Assembly (NCBI GenBank): GCA_024336345.1
Contig: JANFOG010000006.1
Span: 992,001 to 1,056,000, forward strand
Direction of reading: 5' to 3'
From: Mariannaea sp. PMI_226
Taxonomy: Eukaryota; Ascomycota; Sordariomycetes; Hypocreales; Nectriaceae
DNA length: 64,000 bases
Shown one piece after another: positions 1 through 64,000 of this stretch (within the stretch, counting starts at the first letter, position 1; each line of letters opens with the position of its first letter). Position numbers and translations under genes: made by a program. The notes beneath the pieces were generated by a model. It made no database searches and was not told the DNA's origin. It worked only from the letters and a program-made list of their open reading frames with translations.

Positions 1-281
1 CGTCGGACCCGGAAGTGGAGGCTGATCCGCCACACTGTGTGCCAGAGGTAACTAAGCAAAAGTGGGATGTGGAAACCATCCGTGGAAATAAATAAGGTAC
101 ATAGTTACAACAGATTACGCAGTACGTACATACCTTACCTTACCCTACCTGCCAGACCAAGTAGGGTCTGCCTTCCACCTTGCCTATACAGGGTACGTAC
201 TCCATAATTAGCAGTTATAATGGATGGTAAGTAAAATTATTGCTGTTCTTTCAACCTATCAAACACCCTACGTAACCGTAA

Positions 282-307
282 CTACCTACCCAACCTACCT
301 ACCTACC
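282..307. repeat. ACCT tetranucleotide repeat
   Basis: Imperfect tandem ACCT units (acctaccta type) are read directly. The same motif or its complement recurs in other intergenic parts of the window. Confidence 0.7.
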
Positions 308-354
308 CGGCTTCCTTAGGAATATTGTACAATGAGTATAAGGCACGTCTTGAG

Positions 355-426
355 ATAGAAATAGAGAGATAGAAATAGAGAGAGAGGGATATCGAGAAGG
401 GGGGGTATAGAGAGAGAGAGAGAGAA
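355..426. repeat. GA-rich microsatellite
   Basis: Runs of GAGA and ATAGAGA with a short G-run in the middle are read directly. It lies in non-coding DNA. Confidence 0.75.
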
Positions 427-1205
427 CTGTGATTCCTAAAATAACGGTAATGGCGATGGTAACGGTGGTATATTTAGCAGCTGCGCAGTGTGCCCCCCCG
501 CATCCGCCCGTCCATTGATTCATCCAGCCCCTTTCTTTCCCTGATTTTTCTCCGTCGCGATCTGAATCACTCTCCTTCAAGCTGGTACAGATTGGGGTTT
601 TTTTCTTTTTTTGGAGGGAGGGGGGCGAACTGAGAACAACAGTCTGCTGGAACTGCACTGCGTCGGCATACACCACGATAGTACGTCCCAATACATACTA
701 TGTAGTGCCACGGCAGTAAAAACGCGACCTATATTTCAGCCCGCCCGCAACGCTAGCTGCCTTACTTACCTGGTTAGTTACCAGCCGTACCTGAGTTTGT
801 TAAATTACCGCGCGTGACTTAATAATACGTATAGTTATAGTTAAGGTAGCCACCACCGTTGAAGAAGAAAGAAGAAGACGAAAACAAGCGCGTCGCAATG
901 TTTATGTTCTTTGTTCATTGCGTGCCTTGATCTACTCCATACTTATAGTGAATAGGATCAATCAACCAGGTAGGTACGTGGGGGGGATGTGGAAGTGACC
1001 TGCCAAGCCCGCGATGTCAGATTGTACGTAGCGCCCAATAAGTAGTTACAGCAGACTTCACTGTCACTGGAAATTCCTACTGTTATCGTTACCATAAGCG
1101 TCATCCCCTCATCCCGTCATACCAATTCCCTTTCCGCATTCGTATTTTGGAGGCTTCCGATCTAGGGGAGGGGGGAGAGGAGAGAGGGGACGAGAGAAGG
1201 GGTTA

Positions 1206-1219
1206 AAAAAAAAAAAAAA
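1206..1219. repeat. Poly-A run
   Basis: Fourteen consecutive A bases in non-coding DNA. Confidence 0.7.
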
Positions 1220-3071
1220 TCATTTTCTTGGTTCCATGCAATCGAATTATTTACCCCTCGTCTCCCAATTCCTGGGTGACACCCAATACGCCAGGGATCA
1301 GGGGGCAGGAGGGCGCACCCCGGGATTGGCCACGCCGATTTCCCAATCCGCTGAGTCGGGTGCTGGGTCGCTGGTTGCGGATCAGGGAACCGGGCAGACA
1401 AGTCAGGACGACCAGGGGTCAGGGGGGGAGAAATGCGACGAAGTTCTACTGCGAGTGATTACTGCCACATATGTACATATGTACATCTGTGCGTCAGCCT
1501 GTCAATCACGTTGCAAAATAGGACTTTTATTTACGTGTTATTTTTTTTAAAAAGTCCAGTGTAACTCATCGCACACGTACACGATAGGAGACATTTTTTC
1601 TCTGTTTTCTTCATACCTACCCGTACCCGACCCTTCAGACTAAGGTCGGGTACCTACCTGCCATATGTAGTACCTATTCTATTGCCAACACTATCTGCGT
1701 TTTTAAATTCGGTACTGCGCAATCTGCACCTATTGGGGTACTAAAAGTAAGCTCGCAAATGAAAACGCCAACATTCCGTTGGGTACAGTATGGAGCACTG
1801 TACGTATGACATAATCGCCACGTGCGGGCCTCTCACCCTCAGGCACAGCCGAGACAAAGATGTGTGCCACCATTGATGTTGCAACTTTCTTTCCCCATGC
1901 CTGGAGTAGACTAATTTATCCCTATGCACAGGTAGGTAGGGGACCTGGGTAATTGGGTACGGCCTTGGTTTGTCAGCCCGGACTGAAGGGCTCAACCAAG
2001 AAAAGAAAAACACTGGTTCACGGTATCTCGGAGCTTCTGAGGATGAAGCTTCATGCATTACCATGTACCATTCAATTAATGGCTTTTCTTGCTTATTTCC
2101 CGCCATATAATGTACTGTATACTGTCATTGCGCATCCCCTTTTCCCCCCTTCAGCTTGGAGACTTATACGGAGCAGTGGTCCATTTCCATCCGAACATGC
2201 CGTCCAGCCATTTACCCGTTGGGGTGGACGAGGGTACCCCGGGCCAAATATACATAGTACAATGGTACTTTTGTCCATTGCTTGGCCCCAGCTTTGCTCT
2301 GCCGCTTATAAGGTAGCTGTTCTGCTTCAGTGATCCAACATGCATTTAGTCCGGGTCCATAGTGTATTTATTAATTCGCTATGTTGGTCGCGTGCTCACA
2401 TTCTTTCCATAAATAAGCTGTCCACGATGCCAAAGAACAAGAGAAAAAAAACCATTGTGGCATTGGCAATTACAGTCTAAACCCAGAAATTGGGAAATAT
2501 CAGCGGTTTCAATGACGTCTCAGACGCTCACTCCCCGTCTTCTGACCTTTTTGTGTGCGCCACTCATGAAACCTTCTCGGCACGATATAACGCCAAACTA
2601 CCCAATGCGCCTGAGCTATGATATTTTTTACCCTGTAATGCCAATTGCATTTGCTCTTAAACGAGAGAGTCCGTGTTGACCATGCTGGCGCTTGGCGATT
2701 TGTGATAAGATGCCGAGACGCAACTACTGGAGTCTAATTTCGGTCACACAACTTGGCAACCTCTGCAGAAGCAAAACTTCAAAACTGCTTGGCATAGGGG
2801 CCACTTAACATAGACGTCTACGTGATATCGAGTTGAGATAATGGTCAACATAATTCATGAGTAAAGTAGCGTAAAACTCCGAAATGGAATACTACAAACT
2901 AACAAATGGCAGTTCTAGTTTTTATATGGAACAGCATATCCCGTTCATGTACAAAACCAAAAGACTTCATAACAATCTCCCTCTCTGAACCATCTTCCCT
3001 ACTTCATGTTTTTTCCCTACTTCATTCCATCTTAACGTTCAGTGCGGCGCCAATGGGTATTGTGTGAATCC

Positions 3072-4889
3072 TTAAACATAAGCCAATGTGTTATCATGGC
3101 GAATTCTTCCAAAAACTCCAAGATGTGCTTCTCCCCCCACGACGCAAGGTCCTCTTACCACGATCTAAACAACCAATTAGTTTCTCTTGTCTCGAAAAAA
3201 GTCGCTATTTTCCTTGGGGGTGAACTGACCTTTCCCTCGGTGTTATCGTCAGTAGTTTTGTGAGAGTCTGAGTCCTTCAGGAGCATCTCCACGCTTGTTA
3301 CAGGAGCACCAAAGTGGCCATTGCCATCCTCGCAGAGACGATAGTCATAGAAGGCAGTCTGGGTGATGGCTCCTGCGACCTTGGCGGCGGTCAGAGCGTA
3401 CACAACCCTTGCGCCGGTAAAGACGCGAAGATCGGAGAGAACGTTAGCTGAGAGGTGAGGAGTATCGGTGCCGGCTCGCTCAGCAGTGAAGATAAGACGA
3501 AGCTTTCCAGGGGTGGTGCCAATAGCTGGGCCAGCAGGAGCAAACGCAGATAGAGGATTTGAGGCAGAAAGGATGCCCTCCTGAGTAAGGGAGCGAGTTG
3601 AAATGGCATGGGCGGCCTTGGCCAGAGGAGACGAAAGCTTGGAGGCAGATTCAGCGTGCGAAGCAAGGAGGGTCTGAGGGCTAGCAACGATAATGGTCGG
3701 GGCGACCCCTTGAGTGGCCAGGATAAGATCGGGAGACTGGCCAGCGACAGAGTTCAGCGCAACTGACGCATTCGAGTATAGGGCAGCGAGAGTGAGGACC
3801 AGAGTGTAGACGTTGGCGAGGGAATCGGCGGGGAGGAACAAGTCAGACGGGTTCATGCGTTGCTTGGCGGGAATATTCGCGAGCTGGCCAGAAATAGCAG
3901 ACACCAGGTTCGCCTGGGTTAAGCGAACCATCTCTTCTACCTGACCAGGCTTACCTTGCCAGAAAGTCACAACATCCATGGGAGAGCGCTCGGGGTCAGA
4001 GGCGGGCAGCTCTTTGCCTGCCTCCACGGGCGCATCTCGGACGATATCTTGCCAGGTCGCAACATTGATGCTGCTGCCAGTGCCCTCGGGAATTTCGTTC
4101 CAGTCCATATGATTGCTGCCCTCATCGGTGACCCAGACGAGCTGGCGGAGAGATGGATAAGCCGAGACGACGGCATCAAACGGGAATGCGCCGGGAGCGG
4201 TTACGAGAGTATCGACAGCAGAACGGCGAAGCATGGAGACAAGCTCTTCGTTGGAGACATTGAAAGGGATTAAAACCGTGGTCAAGTTGGGGTAGAAGCT
4301 GCAGGCGAAAAGAGTGGCCAGGAGCTCAATCGAATTGGGGAGGTAGATAGCGACTCGGATGCCACCCTGATCAGCAATGTGTTGTCCGATGAGATTGATT
4401 TGTCGAGTGATATCGTCTGCATTCACGTTAGCTTCGCCCGACAGCACCGCTACCCAAGCTATGTGGAGATTGAGCTCTTGTCATACCAAGCTTGTGATCA
4501 ACGACGTTTTGCTTGCCAAGCACAGTCAAGATCCTGCCCTTGCCGCCTTCATCATTGCCCTTCACGACCTTGCGCCAAATATCTCGAAGATCGCCATCAC
4601 GACCACGGGACCATTTCGAGGCACCCTCGTCCTTGACGTTCAGACCAGTATTGAGGGGCATCCCGTGGGGGGAGGCCTGGGATCGGTAGACGGGAGACTC
4701 TCCCTCATTCCGAACGGGGGACGGGACAGCCTGACGGGCTAGGAGCATGGGATGCACATCGGGCTCACGGTTGATGAGGACTCGGTAGGAAACGAGAGCG
4801 AGGAGCACCGTCACCAACGCGGTAGAGTATGGATTCCACTGGCCGACGAGGCTGGTGATGGCCTCGTCGAGGGTGTCGATGAAACCCAT
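3072..4889 (-). CDS. Membrane-anchored degenerate AMP-binding (acyl-CoA synthetase-like) protein
   Basis: Spliced model with three exons: 4889-4487, 4416-3230 and 3164-3072, giving 560 aa. Intron 1 (70 nt) starts GTATGA, has a GCTAAC branch site and ends TGCAG. Intron 2 (65 nt) starts GTCAGT and ends TTTAG. Both restore one frame. Residues about 21-39 form one hydrophobic segment, which suggests an N-terminal membrane anchor. The body follows the ANL adenylate-forming fold: a phosphate-loop position near residues 282-300, an A5-like region followed by HFGAP as in long-chain acyl-CoA synthetases, and a closing stretch around VVRGPCVVGG. The Ser/Thr/Gly-rich ATP loop is replaced by FWQGKPGQ, and the protein stops at the A8 hinge (GRIRHDN), so the C-terminal lid with its catalytic lysine is absent. 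I infer a non-catalytic or strongly altered paralogue. The family call is fairly sure and the function unknown. Confidence 0.8.
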
Positions 4890-7234
4890 CGTCGGCTTAA
4901 ATTCCGTGGAGGGCGCCAACGGGTAACAATGGTTTTCGCGTGACAGAAACCGGACACCAGCGAGGATGAAATGAGGTAAGAGAGGACACGACAAAAACAC
5001 GTAAGAGTATTTCACTCGTTCGTGGTTGTGTGAACCACCAAGAAACGCCACCACAAAAAAACAGACTGGGACGGAAAATAGCAAGAAAAAAATAATGAAA
5101 AGTAAAGGTAGAGCACAAGCTTTCAAGGATGCCGAGTGGCGTGTAGAAAGCTGGACGTGGGCTACCTCGGACTGTAGCTACTAAGGTCGGGTAGTTGTGT
5201 CTGGAGCGAGGTTTGGTGCGGGGGCGAAGCGCCAACGGACCAAAAAGTGGCCACGGCAGCTCTGTGGGGGGGAGGGATGAGGAGGAGGGATGAGGAGTTG
5301 ATGAGGAGGGGGAGGAGGAGGAGGAGGAGGAGGAGGAGAGTACTATGTAGAACAAAGAAGAGGAGCAGGGCGGGTCTATGAACTGCCACAATAGTCGCCA
5401 AGCGGAACCTAGGATCGGTGCGCGGGATGCCTCACAAAATATTGAGTTACCTTACCCGTCGTTGATTTGATAAGGTAAACAACCCAAGTTACATGATATG
5501 GCGCCTGGCTGAGCACTGCATCAGTCTTTGTATTCACAACACACGCAATATCATAAGCATTGATGATTGGTATTGCAGATTCACCAATCCAGCAAGCCCC
5601 CCCGCTTTACTTTGCTACTTCATCTCGCTCTATATCTCTGAAGTGTGCTGCTGTTGGTTGAATGTTTACTGATGTTTTTTTCAGCACCAACGGCTTTTAC
5701 AGGAAAAACCAGGAAGAACCAATGCTGAAAACTTCGCTTGCAGCTCCTCCAGAAGGTAACTAGATACCTACCTATGTAGTCCAACGTATGTGCTGCTTCG
5801 TAAAGGACAGGCACAGGCACAGGCATTGGTTCTGGCACTGACGGTGATACCGACAGGCCAAAAAGTCATACCAAATCTCCACGCTACTTTTCCTGCAATG
5901 CATTGTTGGCAGTCGTGTTGTCACCCAGCTGAACGAACGGATCATCCTCGTGAAGAAAGGCGCAGCACAGTGACGCTGCAGTTGCAGCAAGGGCCGAAGT
6001 CCTGCGCCCAAGCCACCAGATGTCAACGGCGCCACACATCCCACCCCGCAGACGAAGACGCAAAGAATGTAACATGCGGCACAGCACCCTTGTTCTCACC
6101 GTCGATGATATTTTATTTTCAGGGTACTGTGAAAAGGGCTCTTGAGCTCCAGTTGAACACCAAAAAAAATTGAACCCAAAGCTCAATGGGAGGAGAGGGG
6201 TGGTCAATGGCCCAGTCCAACCAACTTAGTGTAAAGCGTGCATGACACACTCGCAAACACAAGACATCACGGAAGGCGAAGGGAAAATAACTTTAACGTG
6301 CAACTACTGCTTTATTTTTTTGCTCAGGACTCCTCAGTCCAGTCTGGTTATCTGTCTACCACGGGAACTGAGTCCATTCACCACGTCCCATTTTCGTGGA
6401 ATGGTCCCCCGTCAATCAGAAGCCTCGTGACTCGGCGGCCTTCTCGGCCAAGTCTAAGCCTTCGTCAATATTTTCCATGTCCCAATGTCCTGCCAAAGAG
6501 CAAGAGCTTTGTGTTCCATGCCGTGCCGCCCAAACCAAAAATCCATAACCTGTGGCGTCGCGCGGCCGCGCTCGTGCTCCCCGGTTCGTGTAAAAAACAG
6601 AAAAACCCGTTCTGTTGACCATCCTCCATGTTCCTAGCCTTCTTCATCGCCCTCCCAGCAGTCTCCCCAATTCCCATGCGGGGGACTACCGGGCGATTTC
6701 GTGTGACCAGAGAACCGAGAAATCCACTTTTGTCTATGTCTGCACGGCGATAGCATGACCCTCTATCATGAATGCGAAAAAATGCCCTCGGAGTTGGGGG
6801 AACCCTTGGTAGACTGCAGAAAACATAATTCGTGATGCGTTCCCAAGATCTAGTAAGTAGATCCATTAAACACCACGTTCTGCTATCGTCTTCCTGTTCC
6901 CCAAATATCGATCTAAGGGTATCAAGCGAGGACTGTGCCGAAATCAAAAGAAACGCAATCTATCACATGCTTCGTGAATGCCCTGGGACCGAATGTACTG
7001 CTTCGTGCCAGTCGTGCAAGAGGCATTCGTCCATATCCGCAGGTCATGATGCCGCCGTGTCGTCCAAATTCAGAGCTGTGCGTCCGGAATACTGTTGTAA
7101 TCAATGCATAAAATGAAAAAAAAAAGAGAAAAAGGTCGAAACCACAAAGTGAGGGATGCTGTTGCTAGGCCTTTGCCTTATAGCATCTGATAACACACTG
7201 GACTCAGCGTGTTGCTTGGTTGATGGTGAATTGT
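4890..7234. other. Intergenic: 5' leader of AMP-binding gene, ded1 3' region
   Basis: The first few hundred bases are pyrimidine-rich on the minus strand and look like the leader and promoter of the AMP-binding gene. They include a GGA/TCC microsatellite. About 7080-7234 is the likely 3' UTR of ded1. Open frames around 5790-6947 on both strands have no recognisable domain and no convincing start or splice structure. Confidence 0.55.
5264..5340. repeat. GGA/TCC trinucleotide repeat
   Basis: A near-perfect GGA array occupies about 5311-5338, flanked by imperfect units. On the minus strand it is a TCC tract about 400 bp upstream of the AMP-binding gene's ATG, possibly within its promoter or leader. 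Confidence 0.75.
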
Positions 7235-9388
<2,154 letters not shown>

Positions 9389-12300
9389 GTTGAAGTTGGA
9401 AATCGAGACTCGAGTCGGTGGGTTGGAAGGGGAAACCAAGTCGTCAGGAATTTAAGAATGCGACGTGAATCAGTCGGACGAAAGTGATAATCACTCTCAG
9501 GAATCAACGAGAGTGAAAAGAAATGGAAACCCGTTCGAGACGAAACAGGAAACAAATGGTAGAGAAAAAGGAAAGTCGTGGAAGACCAGCGCTCCCAAAA
9601 AATTTCCCAGCAAGATTACTTTTCGTGCACAAACAAAGTCAGTGCTTGCAAGATCCTTCGAAGAACGCGCAGAACTTCAAAGGAAAGACCAAGGAAAAGT
9701 GAAGTGTCTTGGGATCAGACGAGGATGAAAGGGGGGATGGGGGTTTGTGAGGATGAAGGATGAGAGTGAGGGAGAAGGGTTGTTGTGGGAAGAAGAAAAG
9801 GGAACGGAGAGGTGAGAGGCAAAAGAAAGAGTGGGAAAAAATTGGTTCGAGTCTTGACAGAAGAGGTCTAGCGTTGCCTGCAGCCGGGTCAGAATTTTTG
9901 GGGGTCGCGCCTTCTGCGGTGAATGCGAGGGTGCATGAAGGCGGACCTTGAGGAAAAAAAAAACTGAGCGGGAGGGTGGGAGGAAGGAAAGAAGGGGTGA
10001 GCGAGGGGAGCCCGTGAGTGGGTGGAACCGGGGCCAAAGTAGCGATCAGGTACCCAATGGGCCACCGCCTGGAGCTGGGCGGTGACGTTTTGTGGGCTTT
10101 TCGTGGCCTTTTCAGTGGATGCTTTGTGGCGGACGGAGCCAGCGAAAGCCTCCGGTGCGCTGTCTGCACGCTTCTTTGGCAGATATCCTGACGTGGCTGG
10201 GCAGTGATGTGAGGCGCAGGCCGGCAGCGCGAGCGACGAGAGAGGGAGACGAGCGAGTGTGTGAAAGGGTGAAAGTGATGACGATGAGGCTTATATTACG
10301 ATAGAGAGTAGCCGTGTGCGATTTTCCCCGTACAAAATTTGAGCATATTCAGGTGCTTCTTCAATCGGTATGCGATGGGTTTCTGGAGGCCGTCAAGGCG
10401 CATGCTCAAGGTGCTCTGGTAGATGCATCGCTTCAATAATGTCGCCAGTTGTCAGGGCCTGAAACGCTCCGGGTTTGCAAGGGGAAGAGGCCCGTCTGAG
10501 TGAACCTTTGCTCAATTGGACTAGAAGAGCCTATTCCATTTATTCTAACGTTGTTCTTGGAATCCCATTACTCGTGCAGTGTGTGTAAATTTTCTTCGGC
10601 AAGCGAGTTCGCCTTGTCCTGGAATGAATGATGCCTCCTACGCCAGCGCTAGGCAGAGAGAAACGGGCTCGATTTAGGTCGCGGATGTAGGGGACAATCG
10701 AGCCAGGTACTTGAGAGGTACTTTCGCTCCTGGTGCCGGGCCCAAGGCTCTTACTCCCTGAGCCGGGTGCTAAGTAATCAGCAGATCTACACTGGCTGCA
10801 GCCTCTGTCGAGCTTAGTCTGTGCCGGGGTTGGTGAATGATTTAGATTTTATTGTACGTGCTCAGATGCTAGAGTCTACAGTAGGTAGAGCAGATACCCG
10901 GAGACATGAAGGTCAATAGAACGGGAACCTTCGACACGATGTACGCTACTTACATATAATACCCACCAAGGCAATTAGGGTAGATTGAATATACGATTCC
11001 GTAGCTGAACTGAATACAATAATTAGAGCCACAGGTTTCCGTAGAATTATCTGCTTGGTAAGGAGATGGCGAAATCTTCAAGGCTGAAGTCTCAACTTGT
11101 GACTCTGACTTCCTTGCCTCTCCTCACTCACAGCGTTGCTACCCTCGAAAAACCCTTCACTCACTTCGTGCTTTGGCTTTCGATCCTTTGGCTCTGCCGA
11201 ATGAAATTTAGAGGGTATTTGTATTCTATCCATAATTAAGTAAGACGGCAATTTCGTTCGCGGGTCGCATTGTCTCAGACTGCCTCATCGCGCGACTCGT
11301 GGTACTTGGTGCCCAGAGCGCCGGCAGGGATCCAAGACCAGGTCCGACACGGGAGTGCGCTCGATTGATGACGAAATCTCCGATAAGCGGGCGAACTTGC
11401 ACACGCATCGAGATGAACGAAATACCGCTCGGCTTCATGCCTTGTCCTTGCACCTGAAGTGACGACAAGGCTGTGATAGCGAAGAAAGAATGTGATTCTG
11501 GTTTGAATTTCAGTCTTGCTTGAGTGCCGTGCCATTTCCCTTCTCTGCGCCACAAAGTATTAATATCGTACCTGCAGCCTCCAAAAATACAATTTACCCC
11601 AACTTTTCATCACCTGATGGCTCGCAGATCACCACGCCCTGGTTTCGCCTCCCTTTGCCTGGCTGGAGTGCCTCGTTCGATTCTACAAATATGAGTCAGG
11701 CGCTTTGAGATTGAGAACCCATGACCTGAGCAACAGCAACCCAAGGCAACGCAGCGCATGTCGGGATACTCCATGGCACCACCCATACATGCGACCTTTC
11801 AGATCCTTCAAGTTGCGTTGATTGGCTCGGACGAATTTAAAAGGTACGACATACTCTGAAGTAAGGTCTCGAACGCAACCCCAAACACTCTGGCCTGAGT
11901 TCTGTTCAATTATATTGGCTATTTTTGACGCGAAAATCGCCTTGCTATCACAGCACTACAAACATACGTATTCTAGACAAAGGGAGAGTGGCGAGAAGTT
12001 TGCAGACCATAACTAAGTCGTGCCAGGGGGGTTGCAGTATCCTGCACTTGTTCCTGATTTGAGATAGCCATCCGGCTGCATATGTACCAGGCGAAGAGCC
12101 TACAGAGGAGCCTGCTTTCTGGAAGGCTAGATATCAGCACAGGTACCTAGACACCTCTACACGTACTCTGCTCATTCGTCAATAACCTTCGTCGCAATAT
12201 TTTGCTCAGTATGCGAGGTTGAGCCTGCCCTGATGTCGAAATGCTCTGATCTTCTGTACTACACCCTGTCATTTCAAATATCTCACTGTTGTCAAAGGCA

Positions 12301-12737
12301 ATTGGCAGAACTGATCGTGGAAACTTACACGCAAGTGTGGGCCAGACATCTGGTTGAGATGTACACCTGTATCACCTGTGCCATTTTGTCCAGCTCTCAT
12401 ATTTGCGCTGAACAAATATTTTGCATGAACGTATAGTCGGCCCGTGGCCGGATCCGACCCTCTGGGTCCTGGTCTCAAATAGCTATGCTGCAGGTACAGC
12501 ACTACCCTTCTAGGTATAGATGAAAGATTGGACCTAGAAATCTGACTGGCCATTGTTCTTGTCCGAAACCCATCTGTCCTATCAAAGAACGAAGAAGACC
12601 AACCTACTGCTTGATTACGTGGACAAGTTGGATCTGTGGAATAGTGCATGGAGGATATCGTCTTTATTGCGAGCGTTGGCCTCCAGCTCGTCTAATAGTA
12701 CAGAAACTCATGTTTGCCTCTATGCGCCATGCATGCC
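9389..12737. other. Intergenic: ded1 promoter/leader and pre1 3' flank
   Basis: From 9389 to about 10000 the plus strand is purine-rich, i.e. a CT-rich leader for ded1 on the minus strand. From about 10.3 to 12.7 kb I see no frame with coding character, no RNA gene and no repeat family. The final part should hold the pre1 3' UTR. Confidence 0.55.
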
Positions 12738-13596
12738 TCAAGCACTCTTCACTACCTTGTCATCATCAAACTCTATATCAATGATGCCATCGGCCTTGAC
12801 CGCCTTGACCACCATACCCTTGAAATCGATCGGTAACCGCCTCTTCAGCTCATCCGTGCACATGGTGAGGAGCTTGATGCCCTGTCCCAGAGTGATATCT
12901 GGGTGGTGGTGCTTGTCCAGGATTGACAAGCAGTAGTATCTGTGCAAGCGCCATTGTTAGTTGTGGATGATCGTGGATGATTGCACATTGATTGGGGAAA
13001 AGCAGGCTAGCCAGCTCCCAACAATGATCATAGGAGGGGGGGGAGCATACTGTGCGTATCCATGGGCCGCATAAGGGACCTCAGCAAGCGACGCTAGATA
13101 GTCCAGCCAGTAAAGCGAGGGCTTGCCAGTGATTGGGTCGACGCCGCCCATCAACAGGTTGACGTTATAGGGTTTGCGGGATCGCAAGCTCGAGGCGAGC
13201 TCCCCACGGACAAAGTGTGCCAGGCCAGAAGGCGACAGATCGGATTCATTGCGCATGGAATAGAGCTGGGCGTTTCGTTGGATGTACTCGGCGAATTGCA
13301 CTGAGAATATGTCAGGTGTCTGAGAGGAGGGGCAACGCATGTTCGTCGGTGAAGGATCAAGTACCTGTGTCACCAGCCTCGCCAGAGAAAGCCATCAACG
13401 TGTGCTTGTTGAGGGCTCTGGTTTTGTCGTCTGAGGCCTTGAGAATGGTAGCGCCTCGCATCGCAGCCTTGGAAGCTGCGATGATCGTAAAGTCCTTGCC
13501 TGAGATTCCCAACAGTACCTCCCTGTAGACAGTATTATTAGTGGATGTTGCAGTTTTAATTTGGAGTAGCAGCCGTGGTCCAAAGGAGCCTTACAT
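12738..13596 (-). CDS. pre1: 20S proteasome subunit beta-4 (Pre1/PSMB2 type)
   Basis: A non-catalytic beta subunit of the 20S core particle. Four exons: 13596-13595, 13522-13365, 13300-13051 and 12939-12738, giving 203 aa. The protein begins [12 protein letters not shown] and contains [36 protein letters not shown] and the C-terminal DFKGMVVK stretch, all diagnostic of beta-4. There is no propeptide or N-terminal catalytic threonine, as expected for this subunit. The first exon contributes only A and T of the start codon: the sequence reads AT|GTAAGG, and the 72-nt intron ends CTACAG followed by G, which completes ATG in frame with the conserved N-terminus. Later introns start GTACTT and GTATGC. 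The gene is divergent from rrp9. Confidence 0.93.
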
Positions 13597-13996
13597 GTTG
13601 GCAATACTATGTCTTTTAGTTGTGTATGTTGTGGTTGAAGTGCGTACAAGGAGGAATTAGGGTATTGATTTTGTTTCGTGGTTGGTCGTCAAGTCTGTTT
13701 GAAGGAAGGTCCAGCAACCTGGAAGCTCTCATTAGGCTGTAGCGCTGCGCGTCAACCACCTGGAGCTCCTGCTGCTCACACAGCAGATTGTGCCGCTCCT
13801 TACCGCCTGGCCCGGAAAAACCTGGCCCCAGACTCCAACCTTTGGATGGCGTTCATTGGCCAGAATTTTACGACGGATTTTCCGTGGTCCACTTGCCTTC
13901 AACTTTTTTTTCAGACAGTCCAGAGATTTATCACCAGCGGCGGGACGATTCAAAAGCTGGAGTGAGCAGGCTGCCTAACTTTGCGGCGTCACCACC
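13597..13996. promoter_or_regulatory. Divergent promoter region of pre1 and rrp9
   Basis: Four hundred bases separate the two divergent start codons, so both promoters must lie here. I see no clear TATA box and no proteasome control element (GGTGGCAAA type). Confidence 0.5.
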
Positions 13997-15742
13997 ATGT
14001 CGTCGTTTTTCACCGTTCCTGGGTCCCAGAAGAAGCGCAAGAGGCCGGCCGCACCCGAACCTCCTAAAAAGAGAGTTGCTGCCTCGAAATCCGCCCAAAA
14101 AGGCTCTTCAAAGGCCACCGGCCCCACCAAAAAACGAGTCGAGCGAGACGAGTCCATCTCTGGGAGTGATTCGGAAGATGACGAGAGTATAGACAATGTG
14201 TCTAATGCCAGTGATGAGGTGAACGAGGATGAGTCCGATGAAGAAGAAGAAACTGCCGCCGAGCGAAGATTACGGCTTGCGGAGCGCTACCTTGAGAACG
14301 TCAAGGAACATGTGGACGAAGCTGGATTCGATGCGGCCGACATTGACAGAGACTTGATCGCCGAGCGACTCCAAGAAGACGTCGCCGAGACTAAGGGACG
14401 AGTATACCGCCAATTGGCCTCCGAATTGGCCTTTGACAATTCCTCCCGCACCCTTTTCCGAAGCAATACCAACACCGTAACCTCCATCGCCGCCTGCGCA
14501 CCTTACTTCTACACCACAACCAAAGACTTGATTCTTCAAAAGTGGAAGACGCAAGACTTGCCTCAAAACCAATACCCTCAAACTACAAAACGGAAACCTA
14601 AGAAGCCCCCGGCGCCCCCAAGGAAACGACCAGAATTGGAGACGTGGCTAAAGGGGAGCACCAGCAAGTCCAAGGACAAGGATTACCAAAGACACACCGG
14701 TCACATCTTGGCTGTGGCCGCCTCGCCAGATGGCAAATATGTTGTCACTGGCGGCTCAGACCGCAAACTCATTATCTACGATGCCGCAACCCTAAAACCA
14801 GTCAAGGTCTTTACGCACCACAGAGACGCCATTACAGGATTGGCTTTTCGAAGAGGAACCAACCAGTTGTACTCTAGCTCCAAAGACCGTACGGTCAAAG
14901 TGTGGAGTTTGGATGAGCTAGCATATGTCGAGACTCTTTTCGGACATCAAGACGAGATTGTCGACATCGACGCGCTTGCTCAGGAGCGCTGTGTGAGCGT
15001 GGGCGCTCGTGACCGAACAGCTCGTCTGTGGAAGGTGGCTGAAGAGACACAGCTCGTCTTCCGCGGCGGCGCCGTTGACAAGAAGACTAGACCTGGTGTT
15101 CATTCGCGGTCGCTCTTGCATGAGGGCAGCATGGACCGTGTCGCAATGATTGATGATGACCTGTTTGTCACCGGCAGCGACAATGGCTCTATTGCGCTAT
15201 GGAGTGTCCAAAAGAAGAAGCCCGTCTATATCGCGCCTCTTGCTCACGGCATTGACCCACCCCTGTCTCCCAACGAGGCTTCGGCAGAGCAGAACCCAGA
15301 CCCGAAGGCTGTTCCGCCCCCGACACCTCGATGGATTACTGCACTCAAGACTATCCCTTATTCGGACGTCATCTTCAGTGGTAGTTGGGACGGCTACATT
15401 CGGGTATGGCGCCTCAGTGAGGACAAACGCAAGATCGAGCTCGTTGGCGTTCTTTCTACCCCTGACGAAGAAGTACAATCGTCTACCGATGATGGTTCGC
15501 GAGGCCCCATCAAAGGCGTTATCAACGATATTGCTCTGTTCGAGCGTGGCGACCGAGGCAGGGACGGACTTTGTGTCGTGGCAGCTGTGGGACAGCAGCA
15601 CCGACTGGGTAGATGGCATTCGAAAACCAAGGGCGTAAGGAACGGAGGTGTGGTATTTGAGATTCCTAGGATACCGCGGCCCGTGGCAAACGGGGCTCAT
15701 GAAGGCGAGGATGAGGAAGAAGAAGAAGAAGAAGAAGATTGA
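13997..15742 (+). CDS. rrp9: U3 snoRNP WD40 protein Rrp9 (U3-55K)
   Basis: Rrp9 binds the U3 snoRNA box B/C motif and is needed for 18S rRNA processing in the nucleolus. Single exon, 581 aa. The N-terminal region (about 1-90) is basic and then acidic, with a Lys/Arg-rich nuclear-signal-like start (QKKRKRP). A helical acidic segment follows (AERRLRLAERYLENVKEHVDEAGFD), then WD40 repeats from about residue 225 onward (GHILAVAASPDGKYVVTGG, DRTVKVWSLDE, DRTARLWKV, SWDGYIRVW). The protein ends in a polyglutamate tail. Order and length fit Rrp9 orthologues. No intron is needed to keep the frame. The divergent neighbour is pre1. Confidence 0.95.
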   Translation: MSSFFTVPGSQKKRKRPAAPEPPKKRVAASKSAQKGSSKATGPTKKRVERDESISGSDSEDDESIDNVSNASDEVNEDESDEEEETAAERRLRLAERYLENVKEHVDEAGFDAADIDRDLIAERLQEDVAETKGRVYRQLASELAFDNSSRTLFRSNTNTVTSIAACAPYFYTTTKDLILQKWKTQDLPQNQYPQTTKRKPKKPPAPPRKRPELETWLKGSTSKSKDKDYQRHTGHILAVAASPDGKYVVTGGSDRKLIIYDAATLKPVKVFTHHRDAITGLAFRRGTNQLYSSSKDRTVKVWSLDELAYVETLFGHQDEIVDIDALAQERCVSVGARDRTARLWKVAEETQLVFRGGAVDKKTRPGVHSRSLLHEGSMDRVAMIDDDLFVTGSDNGSIALWSVQKKKPVYIAPLAHGIDPPLSPNEASAEQNPDPKAVPPPTPRWITALKTIPYSDVIFSGSWDGYIRVWRLSEDKRKIELVGVLSTPDEEVQSSTDDGSRGPIKGVINDIALFERGDRGRDGLCVVAAVGQQHRLGRWHSKTKGVRNGGVVFEIPRIPRPVANGAHEGEDEEEEEEEED

Positions 15743-16381
15743 AAACTTCTAATGTTATATATACACACAAACGAATCAATAGACAACCAAAAGCCGAAAG
15801 CATTTCTTGGGGAGCCGGTGTGAAGGGAAGGGGAAGAGGGGAAAGGGGACGTGGAGTTGCTGGGTATTTCAAACACTCATATCATATTTTATTATCATTC
15901 ATTCACATATGTGAAATGACTTCATCTTTCTTTCAAATCTGCAAACGTGGCGTTCGAACTCGATAGCTTCCTGGTGAACAAGAGCAAGAGCAAGGGCAGA
16001 GACCCAAAAAAAAACTGTTATCTGCCTGTATTCAGTTTATTTGGTTCATGATTTGTTTCTCACTACCATACATGACGCCAGCCAGTTCAGCGCATCCTTG
16101 TACGTGAACTCATACAGCATTGTTGTTCCCTCTGGTTGATTATCTAGTTTATTTACACCTTTACCATGCATGCTATGATCCCAAACGCTTGAAGCATAAA
16201 AAAAGGAAGAAATGCGATGTCGTCAAAAAAGTGCGTTCTTTTTGCCCTCCCCGCTCTAGGGCTCCGTTGTTCCGAGGATGATTTCGTCAAAACCACATCA
16301 AGGTTTCAAACTGACAAGAATGCTGGACCGCGCTCTCAGAGCATCTGATCGTTCACACAAAGGACTCCATAGCCTCCATTC
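15743..16381. other. Convergent 3' flanks of rrp9 and ulp2
   Basis: AT-rich sequence between two convergent stop codons, presumably the two 3' UTRs and polyadenylation signals. No coding frame is supported. Confidence 0.6.
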
Positions 16382-19300
16382 TCAAATTTCTCCAGGATGA
16401 AGGTGGTCGACACCATCATATTGAGACCCATCGTTAGAAGGCTTGTCCGTCTCAATTGAAGGCAGAACCTCGGGCTGAAGCTTGGATGCTCGTGGCCGAC
16501 TCGGCGGTGTCTCAACAAGAGAAACTCCTTCTATAGACTCCGACCTGAGTCTCTTAACGCCTCGTGAGGTTGGACTTAGTTCGGGTGACGAGCTCGGTAG
16601 CTCCTGAACAAACTTAGGCTGAAGACGGGTGACAAATCTGTCTTTGGCGGCGTTGCGGGTTGATGATTCAGTTGTCAAGTCAACTGGGATTGGTGAGGCT
16701 CCTTCTGGCGAAGTTCGAGCCGAGTGGAAAAATGGGGTTTTCGAATCCAGGCTCGAATCATCCCCCAAAGGGAGAACAAACTTGGAGTCTTGGTCCCCTA
16801 ACGGAGCGTCAGATGCCTCTTGTTTCGTCGGAGAGGAACTTGGCTTAGGCTCAGCCGGCGTACTGAATACCCGCTCAAGGGCTGCCACAGCAGGGCTCCT
16901 GATACTGTTGCTCAATGGACTTGTAACGCCTCTGGTGGGCGTGGGCGCCTCTGAATTGCGTGCTGACGGCGCTCGTGGCGACGAATGACTTGGTAGTGAG
17001 GTAGCCTTGGCCAATCTTTTTTGTTTCTTCCGTTCCTCCCTCTTCGATTCCTCGCCGGCCTGGTAGTCTTTCTGCAAGGTTAGAATGAGATTCCGGACCT
17101 TGGTTCGTATTCGGGATGCATCAATATTCCACCCGACGTCTTCCTTTTGTAGCATTCTACGAACCGCTTCATCTGGGTCTTTGAGAAACTCTTCCATGTA
17201 TCCGAGGAGAAAAGCACCACAATCGCAAGAATTGTCCTGAGCAGGTATATGCTTCGCCGTCATACCCGGGGGGAGAGTGAGCAGCTCAACATCCTTTTTG
17301 TGTTTCGCTTCCTCAGCAAGGTAGCTCTTCAACACTTTGCAGGTATTCGAGTGCGGGCTACCTAGCGAATCAAGGGTGATGATTCTAGGTTCGTCCAGAA
17401 GGAACTTTTGGATGCCTCCAGTTGAAGTGCCTTTGTTGCTCTTGGTAGTCGACTTACTGTTGAGAGGTGCTTGAGAGGGAGACCCAAGAGTTCCGTTAGT
17501 CGTTTGGCCCGTTTGGCCCCTGTCTGCCGTCGATGGGTCATTTTCTAGTGAGGTGGCATTTGTGCCGTCCTGGTCGGCCGTCTTTGCCTTACCCTCCGTG
17601 GAAGATTGCTCCAAGTCGATTGTGTCTGTTTCACTCTGCCCAGTTGTCCCAGGCAAGAGCTTTGGAGCGTTATATATGATGGCTAGATACCAGTGCAGAC
17701 TCTCATTGATCGGAACCACAATGTATTTGTAAGAAAACAAATTAATCTTGGCCGTCCACTTCGCGACGCCCCTGTAGTTGATATTGGACCCTCCAGACTT
17801 GATGGTTGGGAAGAAGAAGGTGTTAAAGAAATGAACTTTTCGGAGGGTCTCTGGGCTTTTTGTTTCTAGTTCCGCTTGCAGATATCGCATATAAAAGTTG
17901 ATCAGGTTGTCATTCAGAAATTCTCCTTCATCAAGCCGAGCGACATCGGTCTTGTCAACCGATTCCCTATTCTTACCATATGCTGGAAATTCCAATGACA
18001 TACGCCAATTTTTGTCCCAACTTGGATTATGCGTCGTCCAGCGATATGGGGATGGGTCATTGAACTGGTATGCTGGGGATAACCTTCGGCTTCGCCGCGT
18101 CTCAATTCTCCGGTCACGATTCGTAGGAGATGCGTTACCAGTCTTTTCCACATTTGGCGGCTTATCATTGGGATGCCCTCGCATCATGTCTTTGAGCTTC
18201 TCCGTGGACGGCCTTCGCTCGGATCTGAGACGGACTTCAAGAGATGCCGTACCCCGGGGACTGTCCTCAACTGCATGCGATGAACTGACAGGAGACATCA
18301 AGTCTCTGTTACCTGAGTGATCAAACTTTTGGTATTCATCAAGAGTAACCTGAAACATCTTTTCGAGCTCTGCCCTGTTTTGTGTCAGCTCTGGATGGGA
18401 TTTTACGTATTGTGGTTCGCCAAGGGAAAACATACTCTGGTTTGACAACGAGAAGATCATTTATTCCTGGAATCCAAGAGATAAGTTGCACAGCCTCCTC
18501 AACCGTCTTAAAACGGATTGCCAGTTTTGTCGCTGTAGTGTTCGTAGAGGACCGCCGAATAATGATGATCGGAGAATGAGTCGCATCATGGAATACGCGA
18601 AGGACCTTTGAGAGGTGAATTTCTAACCATGGAATATCTCGAGATACCTCAGCAACGTCATCCAGCAACCTGAGTTTGACCTCGCTGTCTGCTTGCCCTG
18701 GTAAGGGATAGATGTCCTTGCCAGATACAGCGTTGGCAATAGAAACTTCGAACCGAGTCTGCGTTCTGGTGGCGGCTGGCTTCGAAGAAAAGAACCGAGA
18801 ACGCTCAATATCTCCTCGTTGTGGGCGTTTCTGGGAGGTCATACTGGAGAAATTATTGGGTCTTTTTCGTGGGTTGGCGGTGTTACTAGCCAGCTCATCC
18901 TCGGAGTCCTCGTCCTGCTTCCCTAAGCGCCTCGCTGGCCTAGTACGAGTATGGACAAACTTTGCTGCGTTTGATCGTGATGGGGATAGAAGATCAGAAA
19001 CCACGTTCGCTGGTGGTGGGTCATCTGGATAATTCTCACACAGAATATCGGGGCTCGTCGCAACAGACGGGGCGTAACCAGGGGATAAGCGATCGACGGA
19101 GGCGTATCGTGCATCCGTTGGGTTACGAGACTTGCGTTGACGGGTAACGGTCTTTCCTGGCTGAGCGACTCGGAACTCTGGCACATTGATAGTGGAGACT
19201 TTTCCAGTACTATGAGAACCAGTAATCTCCAAGATATCGCCCTGAGAGCCGTCCTGAGTCAAATCGTGGATTTCGGGACTTTGTTTCTCTTGCGATGGGG

Positions 19301-20065
19301 CTTTGCGATTGGAAAGGCGTTCGTAATGGAAGACATCTTCGATAGTATCGTTGTGCGGCTTCAGTTTCTTTTTGGTAAACCATCTTGAGGCATGACGTTG
19401 TTGAAGCTCGCGTGAGTCTTCGTCTACTTTCTGCCGCTTAGCTGCAGGTTCGGAAGCAGTAGGATTGAAGGGGTTGTGCCGGTGCTCTTGAGAAATCGAT
19501 TGCAACGAAGGGCCAAGCGAACTTTTCGGAGTCTGACTACTATTCAGCTTTTTCTGAGCCTATGTTAGTTGCGGGCGGTCTTTGTAGCAGGAGTCGGGTG
19601 GTTGACTGACTAGACGACTCGCCATTGTGCCTTTCGGAGCGCTCCAACAAGGGTTAGCGAAGAAGACGACGGTAAGGCGAAGTCGTGAAGCCTACCCATA
19701 ATCCGGGAAAGAGTTGGCGTCGGAGCGGTATCGCGCAATTGGGCTACAGAACGGAAATGTCAGCGTGCTGCGTGAAGGCAAATCCTTGGATGCATGAAGA
19801 TATTGGCACACACTCCCATGAAAGCCTCTTCCTCCTCTTGTCCGTCGAAACCGGAGGCTGAACGTGTGACTCCAGCTTTTTGCTTGGCGAGCTCGTCGAT
19901 CGGGTGTGGTGTGGGCAAGAGACCGTTCAAAAACCCGTCGCTGCGCAGAGCGGATCAGGCTGTGGCCGGCTATCGGCCTAACGTCGAAATGGCGCCAAGA
20001 GCGGCCGGTAGAGGATTAGATGGTAAGCTGTAACAGCGTGTGGAAGACGGAGTCGTTGGAGGCAT
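16382..20065 (-). CDS. ulp2: Ulp2/Smt4-type SUMO protease (C48 cysteine peptidase)
   Basis: Removes SUMO, especially chains, from nuclear proteins. The secure core is 19553-18436 joined to 18374-16382 by a 61-nt intron (GTATGT, branch GCTGAC, ends AACAG). The peptidase domain keeps the triad: His in SLHWYLAII (about 17694), Asp in IITLDSLG, and Cys in NSCDCGAF (about 17220), with Gln in AQDN. Long Ser/Pro-rich, probably disordered flanks fit Ulp2 rather than Ulp1. The 5' end is inferred: exons 20065-19983, 19940-19810, 19743-19696 and 19630-19611 join in frame (about 1130 aa in total), but intron 1 would be only 42 nt and intron 2 uses a weak GTGCCA donor. Alternative starts are the ATGs at 19699 or 19625 (about 1041 aa from the latter). 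Identity is sure; the N-terminus is not. Confidence 0.87.
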
Positions 20066-20870
20066 GCCAGACTAATCCTGGACGAGTCGGAAGTTTGAGG
20101 GATCACGGGCAGAGTTGTTGGAAGTTTGGAGTTCTACTGCCGTTTGGCATGCCTGGGAGTTCAAAAAGTAGTGACTAGGGATGATGGTTGGATAGGTGGG
20201 TAGTGGGGGAGGTCAGCCTCTAAATTTTAGTGGAGAACAGGGTCTCCAGTTATCGATTATTGGTGGGCTAGGTGCCTAGCCAAACTGCCTCTGCAGATAC
20301 CGTACCCAAGGTACGTATAGTAGGCAGCTATTGTGCAGCCTCGCAGGGTCCAACGGGTACTGTAATTATAGGAGCGTGGAAGTGATGTGGTGGCCCTTGT
20401 TTGACAAGCTGGCTACTTGATTATTTAAGAATTAATAAATCCCGGACACTACATATTTGATGAAAAAGAAAAAAAAACAATTACGATATACCCAGGTACG
20501 CGATATTCAGGTGTGAAATTTGGGAATTCAGTTCAAAAGAACAAGAGAAGTAATGAGAGGTTACACAACCGGGAGATAATAAATACTACATATGCAAACC
20601 TGGGCTGCTCTGCTAGTAGGTCGGTACTTACAGTAGGTAGCTACGTACCTTTTGAGACTACCTCATACCTTAACCTGCACTCCGCCAGCGCAACGCAGAC
20701 ACTGTGACCTCTCTACTGAACTGCAGCGCGTGCTCGCCAAATGGTGGACGTGTCCAAATACCTATACACAATCTCTCCTCTGCTAGCTCAAGATCTCACC
20801 CATTAACCTCCTCTCCTCCATCTGTCAAACCCGCCCGATGCTATCGAATTCAGTCCTTTAGTCGCCCAAT
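20066..20870. promoter_or_regulatory. Divergent promoter region of ulp2 and spc3
   Basis: The bases between the two divergent genes contain GGTACGTA-type palindromes and poly-A stretches near 20465-20480. There is a pyrimidine-rich leader just before spc3 (about 20780-20870). No further gene is supported. Confidence 0.45.
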
Positions 20871-21766
20871 ATGTACAACTCCCTAACCCGTATCCAAAAT
20901 ACTTTTGGATTTTTCACCACGGTCGCCTTTGTCGTTGCTGGCCTCATCGCAGCTACCGATCTGATCACCCCGCGTGCGCCGTCGACCGGACTCATCGCAC
21001 CAACGAATATCCAAGTGTAATTCTTCCCCAGCCGAGTGCGCCAAAAGAGAGAACCAAGACACCATTTCCCTATGCCAAAAAAAGAAGCTTCAATTGGAAA
21101 TCCACATCCATCATCCTGTCCCTGTTCACCTCTCGCTGACAGATGTGTGTCTACTTTATAGTGTCAAGGGTCGACCTCACTACTACAGCTCCAAGAAGGA
21201 AGAGTACGCCATTATCAAGTTCTCCCTCGACGCCGACCTATCCTCTCTCTTCACATGGAACACCAAACAGCTTTTTGTTTACGTGACGGCTGAGTGGCCC
21301 GGACCTGCCAATGACACGAATGAAGCTGTTATCTGGGACTCGATCATCACCAACCCCAGCGCCGACCACCTACAGAACATTGGCCCCGTTGCCATGAAGA
21401 AGCTCAAACGCAGTGCTGAGGGCAAATCCATTGATCCTAGCCGGTATGTAGTATTGATTCGATGCCATTAATGCGAGTAATGCTGACCATCACATTCCAA
21501 GTGGACTTCTGAAGCTCCGAAACCAGAAGCCCAAGTACCAAATCACCCACCCTAGCAGCAAGATTGCCGAGACCAAGGATGTCGTTCTCAAGCTTCACTA
21601 CAACGTCCAGCCATGGGTCGGTCTTCTGACCTGGAACCAAGATCGAGATATTGGCCTGTGGAAGAAGCTAGCAGGTGGTGTCAGCGAGAACTTCTCGCTT
21701 CCCAGCCTGAAGAGCAAGAACAAGGGCAAAGATTCTCAGACGAAGAAGAAGGTCCAGCAGAAATGA
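20871..21766 (+). CDS. spc3: Signal peptidase complex subunit 3 (Spc3/SPC22-23)
   Basis: An essential subunit of the ER signal peptidase that cleaves signal peptides with Sec11. Exons 20871-21016, 21162-21443 and 21502-21766 give 230 aa. Intron 1 (145 nt) starts GTAATT and ends TTATAG; intron 2 (58 nt) starts GTATGT, has a GCTGAC branch and ends CCAAG. The single N-terminal membrane segment is about residues 12-31, so the rest is lumenal. SPC22 hallmarks are visible: the short N-terminus MYNSLTRIQNTF, then ADLSSLFTWNTKQLFVYV, a glycosylation sequon NDT, and KLHYNVQPWVG. A longer Lys-rich tail ends at the stop. This tail is typical of filamentous fungi rather than yeast. Confidence 0.94.
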
Positions 21767-22070
21767 TCTAGCTCGCAGACGAGCAGTGGGGAGGGCAGAA
21801 AATATAAAATGTAATAGCATGCACAGGCGTTTCATGGATTGGCTATTGAGAGTTATCTTGTTTCTACAATGGCAAACGATTCTTCGGTAGCATTGATACG
21901 GTTCTTTGTGACTTAATCATAAAACTTGTCGGACTAATAGTCTAAATCCCAATACTCCAACAAGTTCTATCCCGAACAGCCATCTACGCCTCCATTTTGT
22001 AAACTGACAGGCGTCACATATGTCCTATCCACTACTCAAAACCAGCGTTAGGCCAGGCTCAGAAAAATGC
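21767..22070. other. Convergent 3' flanks of spc3 and xrn1
   Basis: About 300 bases between convergent stop codons; AT-rich 3' UTR sequence with no coding frame. Confidence 0.6.
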
Positions 22071-25000
22071 CTAATCCTGTCCTGTGTTACCTGTGCCGGC
22101 ATTGCCACCTCCATTGTTTCCTCGTCCCCGATGAGGACCCCCTCGTCCTCGTCCACCCCGACCGCGCCCGCGGCCCCTACCGCGTTGCTGATCAAGGCTA
22201 GCAGGAGGAGGAACAGCACCATACTTTCTCTGGTCTTGACCTTGGCTGTCAACGGCATCGGGAGCAGGAGATCCATGAGCAGGTGATGAGTGATGGCTAC
22301 CTCGACCGCGTCCGCGTCCTCCGTGACCTCCTCCTCGGTTGCTAGCGTTGGCACTGTCGGCGGCATTACGATACACTAGAGTGCTGTGCACTAGATTAGG
22401 AGCGCCCCCACGGCCTCCATTCCCATTACCTCGTCCACGCGGTGACTGCGTACCATTCAGAGCACCTCGCCAGCCTCCGCGTAGCGGAGGGGGAGCTGCA
22501 GCATCCTTATACTGTGGTATGCCCACATTGGTAGAAACAGGTCCGGTAGCCACGTTTCGACGCTGTTGAGACCTGCTAGTTGTAGAAATGACCTGCTTCT
22601 GGGTGGTGTTCAACACAGACGATGATGCGACAGTTTGGCCGCGGAACATAGGAGCTCTCTCTCCAAGAGTAGTTCCACTCATGAAGGCTGTGTCCCAGAC
22701 AACATCTAGGAGAAGCGCAGTGGGTGTACGACTGATGCCCACTACGGTGCCACGAGTCGCAATGGGGACCTTTCCGGCATCTGAAATGTATGTTACCCGG
22801 TCACCTAACGCAAAGCTCTGGTTGCCAAGTACCATCTCCGCATCTGAGGGTTTCAGGAGGGCTGAACGCGGCACGCCGCGAAGCTTCTTGATATCAATAT
22901 CCTGTGACGCTTGGTGAACTTGCTCTGCGACTGTGGCGAGAGCATTGACAACTTCGGAATCAAGTTGCTCAGCTTCAAGAGGCACTCTTTCAAACTTGCT
23001 CGTTTCTTGACTCTTGAGCCAGGCCACAACCTCTTTGACTTTGCTGGCAGCCAAAGCAGAGTCGTTCCACAGATCTGTCTCATACACATCGCTCTTCTGT
23101 GGCTCCCTCTGAATAGCGGCAAAAAAGTCAGGGAACGCAATCATGTAGTCAGCAATCAGCTTAACTGCGGCTCCACTAAATTCCCATCCAGTTTGCGACT
23201 TTCTCGAATAGCCCAGAACTTTGAGCTTACGTCCTTCGAACTTGAGATTAAGCCCGAGGTTGAGCTTGAGACCAGCCGAAGTGATGATTTGATAGGATGA
23301 GGTTATTTTGCTTAGGACAAGAGGGTGAATACCAAGTTGCTTGGCCACCGCAAATGAAGGCGTATACGAGTTAAATCGTTCAGCTCGGTGAAGGATTTGT
23401 TTGGCGAACTCGGTTTCCTTGGCTTTGAGCATCGATACCACTATCTCAGCTTTGTTCTTGTCATGGCCAGTGACCTCGAGGGGGCGGCCATAAGCGTATT
23501 CGCCAAGGAAAAAGGCACGGGTGCCTTGGGGAAACTCTTCCTCGATAGGTAGAGCTGCCTTCTCAATGAATCGTACATCTTCATTGATGACTTCATCAAC
23601 CAGGCTCTGGGCGGCATATGTGCTCCTGACACTTGGATTTTCTGCGTACTCCTTGATCAGAGCGCCCTCCTCCGTCTTCATGAGACCCTTGAGCATATGC
23701 ACAACAACCAGGCATTCCACTTGCCCTATCGTGATGCCCATTCGCTTAGCATGCCAGTTCTCAAGATACTCGGCCTCCTTGGCAAAGTCGGCGGCCTCCC
23801 TGTTGTTATGGTCTTTAGTGATGATGTCTTTACCATTCTCTGCGAGTTCATAAGTGAACAGCTCGTCCTGCACTTTGATAACCTTGGCCTCCTGGAGGAA
23901 AGGATAGCCAACAAAGCAGCGCTGACCCAATTTTGCTTTCCATGTCTCAGTTTTAGACCGACTCTCAGTCTGGGTTAGAGTGACAACAACGCTGGGGTTT
24001 CGGCTGTCGGTCTGGAAGACGTTGATTCCATAGCCTTCGACTAATTGCGCGGTGTACGGAAGAGTGTGCAATGAGGGGAAACCAGCCAAAGCCGAAACGT
24101 TCAAAAGTGCGCCGTTGGTCAGGCCTGACAGAAACTGGAGGCCTTGCACATCGGGGAGGTCAAATATGTTTTCAATACAACGGCAGTTTAGGATCTCCGG
24201 GAAGATACCAGGGAGGGGAGATGGGTATGTGAAGTTGACTTCAGGGGAATAAGTGAACTTGAGGGGAACTCCAAAGCCGTTTCGGCCCTTCTCAGCATCT
24301 GTGAGAAGGTCATCCTTAGTCTGCATGGCAGGCAGGAGTCGTTTTTCGTCAATGAAGGGAATCTTGACCACCGCCTCCCAATCCTGCTTCTTGCCGTTCA
24401 TATCCAACTCAAAGTCTCGGGGGTAAAAATCGATGATTGGAGAGCTTGGATCTGTCATGAGTTCGTGATATGCTGTTGGCACAATCTTTTTACTTCGATC
24501 TGGCAAAACTCCCATGAGCTGCTGATATGGTTTGAAGGGTTGGCCTAGTTCGAAGTTCATATCTGCACCTACGCCCTTAATAACATCTGTGACTTGTCAG
24601 CTGTAATATTCATAGATGAAGACAAGATACCCGGCACTGACCTGAGATGAGAGGGGCATAATGGTATTGATAAAACCAAGGCCAAGACGCAATTCCACGG
24701 TAATAGTAGAACAACACCCACTGCAAACCCTGAACGTAGTTCTCACAGAGCATCGTGAGTTCTCTGTCATATTTCTCTGGAGCCCATTCCTCGAATTTTT
24801 GGAGGTAATACTTCGTCTTCCAACCCAAGTATTTCTGCTGGTACAGTTCTTCGTACTTCTTCTGAGCATCCTCGGCTGTCACGTCGACAACCATGGCCTT
24901 GTCGTACGTCCTCATCACTCGGTAAGCGGCCAAATTGCCTTCCTCATCATCATCGTCGTCGTCGTCCTCGTCGTCGTTCCCAATCTTAGGAGGGAATTCG

Positions 25001-26550
25001 AGAACAAGATGCCGATGGCCCTCGTCATCTTCTTTGGTGGACCAACGTAGATGCATGGCCTCAGCAAGATCCTGAACGAATTTTCGATCAGCAGCCTTTA
25101 GGTCTGTTCCAAGGTCCAACATTTCATTGGAGCGTGTGGAAATATATGGGCGAAGCTTTTGTTTCCAAAGATCTCGCTGCGTCGAGGTAATGATAAGTTG
25201 GCCGGCCTTGGATGTCTTGTTACCAGCACCATATTTGGCCTCCATTTTCTTCTCCATTTGCTTCGACGCAAACCATTTTTCATCCGACATTTCCAATTCA
25301 AACCCTTGAATTTCCAGATTCGACAGCTCTTTGAGCAGAGTCTGGAGACGGGGAATGTTGATGACACCGTTCTCGTTTATGTAACCGTCACCCTTGGGGA
25401 GAATAGACTTATATATCTTAAACATATTGGCTAAAGCTCCTTCGTTGATGTGCAGTCCGGGAAGATTTGGCAAGAAATCGTTGCCGACGAAGAAGGCCAT
25501 GAGGATAAAGTCATCAATGACCCTCTCTAGATCAAAAGGGAAACTTAACGCTCCCTCTTCTTTTAGCTCTTGAAATTCCATCTCAAGATACTCTCGTACG
25601 ATGCAAAGATGTAGGAGATAGAAATTTTGGTGCTCCAATTCCTTAGACTTGGTGTGGGAAGTCTTTGAACTTCGGCCAAAGGTAACCTCCTCTCGGAGAA
25701 GGCAAAAGTGAGGGTCATGACTGAGAAGTCCCAGCATGATCAAATCAGCATCGAGACCGTAGAGACAATGTCGCACATTGGCGTTGTAGCCAGGTTGAGC
25801 CTTAGCATTACGGATATATTCCATAATCTTGTGCTCTCCCTCGCCTGGGACTTCATGACCAGAGAGTACAATCTCGCAACCCTGCCAGTCGGAATCTTCG
25901 GATACCTTCTTGTTGACAAAATATCTCAGCTGCTGAGATAGCTTAGCCATGAATTCGGTTCCTATGTCATGTTAGCGATCCACACAAAGAGAGGGGACTC
26001 TGGTCAAGCGAACCAGGAGTAATGCAGTTGCTATCGAATGGCTCCTCCTTAGGAAGTTCGACGCCTTCTCTGATAGCCTTTTCTCGGGCCTTTTCCGCAT
26101 CAAGGGCGGTTCGGAAACGTCGAGCACGTTGCTGATTCATCTTGGCACGAGGGGCGACACCGTCGATAGCCATGAAGAAGAGCTGTTTCGGCTTGATTTT
26201 GCCGAATAGGTGTTCGATGTAGTTGAATATTCGTATGAACATTTCTTCTTCGCTCAGTCGGAAGGAAACATCTTCGCCAGCATCTTTGTGCGTGCAATTA
26301 TGGATGATACCATTCATATCCAGCTATGTCAACTATTAGCGAGGAGGGAGGCGAGGACGTTTGAGGAGATCGAACGTAAAGGCAGTCGAACTCGGGTATT
26401 CGGTTCTCTGCGATGAGTTGGGAGATTGCAGGATATCGCTCAGAGAGCCATCTGAAGAACTTGGGGACACTGCGACAGACGAATCAGGGTCAGCAAGAAG
26501 ATTTCAAACCGGGCACATCGATCATTCTGGGTGGGAAGCACATACCCCAT
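22071..26550 (-). CDS. xrn1: Cytoplasmic 5'-3' exoribonuclease Xrn1
   Basis: Degrades decapped mRNA in the cytoplasm and P-bodies. Five exons: 26550-26546, 26469-26376, 26323-26014, 25961-24642 and 24586-22071, giving 1414 aa. The spliced N-terminus MGVPKFFRWLSERYP and the run LDMNGIIHNCTH are XRN signatures. Further nuclease motifs are GHEVPGEGEHKIMEYIR, LYGLDADLIMLGL and FVGNDFLPNLPGLHI. APLIS-DVIKGVGADMNF, joined across intron 4, followed by PYQQLMGVLP, fits Xrn1. The large C-terminal half carries the Xrn1-specific beta-barrel/SH3-like domains and ends in an RGG/RGRG-rich tail. The length also favours Xrn1 over nuclear Rat1. The first coding exon is only ATGGG. Introns 2 and 3 are each 52 nt and both use GTTCG donors. 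The gene is divergent from hat2. Confidence 0.96.
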
Positions 26551-27357
26551 GGTTACAGGCGGAGGGCAATTTTCAGCCCACGGAACAATTTAAAACAGGC
26601 AGGTATAAGCAGATTCGAAGAAAGAGCCCAGATGAAAAGGGTGCTGAACGTATGAAAGACTGGTCGCGGATGTGAGAAGCTAGATGCTAAGAAATGCACC
26701 GATCGGAGCTCCGGTGCGGGAGAAGAAACAATAGGAAGAAGCAAGAAACCCGACAAAGTGTCCTTCGGATGGAAGAATGAGGTTGTGAGCCCAAGGTACA
26801 GGATGAGGAGAGGGGAAAGAAAGAGAGGAGCAGGTAGGTGTAAGTTCCCAAGGGGACATTGATGCTGGCTGTGAAGTTGGAGCCACAGCTGGAGGTTGGT
26901 GGGGCTGATATTGGGCGGAACGCGGGCATTTTCTCTGGCCGGCGAGGGGCGTTGCGTTTGGTCTCTTTCACTACGTGGGGAACCTGCCCATAACTCAATG
27001 AGTCAATGCCGAGCTGCACTAGCCACATGCCTACACGCACCCACACACGCCCACACTGCAGAGTGCACAGTGGGTAGGCGGTATACACACATGTGGCTGG
27101 CCCTTACTGCTACGCCACATTCTGGGATTGCACCTATTAACGCGCCACTACGCGCGAACCCTTCTCTCGTTTTGTGAAAGCCAGCTCCACAATCTGCAGC
27201 CGCGCCGCGCATCATCTTGCAAGCTCCGGCCTCTTCATCTACATCAAGCCGCTTTATCAACATTTGTTTGCCTGACCAGCAGCCGCTCTCACTTTGCATC
27301 TCCAATCCAACGAACAATTCAAAGCTTGGGCCGAAAAGAGCTTCTAATTAAATAACC
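26551..27357. promoter_or_regulatory. Divergent promoter region of xrn1 and hat2
   Basis: About 800 bases between divergent start codons. The xrn1 side is CT-rich on the minus strand. Sequence near 27030-27060 is rich in CACAC/CCCACAC. No gene is supported. Confidence 0.5.
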
Positions 27358-29000
27358 ATGGCACCGGCTCAAGCTGCTGATCGCGATCCGGATGGTGAGA
27401 TTTATTAGCTGGGCATCCAGCCTGCCACTGGAGTCTTTCGCCAATACCCAGGAATAGTTTGGCTCACCAATTCATAGTCGATATGACCCATGAGGAAGAG
27501 GATGATCAAGCTGAGCGTCTCATTAACGAAGGTAACACTCCCTTACCAGACACTTTTACTCAGTATGCATCTCCTTCTGCCTCTTGCTAACATACATTGC
27601 AAGAGTACAAGACATGGAAGAAAAACAGCCCGTTCTTGTACGACATGATTCTAGGGTGAGAATTCTTATCGCATCAAGTTTCTGGGACGATCATTCAGCT
27701 CACAGTCTTAGGACGGCCCTAACTTGGCCAACTCTTACTGTCCAGTGGTTCCCTGATGTCAAAGAGCCTGAGAATCAGAACTACCGAATGCACCGTCTCC
27801 TACTTGGCACCCACACATCTGATGAGAGCCCAAACTTTGTCCAGATTGCTGACGTCCAAATCCCCAAGGCCGTGACACCTAGGCCTGAAGATTACGACGG
27901 TGAGCGTGGCGAGATTGGCGGCTACGGCAAGGGACAGGTCGCTGCCATCAAGTGCGACATTGTCCAAAGAATTGAGCATCCTGGTGAGGTCAACAAGGCC
28001 CGATACCAGCCTCAAAATCCAGATATTATTGCTACATTCTGCGTGGATGGCAAGATTCTCATTTTTGATCGAACAAAACATCCACTTCAGCCTGCTTCAC
28101 TCGGCAAAGTCAATGCTCAGGTAGAGCTTGTTGGTCACAAGTCAGAGGGCTTTGGCCTTAACTGGAACCCTCACGAGGCCGGGTGCCTGGCGTCTGGTAG
28201 CGAGGACACTACAATGTGCCTCTGGTGAGTCCTTTTAGCCACAAAAATAAAGTGGCCGGTTTGTTCTAACTGAAGACAGGGATCTCAAGACATTAGAGAG
28301 CGATGCTCGCATTCTCAAGCCTGCTCGACGATATACTCACCACACCCAGATTGTCAACGATGTTCAGTACCATCCACTTTCTAAAAACTTCATTGGCTCT
28401 GTTTCGGATGATCAAACTCTTCAAATCGTCGATGTTCGTCACAGTGACTTTACCAAGGCCGCCTTGGTCGCGAAGCGCGGTCATTTGGATGCTATCAATG
28501 CTCTAGCTTTCAACCCCGCGTCAGAAGTGATCGTCGCCACCGCTTCTGCAGACAAGACAATCGGTCTTTGGGATCTTCGAAACCCCAAAGAGAAGGTTCA
28601 CACTTTAGAGGGACACAACGATGCCGTGACCTCCTTGGCATGGCATCCTACTGAGGCCGGTATTCTGGGAAGTGCAAGCTACGATCGAAGAATCATCTTT
28701 TGGGACATTACCAATGTCGGCAAAGAGCAGCTTCCTGATGACCAGGACGATGGTCCCCCTGAACTGTAAGTCACACCTTGTGAGAAAAGCAGCTTGGACA
28801 ACTGAAGGGCTAACAGAAGGTGTAGACTTTTCATGCACGGTGGCCACACAAATCACCTGGCAGACTTCAGCTGGAACCCCAATGAGCCTTGGCTTGTGGC
28901 CAGTGCTGCTGAAGACAACTTGTTGCAGATCTGGAAGGTCGCGGATGGTGTTGTAAGCAAAGACGACGGCGATCTGCCTGTCGATGAGCTCGACCGATAG
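27358..29000 (+). CDS. hat2: Histone acetyltransferase type B subunit 2 (RbAp46/48-like WD40 protein)
   Basis: Hat2 binds histone H4 and supports Hat1 in acetylating newly made H4; the same family also serves other chromatin complexes. Six exons: 27358-27394, 27478-27531, 27604-27655, 27712-28224, 28280-28765 and 28826-29000, giving 438 aa. The N-terminal helix (HEEEDDQAERLINEEYKTWKKN) and SPFLYDMILGTALTWPTLTVQW are diagnostic of the family. Beta-propeller repeats follow (GFGLNWNPHEAGCLASGSED, TASADKTIGLWDLRN, SLAWHPTEAGILGSASYDRR), and the C-terminus has DFSWNPNEPWLVASAAEDNLLQIW. All introns use GT..AG and are short. Fungal genomes may hold more than one RbAp48-like gene. I favour Hat2 by overall similarity, but an Msi1/CAF-1 assignment cannot be excluded from sequence alone. 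Confidence 0.93.
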
Positions 29001-29772
29001 ATGAGGTGGAAGTTCGTAGGGAAGAGTCGATCTTCATAGGATGAGGAGGCGCAGCAGCTCTGGCAACAGTGGCAACCAAGGACAGAGTTGCCTCTTAAAA
29101 GGAACAGCGAGCTATTTGAGTCAAGGGGGTGGGGGTGGGGAGCCCTGGAGATTCCCATTTACCAGAGGATAAGGAGTTGATAGGAGACAAAAACGATAAT
29201 ATTATGCACCGCTGGTGGCACTGCCCTTCATTACCTACCTACCTTGGCCGATGGAGTCCCGAGTTGAGTACCTTGAATGTGTTGAATACTAACCCTCGTT
29301 TGGCTTCGTCAACTACCAAAGCGAAATTGCCAGCTGGCTGCACATGGCTCATTCTCAGCGAATCACCCATCACAATATCAGCTGGGTTTCATTTTCCACG
29401 ACCTATTTCGTCATTTCCTATTGGTCCATATTGATCTTTATTACTCTCCATTGTTCTCCATTGCGCTGCATTGTTCTCTATTGTTGCTGGTTTCCCTTAT
29501 TGCTGCCTGCAACCGCTCTTTTGCCCTCCTCGTTCCGATCCTTACAAACACCACACCCAACCCTACCTAAGCTTATCTCTTCAACCTTCTCAACTTGAAA
29601 CCCTCGTCAGCAAACGTTACTCTTTTCAAACAAACAGTACAGATTCGGCTCCATCTCCTTCTATTGCTACAGTTACAAGGCGACGATTGACCTAGTTGGT
29701 TGATTCACTTCTCAGTGAGCAGCCGTTCATCCAAGGCTTCTCCAGGCGACTCTCCACACTTCTCTTTCAACC
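29001..29772. other. Intergenic: hat2 3' UTR and CT-rich leader of the F-box-like gene
   Basis: The second half (about 29400-29770) is pyrimidine-rich and carries loosely repeated CATTGTTCTC units near 29445-29490. It is probably the promoter and 5' leader of the downstream gene. Open frames here are composition artefacts. Confidence 0.5.
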
Positions 29773-32700
29773 ATGTCTGAACCTCAGCGGCCACCAACTA
29801 GCGAGTCTGAGGAGGAGGTAGATGATCCAGCCCCTGGTCAAGTCGAGCCTGACGGCATCGTTCGCAGAGCGCTGCTTCATGGATTAAGCTCTGATGACGC
29901 TGAACTGTTCTCTCGCCTCGCCGTCCGACAGCTACTTGAACTACAGATCCGAAAACCAGGTATCCAAGCAATCTCATCGACAAAGCTTGCTGAGCACCTC
30001 AGGGCTGCGGCTGGAAAAAGAAACGATCGAGAGTCCCGATTCGCAGCTCTAGGCTCCCTCGTAGATACCTACGACGCCCAGGGGGAAAGCGATGTAGAAG
30101 TTGTGCCGCCTGATATTTTTGGAGACAACTTTGAAGAAGGGCTCTACGACGAGCAACGCATAAACCGATACCGATTCGATGACAAGGAACTGGAGAAGTG
30201 GTTCGGTGGTAATGACGGGTACCAGCTCAAAATCGAAAATGAGTTTGCCAAGCTCAGCCTCAAAGTCCCTGGAACAGACCTCATCTCCGGGCTCTGTCAA
30301 CACGTCGAACTGGCGGTCGAACTAGGCAAACATCTTGGCCCCAAAGACATCATTAGTCTCTACTCAGTCAGCAAGACATTCAACAGGGTCATCAGTGACA
30401 ATCTACTATCCTCCATCCGTACGTGGATTAATTACCAGGCTCCAGAGGCTGGCAACATCTTCAACTTCAAGTATTACCAAAACGCCCTCACCTACGACCC
30501 AGTTGGCCGGTCTTGGGAAGGCAAGGGAGCAGGCGTCGAACACCATTTCCACCTACCACCCGTACGATTGACCCCTGGTGTGAGATATCTCCAGCTCGTT
30601 TTAGGTCGCCATCGCTACTGCAAGGACATTATTGCAATCATGGCTCGCAATGGCCACCGAATGCCCAAGACCATGTACAGCACCCTCCTTCGCCTATGGT
30701 TTCTGAATGAATTGGCCACAACGCGGCAGAGGATTGGTTGGCTGAAGAATAAGGAGATTTGGACCGAAGAGCATCTCTACAATGCTCAATTCCTCTTTGT
30801 AAAGCTCTTAATGCACTTCAATGACCCAATCTATGGTCCTTCGAGCCACAGCCTCCTTCGGGTTTTCCTGGGCCAGAAGGGGCTGTTCCGTCTGTGGCAG
30901 CTGCTTTTGTGCAAGAAATGGAGAACTCTCATTGAAATCATGGAACTCACTACGTGGTACGACAGTCGACCTACGCTCGGAATGATGCAGTCGCACACAG
31001 ACGAAGATGGCCACATGTATGGTGTGCCCCTGGCTACAGTGGGGAGCGGCCATCGTGAAGGCTGGGGAGCTGGAAACAAGCACTTGATGAGGCCTGATGA
31101 ACTCATCCCCGTCGAAGCAGTCAGACGCGGCCTTCGTCTCGATGAACATATCATGGATATGCTTGTGTGGGGCTATATTGATTTCGAGACTGGAGAGAAT
31201 CTCGTGCCAACCGAGGAGGAAATGTACATCTCCGACTCAGAGAACGCTCTTGCTCATATGGATACGCGACGCCACTGGCGTCGTAAGCATGTTCTGAAGA
31301 AGCGCTGGAACGAGCTCAGTCCCAAGCAAAAACAATCAATCATAGACGAGGAACAGGACGATCGCCTCAGGGCCCTGCAATTCTGTGGTCATGAAGATGA
31401 CGAGCCTGAGGATGGCGAGTAGGACTCTTCATCGTCAAATTATTCTCCTGAGGATGAGATTAGACGCGGGTTCATGATGCGTCCATATCGTCCAGCTGCT
31501 TCTAAGGTCCCCAAGCTCAACGATGGTGTTGAGGCCTGGAAGCGATACATTCGAGAGTCCCTGCTTGGAGCAGGTGTAGCCCCGGAAATAAGCGAAGACC
31601 ATGAGTTGATGAATCAAGCAACAATGGAGTATGCCGATTGCGAGATTGATTCAAAATGGGACTGGGCGGCATGGCTAGAGGGTCGTTGTGTATCCGTGGA
31701 TACCAACGATGAAGACAATGATGGTGATGACGAAAGGGAGAGCGACAATGAGAATACTGAGATCAGCGACAATAACCACGGGAATGATAATGACGACGAC
31801 GACGATGATGACGACGGTGATGACGCCGGCAATGACAAATACAATAACAACAATAATGAAGGAAGCCTGCCAGAAGACAAGGGCAATAGCGCTGGCGGCG
31901 ACAACGGAGGCCGTCACAGAGGCGGAGAAAGCGATGCAAAACGGGATGCCGGAAATGATAGCCAAGAAACTTATTCCCAGCACGCAGAAGATGAGGAAAT
32001 GAAAGACTTACAGGGAGATATTAGTGACAATGCTGGATCGGACAGTGATGTCCAGGACGGCGACTACGTCCTCGAGGACGCAGTCGAAGAGTCTGAACTC
32101 GAGAGCGAGCAGGAAGTCAACAATGGTCGTGAACATACACCACTCGCTGGCAATCAGAGTCAGTATCATCCAGTCCTGCCCAACAAAGTCCCCTTCACTG
32201 TGCAACTCGAGAACCTCCCAGCGAGTCAGTTCAACCCAAGTCATCCACTGGAGGAGTACGGGGCCAGTCTTCAGAACCGCTTCCAAGGAATGAATATCCT
32301 GTCCAGCTCTCGTACACAATCGACTCGAGATAGATTGCAAATATGTGCGGGCCCCAAAGCGAATCAACCTCTGCCGGGACCTTCCCGAGCTCCAATCACC
32401 AAGATATCAGTGCAGCATCCCACTGGGCGAGTTGTAAGCTACACGCACGGAACCGGGAGCCAGAGAGTTATCCAACCTGTACGGCAGTTTCCTGGTCGGC
32501 TCCCTCAGCCGCTGATACCAAACACCGCACGGCTTGGGTTCCAGCAGGATGACGGGAGCCGGCCAGACGGGCCAGGCGCGCCAAGGATCCCAGGTCAAAT
32601 GAATAGTCGACAACGAATGCTTCACCGAGCCAATCAAGTCGCATTTGCACAGGCGCTCGGCGAAGCAGAAATTTTGGAGGAAGACATCTCAGAGGGAGGA

Positions 32701-33219
32701 GACCTCCCTGTATACTCCACTCAAAGAGCGCGACTCGAAGCGGCAGGACAAGGACTTCAACAAGTGTACGATAGGATAGCTACGGGCCATGCATTTGACG
32801 ATACGATGCACACAAGCGTGCCCTTCTTCCTTCATCAGGGACAAGGGTCGCAAGGAGGAGGCTTCATGACGCTCCCACAAGCTCACGTTAATCCAGCTAC
32901 ATCAATTCACCAGCCCAGTTTGACAGAGCGATTCCTTCAATCCCGAGCCGGATACGCACCAGCACCTCGGATCACACTGCAACAGTTACAGGAAGAGCGA
33001 GATGCAGCTCTTCAGGCCAATCCTGGCAATGACACAGTATCCCAGCCGCAGCAGCAAGCTGTGATGCAACTGCAGCAAGAAGCTCAGAACGAACAACTCA
33101 CACTGAACCAGGGATTCCACCATCCAGCTGCTCAGGGACAGGGCATGGAGATTCAGTCTCTACAGGTTCAAGGACAGCAACCACCTCAGGGTACTATACT
33201 CTACGGAAGTCAACCGTAA
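29773..33219 (+). CDS. F-box-like protein of unknown function, frame interrupted by one in-frame TAG
   Basis: From ATG 29773 (ACCATG context) the frame runs 549 codons to TAG at 31420-31422. It then stays open in the same frame for about 598 codons to TAA at 33217-33219. The first half has an acidic start, then GPKDIISLYSVSKTFNRVI, which resembles an F-box helix set, and a helical region with LLRVFLGQKGLFRLW. The second half starts WKRYIRESLLGAG, has a long Asp/Glu/Asn tract (about 31690-31860) and ends Gln-rich. Both halves have coding-like composition, so I treat them as one gene. The TAG may be edited (UAG to UGG), skipped with a 45-nt intron (31419-31463), or be a real truncation; then the second half might start at ATG 31474. 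The 3' end may extend through an intron (33216-33298) to 33401. I do not recognise an orthologue with known function. Confidence 0.65.
31396..31433 (+). promoter_or_regulatory. Possible hairpin enclosing the in-frame TAG
   Basis: GATGACGAG (31396-31404) can pair with CTCTTCATC (31425-31433): five pairs, one C/T mismatch, then three pairs. TAG at 31420-31422 lies in the 20-nt loop. UAG in a hairpin loop is the preferred context of A-to-I mRNA editing reported for Fusarium and Neurospora. A short stem like this can also arise by chance. The functional reading is inference. Confidence 0.3.
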
Positions 33220-35413
33220 GCTCCTTGCGTTATTGGTCACCAATAGTCCAACGTCTCCTCTCGATCTTGCGGGGTCACTGAGATACTGCACTTTTTAGTG
33301 ACTCCTGTTGCTTCGCAGGTCGATTCTATTGGAGGTACACTGACTTTAGGAAGGGACTGGACGATGGAGACCATGAGGCATCAAGTATGGACAGAATATG
33401 AATCTTTTGGCACAGGAATTAACGCAGGATCGCCTCACGAGAGAAAATTAGTCTTGAAAAAGGGTGTTGGGGAGATGATTAGAACAACTACGCCATTAGG
33501 TAGCAAATTAAGCAATCCAAACTCTTTCGCCCAACCTCTTCTATGCCCTGCCCTGCCTCATCATTTTCTGAGCTACGCCGCGAACGGGAGTGTAGACTTG
33601 TGCATATGTGTGTATGGATATACTAATGTGTTTGTGTATTCTGAAGTTTATGCCCCTTCTTCATGATGCTGCACCAACAACTCAAAGAAGAGAGGACTCC
33701 AATATGCATAAAAATGCAAAAATGCATACATATCTATCTATCTTCTTGAACATCATTGCATACCAAATATGCATCATCTGTGACACCAACGAGAGAATAC
33801 ATGCCCCAGAAGAGTATGACCTATCAACAAAAAAGGGGAGGATGAATGAATGAAAGAACAAGAAAATAAAAACTTAGTACGATCAACGTCGACCAGGTAA
33901 TGAACAGCACAGCCTCCAGCTCCAAAGAAAACCCTACATCCCAGGTCAACCCACCCCGTCATATCCTAACTTATCCTTGTACCCTTATCCCAACCCAAGA
34001 CCTGATGAGCCGGTCCAGTTCAGCCTGATTCTTCTTTCACCCTCTTCCTGTTCCGTGTTTCCCACCTGAGCCATACACGCCATCCAATCTTCGACTCCCG
34101 TCCACCCTTCCGACCAACACGCACGAGAGAACTTTTTTTCAGACAATGGTAGTGAATACAACAAAGAGGGAGAAAAGAAGAGAAAAAAAAAGAGGAAGCC
34201 CCAATTTTGAATTTTTTGCTGGTAGGTTGAATCCTCGTTTTTTTTTTCGACAGACAAAAGGAGAGGAGAAGAGTTGTCTATACAGCCTTCTCTCTCTCTC
34301 TCCCTTTCTCACGGGTTTAATAAAAAAAAAAGGCCTGCCAGCAAGCAGAGCAAACAAGATATAAAAAACCATGCCTTTGTTTGAGAGAGAGATTTTGTTT
34401 TCCCTTTGCACTCCCCGACTCCTCCCGTCCGCCAGTCCCCTAAAATATACCCCCAGTTTGCGTGTCCTGCCACCGGCTCCCCAGCTCCCGTGCGTCCCAA
34501 AACAAAGAATCGATCGAAATGAAAAAGACGAGAATACAAGAAAGAAAAAAAAGATTGAAGCAAATCCACAAATTGTGATATAAGATAAGGGGGGAGAGGG
34601 TTGTGAGTAAGTGCGATGAATTGTTATTGTGCGGGGGAGGGGCATAGGAAATATGAAGAAGAAAATGACATGAGAGAGAGAGAGAGAGAGATGAAAGAGA
34701 AGGAGAAATAAAAGGGGTGAGTAAGATGGTAAAACGAGGGAAGATGGGGAGGGATGACAAGATAGAAAGAAGACCAGTTTGCCAGGTCACCAATGGGGAC
34801 ACCAGCGAAACTAGATATTTGAGTCACACACACAAAGGCCAAGATATACCCTTAACACTCCCCTTCGCTATGCACCCAACCATCCGGAACCAGTTTTCCT
34901 GCAAAACAACCCCCCTCCCCTTCCGTCCCATTAAGCCTGGCCGTGATCCCGCCATTGTTGAAAGATCAAGGAAAGAAAGAGAAGAAAAGGATCACGAACC
35001 GAGCCAGCAGAGACCCTAGCAAATTCCCCCCCAAAACCAAGTACCGATAAAGCCTCCTCAGCCTTTCCCAATGAGCAGCCCTGGCATTGACAAGGTAGTC
35101 ACTTTTGTCTTCCATCCTTTCAAAACAGAAAAAAAGAGAAAAAATAAACTGGACAAATCCCGCCTGAAATATTGCCGACACTCCGATCCTGGTCTTCCGA
35201 AACCAATACACACCCCGCCTACCTTTGCTCAAGAGAACAACCAAGTCCAGGTGATATTTGCCCAAGGTCAAATGCTCTATGTTCATCATTCCAAAATTCG
35301 TCTTGCGCAACAAATAAGTAACATAGTCGTCCCTCACCCTCAGGCTAATCATGCCAATCTAAGGAAGGCGTGTATACAGCACTCTTTGGCTGTAGCGAAA
35401 TGTCGTGTTATAT
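33220..35413. other. Intergenic, convergent flanks of the F-box-like and nrp1-like genes
   Basis: 33299-33401 may be a last coding exon of the upstream gene (see that entry). The rest is low-complexity and AT- or purine-rich, with several poly-A/T runs, and should include two 3' UTRs. Open frames at 33985-34842 on the minus strand are Phe/Leu/Ser-rich composition artefacts. Confidence 0.5.
34673..34690. repeat. GA dinucleotide repeat
   Basis: An uninterrupted (GA)n run in non-coding DNA, read directly. Confidence 0.7.
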
Positions 35414-37662
35414 TTAAGCGGGAGACTTGTTAGGGGGGGCAGAGCCGCCGTTCTGCCGAGCATCGCCACCGGTCACGGAGAGGCCACCAATACCGCTCGA
35501 GAGGAAAGCAAAGGGGTCGTTCTCGCCACCGCTGTTGGCGTTGCTGTTGTAGAAGTTGTTGGATGGGCCACCTGACGCAGGGCCGTTGCTGGCCGACTGG
35601 AAGGCAGCTTCAGCAGCCCTGCTGTCAAAGGGGCCAGCGGAGTGGGATCCAGGGCCCGATCCGAAACCACCATGAGTGTTCAGCGAGCTGGGGTAAGCTC
35701 CTGCACCTCCAGCCAATCCAGAGGGGAGATAGTGGCTAGGGGGGCCACCGAAATGCTGGTTGTAGCCACCAGATCCAAAGGAGCTGGCGGAAGAGAAGGC
35801 ACCGGGTCCGGGAGTTCCAGCCATGGAGCCCTGGCTCATACCGTACTGAGAAGAGTTGTCCATGGAAGATGGGTATCCAGAATCCGCAACGACTGCAGCT
35901 CCGGCACGGCTGGCACCACAGCGGAGACAGCAGACGTTCTTGGCAAAGTTATGGTATCCGCATACTTCATTGCCGCACTTCCAGTCACCAGCACGGAAAG
36001 GAACGACACCGCTGCCGCCCATACGACCCCCGTGGCCCATGGGGCCGTGGTGACCACCATGGGGAGGTGGCGGCATCATAGCAGGGGGGCCATAGCCACC
36101 ATATCCGTAGTTGTTGCCACCCATATCATTGACGGGACCAGCACCAACAGCTGGGAAAGAGCATCGGAAGCAGGCGGTTCGGCGTTGGAAGTTAGAAAAG
36201 CCGCAAGAGGGACAGGTCCAGTCACCGGGGCGGGGACGGTTCTTGCTGGGAGGGAAAGGTGTCAGAATATCCTGGGCACGATCGAGGACTCGGCTTGACG
36301 AAGGCGAGACCTCAATAGCCTTTTCGTTCAGTGCACGGCCATTCATGCAAAGGCTCTCGGCCGCCTATTGTCTAATATCAGCATCCATTATAGTTTAACA
36401 AGTCTTGCTGACAATTCAAACAAAAACTGCATCGAGCAAATTTGAAGAGAAAAAGTGATATCAATTGGAACAGCTGTATTATTACTCACCTCCTCGTGGG
36501 AAGAGAAAACGGCAAATCCAGTGCCAGTAGGTTTGTGTTGCTCAGGAGTACGCAGAGTCCAGAAAGCAATTGGACGCCCACCAAACTGGGTGAACCAACT
36601 CTCTAGCTCGGATTGGGTGGTATCGTGAGGCAATCCAGACATGTGAAGAACCTTGCTCCTTTCGGAAAGGAAGGCTCTCACATCGGCTCGAGCATCCATA
36701 GGTCGAGTCAAAACGTCAGGGTGCTCCAGGGGAGGCTGCGATTTGCGGATCAGGCCACGGAGAACACGGGCGAGGGTGATGGCCTCTTCCATTGCTCGGC
36801 GGGGAGAGGCAGGGGCGAGGGCCTGGAGGTGGAACGGCAAATTATGCTTAATAGGTGCGCTCGACTGGACAGGCTCAACCTCGAGGGCTGCGCAGATGTT
36901 GGAAAGCATGGATGGGCCAAAGGGAAGAGACTCGGGATGGTGCTGCTGCCATCGCTGATACTCGGTGCGAAGATCGAACGTGCGAGAGTGCTGCAGGTAA
37001 GGTGGTAGCACAACAGCCTTGTCGCGGGCCTCGCGGGGAAGCTGGACTCGGAGATCCCAGGCATCAAGAGTAACGAAGACGAAGTCGAGGTTCTTGGACG
37101 TCAAATACTCAGTAGCAAACGTGTCGAATCGGGTGATAGCATCTCTAAAGGTACCAGCGTTTCGGACATGCTCCCAGGTCAAGGTGGTCAAACTCGCTGC
37201 AGAAAATTGTTGTGTCAGCATGCGAATAATACGAGAGCCTTGGTTCCCAACAGCATTCATCTGGTGGTAGCGGGCGCAGTTGGGCTCAGCACACCACGGG
37301 AAACCGGATGGGACAGAAAATTCATTGGGTCCCTCGAAAACACAAATAAATACTTACTGCAAAGAGGAGTGATAGGGGTGTTGACAGGCTTGACCAGAAC
37401 GCTCTCGTGGGTGATCTAATAATGCAAAAAGGTGATGGGTGAGCAAGATTGAATTTGGATTTGATATATGGAGACCATGTTGGGCCTCGGAGTGAGATTT
37501 TTCGTTGGAACTCACCTCCTCAAGCGAGTTAGCATCAAGCAAGATCCATCCAAGCTCAATGACCTCGGCAGAGTCCTTTGTCACATAGACGCCGTGCTCG
37601 TCGCAGGTCGTTGCAACATGAATGACGACGTAGCGGTCGATGTTGAGCGGTTGCGAAGCCAT
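35414..37662 (-). CDS. nrp1: Nrp1/ARP-like RNA-binding protein: pseudo-exonuclease fold, RRM and two RanBP2 zinc fingers
   Basis: Exons 37662-37516, 37415-37358, 37196-36490 and 36364-35414 give 620 aa, with every junction in frame. Domain order: an N-terminal DEDDh 3'-5' exonuclease-like fold (about 10-200; VIELGWILLDA, FVTLDAWDLRVQLP), an RRM (SKVLHMSGLPHDTTQSELE, TGFAVFSSHEEAAESLCMNG), and two RanBP2 zinc fingers (GDWTCPSCGFSNFQRRTACFRC and GDWKCGNEVC..NFAKNVCCLRC). A Gly/Ser/Asn-rich tail follows. This matches the fungal asparagine-rich ARP/Nrp1 family, a stress-granule-associated protein in yeast. Motif Exo I, normally D-x-E, reads HVATTCDE with neither acidic residue in place, so nuclease activity is unlikely. 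The long introns 2 (161 nt) and 3 (125 nt) have clear GCTGA branch sites. Confidence 0.88.
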
Positions 37663-38540
37663 GGTTTGCGTTTGCGGGCTCGGTCGGATGAAGGCCGAGG
37701 GGGGAGGACGCAGGAGAACGGAGAAAGACGCAGACGCGGCTCAACGGGAACGTCGACGGAGAAGACGGCGAGGAGGATCGAGAGGTGTCGTATGAGACAA
37801 ACCCAGCTCGATGGGGCACGAAGGCGAGAAAGAAGCTAAGGAGAAGAAAAAAAAGGTCCAGCAACTGCCCGTGGCCCGGCAAAGTCGCGATGCGATGTGA
37901 AGATAGGTGAACGTGGTTTGAGTTAGGTTTGAGAGCGGGAGTCGGAAAGTACCTCTTAGCCCCAGTGGCCCAGTCAAAAGCTTCAGGAGACACGGGGACT
38001 AACAAGGCCCGGACGGTTGGCCGCACTGTGCCGAAAGTCAAGTCAACCAGGAGACGGTCTCGCCCACGCCTTGCGGTTTGCGGGCTTTCGGGGTTTTGGG
38101 GGGGCTTTGGGGACTTTGGGTACTCTGGGTCGTGCGGGGCGGTGCTGCTGTGCAATTGTGCTGAATTAGCCTGAGCTGCAGACTGCTGCGTCTTAGCCTA
38201 CGTTATAGACGAATAGGACGGTTTAGAACTGCTGTCCTGTCTCATTGTGTTTTACTTTGTGCTGAAATCACTGGCTGAATTGCGTCTGGCTGGGTTGAAA
38301 CGGCTGATTTTCCAATGGGGGGGGAGGGGGTCTGTCCATGTTTTTTTTTCTCAGGCTCCAAGCATCGACGCCCGGTTTGGTTCAGACAAGGTACGGTACA
38401 GTACAGCACAGTACTACTCCATAGATACACCAACTCCACGCCAATGTTGGTGGAGAATTTTGGTAGAGTGGGTGGGAAGGGGACACGTCCTGAGCAAGGG
38501 GTGGGGGAGGGAGGATGGATAACTACCTACTCTTGCTACT

Positions 38541-38562
38541 GTACCTAGGTAGGTAGGTAGTA
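38541..38562. repeat. AGGT tetranucleotide repeat
   Basis: Tandem AGGT units following a CCTAGG palindrome, complementary in type to the ACCT repeat at 282-307. Confidence 0.65.
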
Positions 38563-41500
38563 AATATGGTTGCTGGAGCTGCACACCAACCTACTATGGT
38601 AGGAAACGGGTTTCAAGAGACTAAGAGTTACAGTCTATCAAGTCAGTAAAGGACGGTTAGAAATAGTAAACCACGCCAGTAATCATCATCAGATACAGAA
38701 CCAGGAATGAAGCGAGAACCACAACACGAGTGACGAAAGCGGTTTCGCATCCTTGTGAGTCCTGCTTGTTGTGGAGGGGCTACTTCGTGCTGAGCGCTAC
38801 CTCACGCCGTTATGATGGGCTGGCGCTTCGAGTTGTGCCATCCGCCACCACTTGATCAGGAATAGAATTCCGGCATAGCGGGCGGTTACATACGCCCTAT
38901 TATCGTAATCGTATATATTTAGAGAGTAATACAAGGTCCTGTACAAAGCATCCTGCAGCAACATGCAGTATCCTCAACGAGGTGTAAAGAGGTAAGCAAT
39001 TGTAGGTAGGCATGTAGCTAGGTATGTAGGATGTAGGTCGGTAGGTCGGTAAGTCAGGTAGCCAATCTATCAAAGCAGCCTGCAGAAACTTCACTGAACC
39101 GCAGTCTGTGCTGTACTGTAAGCTGCCAATGTTGCTATACTGCACTGTATGAAGTACTACAACTAGACTGTAACAGTAGTTGAGCCGTCGTTCTCGCTCC
39201 TCTCAACAAGCGGGGAACCATCAAATCCACTGGCACACTGCCAAGGGTCCCTGGAAGGGGAGCTGTAGGATTCGTCAGGACGTCAGGGATGCAGTCCCCG
39301 ATATCCAGACGCACCCGCACCTACATACGTGCGTACTGTAGTTGGATTATGTACTGTACGGAAAGGTACCTTGCTCATTGTACCGCCTCTCCTGAGCTTT
39401 CAGTGCAATAGATGATGGACCCATCAGTATGGGTACCTACCGTCTGTATTCCTTTGGGGGAGGGAATGGAACAGTTGGGGGGTTTGGCTGATGTGTAACC
39501 AGCGGGAAACCCAGTAATTGAGCCTGTCTGCTTGACTGTCTACTTTCCTTGTCAATCTTGTATTACCGCGCTTTGCATTTGCATGCAAGAATGAGCCCGA
39601 GGCAAAATGGGTGCGTGATAGCTGAACAGACACTGTACTTGCACAATTGGATAGGTACTGTCAATAACCCACCCACTCCAAGTACGTCCATACAAGTGAT
39701 TCATTCTGGATGCTATGTGAGCCCTGCACACTGCGTCCTCCCAGCCAACCAGCCTCTCCGCAAGCTCAGGCTAGCGCCAGGGCTGCCCAGGAGAAAGACC
39801 TAAATTTGGTGCTGGCGTGCTTGGCATCTGTGGATTGAGGTCTTAGACGTACCAAGTTAGTTACCTACCAAAGGTATGTGTACTCGGGTACCTTCAAATC
39901 TTCGCCGTCTGCCATGCTTCTTAGCAACTTTGACCTGTTGCAATGTAACTTATTAATATACTGACTGCATATTGACCAGCACAGTATCTGTACAATCTTC
40001 AGAAACTCCGTTAGATGACAGGTGTCTCTTGCATCTCACTTAATAACCCTCCACCCAAATATGGATCCTCTTCATCCGCAATCGATGCATCAATCCCGCT
40101 CCGAATGTATGAGGCGAGTTTGACGACGACTCATACCAACGTTGCCTCCCCCCACTCCCGAGCTTCCGCTTACAAGCTTGTCTAGAGGCGAATGGTTCAA
40201 GCGCAAGGAGCGCAAGGAGCGTAAGGGTCGTCATCCATATCTATCTCAATCCCCAGGGGAATATCAACAAATCGACTTTTCCATGCCATGACACCTCGCA
40301 CAGCCACTTCCAGCGGCGGAGTACACTTGAAATGAGCCGCCAACTACCAGCAAGAAACGGGAATGCTTCCTCCGTGCGTTCACAACTCCTACAAGACATG
40401 TGCATTTGCATATGCACTCAACATTCCACATAAGGTGCGAACGCTACCACCCAGTCCGTCCGTATTCAATAAGGATGGTTTTTTATGTCGAGAGGTCACC
40501 GCCACCAAAGTGAGACTGGCCCAAATATCCGGCCCGATCTGTTGTTGTCTTCACTCAGTTACCGAGCTACCTATGTAGTACCTCACCGTTATACTCTTGG
40601 CTGTCAGATTACCAATCAGTAATCCACGTTACTTTGCACCGTATCTAAGCCATTCAAGAAAGTAGTATTCTCCATCCAACCTACCGAAGTAGACATACAG
40701 TACAAATTTCATTTCCTCGAATAAGAAGGGTAACTCCTCTAACGCCGGGTGAGGCATTGATTGTGTGCTTACCGTATACTCCGTATTCCGCAATGGACCC
40801 CTTAGTCAATCAATGATGAGACTCGCCAGGCTGCCTCCCAGGCATTTGAGGCAAGTTATTAGATAAATTAGGCAATGACACATACGCATAACTTTAACCT
40901 GCATGCCGGATTGCATCAGCGTACTATTTTACCCTGAATGGTATTGTCTGGGCAAAGAGGCGACAAGTAGACAGCCGTCTCGACCTGTCACATACTCCCA
41001 ATTCTGACAGTTACCAGACTTCCGTTGGCAAACTCAAGTTTATCACATCATGTTATTACACTTGGCCTTTATGGATCCTTGTTCGTAAGGCTTGTGAATT
41101 CTATATCGCCTACTCTTGATCATCAAGGTTGAAAGCGATCTAAGTGAAGCTCACCAGCCCAACACATCTACGAGGTCTCTGTGCAAACGTATCGAAATAC
41201 ACAAACGGTACAAAATTGTCGGGAGGCTACCTTTCAGGCGAATGTGCTCTGTCGCAGAAACTGGGCTTGTCCAGGTTGGGAGCGGCGTCATCTCGATCCG
41301 GCAACATCAGTCCACTATGTCGCCAGCTTCCCGATTCACAAGGACCCTTGAGCACCAAGTCTTGTCTTGTCTCATATACATTCAGTGCTTCATTGATATG
41401 ATCTCAGTCTTCTATTCTTTTAAATCATCGTCCGATAGATACCTCAAACCGTCCTCAGCCCATTCCTCATCCTCCGAAGCTAGCAAAAACACACAATCTG

Positions 41501-41965
41501 CACCATGGCCATGCGGATAAACGGTCGGGCGGACGGCAATCATATGATTAGACCCCTGTTCAACCGTTGACATACCAACCGAACAGCTTACAGAACAAGC
41601 TCGGGGGGTTATGTAGCTCAGGTCTGAAGATTATTCCAAACCCACCAGACAACCCTTAGCCCAACTTCAAGAGTAGATCCGCCAATGATGTTCCGTCTTA
41701 CGTGAGGGATTGAGCGTCTTTACTCTTCAAGCTCAGTGGCAAGGGCAACAAGTAGACTGATAGGAGCTGAAGAAAGCGAACGTTTTTGACGTTGCACGGA
41801 CAGCAGAAGGCAGGCTGTAACCATGACGGTGCAACAATTACGCAGCATTGGGAGCCTGGATAACTACCTAGTCGCTCAAACAGTTTAGCTTTGTAGACAC
41901 TTTGTGATACAAGGAAACGAAATTCTGCTGGTCGTCCTACTTTTATTCTCCTCGTCCCCTGAGGC

Positions 41966-41972
41966 TATAAAA
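41966..41972 (+). promoter_or_regulatory. Possible TATA box
   Basis: TATAAAA in the sequence GGCTATAAAACAT, about 95 bases upstream of ATG 42065. The spacing is plausible for a short leader. It is only meaningful if the small gene at 42065 is real. Confidence 0.3.
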
Positions 41973-42064
41973 CATATCGCCTAACTGTAGTAAATTGTAG
42001 GCGTTTCTCTCCCTTTTGCCGACACAAAAGTTGCGAAGAGAGAAAAGAGACGAAGCCTCATCAA

Positions 42065-42295
42065 ATGGCTCAAGACAACGACGACGAGGTACGCTACCCT
42101 GTTAGTCGAAAATCTTGGACTTTCCACAATTTTTTTTGTTAAAAGAAAAACAAGTAGGATTGGCTTCCTTTCATCTGTCCCTTCTTAGAACCATACAAAT
42201 TTGCCGTCAATATGAAAAATCGTTACCTTGTCCTCACCCAATATGCTAGTCTGCAGCCAATACCCAACCCAAGTCACACAGCGCAAGGTCCTTGA
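42065..42295 (+). CDS. Candidate small spliced gene, 53 aa (weak)
   Basis: ATG at 42065 in a good context (TCAAATGGC) opens MAQDNDDE. A GTACGC donor at 42089 and an AAGTAG acceptor ending at 42157 would form a 69-nt phase-0 intron. Exon 2 (42158-42295) then encodes 45 residues beginning DWLPFICPFLEPYKF and ends in TGA. A TATAAAA box lies upstream. No domain, signal peptide or relative is recognised, and a short frame like this can be chance. The combination of TATA box, start and splice sites is the only support. Confidence 0.22.
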
Positions 42296-43312
42296 AGCAT
42301 AGGTGCAACCCTTCAAGGAAGGCCTGGAAAGATAGCAGGTGATTATTACGAGTCCCATTTTTACTCATACAGTGGACATGATTCAGTTAAATACAGAAGT
42401 ATATATTATGTATTTATGCTTCAAGGACATGTCGCCTCATGGTGTGAATCAGTGTTTAGTCTGGTCCATACAAGCTGGGTCACAGGTTGGGAGCCTGCCA
42501 GGTTCTCGGCATGCCTGTACCAAAATGTAGCCCAGTTCTTGAAACGCTTTGCGTTTTTTAATTGTCGTCTATCTTTTTACCATTCATCCCGTTGAGGAAA
42601 CAACGGGCAAGGGTCGGAAGATCAAGATCAGAATCACTGTGTTGGGGTTTGCAGGGTGGTGGTTCGATGACGAACACCCGAATGCCTGGAACTGAGATGA
42701 CGCAGGCCACGGCTGCAGCTGGCTTCGTGCGTCCTTAAGATTTAGGTATGGTACTTGGTTGATTTTTGTTTTTTTAAAAAAAAAAAAACCATTTGTGACA
42801 TGCGTGCAGGGAGAAAGAGGTGTGGCACATCTACTGAGATCACCGAGAAGTAGTCTACTGCCATTATAAACGCTCATCAGCGACACCAAAGGCAACAGGC
42901 TTGTGTGGATGCGCCGACACGTGCTGTTTGACACATACTCTCATACGCAACTCTCATACGCAACTCACACACGTCAACCGAATTTTGACTACTAACCTAC
43001 AGCTCGACTCCTCAAATGGGTGTGATAACACATAGTAAGCCTGAAACAATGAATTCAGCCCGAAGCTCACGTGCATCCCATGAGTGCAGTACTCTGGAGA
43101 GGCCTGCCTGATTCCAGCCGGATTTGCTAGCCTACGTCATTGACTCTCACCACGTCACGACCCTTCCCCAGAAATGGCTACGTCAGGTTCCTCGCCATTC
43201 TGGGAATACTCAGCCCGTCACTCCGTGAACTTATAGATGCCAGTCTGTTCTGAGATAGCATAAGAATTTATTCTTCCTCTTACAACCAAACAACTTCTGT
43301 TTTATATACCTT

Positions 43313-43318
43313 GCCGAC
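43313..43318 (+). promoter_or_regulatory. Possible TATA element of pmp3
   Basis: TATATA about 195 bases upstream of the pmp3 start codon, in an otherwise pyrimidine-rich leader. Confidence 0.3.
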
Positions 43319-43509
43319 TCGTACTTCATACCTGCACACTTAACTACCTACCTAATCTTTCTCTGGTCAATATTGCATAGGTACCACCCCGCTCTTATAG
43401 CACCTCACTTCCGTCTGATCTGACTGATCACCAAGCAACACGCGTCTAAGCATACCACCTTTTTTTCCCTCAAGAATTATTGCATACTAGCCACGCATCA
43501 ATCGCCGCA

Positions 43510-43982
43510 ATGGGTGTCGTCTCAGCTATATTCCTCGTTCTCATCACCATTCTCTGTAAGTCATGTTCCCTACTGTCCGATCCAGCGGCGGGACCTTGGC
43601 TCGGCTCTTCCAATACCTTGACTAACCGATGATCTTCTAGTCCCTCCCTTTGGAGCTTGGGCAGTCTCGGGGTGCGGCATGGGTAAGTCCTTTTCACCCC
43701 CCCCTTCTTGTCTGAACGCAGTTCCATTATATGAGTATGGACATAAAAGGCTAAATGACTGACGGCATGTGTTTGGCAGACTTGTTTATCAACATTTGTC
43801 TGACGATCCTGGGCTATCTGCCAGGTCACATCCACGCTTTCTATCTGGAATACGTATACTATGATAGGCGCGAGCAGGCACGTGAGGGCCGCTTTGCCAC
43901 ACGCCCGGCCCCTGGAGTGTACTCGGATAATGTACAAACTGGTGGTCAGGGATATGGTACCATTACCCAGCCGACTGTGTAA
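43510..43982 (+). CDS. pmp3: Plasma membrane proteolipid Pmp3 (UPF0057 family)
   Basis: Pmp3-family proteolipids are small membrane proteins that influence plasma membrane potential and cation tolerance. Exons 43510-43555, 43641-43682 and 43780-43982 give 96 aa, all introns starting GTAAGT. The family core is clear: a first hydrophobic helix from residue 4, the FPPFGAWAVSGCGMD loop, a second helix (LFINICLTILGYLPGHIHAFY), and YVYYDRREQ. The Cys, Pro-Pro and GYLPGHIHAFY residues are the usual conserved ones. After the core there is a polar tail of about 35 residues, longer than in the roughly 55-residue yeast protein but common in filamentous ascomycetes. Genomes often carry several paralogues, so the symbol denotes the family. 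Confidence 0.93.
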
Positions 43983-45695
43983 AAAGGAATATACCCTTTC
44001 GCAAGAACCATGATGGTTTGTATTGCTGGAAATAGTCAAGGCAACGCGATGGGTTGGTATTTGAAGGTTTGAGGAAGTCGACACTCGGTTCCGTTAAAGT
44101 CAGTAGGGTATACCAATACCAATACCTTACTGCGTCATTATTGTGGTAATGATAAAGGGTGAGAGGCTCAGATGGGGAAGGTTGACGTTATCACGTGTCC
44201 TTAGACTCATGTATCTCTCGCACCCACCAGAGTATCAGTGTGCGGAGATGGGAATTTATAGGGACATTAGACAATTGGTCGATATCAACAAGGGTGATGT
44301 GTTCCACCCAAACAATGCTGAAGTTACGTAGGAGTTTCGAGCCGAGGTGCTTTGCTTTCCTCTAAGACTGCAACGCTGTGAGGATGAGAAGAATTAGCAG
44401 AATCAAGCGAGTAAATGATGAGCCAGTTCAACCCGGGTGCGACCCTGTAGGAATGAGTTGGCAATGGCACGACGGGGTGTCATCCAACGCATTGCTGCAA
44501 CGCCACGAGCACAAGGGAAAAAAAAAAACCGATGACAACAGGCGGACATATCGGAGCAGAAGAAACAGGAAGATGCTTGTAGAATGACGACGGGGGAGGG
44601 ACGTCAAAAGGAAGGAAAACACGAAAAAAAAATGTGGTTGACCACTCAGTCCAGGGCTCGGAAGTTGGAACAAGCGAGAGGCGGCTAACAAAACGTGGCT
44701 GTCAGATGGAGGCGAACATTCTTCGGTTGACAACGGCGTTGACCGGGGGGGAGCTGGCGCGGAGGAAAGAGGGGTGTGTGTCCCAGAGGAATGAACATGC
44801 AGGGAGGTGTTAGGAGTTACACAACCGTGATGAGACAAGGAAATCAAAGTCCAGCACATCGGCGACCAAGGTGAGGTGTGGCAAAGGTATGAATGGTTGT
44901 CAATGCGTGGGCTTGATTATGCGCTGAGGAGGTTGCTTTTCCAATGGCGCATGATGCTTACCTAGTGATGGACAAATCCAGGGATATCAATTTCTGTATG
45001 CTAATCATCTGGCGAGACACTGCAGGCTAAAACAAATATCCCGCGGAAAGGAACCAGTCTGCTCGTTATTTATCTCACGGTGGGTGTTAGATATGCAGTA
45101 TTAGTCGTCACATAATTCCTCAGTACTTGGTAACTAAGGTACGAGGCAACTCAAACTTGCGCAAGCAACCCTGAGCGAGAGAGGCAGTTGAAAGATGAGT
45201 TGTCAGTCCGATGCTTATGGGCCAATCGGGAGCAGGCATGGTCGGCGTTGGCTTTGGATTGAGTCGAAGGTCGGTTGAATAGATCCTGTAGGGAGGAAGA
45301 GGCCTCGGTCAAGTAACAGATGTAGATAGTTATCAGTACAGTAGCAGTTGACACTAGCAGAAGTGCGGGGGGATGTTGCGTTAAAAAAACACCAAAAAGA
45401 CGACTTATCAAGTACATACCTATCTACGTATCCAGTAAAGCTCAGGTTGCTTCGTACCAAGGTATTTCACAACCCTTGCTCTTGTGTCCTTCGGCAATGC
45501 GAAGCCGCAGGCATCCCAAATCAGTGATTTGAACCACATCACACCGAGACGGTAGCACAATGTACAGCTCGGAGTACCAATTGGGCGTTCCGTTTCCCCA
45601 TCGCCCTCCTTCACCGAAGCATGGCTGCGTGTGTTGTAGGGTAGCCAGTTGCTCAAAGTGGATTGGTGTGGCTGGGGGTGGTGTGGTGGAAGACA

Positions 45696-45733
45696 GATGG
45701 AGGTGGAGATGGAGGTGGAGGTGGGTGCATGGA
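45696..45733. repeat. GGAGAT/GGAGGT hexanucleotide repeat
   Basis: Imperfect tandem units of ATGGAGGTGG, read directly; non-coding. Confidence 0.6.
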
Positions 45734-46067
45734 AGGTCCAGGGGCCAATCATCAGGCAATGCGGGGTCCAGCGTCGATGGGGCATCACCCTCTCACTGAC
45801 AGCCACGACACTCATGCATCTCGCATATTTTCTTTTCGATTTTGATTGATTCAATTAGATATCATGATTATGGCAGGAATTGGTCTTGGTCCCGACCAGC
45901 AAGCTGATACGGCGTGGATTTCTCAAAGTGCACACGGACTGTGTAAAGCAGAGCAGATAGGTTGAAAGTGAGGAATATGGGACTGGCTTGTTCAGTCTCC
46001 CTCTTTCTCTCTGTCTCCCATCAATTGACATGGCAAGGGTCCCATCTCCCACGTCTCATGATTTCCC

Positions 46068-46092
46068 TTTTTTTTTCTTTTTTTTTTTTTTT
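46068..46092. repeat. Poly-T run
   Basis: A T tract broken by a single C. Confidence 0.7.
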
Positions 46093-46598
46093 GCTTCTTC
46101 ACCTGATTACGTGCCAGTCTATCTTCCCTGTGTCTCACCTGCGGCCGCCATTTGAGCGACCCCGGAAAAGAGTCTCCACCCTCGACGACACAACGGTCCA
46201 TTATCCTCCCCTTCGGCAACCTTTCCTTCCCCCCTGTCCATTCCCGCATTCCTCGCGCAAAAACAGGGCAAGCGTGCACAGTAATTTGGTACCTACTGTA
46301 ATTACCTTATATATTGCCTCCCCAGGCAGCCCGCAGAGGCGGGCAGGTAGGGTAGGTGCAGACAGAGAGCACTTGCTAGGCCTCGAGATACTTTGCCCTT
46401 TGCGGCCATTCATTCATTCTTCTTCCTGCCCTTTGAGATCGTGTACGGGTAAGGTACTTGAGAGCATCTACCTTGCTTCTCATCCCCATGGTACCTTCTC
46501 CGTTCTTACGGTCCCATGGTTAAGTTAGTTACTATCTTTGCTCCTTCCCACCGTTTTTTTGCATCCTGCATCTGGACGTCTCCACCCATCGCGTCGTG

Positions 46599-46621
46599 GC
46601 ATCGCATCGCATCGCATCGCA
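46599..46621. repeat. GCATC pentanucleotide repeat
   Basis: About four and a half perfect GCATC units, read directly, in the probable leader region of the 47274 gene. Confidence 0.75.
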
Positions 46622-46813
46622 GGCGAGACAACAAAGAAGCTTGACAACAAGATCTGCCGTAATTCACCTTTCCCGCCAGTACTCGACTCTCTTGTACTGC
46701 GTACACCACTTTATACACCACCACCTGCTTTGCCTCTTTCCCTCGTCCATACCGGCCAAACGACTTCGACCAGTTTGCTGGCCAGCATGCCCTGACTGGC
46801 TGGTCAGCCCTCA

Positions 46814-46836
46814 CTCTCCTCTCCTCTCCTCTCCTC
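46814..46836. repeat. CTCCT pentanucleotide repeat
   Basis: Tandem CTCCT units inside the long pyrimidine-rich leader upstream of the 47274 gene. Confidence 0.7.
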
Positions 46837-47273
46837 CCACTTCCTCTCATCTCTATCCCCTTCTCTCGACTACCTACCTAGTTATTCTATTCTATTCACT
46901 CCCCTCACACTCCTCACCCTCACCCTCGCCCTCACCTCACCCTCCCCTTTCCAGGGAGCTTCCGTTTTGCCTTTTCCTCCTTGTCCTCTCCCCTTGCTGC
47001 CAGCCACTCAGTCAACGACATCCTATCCTGTTGCATTTCCTGCTACAGCTCGGCCCCGTCTGTCAACCACAAACTACTACTGCCGCTACTGCCAGATCAT
47101 CGATACCGACGCACGCCCTTGGCCCTAAACGACCCCCTTGACGTGTAAACTGTCCCGCAGCTCGAGCTCAATGCTCCACTAACCTCTTCCTTCTCACTGT
47201 CTCTCATCTATCTCCTTCTGTGTCTATCTATATATATACTCGCTACACCGGGTCCGGCATCGACACTCTCACC

Positions 47274-48791
47274 ATGACGCCTTCCATCTCCCACCCTTCC
47301 TCTCAACCTCCCACCTCATATCACCGTCCTCACCAAGCTCCCTCCGCAGCCGCTTCTACCTCCTCGGCCCCCGGGCCTTCAAACCCTCGCCGACACTCCC
47401 TTCCATTCTCATTCCCGCCCCTATTCCAGTCCAACACCTCCTCGACGAGCTTAGTGCCCTCAAACGCCGAGGGTAAACCCATACCTGTCGACGACTCCAC
47501 GGCGGAACATCGCACTTCTGCCTTACGCGAACTAAATCACAACTTCCCCAGCCGTCACAGATACGCCAAATCTACCGGTGCTCAGAGTAGCACATATTCC
47601 CAGCCTGTTCTTGTCCGCAGCTACTACTCACCCTTACCAAGTCGTCCGATAGGCGCGGATCAAGGTGTTGTCATAGTGAGCCGCGGAGGATCTCGCTCGG
47701 CAATCTCAGATGCTGGAGGACCTACAGCAGCTCTCGTGAGGCGTGTACTTCCTTTCACCACGACTCTCACTCCTACCAGGAATGGGGTGTTAGGGACCAT
47801 GGCCCGTACGCGAAATAAGAGACGACCCGATGGGCCAGAGGAGGCCAAGCTTCCGCCAATTGAGGCCTTCCGCTTCAAGAGCTTCATGGCTCACATGGAT
47901 GACGAAACCGGGACTGGTGACATTAATGCTGATCTGGATCGTATCGCAGAGATCTGTGCCAAGTCACGTTACTCTCTTAGTAACCAATATGAGGTCCATT
48001 ACGCACCTCATGGCTCTGGCTCATCATTTCTGGTTACTGGTGACCAGGCCCAGGATTCTCAAGGACCTACACTCCAGGCCATCTCGTCTGACGACGAGAG
48101 AAACATAAAGCGCCGAACGCGTAGGCCGATGGGAGTCCGAAGAAATAGCCGTGCGATGGGAACACTAGAAACCATTATGTCTTCTAGCCGCTCGTCTGAT
48201 GAAGAAAAGTCCAAGAAGAAGTCTGCTTCTGAAATCGCCGAGGGAGTCCGCGGTAGAGCCGCAAGGAAGGGATCGCGGCATGGATCAACTAAGTCTTCTT
48301 CTAAGAGTGATGGCGAGGAGATCCAGGATCCAGAAGCAGAAGTTCGGCCTAGAATTGCGCGATCTCGCAGGTCTGGCTCTCTGGCACTCATCGACGGCAC
48401 TCGAATGAGTCTCGTCTTGAGTGACAACACTGTGCCGCAAAACTCGGCCAAGGGTCTGGTAGGCGCTCCAGCCCAACCCCAAACGTCGAGCAGTCAGCTT
48501 GAGATTCGCACTAGCCCCGAAACACCATATAAGGAGCATAGAGTTGGACGTACCAAGACCAAGGTAGTTACTCCTGAAAGCTACGCTCAACATGTTGTCC
48601 ATGGATCGATTTCCTCAATGGATGCTTCAAACAACAGGAACAGCATTATATCAACCCTGAGCGGTTGGATGACCTGGCGTACCATCGACTCATCTCCTAG
48701 CAGCACAGGTCGCGCTGAAGGAAGCTTGCGAGAGCTTCTGCGGTCAACTGATGTCAAAGGAAAAGGGATAGAGGCTGCTGCCTATCCTTAA
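47274..48791 (+). CDS. Disordered, Ser/Arg-rich protein of unknown function
   Basis: Single-exon frame of 505 aa from ATG 47274 (CACCATGACG context). An in-frame GTG at 47220 is not needed. Residues about 1-180 are Ser/Pro/Thr-rich. A more ordered and probably conserved block follows, running from ARTRNKRRPDGPEEAKLPP through EAFRFKSFMAHMDDE and ADLDRIAEICAKSRYSLSNQYEVHY. The C-terminal half has basic Ser-rich patches (KRRTRRPMGVRRNSR, RSRRSGS) and a hydrophobic WMTWRTI near the end. I recognise no domain, signal peptide or membrane segment. Basic and acidic patches would suit a nuclear or phosphorylated regulatory protein, but that is only inference. Coding character and length make it a likely real gene. 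Confidence 0.8.
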   Translation: MTPSISHPSSQPPTSYHRPHQAPSAAASTSSAPGPSNPRRHSLPFSFPPLFQSNTSSTSLVPSNAEGKPIPVDDSTAEHRTSALRELNHNFPSRHRYAKSTGAQSSTYSQPVLVRSYYSPLPSRPIGADQGVVIVSRGGSRSAISDAGGPTAALVRRVLPFTTTLTPTRNGVLGTMARTRNKRRPDGPEEAKLPPIEAFRFKSFMAHMDDETGTGDINADLDRIAEICAKSRYSLSNQYEVHYAPHGSGSSFLVTGDQAQDSQGPTLQAISSDDERNIKRRTRRPMGVRRNSRAMGTLETIMSSSRSSDEEKSKKKSASEIAEGVRGRAARKGSRHGSTKSSSKSDGEEIQDPEAEVRPRIARSRRSGSLALIDGTRMSLVLSDNTVPQNSAKGLVGAPAQPQTSSSQLEIRTSPETPYKEHRVGRTKTKVVTPESYAQHVVHGSISSMDASNNRNSIISTLSGWMTWRTIDSSPSSTGRAEGSLRELLRSTDVKGKGIEAAAYP

Positions 48792-50084
48792 TTTATACGA
48801 GAAGCAAGAGAGGAATACAGCACTCTCAAAAAGCAGCGATCGCGACAAAAACGATTCCCCCTTAACCTTCTCCTGCCTGGAGCCGTTAACTGTGGCTGAT
48901 TTTCGTCATCAACGCGATCCACAGGGCTGCAACTAGTCTTGAGTAAGATACTAGGACCAGTTTGCGCCATGTATTGGCAGTTTGATAGAAGAAGGGTTTG
49001 TGGAAGCCTAATGGTCTACATTATTCTGCACTGCTTCAACACCTCACCAAAATGAATGACTAGTTACGAATTTGACGACATTTCACGAAGTATGACATGA
49101 CAAACAAGGATCAGAGCGGCCGGGGAGAGGGCAATACAAAAGTGGTCAGTCATCAGATCGAATACAGGATGGATTGGACCTCTGGAAGGCGAGCTTCTGT
49201 GGAGGGGGCGAGTAAAGGGCGCTGAAAAGTAACTGTATATATTAATGGTGCTTTTGCGGGCAAGATCTTTGAAGGTCAAGGATCTCGCGCGGGATATTGA
49301 AAAGATCAACCAAGCTTGCTTCAGACTGTCATACCAAACAGCATGCTATATCATAATGGACTGGGGATTTGTTACACTACATTGTCGCACTGCACATTAT
49401 GCATATAAGTAGTGAAATTGTAGGCCATATTTCCGTTTGCCTAGAGATACGGTTGCAACTCTGCAATATTATTTCTCCTTTGCCCAAGTTATCACATAAT
49501 ATTCCTGCCCTCTTCCTAGTCTAATCTGCTCAGCCACATGTAGGTATTATACACAACACAGGACAGGTCTGACTCCCAATAAATGACACCATACCACCAC
49601 CGCCACCCACTCCTATTCCTATGTCGTTCCGATTGCGAACCGGGCGGAACCCGAGCTTGCAAGAGTCCTGAAACCCTGACCTCCCCCGCTCCACGAAACC
49701 AGATTCCCTCCACCTCTCCTCCCCCCCTCCAAAAAAAAAAAGAGGAAACCTCTCGAAAGCCTATCCGCGATGAGACCTTTCCGCCTTCACTTTTTTGTTT
49801 GCCATGAAGAGAAACAAATGCCACTTCCGCATATGAACGCCAGGTTGAGCACCCATCCCAAAGAAGAAGCTTGACAGAATAAGGCGACCGTGAAATGCGA
49901 AGAAAAAGCATTGCACCGCCGACATATCGTGATATAAAAGAAAAAGAAAACCAACACAACTGGCCATAGCCTAAGGTTTGGAAAGAATACAAGAAAGGAG
50001 ATCGCTTAAATTGGCTTTGGCCATCGCTGATAGACTGGAAAAACCCCGGGTGACCTCGGTTGGTTGGTGTGATTACAGCATATA
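48792..50084. other. Convergent 3' flanks of the 47274 gene and ctk1
   Basis: AT-rich sequence with poly-A runs near 49730-49745. A frame of about 130 codons continues past the ctk1 stop only if the last ctk1 intron is retained (to 50006). No separate gene is supported. Confidence 0.55.
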
Positions 50085-53000
50085 TCAAGCCTTCTTCCCA
50101 GCTGCTGAAGGATTAGATGGAGGCTTGACCGCTTGGTTTTTGTCGACATGAATTCGTTTTGTGTCTCGTTGCTTATCGTTGCCTTCATTGCCGCGCTTCT
50201 TGTCATTTGCCTTGTCCTTCTCCCGCGAGGAGCCTTCCTTCTCCTTGGCGGCTCTCCGGGCCTCGCGATCTCGACGCTCGTTTTCTTTACGAAGAGCCTT
50301 GGATTCGAACTCGTGCCATTCTCCTTCAATAGAAGCGAGTCTGCGATATATATGGTTAGCAAAATGATGACAAGCACAAGAACAAGAACTTTCGGAACGT
50401 ACTCTATAGCCTGTCGAGGTTTCGGTTCTTCCACAGTGAAGTAAGAATGCTGTAACACCTCGGCTGCATTGGGCCGCTGGGCAGGATCATAACGGAACAT
50501 AGCGCTCAGCAACTCGAAGGCGGCCGGTGTAACACGTTCTCTGTATTTCTCTGCAAACATGCTCTTCCGTTTGGCAGTTGGGCGAAGCAGTTCAAACCAG
50601 GCCATGCCAACGAGTCCAGGCCAATCCTTGGGATTCGGAGTCCCCATCAAGTTGTAGATCTTCTCAAGCTGACTTAGCTCAGTGCCGTCACCGGGGAAAA
50701 TGGCGTTCCGGGTAAAGATTTCGACCATGACGCACGCCGCACTCCAAACATCAACAGCAGCAGTGTATTTGGTTTCTCCTAGAAGAAGCTCCGGAGAACG
50801 ATACCAGATGGTAATGACCCGATTCGTGTAGTCGAGCTGGTGTCGCTTGGCGTAGAAGCGAGCCAGACCAAAGTCGGCCAGCTTAAGGATACCTTCGTTG
50901 CTGACAAGAATGTTCGCAGCCTTTATGTCTCGGTGGAGGACACCTCGAGTGTGAAGATAGTCTAGACCTTCAAAAAGTTGCTTGGCAAGATCCTTCTTCT
51001 GAGCAGCATCGAGCTTGAATGACGGGTGATTCAAGAGACCTGTAAGATCGTGTGACATGTACTCAAAGACCATGAAGCAATCATTTTTCTCAACCATGAC
51101 CTCCTGCAAGTTGACAATATTGACATGGTGGAGAGATTGCAGCAGCTTGATCTCTCGGACGGCAGTAACAGGAAAGCCATCCCTCTCGCCCTCCATGCGA
51201 ATTCGCTTTAACGCGACGAGGCCTTTTGTGTAAACATTAAGACCCTTGAAGACCTTGCCGTACGTTCCAGAACCGACAACAGACTCATTGCCCGGTTTCC
51301 TGAAGAACACGGATTCTGAATCCACTAGATCAGCCGGCAGGGATGGTCGAGGTTTTGGCCGCTTCATAATCTTCTTGAACTTGCGCATTCGTGGAGCCGC
51401 TCGGGGTCCGTCGGGAGGTTTCCGATTATTATCATGACGTGAACGTGCCGACGCCGGTTCTGTCGGTGCAGAACGTGGTGGTTGGCGATCAGGATCGTTC
51501 TTGACTGGTTCTCGTCGAGGTGCGGCGTTAAACTTCTGGGATATCTCAGGCTTGGGTGTTGCGGGAGTAGGCTTTGACGAAGATTTGAAAGCAAAGCTGA
51601 ACTTTCCCGAAGCACCTGACTGTGATTGTGACCCTGGGCCTGAGGGTGGCTGACGTTTTGGAGTGGCCAAATCAGGCTCGTCACCGTCATGATTTTCCCC
51701 ATCTGTCTGCTGGCTCGTCGAGGTTTGAAAGCGGTCAGTGTCAGTGTTCATGAAATCTGGATGAGCGTCGCTTCTGTCATTTTGTGCTGAATTATTCGAT
51801 CGCTCGTTGCTGGCGTCTTCGTAGTGTCCGCGAGGCCCTTGGCCCCCCGAGCTCCAGTGTGCACTCTTAAATCCGCCGCGACCTCCACGACCCTGGTAAG
51901 AACCTCCTCTGAAGCCACCACGATATCCCCCACGGTAGTTCCCTTGGGAATACTGTTGCATAGGCCCATTTGAGTTTGAATGTGACGGAGAGTGTGGTTG
52001 ATTAAGAGGATAGTGGCTTGATGGGCCGCTGGGTGGTCCATAGTTGCCACCCTGGGGATGATGAGGCGGATATTGTCTGCAATTTATTAGCTTCTGTATT
52101 TGGTAACTTTGCACATTGACTGACTGCTGTGGAGAGTATTGCTGATTATTCCACCCTCCACGGTTCGCTCCATAAGGCGATTGTGATGGCGAAGTTTGAT
52201 AGGACCCTCCCTGCAGAGGAGATTGTGAATACCCTTGAGGGTCACCTCCATGGTGTGTCTTGTGTGGATAGTTGGGATTGTATCCTCCACGATGGCTACC
52301 TCTAGAAGTCATGTCCTCGTCGATATCTGATCTTGATGAAGGTCGTCGAGCAGGCGATTCGTCTCGAGATCGAAAATCTCGATGAGCCTTAGGTGACCGA
52401 GGCGGCAAGGGCCGCTGAGAGGCCCAGCGTTCAGAATCTGAAGGCCGGTCGCGGGCTGGAACTGATGCCTCGGGGAAGTCTCCACGAGATGGAGGGCGAA
52501 CTCGATGGGATAACGAATGCCGATTTTCAGACGCACCTGAGCGACTCCGTGATCCGTGACGGGGGTTTTCAGAGCGAAATTCTCGATCGGAGCGTCGTGG
52601 TTCTCGGTCTTCCCTGGCCAGTGAGCGGGAGCGAGAACGACGAGCTGGGCGAGACTGGACGTCCTCGACTGCCGTTGTTGGCTTGGGAGACCTGTCGTGG
52701 TGACGCGATGATGACTTCTTTCGGTCACGAGACGAATGGCGACCGTGCTTCCTCAAAGTGGACTCGGGGCTGTAGTCTCTGGTCCTACCCTTTGGACTTC
52801 GACCTCGTCGAGACTTCTTGCGTTGTGAAACAGTCACAGAAGGGCTGCGACTCCGGTGACGTTTGGTTGGTGGCGAGGAATCGCGGCTACCACGGCCCCG
52901 ACTTCGAGACCGGGAGCGACTACGGCGACGTGCCTTATCGTCAGACTCCCGGTGTCGGTCTCGGTTGGCGCGATAACGGGGGATTAAATCGTCTTCGTCG

Positions 53001-53311
53001 ATAGCTCGTCGCAGGGGCTCTGATGATGTGTGGCGGTCGTGGTCCCGGTCGCGTTCACGATCACGGCTGCGATCACGGGAATGGCGACGTCGATGAGCGG
53101 AAGGCTCCGGTCTCGTTGAGTGACGATGACGGCCTCCGTTATTGGAGTGGTGGCGGGGCAGTCGGGGAGGTTCTTGTCTGGAGGAAGGCTTCAGTCCTCG
53201 CTCGGTTCGAGCCCGATCTCCTTGTTCATCACGTCCCTGGTCGTCTTCTTTCATGGCAGCATGTCGAGGCCGACGAGGAGGCTTGGGCTTGGGCTTGGGC
53301 GTGTTCTTCAT
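50085..53311 (-). CDS. ctk1: CTD kinase catalytic subunit Ctk1 (CDK12-like)
   Basis: Cyclin-dependent kinase that phosphorylates Ser2 of the RNA polymerase II C-terminal repeats during elongation. Exons 53311-52125, 52076-50404 (last base 50403) and 50340-50085 give 1038 aa. The first 650 residues are an RS/RD-rich and then Gln/Gly-rich low-complexity region. The kinase domain (about 655-945) shows GSGTYGKVFKG, a PVTAVRE helix in place of PSTAIRE, HRDIKAANIL, ADFGLAR and YRSPELLLG. After it come ASIEGEWHEFESK and a Lys/Glu-rich tail. Intron 1 is 48 nt and in frame; intron 2 is 62 nt (GTACGT, branch GCTAAC). A 51-nt 5' UTR intron with a TACTAA branch site (53370-53320) probably lies just before the ATG. 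Yeast Ctk1 and human CDK12/13 share this layout. Confidence 0.94.
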
Positions 53312-56300
53312 GGCGGGCACTGGGGGGCGTTGAGATTTTAGTAGGTGCTCGTGCAGATAAAACGCCGTACCTTAGCCGACGCGGGCGACAAGGATAGATG
53401 GACTCGCGACCAACGGCGCTACCGCCGGAGACGGTGTGTGGTGCAGGGGGAATAGCGGCGGGGGGGACGGCAACTGGCCGAGTGCACTGTCGTAGTGCTG
53501 TCAGATGCTGTCGATGTTATCAATGTAGTTTAGTTAGTTGAAAATCATGGCGTCGTTGGCAGTTTCAGGAGGAAGCGAGCCGGATGGCAGTATTCTGGCC
53601 AGTTGTAGAGGCGTAAGGTAAGGTAGATAGTGGTTGGAGAGTTTGCGTGCGGAGCAGACAAAATGCAGAAGCAAAATTCTGTCTTCACATCAGCGACCGT
53701 TCTAGGTTGCTGCTGTTGGACCAAACTGGAACCCTGCAGATCAGAGCGGTAGGCGGTGGTAGTGACCGCCAAACAAGGCTTATTTGCTGCCGCTCAAGCT
53801 TAATAACGCTTGAGCCTCAACCCTTCAGGTAAGTAAGGCCAAGACCGTCGCTGCGACCCTCGAGGCGGGCTTTTTCTCAACTCGAATCTCGAGTCTTGAT
53901 CGACGGGCATATCACGAAAAACCTCCTAATGCACTTGCACGCTGGTTTCTCTGCTGGAAGTTCTCGCTCTGTCCTTGGTTTTTTTTCTCCCCCTTTCTTT
54001 TTCTTCTTTTTCTTCTCCCTCCCCCCCTTTATTTTTTTGTTTTGTTTTTGGAGGATCGTCTTCTCCCCTTCAACGTTCGCCATCCACTCCCCTAAGTATC
54101 CAAAGTGACTCATTCATTGCCAACACCAGCTCGCGGTGGAATTAGGAGAAATATTCCCCTTGTGTTCCGCCAGCATAGCAGCGGCTTTTTTCTCAGCTCA
54201 TTGTCAACAATTTTTACGGCGCTCTCCAGCACCGTATTCTGGCTGAGTGACGGCCAACTTGACTCTCAGCTTGCCCAGGCTTTTTTTCTTTTCCAGAGTC
54301 AAGCCATTCGCCATTTCAGTCAAAAGAACTCCTTTTTGGAAAGCACACTGGCCTTCCTCAAGAAGTTTGGTCGAGTCGGTCCTCTGAATAGTGAGCCACA
54401 GCACATTTGCTGTGAGCTCACGAATGTGCAAAAGGTACTATATACGGATCCGTAGGGATGAATTTACGACACCTCCAACACCTCCCTTCATGCATATTTC
54501 CGCAACGACAAAGGGCGCTGTCGCGTCCACATTGCAATGCTCGTTCACGCCAGGATATTCCTTTCAACGCACTCCCTGGGGCCCAGTTAAACCAGACAAC
54601 CGTCATGAGTTCTCATAAAGTAACTCCCCGTTTAGAATAGAAATGATCCCATCCGCATCGCTGCTTCTGCGCAACAAGAAAACAAACTAGACTTGCGAAC
54701 AATGACACGTTGACCCTCAAAAAAGCAAGCTCAACACATCGCATTAAATGCAGAGAGCAAACCATGGCCCGAGGAAGTCTACACTTCCGAGTTGGTCATG
54801 AAAGATTTGGAGGAACAAGGCAAACCTCTGTTGCACGAGAGAATCTTGAAGAAATTCATGTCGATGGCCTCGTGCGAAGGAGGCATGGTAGATAGAAACC
54901 TGTTGGGTCCCTTCTCAGGTGCCCAATAACACCCCATGTCAAGTTGGCCACAAGGCTCAGTTGGGATTCATCATTCACCGATTGGGGGTGCCGTCATGTG
55001 GTGAATAAAATGTGCGCCGGAGACAGGGAACGAAGAAGACCAATGCTTCCCGGACTTGGCCAGCTCTGGTGGCCATGACTTTTCCCTGCCAAGCATGCTT
55101 ATCATCCTTTCCCTTGAACCTCACATGGCGTTCGCTAGGAGCGGAATGATGCCAGCCTCTTATGAGATACGCTGAAAAGTATAAAGGGTCGTAATTGGAG
55201 TATGGTAGCATGAGTTCAGAAGAGGCCTAAGTCGCCAGGGATGAAGGTAGACCACATTCGGGTGGGTTATCGCGGATACTGGAGACCTGGATCACAGTCG
55301 CAGTTGGGCCGAGTCACCCCATTTCGCTGCCGATGGCCAAGGCGACAGGAGCCATGGTTTTTCTGGCGGGTATCTGTATCTGCCTCGATTTGAGTATAAT
55401 GCCGTGTTACAGGCGGCGGGTGTGGCGATATGCCGTGATGGTTATGAGTTGGGTGCATGAGGGCTGAATGATGGCGGTTGTGGGAACCTTGGGAAGAGCT
55501 TGAAGGCCGCATGATCACGTGGAATGCGGTCTGGGTAAGTGGGGGGCTGACCGCCTTCTTTTCACTCCATGAGGGGCCAACCACGTTGCATCAAGAACTT
55601 GTGTGACCATGAAAACGATGTAATTGGGCGTTTACCTGGGCAGCTTCCATGCCCTTTGGGGTGCCTTATTCCACATACAATGAAGCAGACACTGAATTGG
55701 GTTTTATTTCTTCCAAGCCGAGAAAATTCGTGCAACTAACTCACCTTCGTCCTCTATCTTACGTAACCCTCCCCTACCTTATCTGCTATCATATCTTACC
55801 CAACCTAAGGTGCCGAGGTATTTGGCATCTACAATTCACAGTCATAATTACCAAACAAAGTAGCAAGTTAGCAGCCCGATATTCTGTACGGAGTCTGTAT
55901 GGAGTACCATGGCCGAGAAACACCATCGACCTTCAAGACGGCCGTGCCCATTTTACCCGCCCATGTCGATGTCTCCACCCAGCCCCCATCCTTTCCCGCA
56001 TGGTGGGCTTCTTTGGCTTTTACTGTACCATACATAGCGCATTCTCCGAAACTAGACGTGGGTTGTGGGTTGGCGTGGTGGCAGCCCCATTGGGAGGGAA
56101 CTAGAACTGGGTGACCTCAGTGGACGCGCCGAGGATCAGGGACTGTGGTGCTGACGCGATTCGATGGGCGAGAGGGTCCAGGAACGTATAAGTGAAGAGT
56201 CGGGACCTCAAAGAAACGACTGAAGATGAACAGGGGGAAGGCCGGGAAACTTGGACGATACGGGACCTTGCGAGTTGACCACACGCACACACATTATGGC

Positions 56301-56679
56301 CTAGAAAGCTTCTAAAGCCCCTAAAGCCTCTACAGATTACTCAAAGACAGAACCCCCCAAGAAAGCGTTGACGATTAATCCTGGTGGTATTGTCTAGTTT
56401 TGCGCAGTCGGGTTTCGGGGCAAGGATCCACAAGGCCTATTCCGTGCAACCCTTCCTTGCATCTGCGTCTGCGTCTGTTGTGCCTCTAACCCTTAATCCA
56501 GCCTCTTTTACCTCCAGCGTAGCGATTCCTCATTCCATTTCTCATCGTCCATTCTTATTTCTTATTTCTTTGCCCTTCGCCCTTCATCCACATCCGTCAC
56601 CTTGCATGCATATCTGCCCCTGTCTGGCCTAAATCATTCTCCCTGCAGCTCAGCATCGTACTTCGTGAGATAGCCCACC
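53312..56679. other. Intergenic: ctk1 promoter and upstream region of the hydrolase gene
   Basis: The part next to ctk1 contains its leader and the probable 5' UTR intron. A 71-codon open stretch with strong coding character but no start lies at 54714-54929 and is listed separately. The rest, including ORFs at 54105-54455 and 55267-56104, shows no recognisable protein. The last 300 bases are a pyrimidine-rich leader for the hydrolase gene. Confidence 0.5.
54714..54929 (+). other. Orphan coding-like open stretch without a start codon
   Basis: Between TGA at 54711 and TAA at 54927 the frame encodes 71 residues with ordinary protein composition, including PWPEEVYTSELVMKDLEEQG and MVDRNLLGPFSGAQ. 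Its first Met is internal. I could not find an upstream exon with a matching phase. It may be a gene remnant, an exon whose partner I missed, or chance. No family is recognised. Confidence 0.25.
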
Positions 56680-58274
56680 ATGGACTGGTTTGGCCAAGCC
56701 GAAATCGAGTTCACCCATGCCCGCTATCCACGGGCTGTTCGAGAAAAGGACGGCACCCTGACCAACCTTCTCAATATCGTTGAGCAGGCCACGCCGCCTT
56801 GCAACCTGAATCCGCTGCTCTTCAATGGCCATTTACAGACTATGTGGACGGCGACCCGTCCCCAGGGTCCAAAGGTTTACTACAAACGCAAAATCTTCGA
56901 GGCCGACCACGAGAGATACCGCGGCACATTTGCCGTGGATTTTGTTGTGCCGCCTCACGAACTCGAGGATCCTACCTTGTGGCGACGGACGGTTTATTTT
57001 ACTGATGAAGAATTGCAAACCTTGGGGTCCGACGACTCCAAGCCTATGGTGGTTTTGCTGCACGGTCTGTCTGGAGGTTCTCATGAGATCTATCTCAGAC
57101 ACGCGCTTGAGCCCCTAATTGGTGAGGGCGGCTGGGAAGCATGTGTCGTCAACTTTCGAGGATGCGCTCGCCACAAGATAACTAGTGGCGTGCTGTATAA
57201 TGCTCGCGCGACCTGGGACTTGCGACAGGTATGTATTTGTCCCCGTCACTTAATTAGTTGAAGCAGCGCATCCGATGCTGACGCGCAGTTTGATAGACAG
57301 TAGCATGGTTACAGGAAAAGTTCCCAAATCGCCCCCTTTTCGGCTTGGGCTTCTCACTTGGAGCAAATATGCTTACCAATGTAAGCACTGAGATCAGGCC
57401 TTCCTGAGACGTGAATTAAAGGCAACTAACAAGACTCCAGTACTGCGGTGAGGAGGGGCCCAAATGCCCGTTGAAGGGGGCCGTTGTATGCTCCAACCCT
57501 TTCAACCTTGAAGTTGCCAGTAAGATGCTTCAGAGTAGCATTATTGGCAGAGAAGTCTATCTTCGCGTCATGGGATGTGAGTCTACTCAAGTTTGTTCAA
57601 GTTGAATCGACTCGCCACAAAAACTAACACACCCACATAGCTTCGCTGAAGGATCTTGCACGAGTACACAAAGATCAACTAGAAAAGTATAGCAACGTTG
57701 ATGTTGAATCGCTGCTAGACGTCACATATTTGAACGAATTTGATCGGCAGTTGCAGTAAGCTCTACCCATCTCACTATTTCCGCGCGCCACCCTACAATG
57801 GAGACTGATTCATGATCAGATGTCCGACTTGGGGATACCCTACGGAGTATGCTTACTATAGAGACGCATCCTCGACTGATGCTGTTCTTTCCATTCAAAT
57901 CCCATTCCTGGCCATTCATTCAACTGATGACCCTGTAAGTCCAATTTGATAAAGCGCACTCACATATTATCTACCGCTCCTAACCTGAAGGACAGATTGC
58001 CATCAAGGAAGCCATCCCCTTTGAAGAGTTTCAGCAAAATCCAAACACCATTCTTGTCACCACCTCGCTAGGTGGCCACCTTTGTTGGTTCGAATTCGGC
58101 GGAAGTCGCTGGTTTACTCGCCCCGTGGCCAACTTTTTGAACCATCTCGCATTCAACACTGACCTTGAAAGCCTAAAACCAGAGCCTCCAACGACTCCAC
58201 TTGGTTATGCAGGACACAATTATGTGCCAATGCGACGGAAGCTGGTAATTGGACCGGACGACCTCGCCTACTAA
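56680..58274 (+). CDS. Eht1/YMR210W-type alpha/beta hydrolase (acyltransferase/esterase)
   Basis: The yeast family (Eht1, Eeb1, YMR210W) makes or hydrolyses medium-chain fatty acid ethyl esters or monoacylglycerols. Six exons: 56680-57228, 57297-57380, 57441-57576, 57641-57755, 57820-57934 and 57996-58274, giving 425 aa. The N-terminal signature NPLLFNGHLQTMW is typical of this family. The hydrolase core has VVLLHGLSGGSHE (oxyanion region), the nucleophile elbow GFSLGAN with Ser203, the acid in HSTDDP (Asp331 or 332) and His361 in LGGHLCWFE. All triad residues are present, so it should be active. There is no signal peptide. Which yeast paralogue it corresponds to cannot be settled from sequence alone, so I give no symbol. 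Confidence 0.92.
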
Positions 58275-58663
58275 CTAATACAATGACTGACTGGACCTTG
58301 TTTCGAAGCGTAACTACGTGGAGCAGGATTGAGTATTTCATGGGGAGGATTTGGTAAAAACCGTACGTGATAAATAGACTTGTTATACGTTATATAGATA
58401 TATGCAGTCAGAGCACAAGCTTGTGGCTGCCTTTCTTCCATCCCAGCAGGCCTCATTTCGGAGTTTCTCTCAGAATTCGCCTTTTTGTTATAGTTGAATC
58501 AAGGCTCATGTCGAGCCGAAGCAAGAACAAGAATCTCTGCCATTTACCTCTCGCCCCAAACTCCAATGCGCCAAACAATGCAAATCCTCGCTCCATCCTG
58601 GGACCTAGGCTTTTCGTCCCCCCCTTCGACCTCTCCCCCCCTTTTTTGTTTTAGTTTCCCTTC
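58275..58663. other. Convergent 3' flanks of the hydrolase gene and loc1
   Basis: About 390 bases between convergent stop codons, AT-rich and then pyrimidine-rich. No gene is supported. Confidence 0.6.
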
Positions 58664-59346
58664 TTACGCGAACGACACTCTCTTCTTCGATTTGGGCTTG
58701 AAAGCCTTGGTGCCAGTCGATGACATCTCCTTGATGCTATCCTCGGCATCTCCGGCGCTCTTGCGCTTGCGCTTCTTTCTCAGAGCATCCTTGGCGTTTT
58801 CGAGTCTAGAATTCCGCTCCTCCTCCTTCTTCTCAGCTTCTACCTTGCGGGCTTCGCGAATCTCCTCCATCTGGCGCGCCTTGATCATCTTGGACTCGAT
58901 CTGACCGTTCTTCTCGGCCTGGACAATGGATAGAATTGTGTTCATGCTTTCCTACAAAACCAGAAAGAAAAAAAAGAACCACCTTAGCATATGCAAGGAT
59001 TACATATAGGATTTTGGAAAGAATAACGTACCGTATCATCGACAAAAACCTTGCCCTTCTTCTTGCCCTTGGGCTTGATGACGCCAACGGGAGTAATGGT
59101 GTTGAGCTTGGGAATGCCCAATTCCTCCTCGGTGTAAACTCGCTTCTTTGGGTTTCGGAGCTTCTTCAGAAGAGCTTCAGAGCCCCTGTCTTTGACCTGC
59201 TTGGACTGCACAGGGCCCTTCTTGCCCTTCTTGCTGGGCTTGACGATGCCATCGGTGGCGGAGCGCTTGGAGGCCTTGCTGTTTGCGATGCCCGACTTTG
59301 CGGCGGCGTGCTTGTTTTTCACGGTGCTCGTACGAGAGGGCGCCAT
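58664..59346 (-). CDS. loc1: 60S ribosome assembly factor Loc1
   Basis: Loc1 is a small basic nucleolar protein needed for 60S subunit assembly and, in yeast, ASH1 mRNA localisation. Exons 59346-59032 and 58951-58664 give 200 aa. The 80-nt intron starts GTACGT and ends TTTTGTAG in phase 0. The start at 59346 gives [17 protein letters not shown]. The conserved core is [35 protein letters not shown], then across the intron [17 protein letters not shown] and [19 protein letters not shown] long charged helix and a Lys/Arg-rich tail follow ([20 protein letters not shown]), fitting a nucleolar RNA-binding protein. The length is normal for the family. Confidence 0.92.
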
Positions 59347-61923
59347 TGTTATTCTTCGGTGATGGATGCGATGCGCTTGTGAGGGGAGGCAGAATGTGAA
59401 GTTGTGCACGTTGTGGTAGTGCTGATGATGGCGGTCGTTGTTTGAATAGGTCCGCTGATCATATCAACTTTTTTTTTTCTGCGACGCAGCGCGATAACGA
59501 TAAGAATGCGGGAAGGTGGCCGGGAGGATGTGAAAGTGGGGCCGGAGTTTCTGCCGTTTCACGCACAACAAATCAACTACTTTCGCTTCTTCCCCCACGC
59601 TGAGCCACGAGGGCGTTTGTTGTGTAAGTCAGGATGGGTTTTCATCTGTGCAACTTCTTGATTTACCCCCTATTATCCAAGGTATCTAATTCGGGTCATA
59701 GGAATATTAGACCGAATATTCTCACAGTGACTGTCGGAATGAGGCAAAAGAGCAAGCGCTCACATGGTCATATTGACGCAGGCCACTAACCCAATGCATC
59801 CAATTGGCATCTGGGCTGCGTGCAATAATAGCAGGTTCAGTGAACTTTCCATCTCCTCTATGTTCTGTACTTCTTTTCAAAGGGCCAGTTTCGAGTCAAT
59901 GGAAATCCCTAATTCTTAGGGTTGACACACTGCAGTAGCTAGGTACCAAAATAAGACACGAAGTAAGCATTATCAATGCCTACTAAATCCTTGGATAACG
60001 CGGAGGACGCCAATAAAATAACCTAAGCTGTGGAGGCGTTTTGATTTTTTTTTCTTCTTTACAGTGCCAGTGAGGCTGAGTTCCGTGGCAATGGATCCCG
60101 GAGCTTGGGAAAGTGGGCGAGCTACGTCAGGCCTTTGGAGCCGAGAATTGGTACCTTGGGTAAGGTATAGGTAGCTAAGGCAAGTTACTCTGAGAAGGGA
60201 TAAAAACTTGACTCGTCTGGATAAAGCGATTAGTTTAGTTGTTTGCCTAGACAAGGTCGGTAGAGGCTGAGTATGCACCTAGAAGCCTACAACTGGGCAA
60301 ACTCACAACGATAGAGAGATTTGAAACCCGCAGAGTGGTCAATCGAATTCCTACTGTAATTGAGAGCCTGTGGGGAGTTGACGCCAACAAGGAGTCCCGT
60401 AAACTCCTCGTTTCGTCGTTGGTTGTAAATGCTGAAACGCAGGGCAGGGACCTGGAACGGATTTGAACAGCACTAGCTTGGAGCAGAAACAGTGAACGAA
60501 TTCATTAAACAATACATAGTGTACTCTGTAATCGGCAGATGCGGAGTATGGTAGTTGGTCATGGGATCAGTTGAACGATTTTCGTGGTACATACTATGCA
60601 TTCATACAGTTACGGCTCTCTTATTAGTGAAGACATCATAATACTAATGACGGGCCCGCCACAGGGAGGAATTTCGGGTCTTGGAATCCGGGATGCACCT
60701 CGTGACACAGTGGGACTGTTTTTGCTTCCAGAAGCCCACACAGCGCCATGGCATCTCCTGATGTCACCCTTCTTGTACCTTGAGGGGCCAGTACGCAGGT
60801 TGGGTAGCACCATACATATGACAGACCAGCAGGGTTACGGTATCTTGTAGAGGAGATCGTCAGAGGGACGGTTGTTCTGATCCCATGCACATTCATTGAT
60901 GATTGCTGAGACATCGCGGAGAGACAAGTCGATCCGTCATTCGTGCAACCAGGCCCAGCAGTTTGTTGTTGTTGTTATTGTTGTTATGTAAGTTAGGGAG
61001 GGCTGTGCTCCGTCAAAACGGCAGATTTATCCCAGGAGCCTGTTGCAGAATGTAAGTTACCGTACTCTTTGGCAGCTCAAGGCACTGTTTATGTAGGTAC
61101 CTAGCTACCTCTACTATGCACTAGCTGAGGTAGATGTTACAGTGTGCTTCAGGTGGGAAGACCTGGGTGGCCTGCACTGCCGGCGTGACTCTTCCAGCCG
61201 CACTGCACAGGGAGAGAGACCTGGGGTTGTTATTCTTTTGGGGGAACCAAACTGTACTTACTGTACGGATACTCTGTACCAAGTCCCGTAGGCGCACTAC
61301 TCCAGGGCTTTGGACTCCACAGATGAGGTTGCCTTCACGTACCTCATAGCAGTCTTAGTGTGTCAGAAGTACCTGGCTGGTACCTGTTGGCATCCCCACC
61401 ACTTCCAAGAGTCAAAGACTCTTTTTTTTTTCCGGTACGTGGGCAGAATTTCTTCTTACCAGTATCAACTCATTGAACCTCGTTCGCTTTTCCAAACACC
61501 ATCAGCTCTCACCTCACCAACTCTCGCATTACACCGCCGCTTCTACCTCTACTCCAACTTGAGCCCGACCACGTTCACCGCGATATCCGTCACCGTTCAA
61601 CTAATCTACAGCCCGACCATCCGCAAAACCTCTATACTTACAGCCCTACACTCCTCCCACCTGATATCATCCCCCCTCATCCCTCCATCGCCCTCCTCCA
61701 AAACACACATCAAGAGCCCACCCCATCAACCACACTGCCATAGCTCCCGCCGACTCCCACGACTCTCTAGCTTATCAATTTCACCACACTTCTCGCTGCT
61801 CGTTCACACTTTACGATCTACCCCTCTTCCTCGTCCGCCGCTCGTTTCTCCAGACGTCATCTGGTGACGACCCCCCCGCCCTACGTTCCCTCTTCAAGGC
61901 TCTCCCGTTGCGACAAAGTCTTC
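59347..61923. other. Intergenic: loc1 promoter and eIF4E2 leader
   Basis: No conserved gene. GTT trinucleotides near 60965-60990 and TAGGTACCTA-type palindromes near 61095 are seen. From about 61440 to 61923 the plus strand is a C/T-rich leader for the eIF4E-like gene; a 185-codon Ser/Pro/His-rich frame there is a composition artefact. Confidence 0.5.
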
Positions 61924-63058
61924 ATGGACAACTTATGGACCCGCCGCACAAAGTAAGTCTCTTTCATAACTTCAGGTCCACCAGATACTAACCAACATTC
62001 TTCCCTCAGCTCCGGCAAGCTTTCCCTCTCAACACCCGGTCAAGGCTCCCACGGTGATTCCTTCAGTCGCAACGCCTCCTTCTCCAAGCGTCAAGGTGGC
62101 GATGCCTCCCAGAATAAATCAAACCCCTTCGGCTCCGCCCCTGGAAGCGCTCTAGTATCCCCTACCAGCGGTGCGTCCAGCGCCTTTGGTCTAGGCTCAG
62201 GAGCCTTTGCGTCGTTCGGGTCTGCCAAGACGCCCAAGTCGTCGGCAAATCCGTTCGATTCTGCCATGGGCTCAGTGGCTCCCAAACCTGGACAGGCCAA
62301 AGACCTTAAGGCTGGGCCCAAGGGTCCCGGTATGACTTCCATTTCCGAGGATAAAACTTCGTTAGTGGATAGTCCCCAATCACACCCACTCAAGGATGCT
62401 TGGTCCTTTTGGTACCGCCCTCCAATCTCCAAGGCCCACGGCTTTATCGAGTACGAGCAGACACTGCATGGCATTGCTACAGTGCAGACGGCAGAGGAGT
62501 TCTGGGAGATTTACTCGCACCTGAAGCGGCCGTCGGCCCTTCCCGTCGTATCTGACTACCACCTCTTCAAGAAGGATATTCGCCCAATATGGGAGGACGA
62601 GGAGAACAAGAGGGGTGGAAAGTGGATAGTACGCATGAAGAAAGGCGTGGCTGATCGCTACTGGGAGGATCTTTTACTTTCTCTCATTGGTGATCAGTTT
62701 GGGGATGCGGGCGAGGATGTATGTGGTGCGGTGTTGAGTATGAGGAATGGAGAGGATATCCTTAGCATCTGGACTCGCACAGATGGTGGTCGCGTTATCA
62801 AGATCCGGTAAGTGTACCTCTGATATATTTCTTTGCAACACTTGTTTCCCGCAGATGCTAACAATATACTTTAGCGAGACCATGAAGCATGTCCTCAACT
62901 TCCCCCCCAACACTCGCGTTGAGTTTAAGAGCCATGACTCTAGCATTCAACAACGGACTGCCATCGAGGAACAGCGTCGTGAGAAGGCTCAGCACCACCA
63001 CGAGAAGCGTCACGCTGGCGGCTCCTCGAAGCAAGCCGCGGAGCAATCCCAATCGTAA
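61924..63058 (+). CDS. Class II eIF4E (4EHP-like) mRNA cap-binding protein
   Basis: Exons 61924-61952, 62010-62807 and 62875-63058 give 336 aa; introns start GTAAGT. The first ~135 residues are low-complexity and Ser/Gly-rich with NPF motifs. The eIF4E fold runs from about 136: WSFWYRPP, AEEFWEIYSHL (Trp175), DIRPIWEDEENKRGGKW (Trp204, Glu205) and ILSIWTR. The first cap-stacking Trp of canonical eIF4E is replaced by Tyr158 in FIEYEQ, as in human 4EHP (eIF4E2), while the second (Trp204) is kept. This places it in class II, usually a translational repressor or selective initiation factor. A His/Lys/Gln-rich tail of about 40 residues follows the fold. S. pombe Tif452 or a filamentous-fungus eIF4E2 are the nearest functional guesses. 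Confidence 0.9.
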
Positions 63059-63683
63059 AACACCTCTCGTCAGGCCCACACTTCCGTCCGTGATGTGGCC
63101 TGTGACGACTCATTTAACTGTATAATACGATATACAGGGCCAAACCATATGGCTTATTCCAATCGTCGATGTCATTATTTTTCTTTCTTTACATCTTCTC
63201 TTTTTTGCGTTCGCCCTGCTTCCCGATGCGGTTGACGACGGCTTTTTGGTTCTTTGGATGAATAGTTGGGGGTTAAGGAGGGTGGCGGACCCTCGTACGC
63301 TTTGTTCATGAGGATATCTTGGGACGGGGTCATTCAACTTGGGACGGATGGATACGGCGGCATGGAACGGTTACGAGAGGCTCAGCGTTTGGTGTTGTCG
63401 AGATGGGATTGCCATGTATGTACAATAAGGCAGCTGTGTGTTGGTTCAGCATGACTGGTCCAGACTTGCAGCGCTCTGCTATGTATTGTGAAGAATTGAA
63501 TAATCACAATCATTTGTTGGACGGCTTTTCACTGCCTCCAAGAAACAAGAAGAAAAATCGCCCTTTTTTTCTTTGTGAATGACGGAAGTGATGTTACATT
63601 TCATTAACCAGTATTTTGATACCAACCCGCCCTCGCTCCTTTACCAACTACATATGATCCTAAATAACCCTCTTTTTGTTTTA
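63059..63683. other. Convergent 3' flanks of eIF4E2 and sad1
   Basis: AT-rich 3' UTR sequence between convergent stop codons. No gene is supported. Confidence 0.6.
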
Positions 63684-64000
63684 TCATGATGCTCCGGCTT
63701 TGCCCTTTCCTTTCCCTGGTTCTCTTCTCCGCTCCCAAACCTGCAGATAGGCCTCACCCAGGTAGAGTAGCTCGCTCTGCACCTTATCGACAAATAGATC
63801 CTGGCAGACGACCCACTCGCCAGTGGCCTTGTCCTTGAGCTGGACTTTCCACGTCTTGCGCTCCTCGCCGCTGTCAACGACGTCCTCGCGCACACGGACG
63901 GCTTCGTGGACGACGTTGGCGACTAGATCGTACCAGATGGGTTCGCCTGGTGGCCACTCCTTGGGGTTGGGTTCAACATATGGCGACATGTCGAGATTGC
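63684..64000 (-). CDS. sad1: Sad1/Usp39 spliceosomal pseudo-deubiquitinase, C-terminal part (truncated by window end)
   Basis: The last ~105 codons of a gene that begins beyond base 64000. The end of the USP-like domain shows IWYDLVANVVHEAV, WKVQLKDKATGEW, VCQDLFVDKV and LLYLGEAYLQVWERR, which match the C-terminus of Usp39/Sad1, a tri-snRNP protein required for splicing. In that family the USP fold lacks catalytic residues; those regions lie outside the window, so this cannot be checked here. The Met at 63989 is internal: the frame is still open upstream (NLD before it). The tail ends with Lys/Gly repeats. Confidence 0.82.
   Translation of the reverse strand, partial: NLDMSPYVEPNPKEWPPGEPIWYDLVANVVHEAVRVREDVVDSGEERKTWKVQLKDKATGEWVVCQDLFVDKVQSELLYLGEAYLQVWERRREPGKGKGKAGAS

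What the first reader, a model, noticed from the sequence alone, without database searches (positions are those of the whole stretch)
29773..33219. F-box-like gene with a single in-frame TAG in the middle, in the context favoured by A-to-I stop editing
Seen: 549 codons, TAG at 31420-31422, then about 598 codons in the same frame, both with coding-like composition. TAG sits in the loop of a possible stem (31396-31404 with 31425-31433). Known: Fusarium, Neurospora and other Sordariomycetes edit A to I in mRNA during sexual development, favouring UAG in hairpin loops and turning UAG stops into UGG (Trp), so some genes give full-length protein only in fruiting bodies. Inference: this may be such a gene, with a ~1150-aa product only after editing. 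Alternative: a 45-nt in-frame intron, 31419-31463, would also remove the stop.
Basis: partly seen in the sequence, partly recalled or inferred. Interest (0 to 1): 0.8.

Follow-up and report, generated by a model that had tools for sequence, protein, structure and literature searches.

The report
Stop codon inside fungal F-box gene
A gene of a Mariannaea fungus carries one stop signal in its middle although the protein family continues past it, and the most likely reason is that the fungus rewrites that stop in its RNA, as relatives are known to do for other genes while they make fruiting bodies; no RNA data were available to prove it.

Summary
Observation confirmed: 549 codons, TAG 31420-31422, 598 codons in frame. 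The window matches Mariannaea sp. PMI_226 (Nectriaceae). A held gene model ends at the TAG. Hypocrealean homologues continue past it: E562, I563, R565, G566 and W589 are 92-99% conserved and present here, and the post-stop part is no more diverged than in relatives (rank 44 of 132, z -0.14). The nearest clade has W, C or Q near this place. A hairpin puts the A in a triloop, but only mildly beyond chance. In the same genome a PUK1-type kinase has in-frame TAGTAG and a RID-type methyltransferase an in-frame TAG, genes of the kinds published as stop-edited. Best reading: a new member of the known class of A-to-I-corrected stops, 0.70. A recent nonsense mutation is the main rival. Lead: some homologues of the Sarocladium clade end in, or lack, the same linker.

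The parts
29773..33219 (+). Whole interrupted reading frame: 549 codons + TAG + 598 codons + stop; 1148 aa if UAG is read as Trp
29773..31419 (+). Pre-stop part, 549 aa: conserved, mostly helical core of a Hypocreales F-box-like family
30328..30408 (+). F-box-like match, residues 186-212 (below Pfam cut-offs); structure rows of F-box proteins align over residues 167-279
31420..31422 (+). In-frame TAG, codon 550; candidate edited A is 31421
31407..31437 (+). Hairpin with inner stem GAGU/ACUC and loop AGG; A31421 is the first base of the triloop
31441..31470 (+). Conserved motif YSPEDEIRRG (residues 557-566) just after the stop; E562, I563, R565, G566 are 92-99% conserved
31525..31566 (+). Predicted helix 585-598 with W589 (99% conserved); block 581-590 has mean pLDDT 91
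31657..31677 (+). WDWAAWL, residues 629-635; W631 is the consensus residue (75%)
31693..33216 (+). Tail, residues 641-1148: acidic, then Gln-rich; low model confidence over 641-698 (rest not modelled); the search with the post-stop half found no protein of another genome
31419..31463 (+).
31999..33219 (+). Separate 406-aa protein held in the protein collection (P0139, Met743 to the end)

Best explanation
This is a single-copy F-box-like gene of Mariannaea sp. PMI_226 whose in-frame UAG is corrected to UGG (Trp) by A-to-I mRNA editing. By analogy with Fusarium and Neurospora, editing would be done by the Tad2-Tad3 tRNA deaminase with Ame1 during sexual development. Without editing the cell makes a 549-residue protein with F-box and core but without the conserved segment 557-635 and the long tail; with editing it makes 1148 residues. 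Shown here: the reading frame, conservation on both sides of the stop, the failure of GT-AG intron alternatives, a possible hairpin with the A in its loop, and in-frame TAGs in a PUK1-type and a RID-type gene of the same genome. Inferred: the editing itself, its stage, and that the F-box part works as an SCF adaptor whose output differs between the two forms.
For: Homologues continue past the stop. In one search (132 rows, this gene included, with both regions filled) the gene carries the consensus residue at 8 of 12 conserved post-stop columns, including E562, I563, R565, G566 and W589, and its post/pre identity ratio is ordinary (rank 44 of 132, z -0.14). One match in its own genome, itself (5 candidates scored). 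All 17 GT-AG in-frame candidates of 38-250 nt that remove the TAG delete conserved core or E562 and beyond, and none holds CTRAY. Its seven-row clade in the tree (support 93) has W in three, C in two, Q in one and the stop in one. Context UAGGA fits the published preference, U at -1 and A or G at +1 and +3 (PMC11156358). A31421 is in a hairpin loop in 0.77 or more of sampled folds in 8 of 10 windows. A kinase with in-frame TAGTAG inside the kinase-model match and a methyltransferase with an in-frame TAG before its methylase domain; DUF726 matches at three places. Held proteins end at the stop (P0122) or begin at a later Met (P0139), like two of the three annotation errors described for the edited gene CHE1 (PMC11169179).
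Against: No RNA evidence. Only one genome with this TAG was seen; the nearest relative (Thelonectria, 59% over the core) has Q there, and the tree flags that join as two long branches meeting. Hairpin strength is not exceptional: 30 of 1200 TAGs in the window are at least as good at flank 20, and 237 and 304 of 3000 synonymous recodings fold at least as well in the two narrower windows, 959 of 3000 in the widest. With flanks of 30 and 150 the loop share falls to 0.31 and 0.37. At 4 of 12 conserved post-stop columns this gene departs from consensus. SPO22, another published edited gene, has no isolated in-frame TAG in the locus seen. For the RID-type TAG in-frame GT-AG pieces exist, with donors far from consensus, so an intron there is not excluded. 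The MAT alpha-box was not found, so sexual competence of the strain was not established.
Confidence: 0.7

Rival explanations
1. A recent nonsense mutation in this strain or species: the post-stop part is no longer translated but has not had time to decay, and the 549-residue protein is all that is made.
For: Only one genome with the stop was seen; the linker tolerates change (lengths 0-75 in 134 rows including this gene); TAG is one step from both TGG and CAG; the hairpin is only mildly unusual.
Against: Single copy, 598 further codons without a stop, ordinary conservation after the stop (this would also hold for a very recent mutation), and the stop is of the type (UAG) that this class of fungi is known to correct, with in-frame TAGs in PUK1-type and RID-type genes here.
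Confidence: 0.18
2. The stop lies in a spliced intron (the 45-nt one or another).
For: GTAGGA..GATTAG exists over the TAG in frame.
Against: It deletes E562 and I563 (98% and 92% conserved), holds no CTNAY, and such pieces are common (76 in this ORF). The other 16 GT-AG candidates also delete conserved sequence. The 27 GC-AG candidates were counted but not examined, and pairs of introns were not tried.
Confidence: 0.04
3. Translational readthrough, or two separate proteins made from the two halves.
For: The collection holds a separate 406-aa protein from Met743.
Against: The conserved residues 557-635 lie between the stop and Met743 and would be in neither protein; UAG-GAC is not a leaky context that I know of (recalled).
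Confidence: 0.05
4. Sequencing or assembly error at one base.
For: Only one assembly was seen.
Against: 25 contigs for 42 Mb suggests a long-read assembly (inference); no second stop occurs in the frame.
Confidence: 0.03

Closest known systems
PUK1 and 69 further F. graminearum genes with premature UAG corrected by A-to-I editing (Liu et al. 2016, PMC4817773; abstract, passages and one section seen)
   Same: UAG inside an otherwise intact, conserved reading frame; U at -1; predicted loop position; automated models mis-handle the stop
   Different: Editing is measured there and only predicted here; 'F-box' does not occur in that main text; its Supplemental Table 4 could not be read, so it is unknown whether the F. 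graminearum orthologue is listed
CHE1 of F. graminearum (PMC11169179; abstract, passages and one section seen)
   Same: Premature UAG that splits a protein; gene models stop at it, start after it or insert an intron
   Different: CHE1 is a zinc-finger factor edited in hyphae with the stop conserved among Fusarium species; here one species, no known stage
F-box proteins of SCF ubiquitin ligases (Cdc4, Fbs2, FBXO31, FBXW11)

Membership tests
Fungal A-to-I-corrected premature-stop genes | Premature UAG in frame within conserved coding sequence | tested here: met
Fungal A-to-I-corrected premature-stop genes | U at -1, A or G at +1 and +3 | tested here: met
   UAGGA; preference read in PMC11156358
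Fungal A-to-I-corrected premature-stop genes | Edited A in a stable hairpin loop | tested here: inconclusive
   Loop position in most windows, strength only mildly unusual
Fungal A-to-I-corrected premature-stop genes | Stop not removed by a real intron | tested here: met
   17 of 17 GT-AG candidates delete conserved sequence; judged by conservation, not by cDNA; 27 GC-AG candidates not examined
Fungal A-to-I-corrected premature-stop genes | A-to-G reads in perithecia, absent or rare in hyphae | not testable with these tools
   no RNA reads held
Fungal A-to-I-corrected premature-stop genes | Organism has the editing system | tested here: inconclusive
   DUF726 and deaminase genes present; orthology to Ame1, Tad2 and Tad3 not resolved; in-frame TAGs in PUK1-type and RID-type genes
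F-box proteins | F-box sequence over curated cut-off | tested here: not met
   19.8 bits against 24.3 and 18.7 against 20.5
F-box proteins | F-box fold | tested here: inconclusive
F-box proteins | Binding to Skp1 | not testable with these tools
   needs an experiment

The most novel reading that the evidence does not exclude
The acidic linker of this F-box-like family is a repeated site for correctable stops: Mariannaea and, independently, the Sarocladium clade carry a stop in the same linker, so the same protein has been turned more than once into a stage-dependent short/long switch. Evidence: P0124, P0126 and P0131 end in the linker; Sarocladium strictum P0063, closest to P0124, lacks the linker while keeping the part after it; P0014 and P0029 of the same clade read through.
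Probability: 0.25. Interest if true: 0.65.

Novelty: new member of a known kind. Interest (0 to 1): 0.5.

Why it matters
If edited, it adds a ubiquitin-ligase-like protein to the genes whose full-length form depends on RNA editing, and extends the phenomenon to a genus for which the library search found no report (terms 'Mariannaea' and 'RNA editing', 0 papers). If the linker stop arose more than once in this family, it is a natural test of whether correctable stops are selected as switches or merely tolerated. It also shows a gene that held models cut into two pieces, leaving the conserved residues 557-635 in neither.

Tried and rejected
That was wrong: the BLAST rows hid insertions. With full sequences the linker varies in length, and W occurs in it in 31 of 133 homologue rows, at varying distance; corrected.

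The hairpin that replaces it was tested against 1200 TAGs of the window and synonymous recodings and is only mildly unusual.

The search with the post-stop half alone found only its own 406-aa piece among 7996 scored candidates, so it gives no independent support; BLAST of residues 640-1148 against the held homologues gave no match better than E 0.62.

Further published edited genes. SPO22: in the frame of its domain the stops next to long open stretches are a TGA and a TAG 13 codons apart (which looks like an intron) and a single TGA; no isolated TAG. A guessed 46-nt intron at that single TGA did not keep the frame. DCP1: the domain match has no stop. These are negative or uninformative. For the RID-type TAG, 5 in-frame GT-AG pieces exist, with donors GTTCAA or GTCGAC and one CTRAY each, so an intron is not excluded; for the PUK1-type TAGTAG, 5 exist without CTRAY, and they would delete kinase-domain sequence. 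The piece before the RID-type TAG matched no Pfam family.

Mating type: no alpha-box match (the control genomes rang nowhere, so absence is not shown); the HMG-box matches were not assigned. One DUF726 match and one deaminase match contain a TAG; a brief look did not resolve them. Viral contigs held no relative of P0126. PDB by sequence: none for the family at E 1. Foldseek: none at E 0.001. NCBIfam: none. The intron list had 44 candidates; only the 17 GT-AG ones were judged. Papers: 10 of 10 searches used; main texts or passages only.

Full report
Identity. The window is positions 992001-1056000 of contig C22 (2,788,432 bases) of a 42.2 Mb genome in 25 contigs. A protein whose aligned parts are 98-100% identical to the first half, P0122, comes from a contig of exactly that length and is named Mariannaea sp. 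PMI_226 BGZ63DRAFT_472458. Mariannaea belongs to Nectriaceae, Hypocreales, Sordariomycetes, a class in which A-to-I mRNA editing is called a common feature (PMC11087585, passages).

Observation. The frame is as reported: ATG 29773, TAG 31420-31422, last codon ending at 33219. Codon statistics favour this frame in all three pieces tested. P0122 ends at the TAG and also lacks about codons 63-122. In that N-terminal part (residues 60-129) all but nine positions are filled in 72% or more of the 83 homologue rows that reach it, so the gap looks like a spurious intron. A second held protein, P0139, runs from Met743 to the end. The conserved residues after the stop are therefore in neither.

Conservation past the stop. 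Two searches gave 151 and 157 homologues at E 0.001 or better among about 8000 scored candidates each, 120 listed each time. Together 137 proteins were held, P0122 included. The first 720 residues of the read-through protein were aligned with 136 of them (P0122 left out as self). 132 rows including this gene had both regions filled. The ratio of post-stop to pre-stop identity ranks this gene 44 of 132, z -0.14. Of 12 post-stop columns conserved at 70% or more it keeps 8: E562 (98%), I563 (92%), R565 (98%), G566 (99%), P580 (80%), W589 (99%), D609 (72%) and W631 (75%); it departs at 559, 592, 614 and 617. AlphaFold2 on 75 sequences gives mean pLDDT 54 at residues 541-550, where the stop lies, then 75, 85, 75 and 91 for the next four blocks of ten. 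So the stop sits in a low-confidence linker before a segment that is predicted to be ordered.

Introns. Of 44 in-frame candidates of 38-250 nt that remove the TAG, 17 are GT-AG. All 17 delete either core before residue 537 or E562 and beyond, and none holds CTRAY. The ORF contains 76 GT..AG pieces of 42-60 nt and a multiple of three, so such a piece over the TAG is unremarkable. The 27 GC-AG candidates were not judged.

What the codon was. The linker is acidic and variable. Among 133 homologue rows with the E562 column filled, 31 have W in the linker (33 W in 2837 residues). In the tree (137 rows, quick method) this gene joins Thelonectria olida (support 99, flagged as two long branches meeting), and these join Neonectria, Dactylonectria and Ilyonectria (93). 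In that seven-row clade N. punicea, Dactylonectria and Ilyonectria have W, N. ditissima and P0005 have C, and Thelonectria has Q. W and C stand five residues before the aromatic residue, the stop and Q seven, so a two-residue gap is needed. W is a reasonable ancestor but not certain; TGG to TAG and CAG to TAG are each one step.

RNA context. The base before the A is U, followed by G, G, A, which fits the published preference (PMC11156358, parts 1 and 2 of 3 read). The hairpin 31407-31437 places A31421 first in an AGG triloop (-12.4 kcal/mol for the 33-nt piece). The share of sampled folds with the A in a hairpin loop is 1.0, 0.999, 0.778, 0.307, 0.772, 0.934, 0.935, 0.927, 0.786 and 0.367 for flanks of 15, 20, 25, 30, 40, 50, 60, 75, 100 and 150. 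Among 1200 TAGs of the window, 521 have the A in a loop at flank 20, and 30 have that with equal or lower energy. Synonymous recoding reaches the observed energy in 237, 304 and 959 of 3000 for 5, 7 and 10 codons either side. This is weak support.

The genome's other cases. The kinase family gave 137 matches. In the loci held at the time, tandem TAGTAG, TAGTGG or TGGTAG with open frames either side occurred in 7 rows, of which one has kinase-domain flanks: on C12, between DGRCD and SIGIILYECLYG, inside a kinase-model match that reports 2 TAG. PUK1 of F. graminearum has UAGUAG in its kinase domain, both edited (PMC4817773, abstract and passages). A methyltransferase on C19 has a TAG with 158 open codons before and 452 after, the latter with the DNA methylase domain; the rid orthologue is among the 69 further published genes (PMC4817773, section), but the place of its stop was not seen, orthology was not tested by a tree, and an intron over this TAG is not excluded. 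'PUK1-type' and 'RID-type' are therefore resemblances. Loop shares at these sites are 0.43-1.00 and 0.05-0.65. DUF726, the Ame1 domain (PMC11087585), occurs at three places. SPO22 gave no isolated in-frame TAG.

The Sarocladium lead. P0124 and P0126 end after DDYESP and DDYDSP in the same linker; P0131 ends after DDYDGP. Sarocladium strictum P0063, 84% identical to P0124 over the core, has a linker of length 0 but a normal continuation. P0014 and P0029, in the same six-row clade (97), read through. Liu et al. report exons with edited stops wrongly annotated as introns. A real intron just after the shared Pro would also explain these rows. It is a lead only.

Verdict. The main gaps are RNA evidence and a second Mariannaea genome.

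Noticed in passing
G000:C12:4133500-4138500 (L058, reverse strand; contig position about 4135788): PUK1-type kinase with tandem in-frame TAGTAG in the kinase domain
   Followed up: partly
G000:C19:907500-913500 (L056, position 2482): RID-type DNA methyltransferase with an in-frame TAG before the methylase domain; intron not excluded
   Followed up: partly
P0063, P0124, P0126, P0131: Family members of the Sarocladium clade end in, or lack, the same linker that holds the stop here
   Followed up: partly
window 29959-30138 approximately: P0122 lacks about codons 63-122, a stretch mostly filled in the homologue rows that reach it; probably a spurious intron
   Followed up: partly
G000:C12:3241284-3241862 (L003) and G000:C19:149162-149317 (L016): A DUF726 match and a deaminase match each report one TAG inside; intron or in-frame stop not resolved
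   Followed up: no
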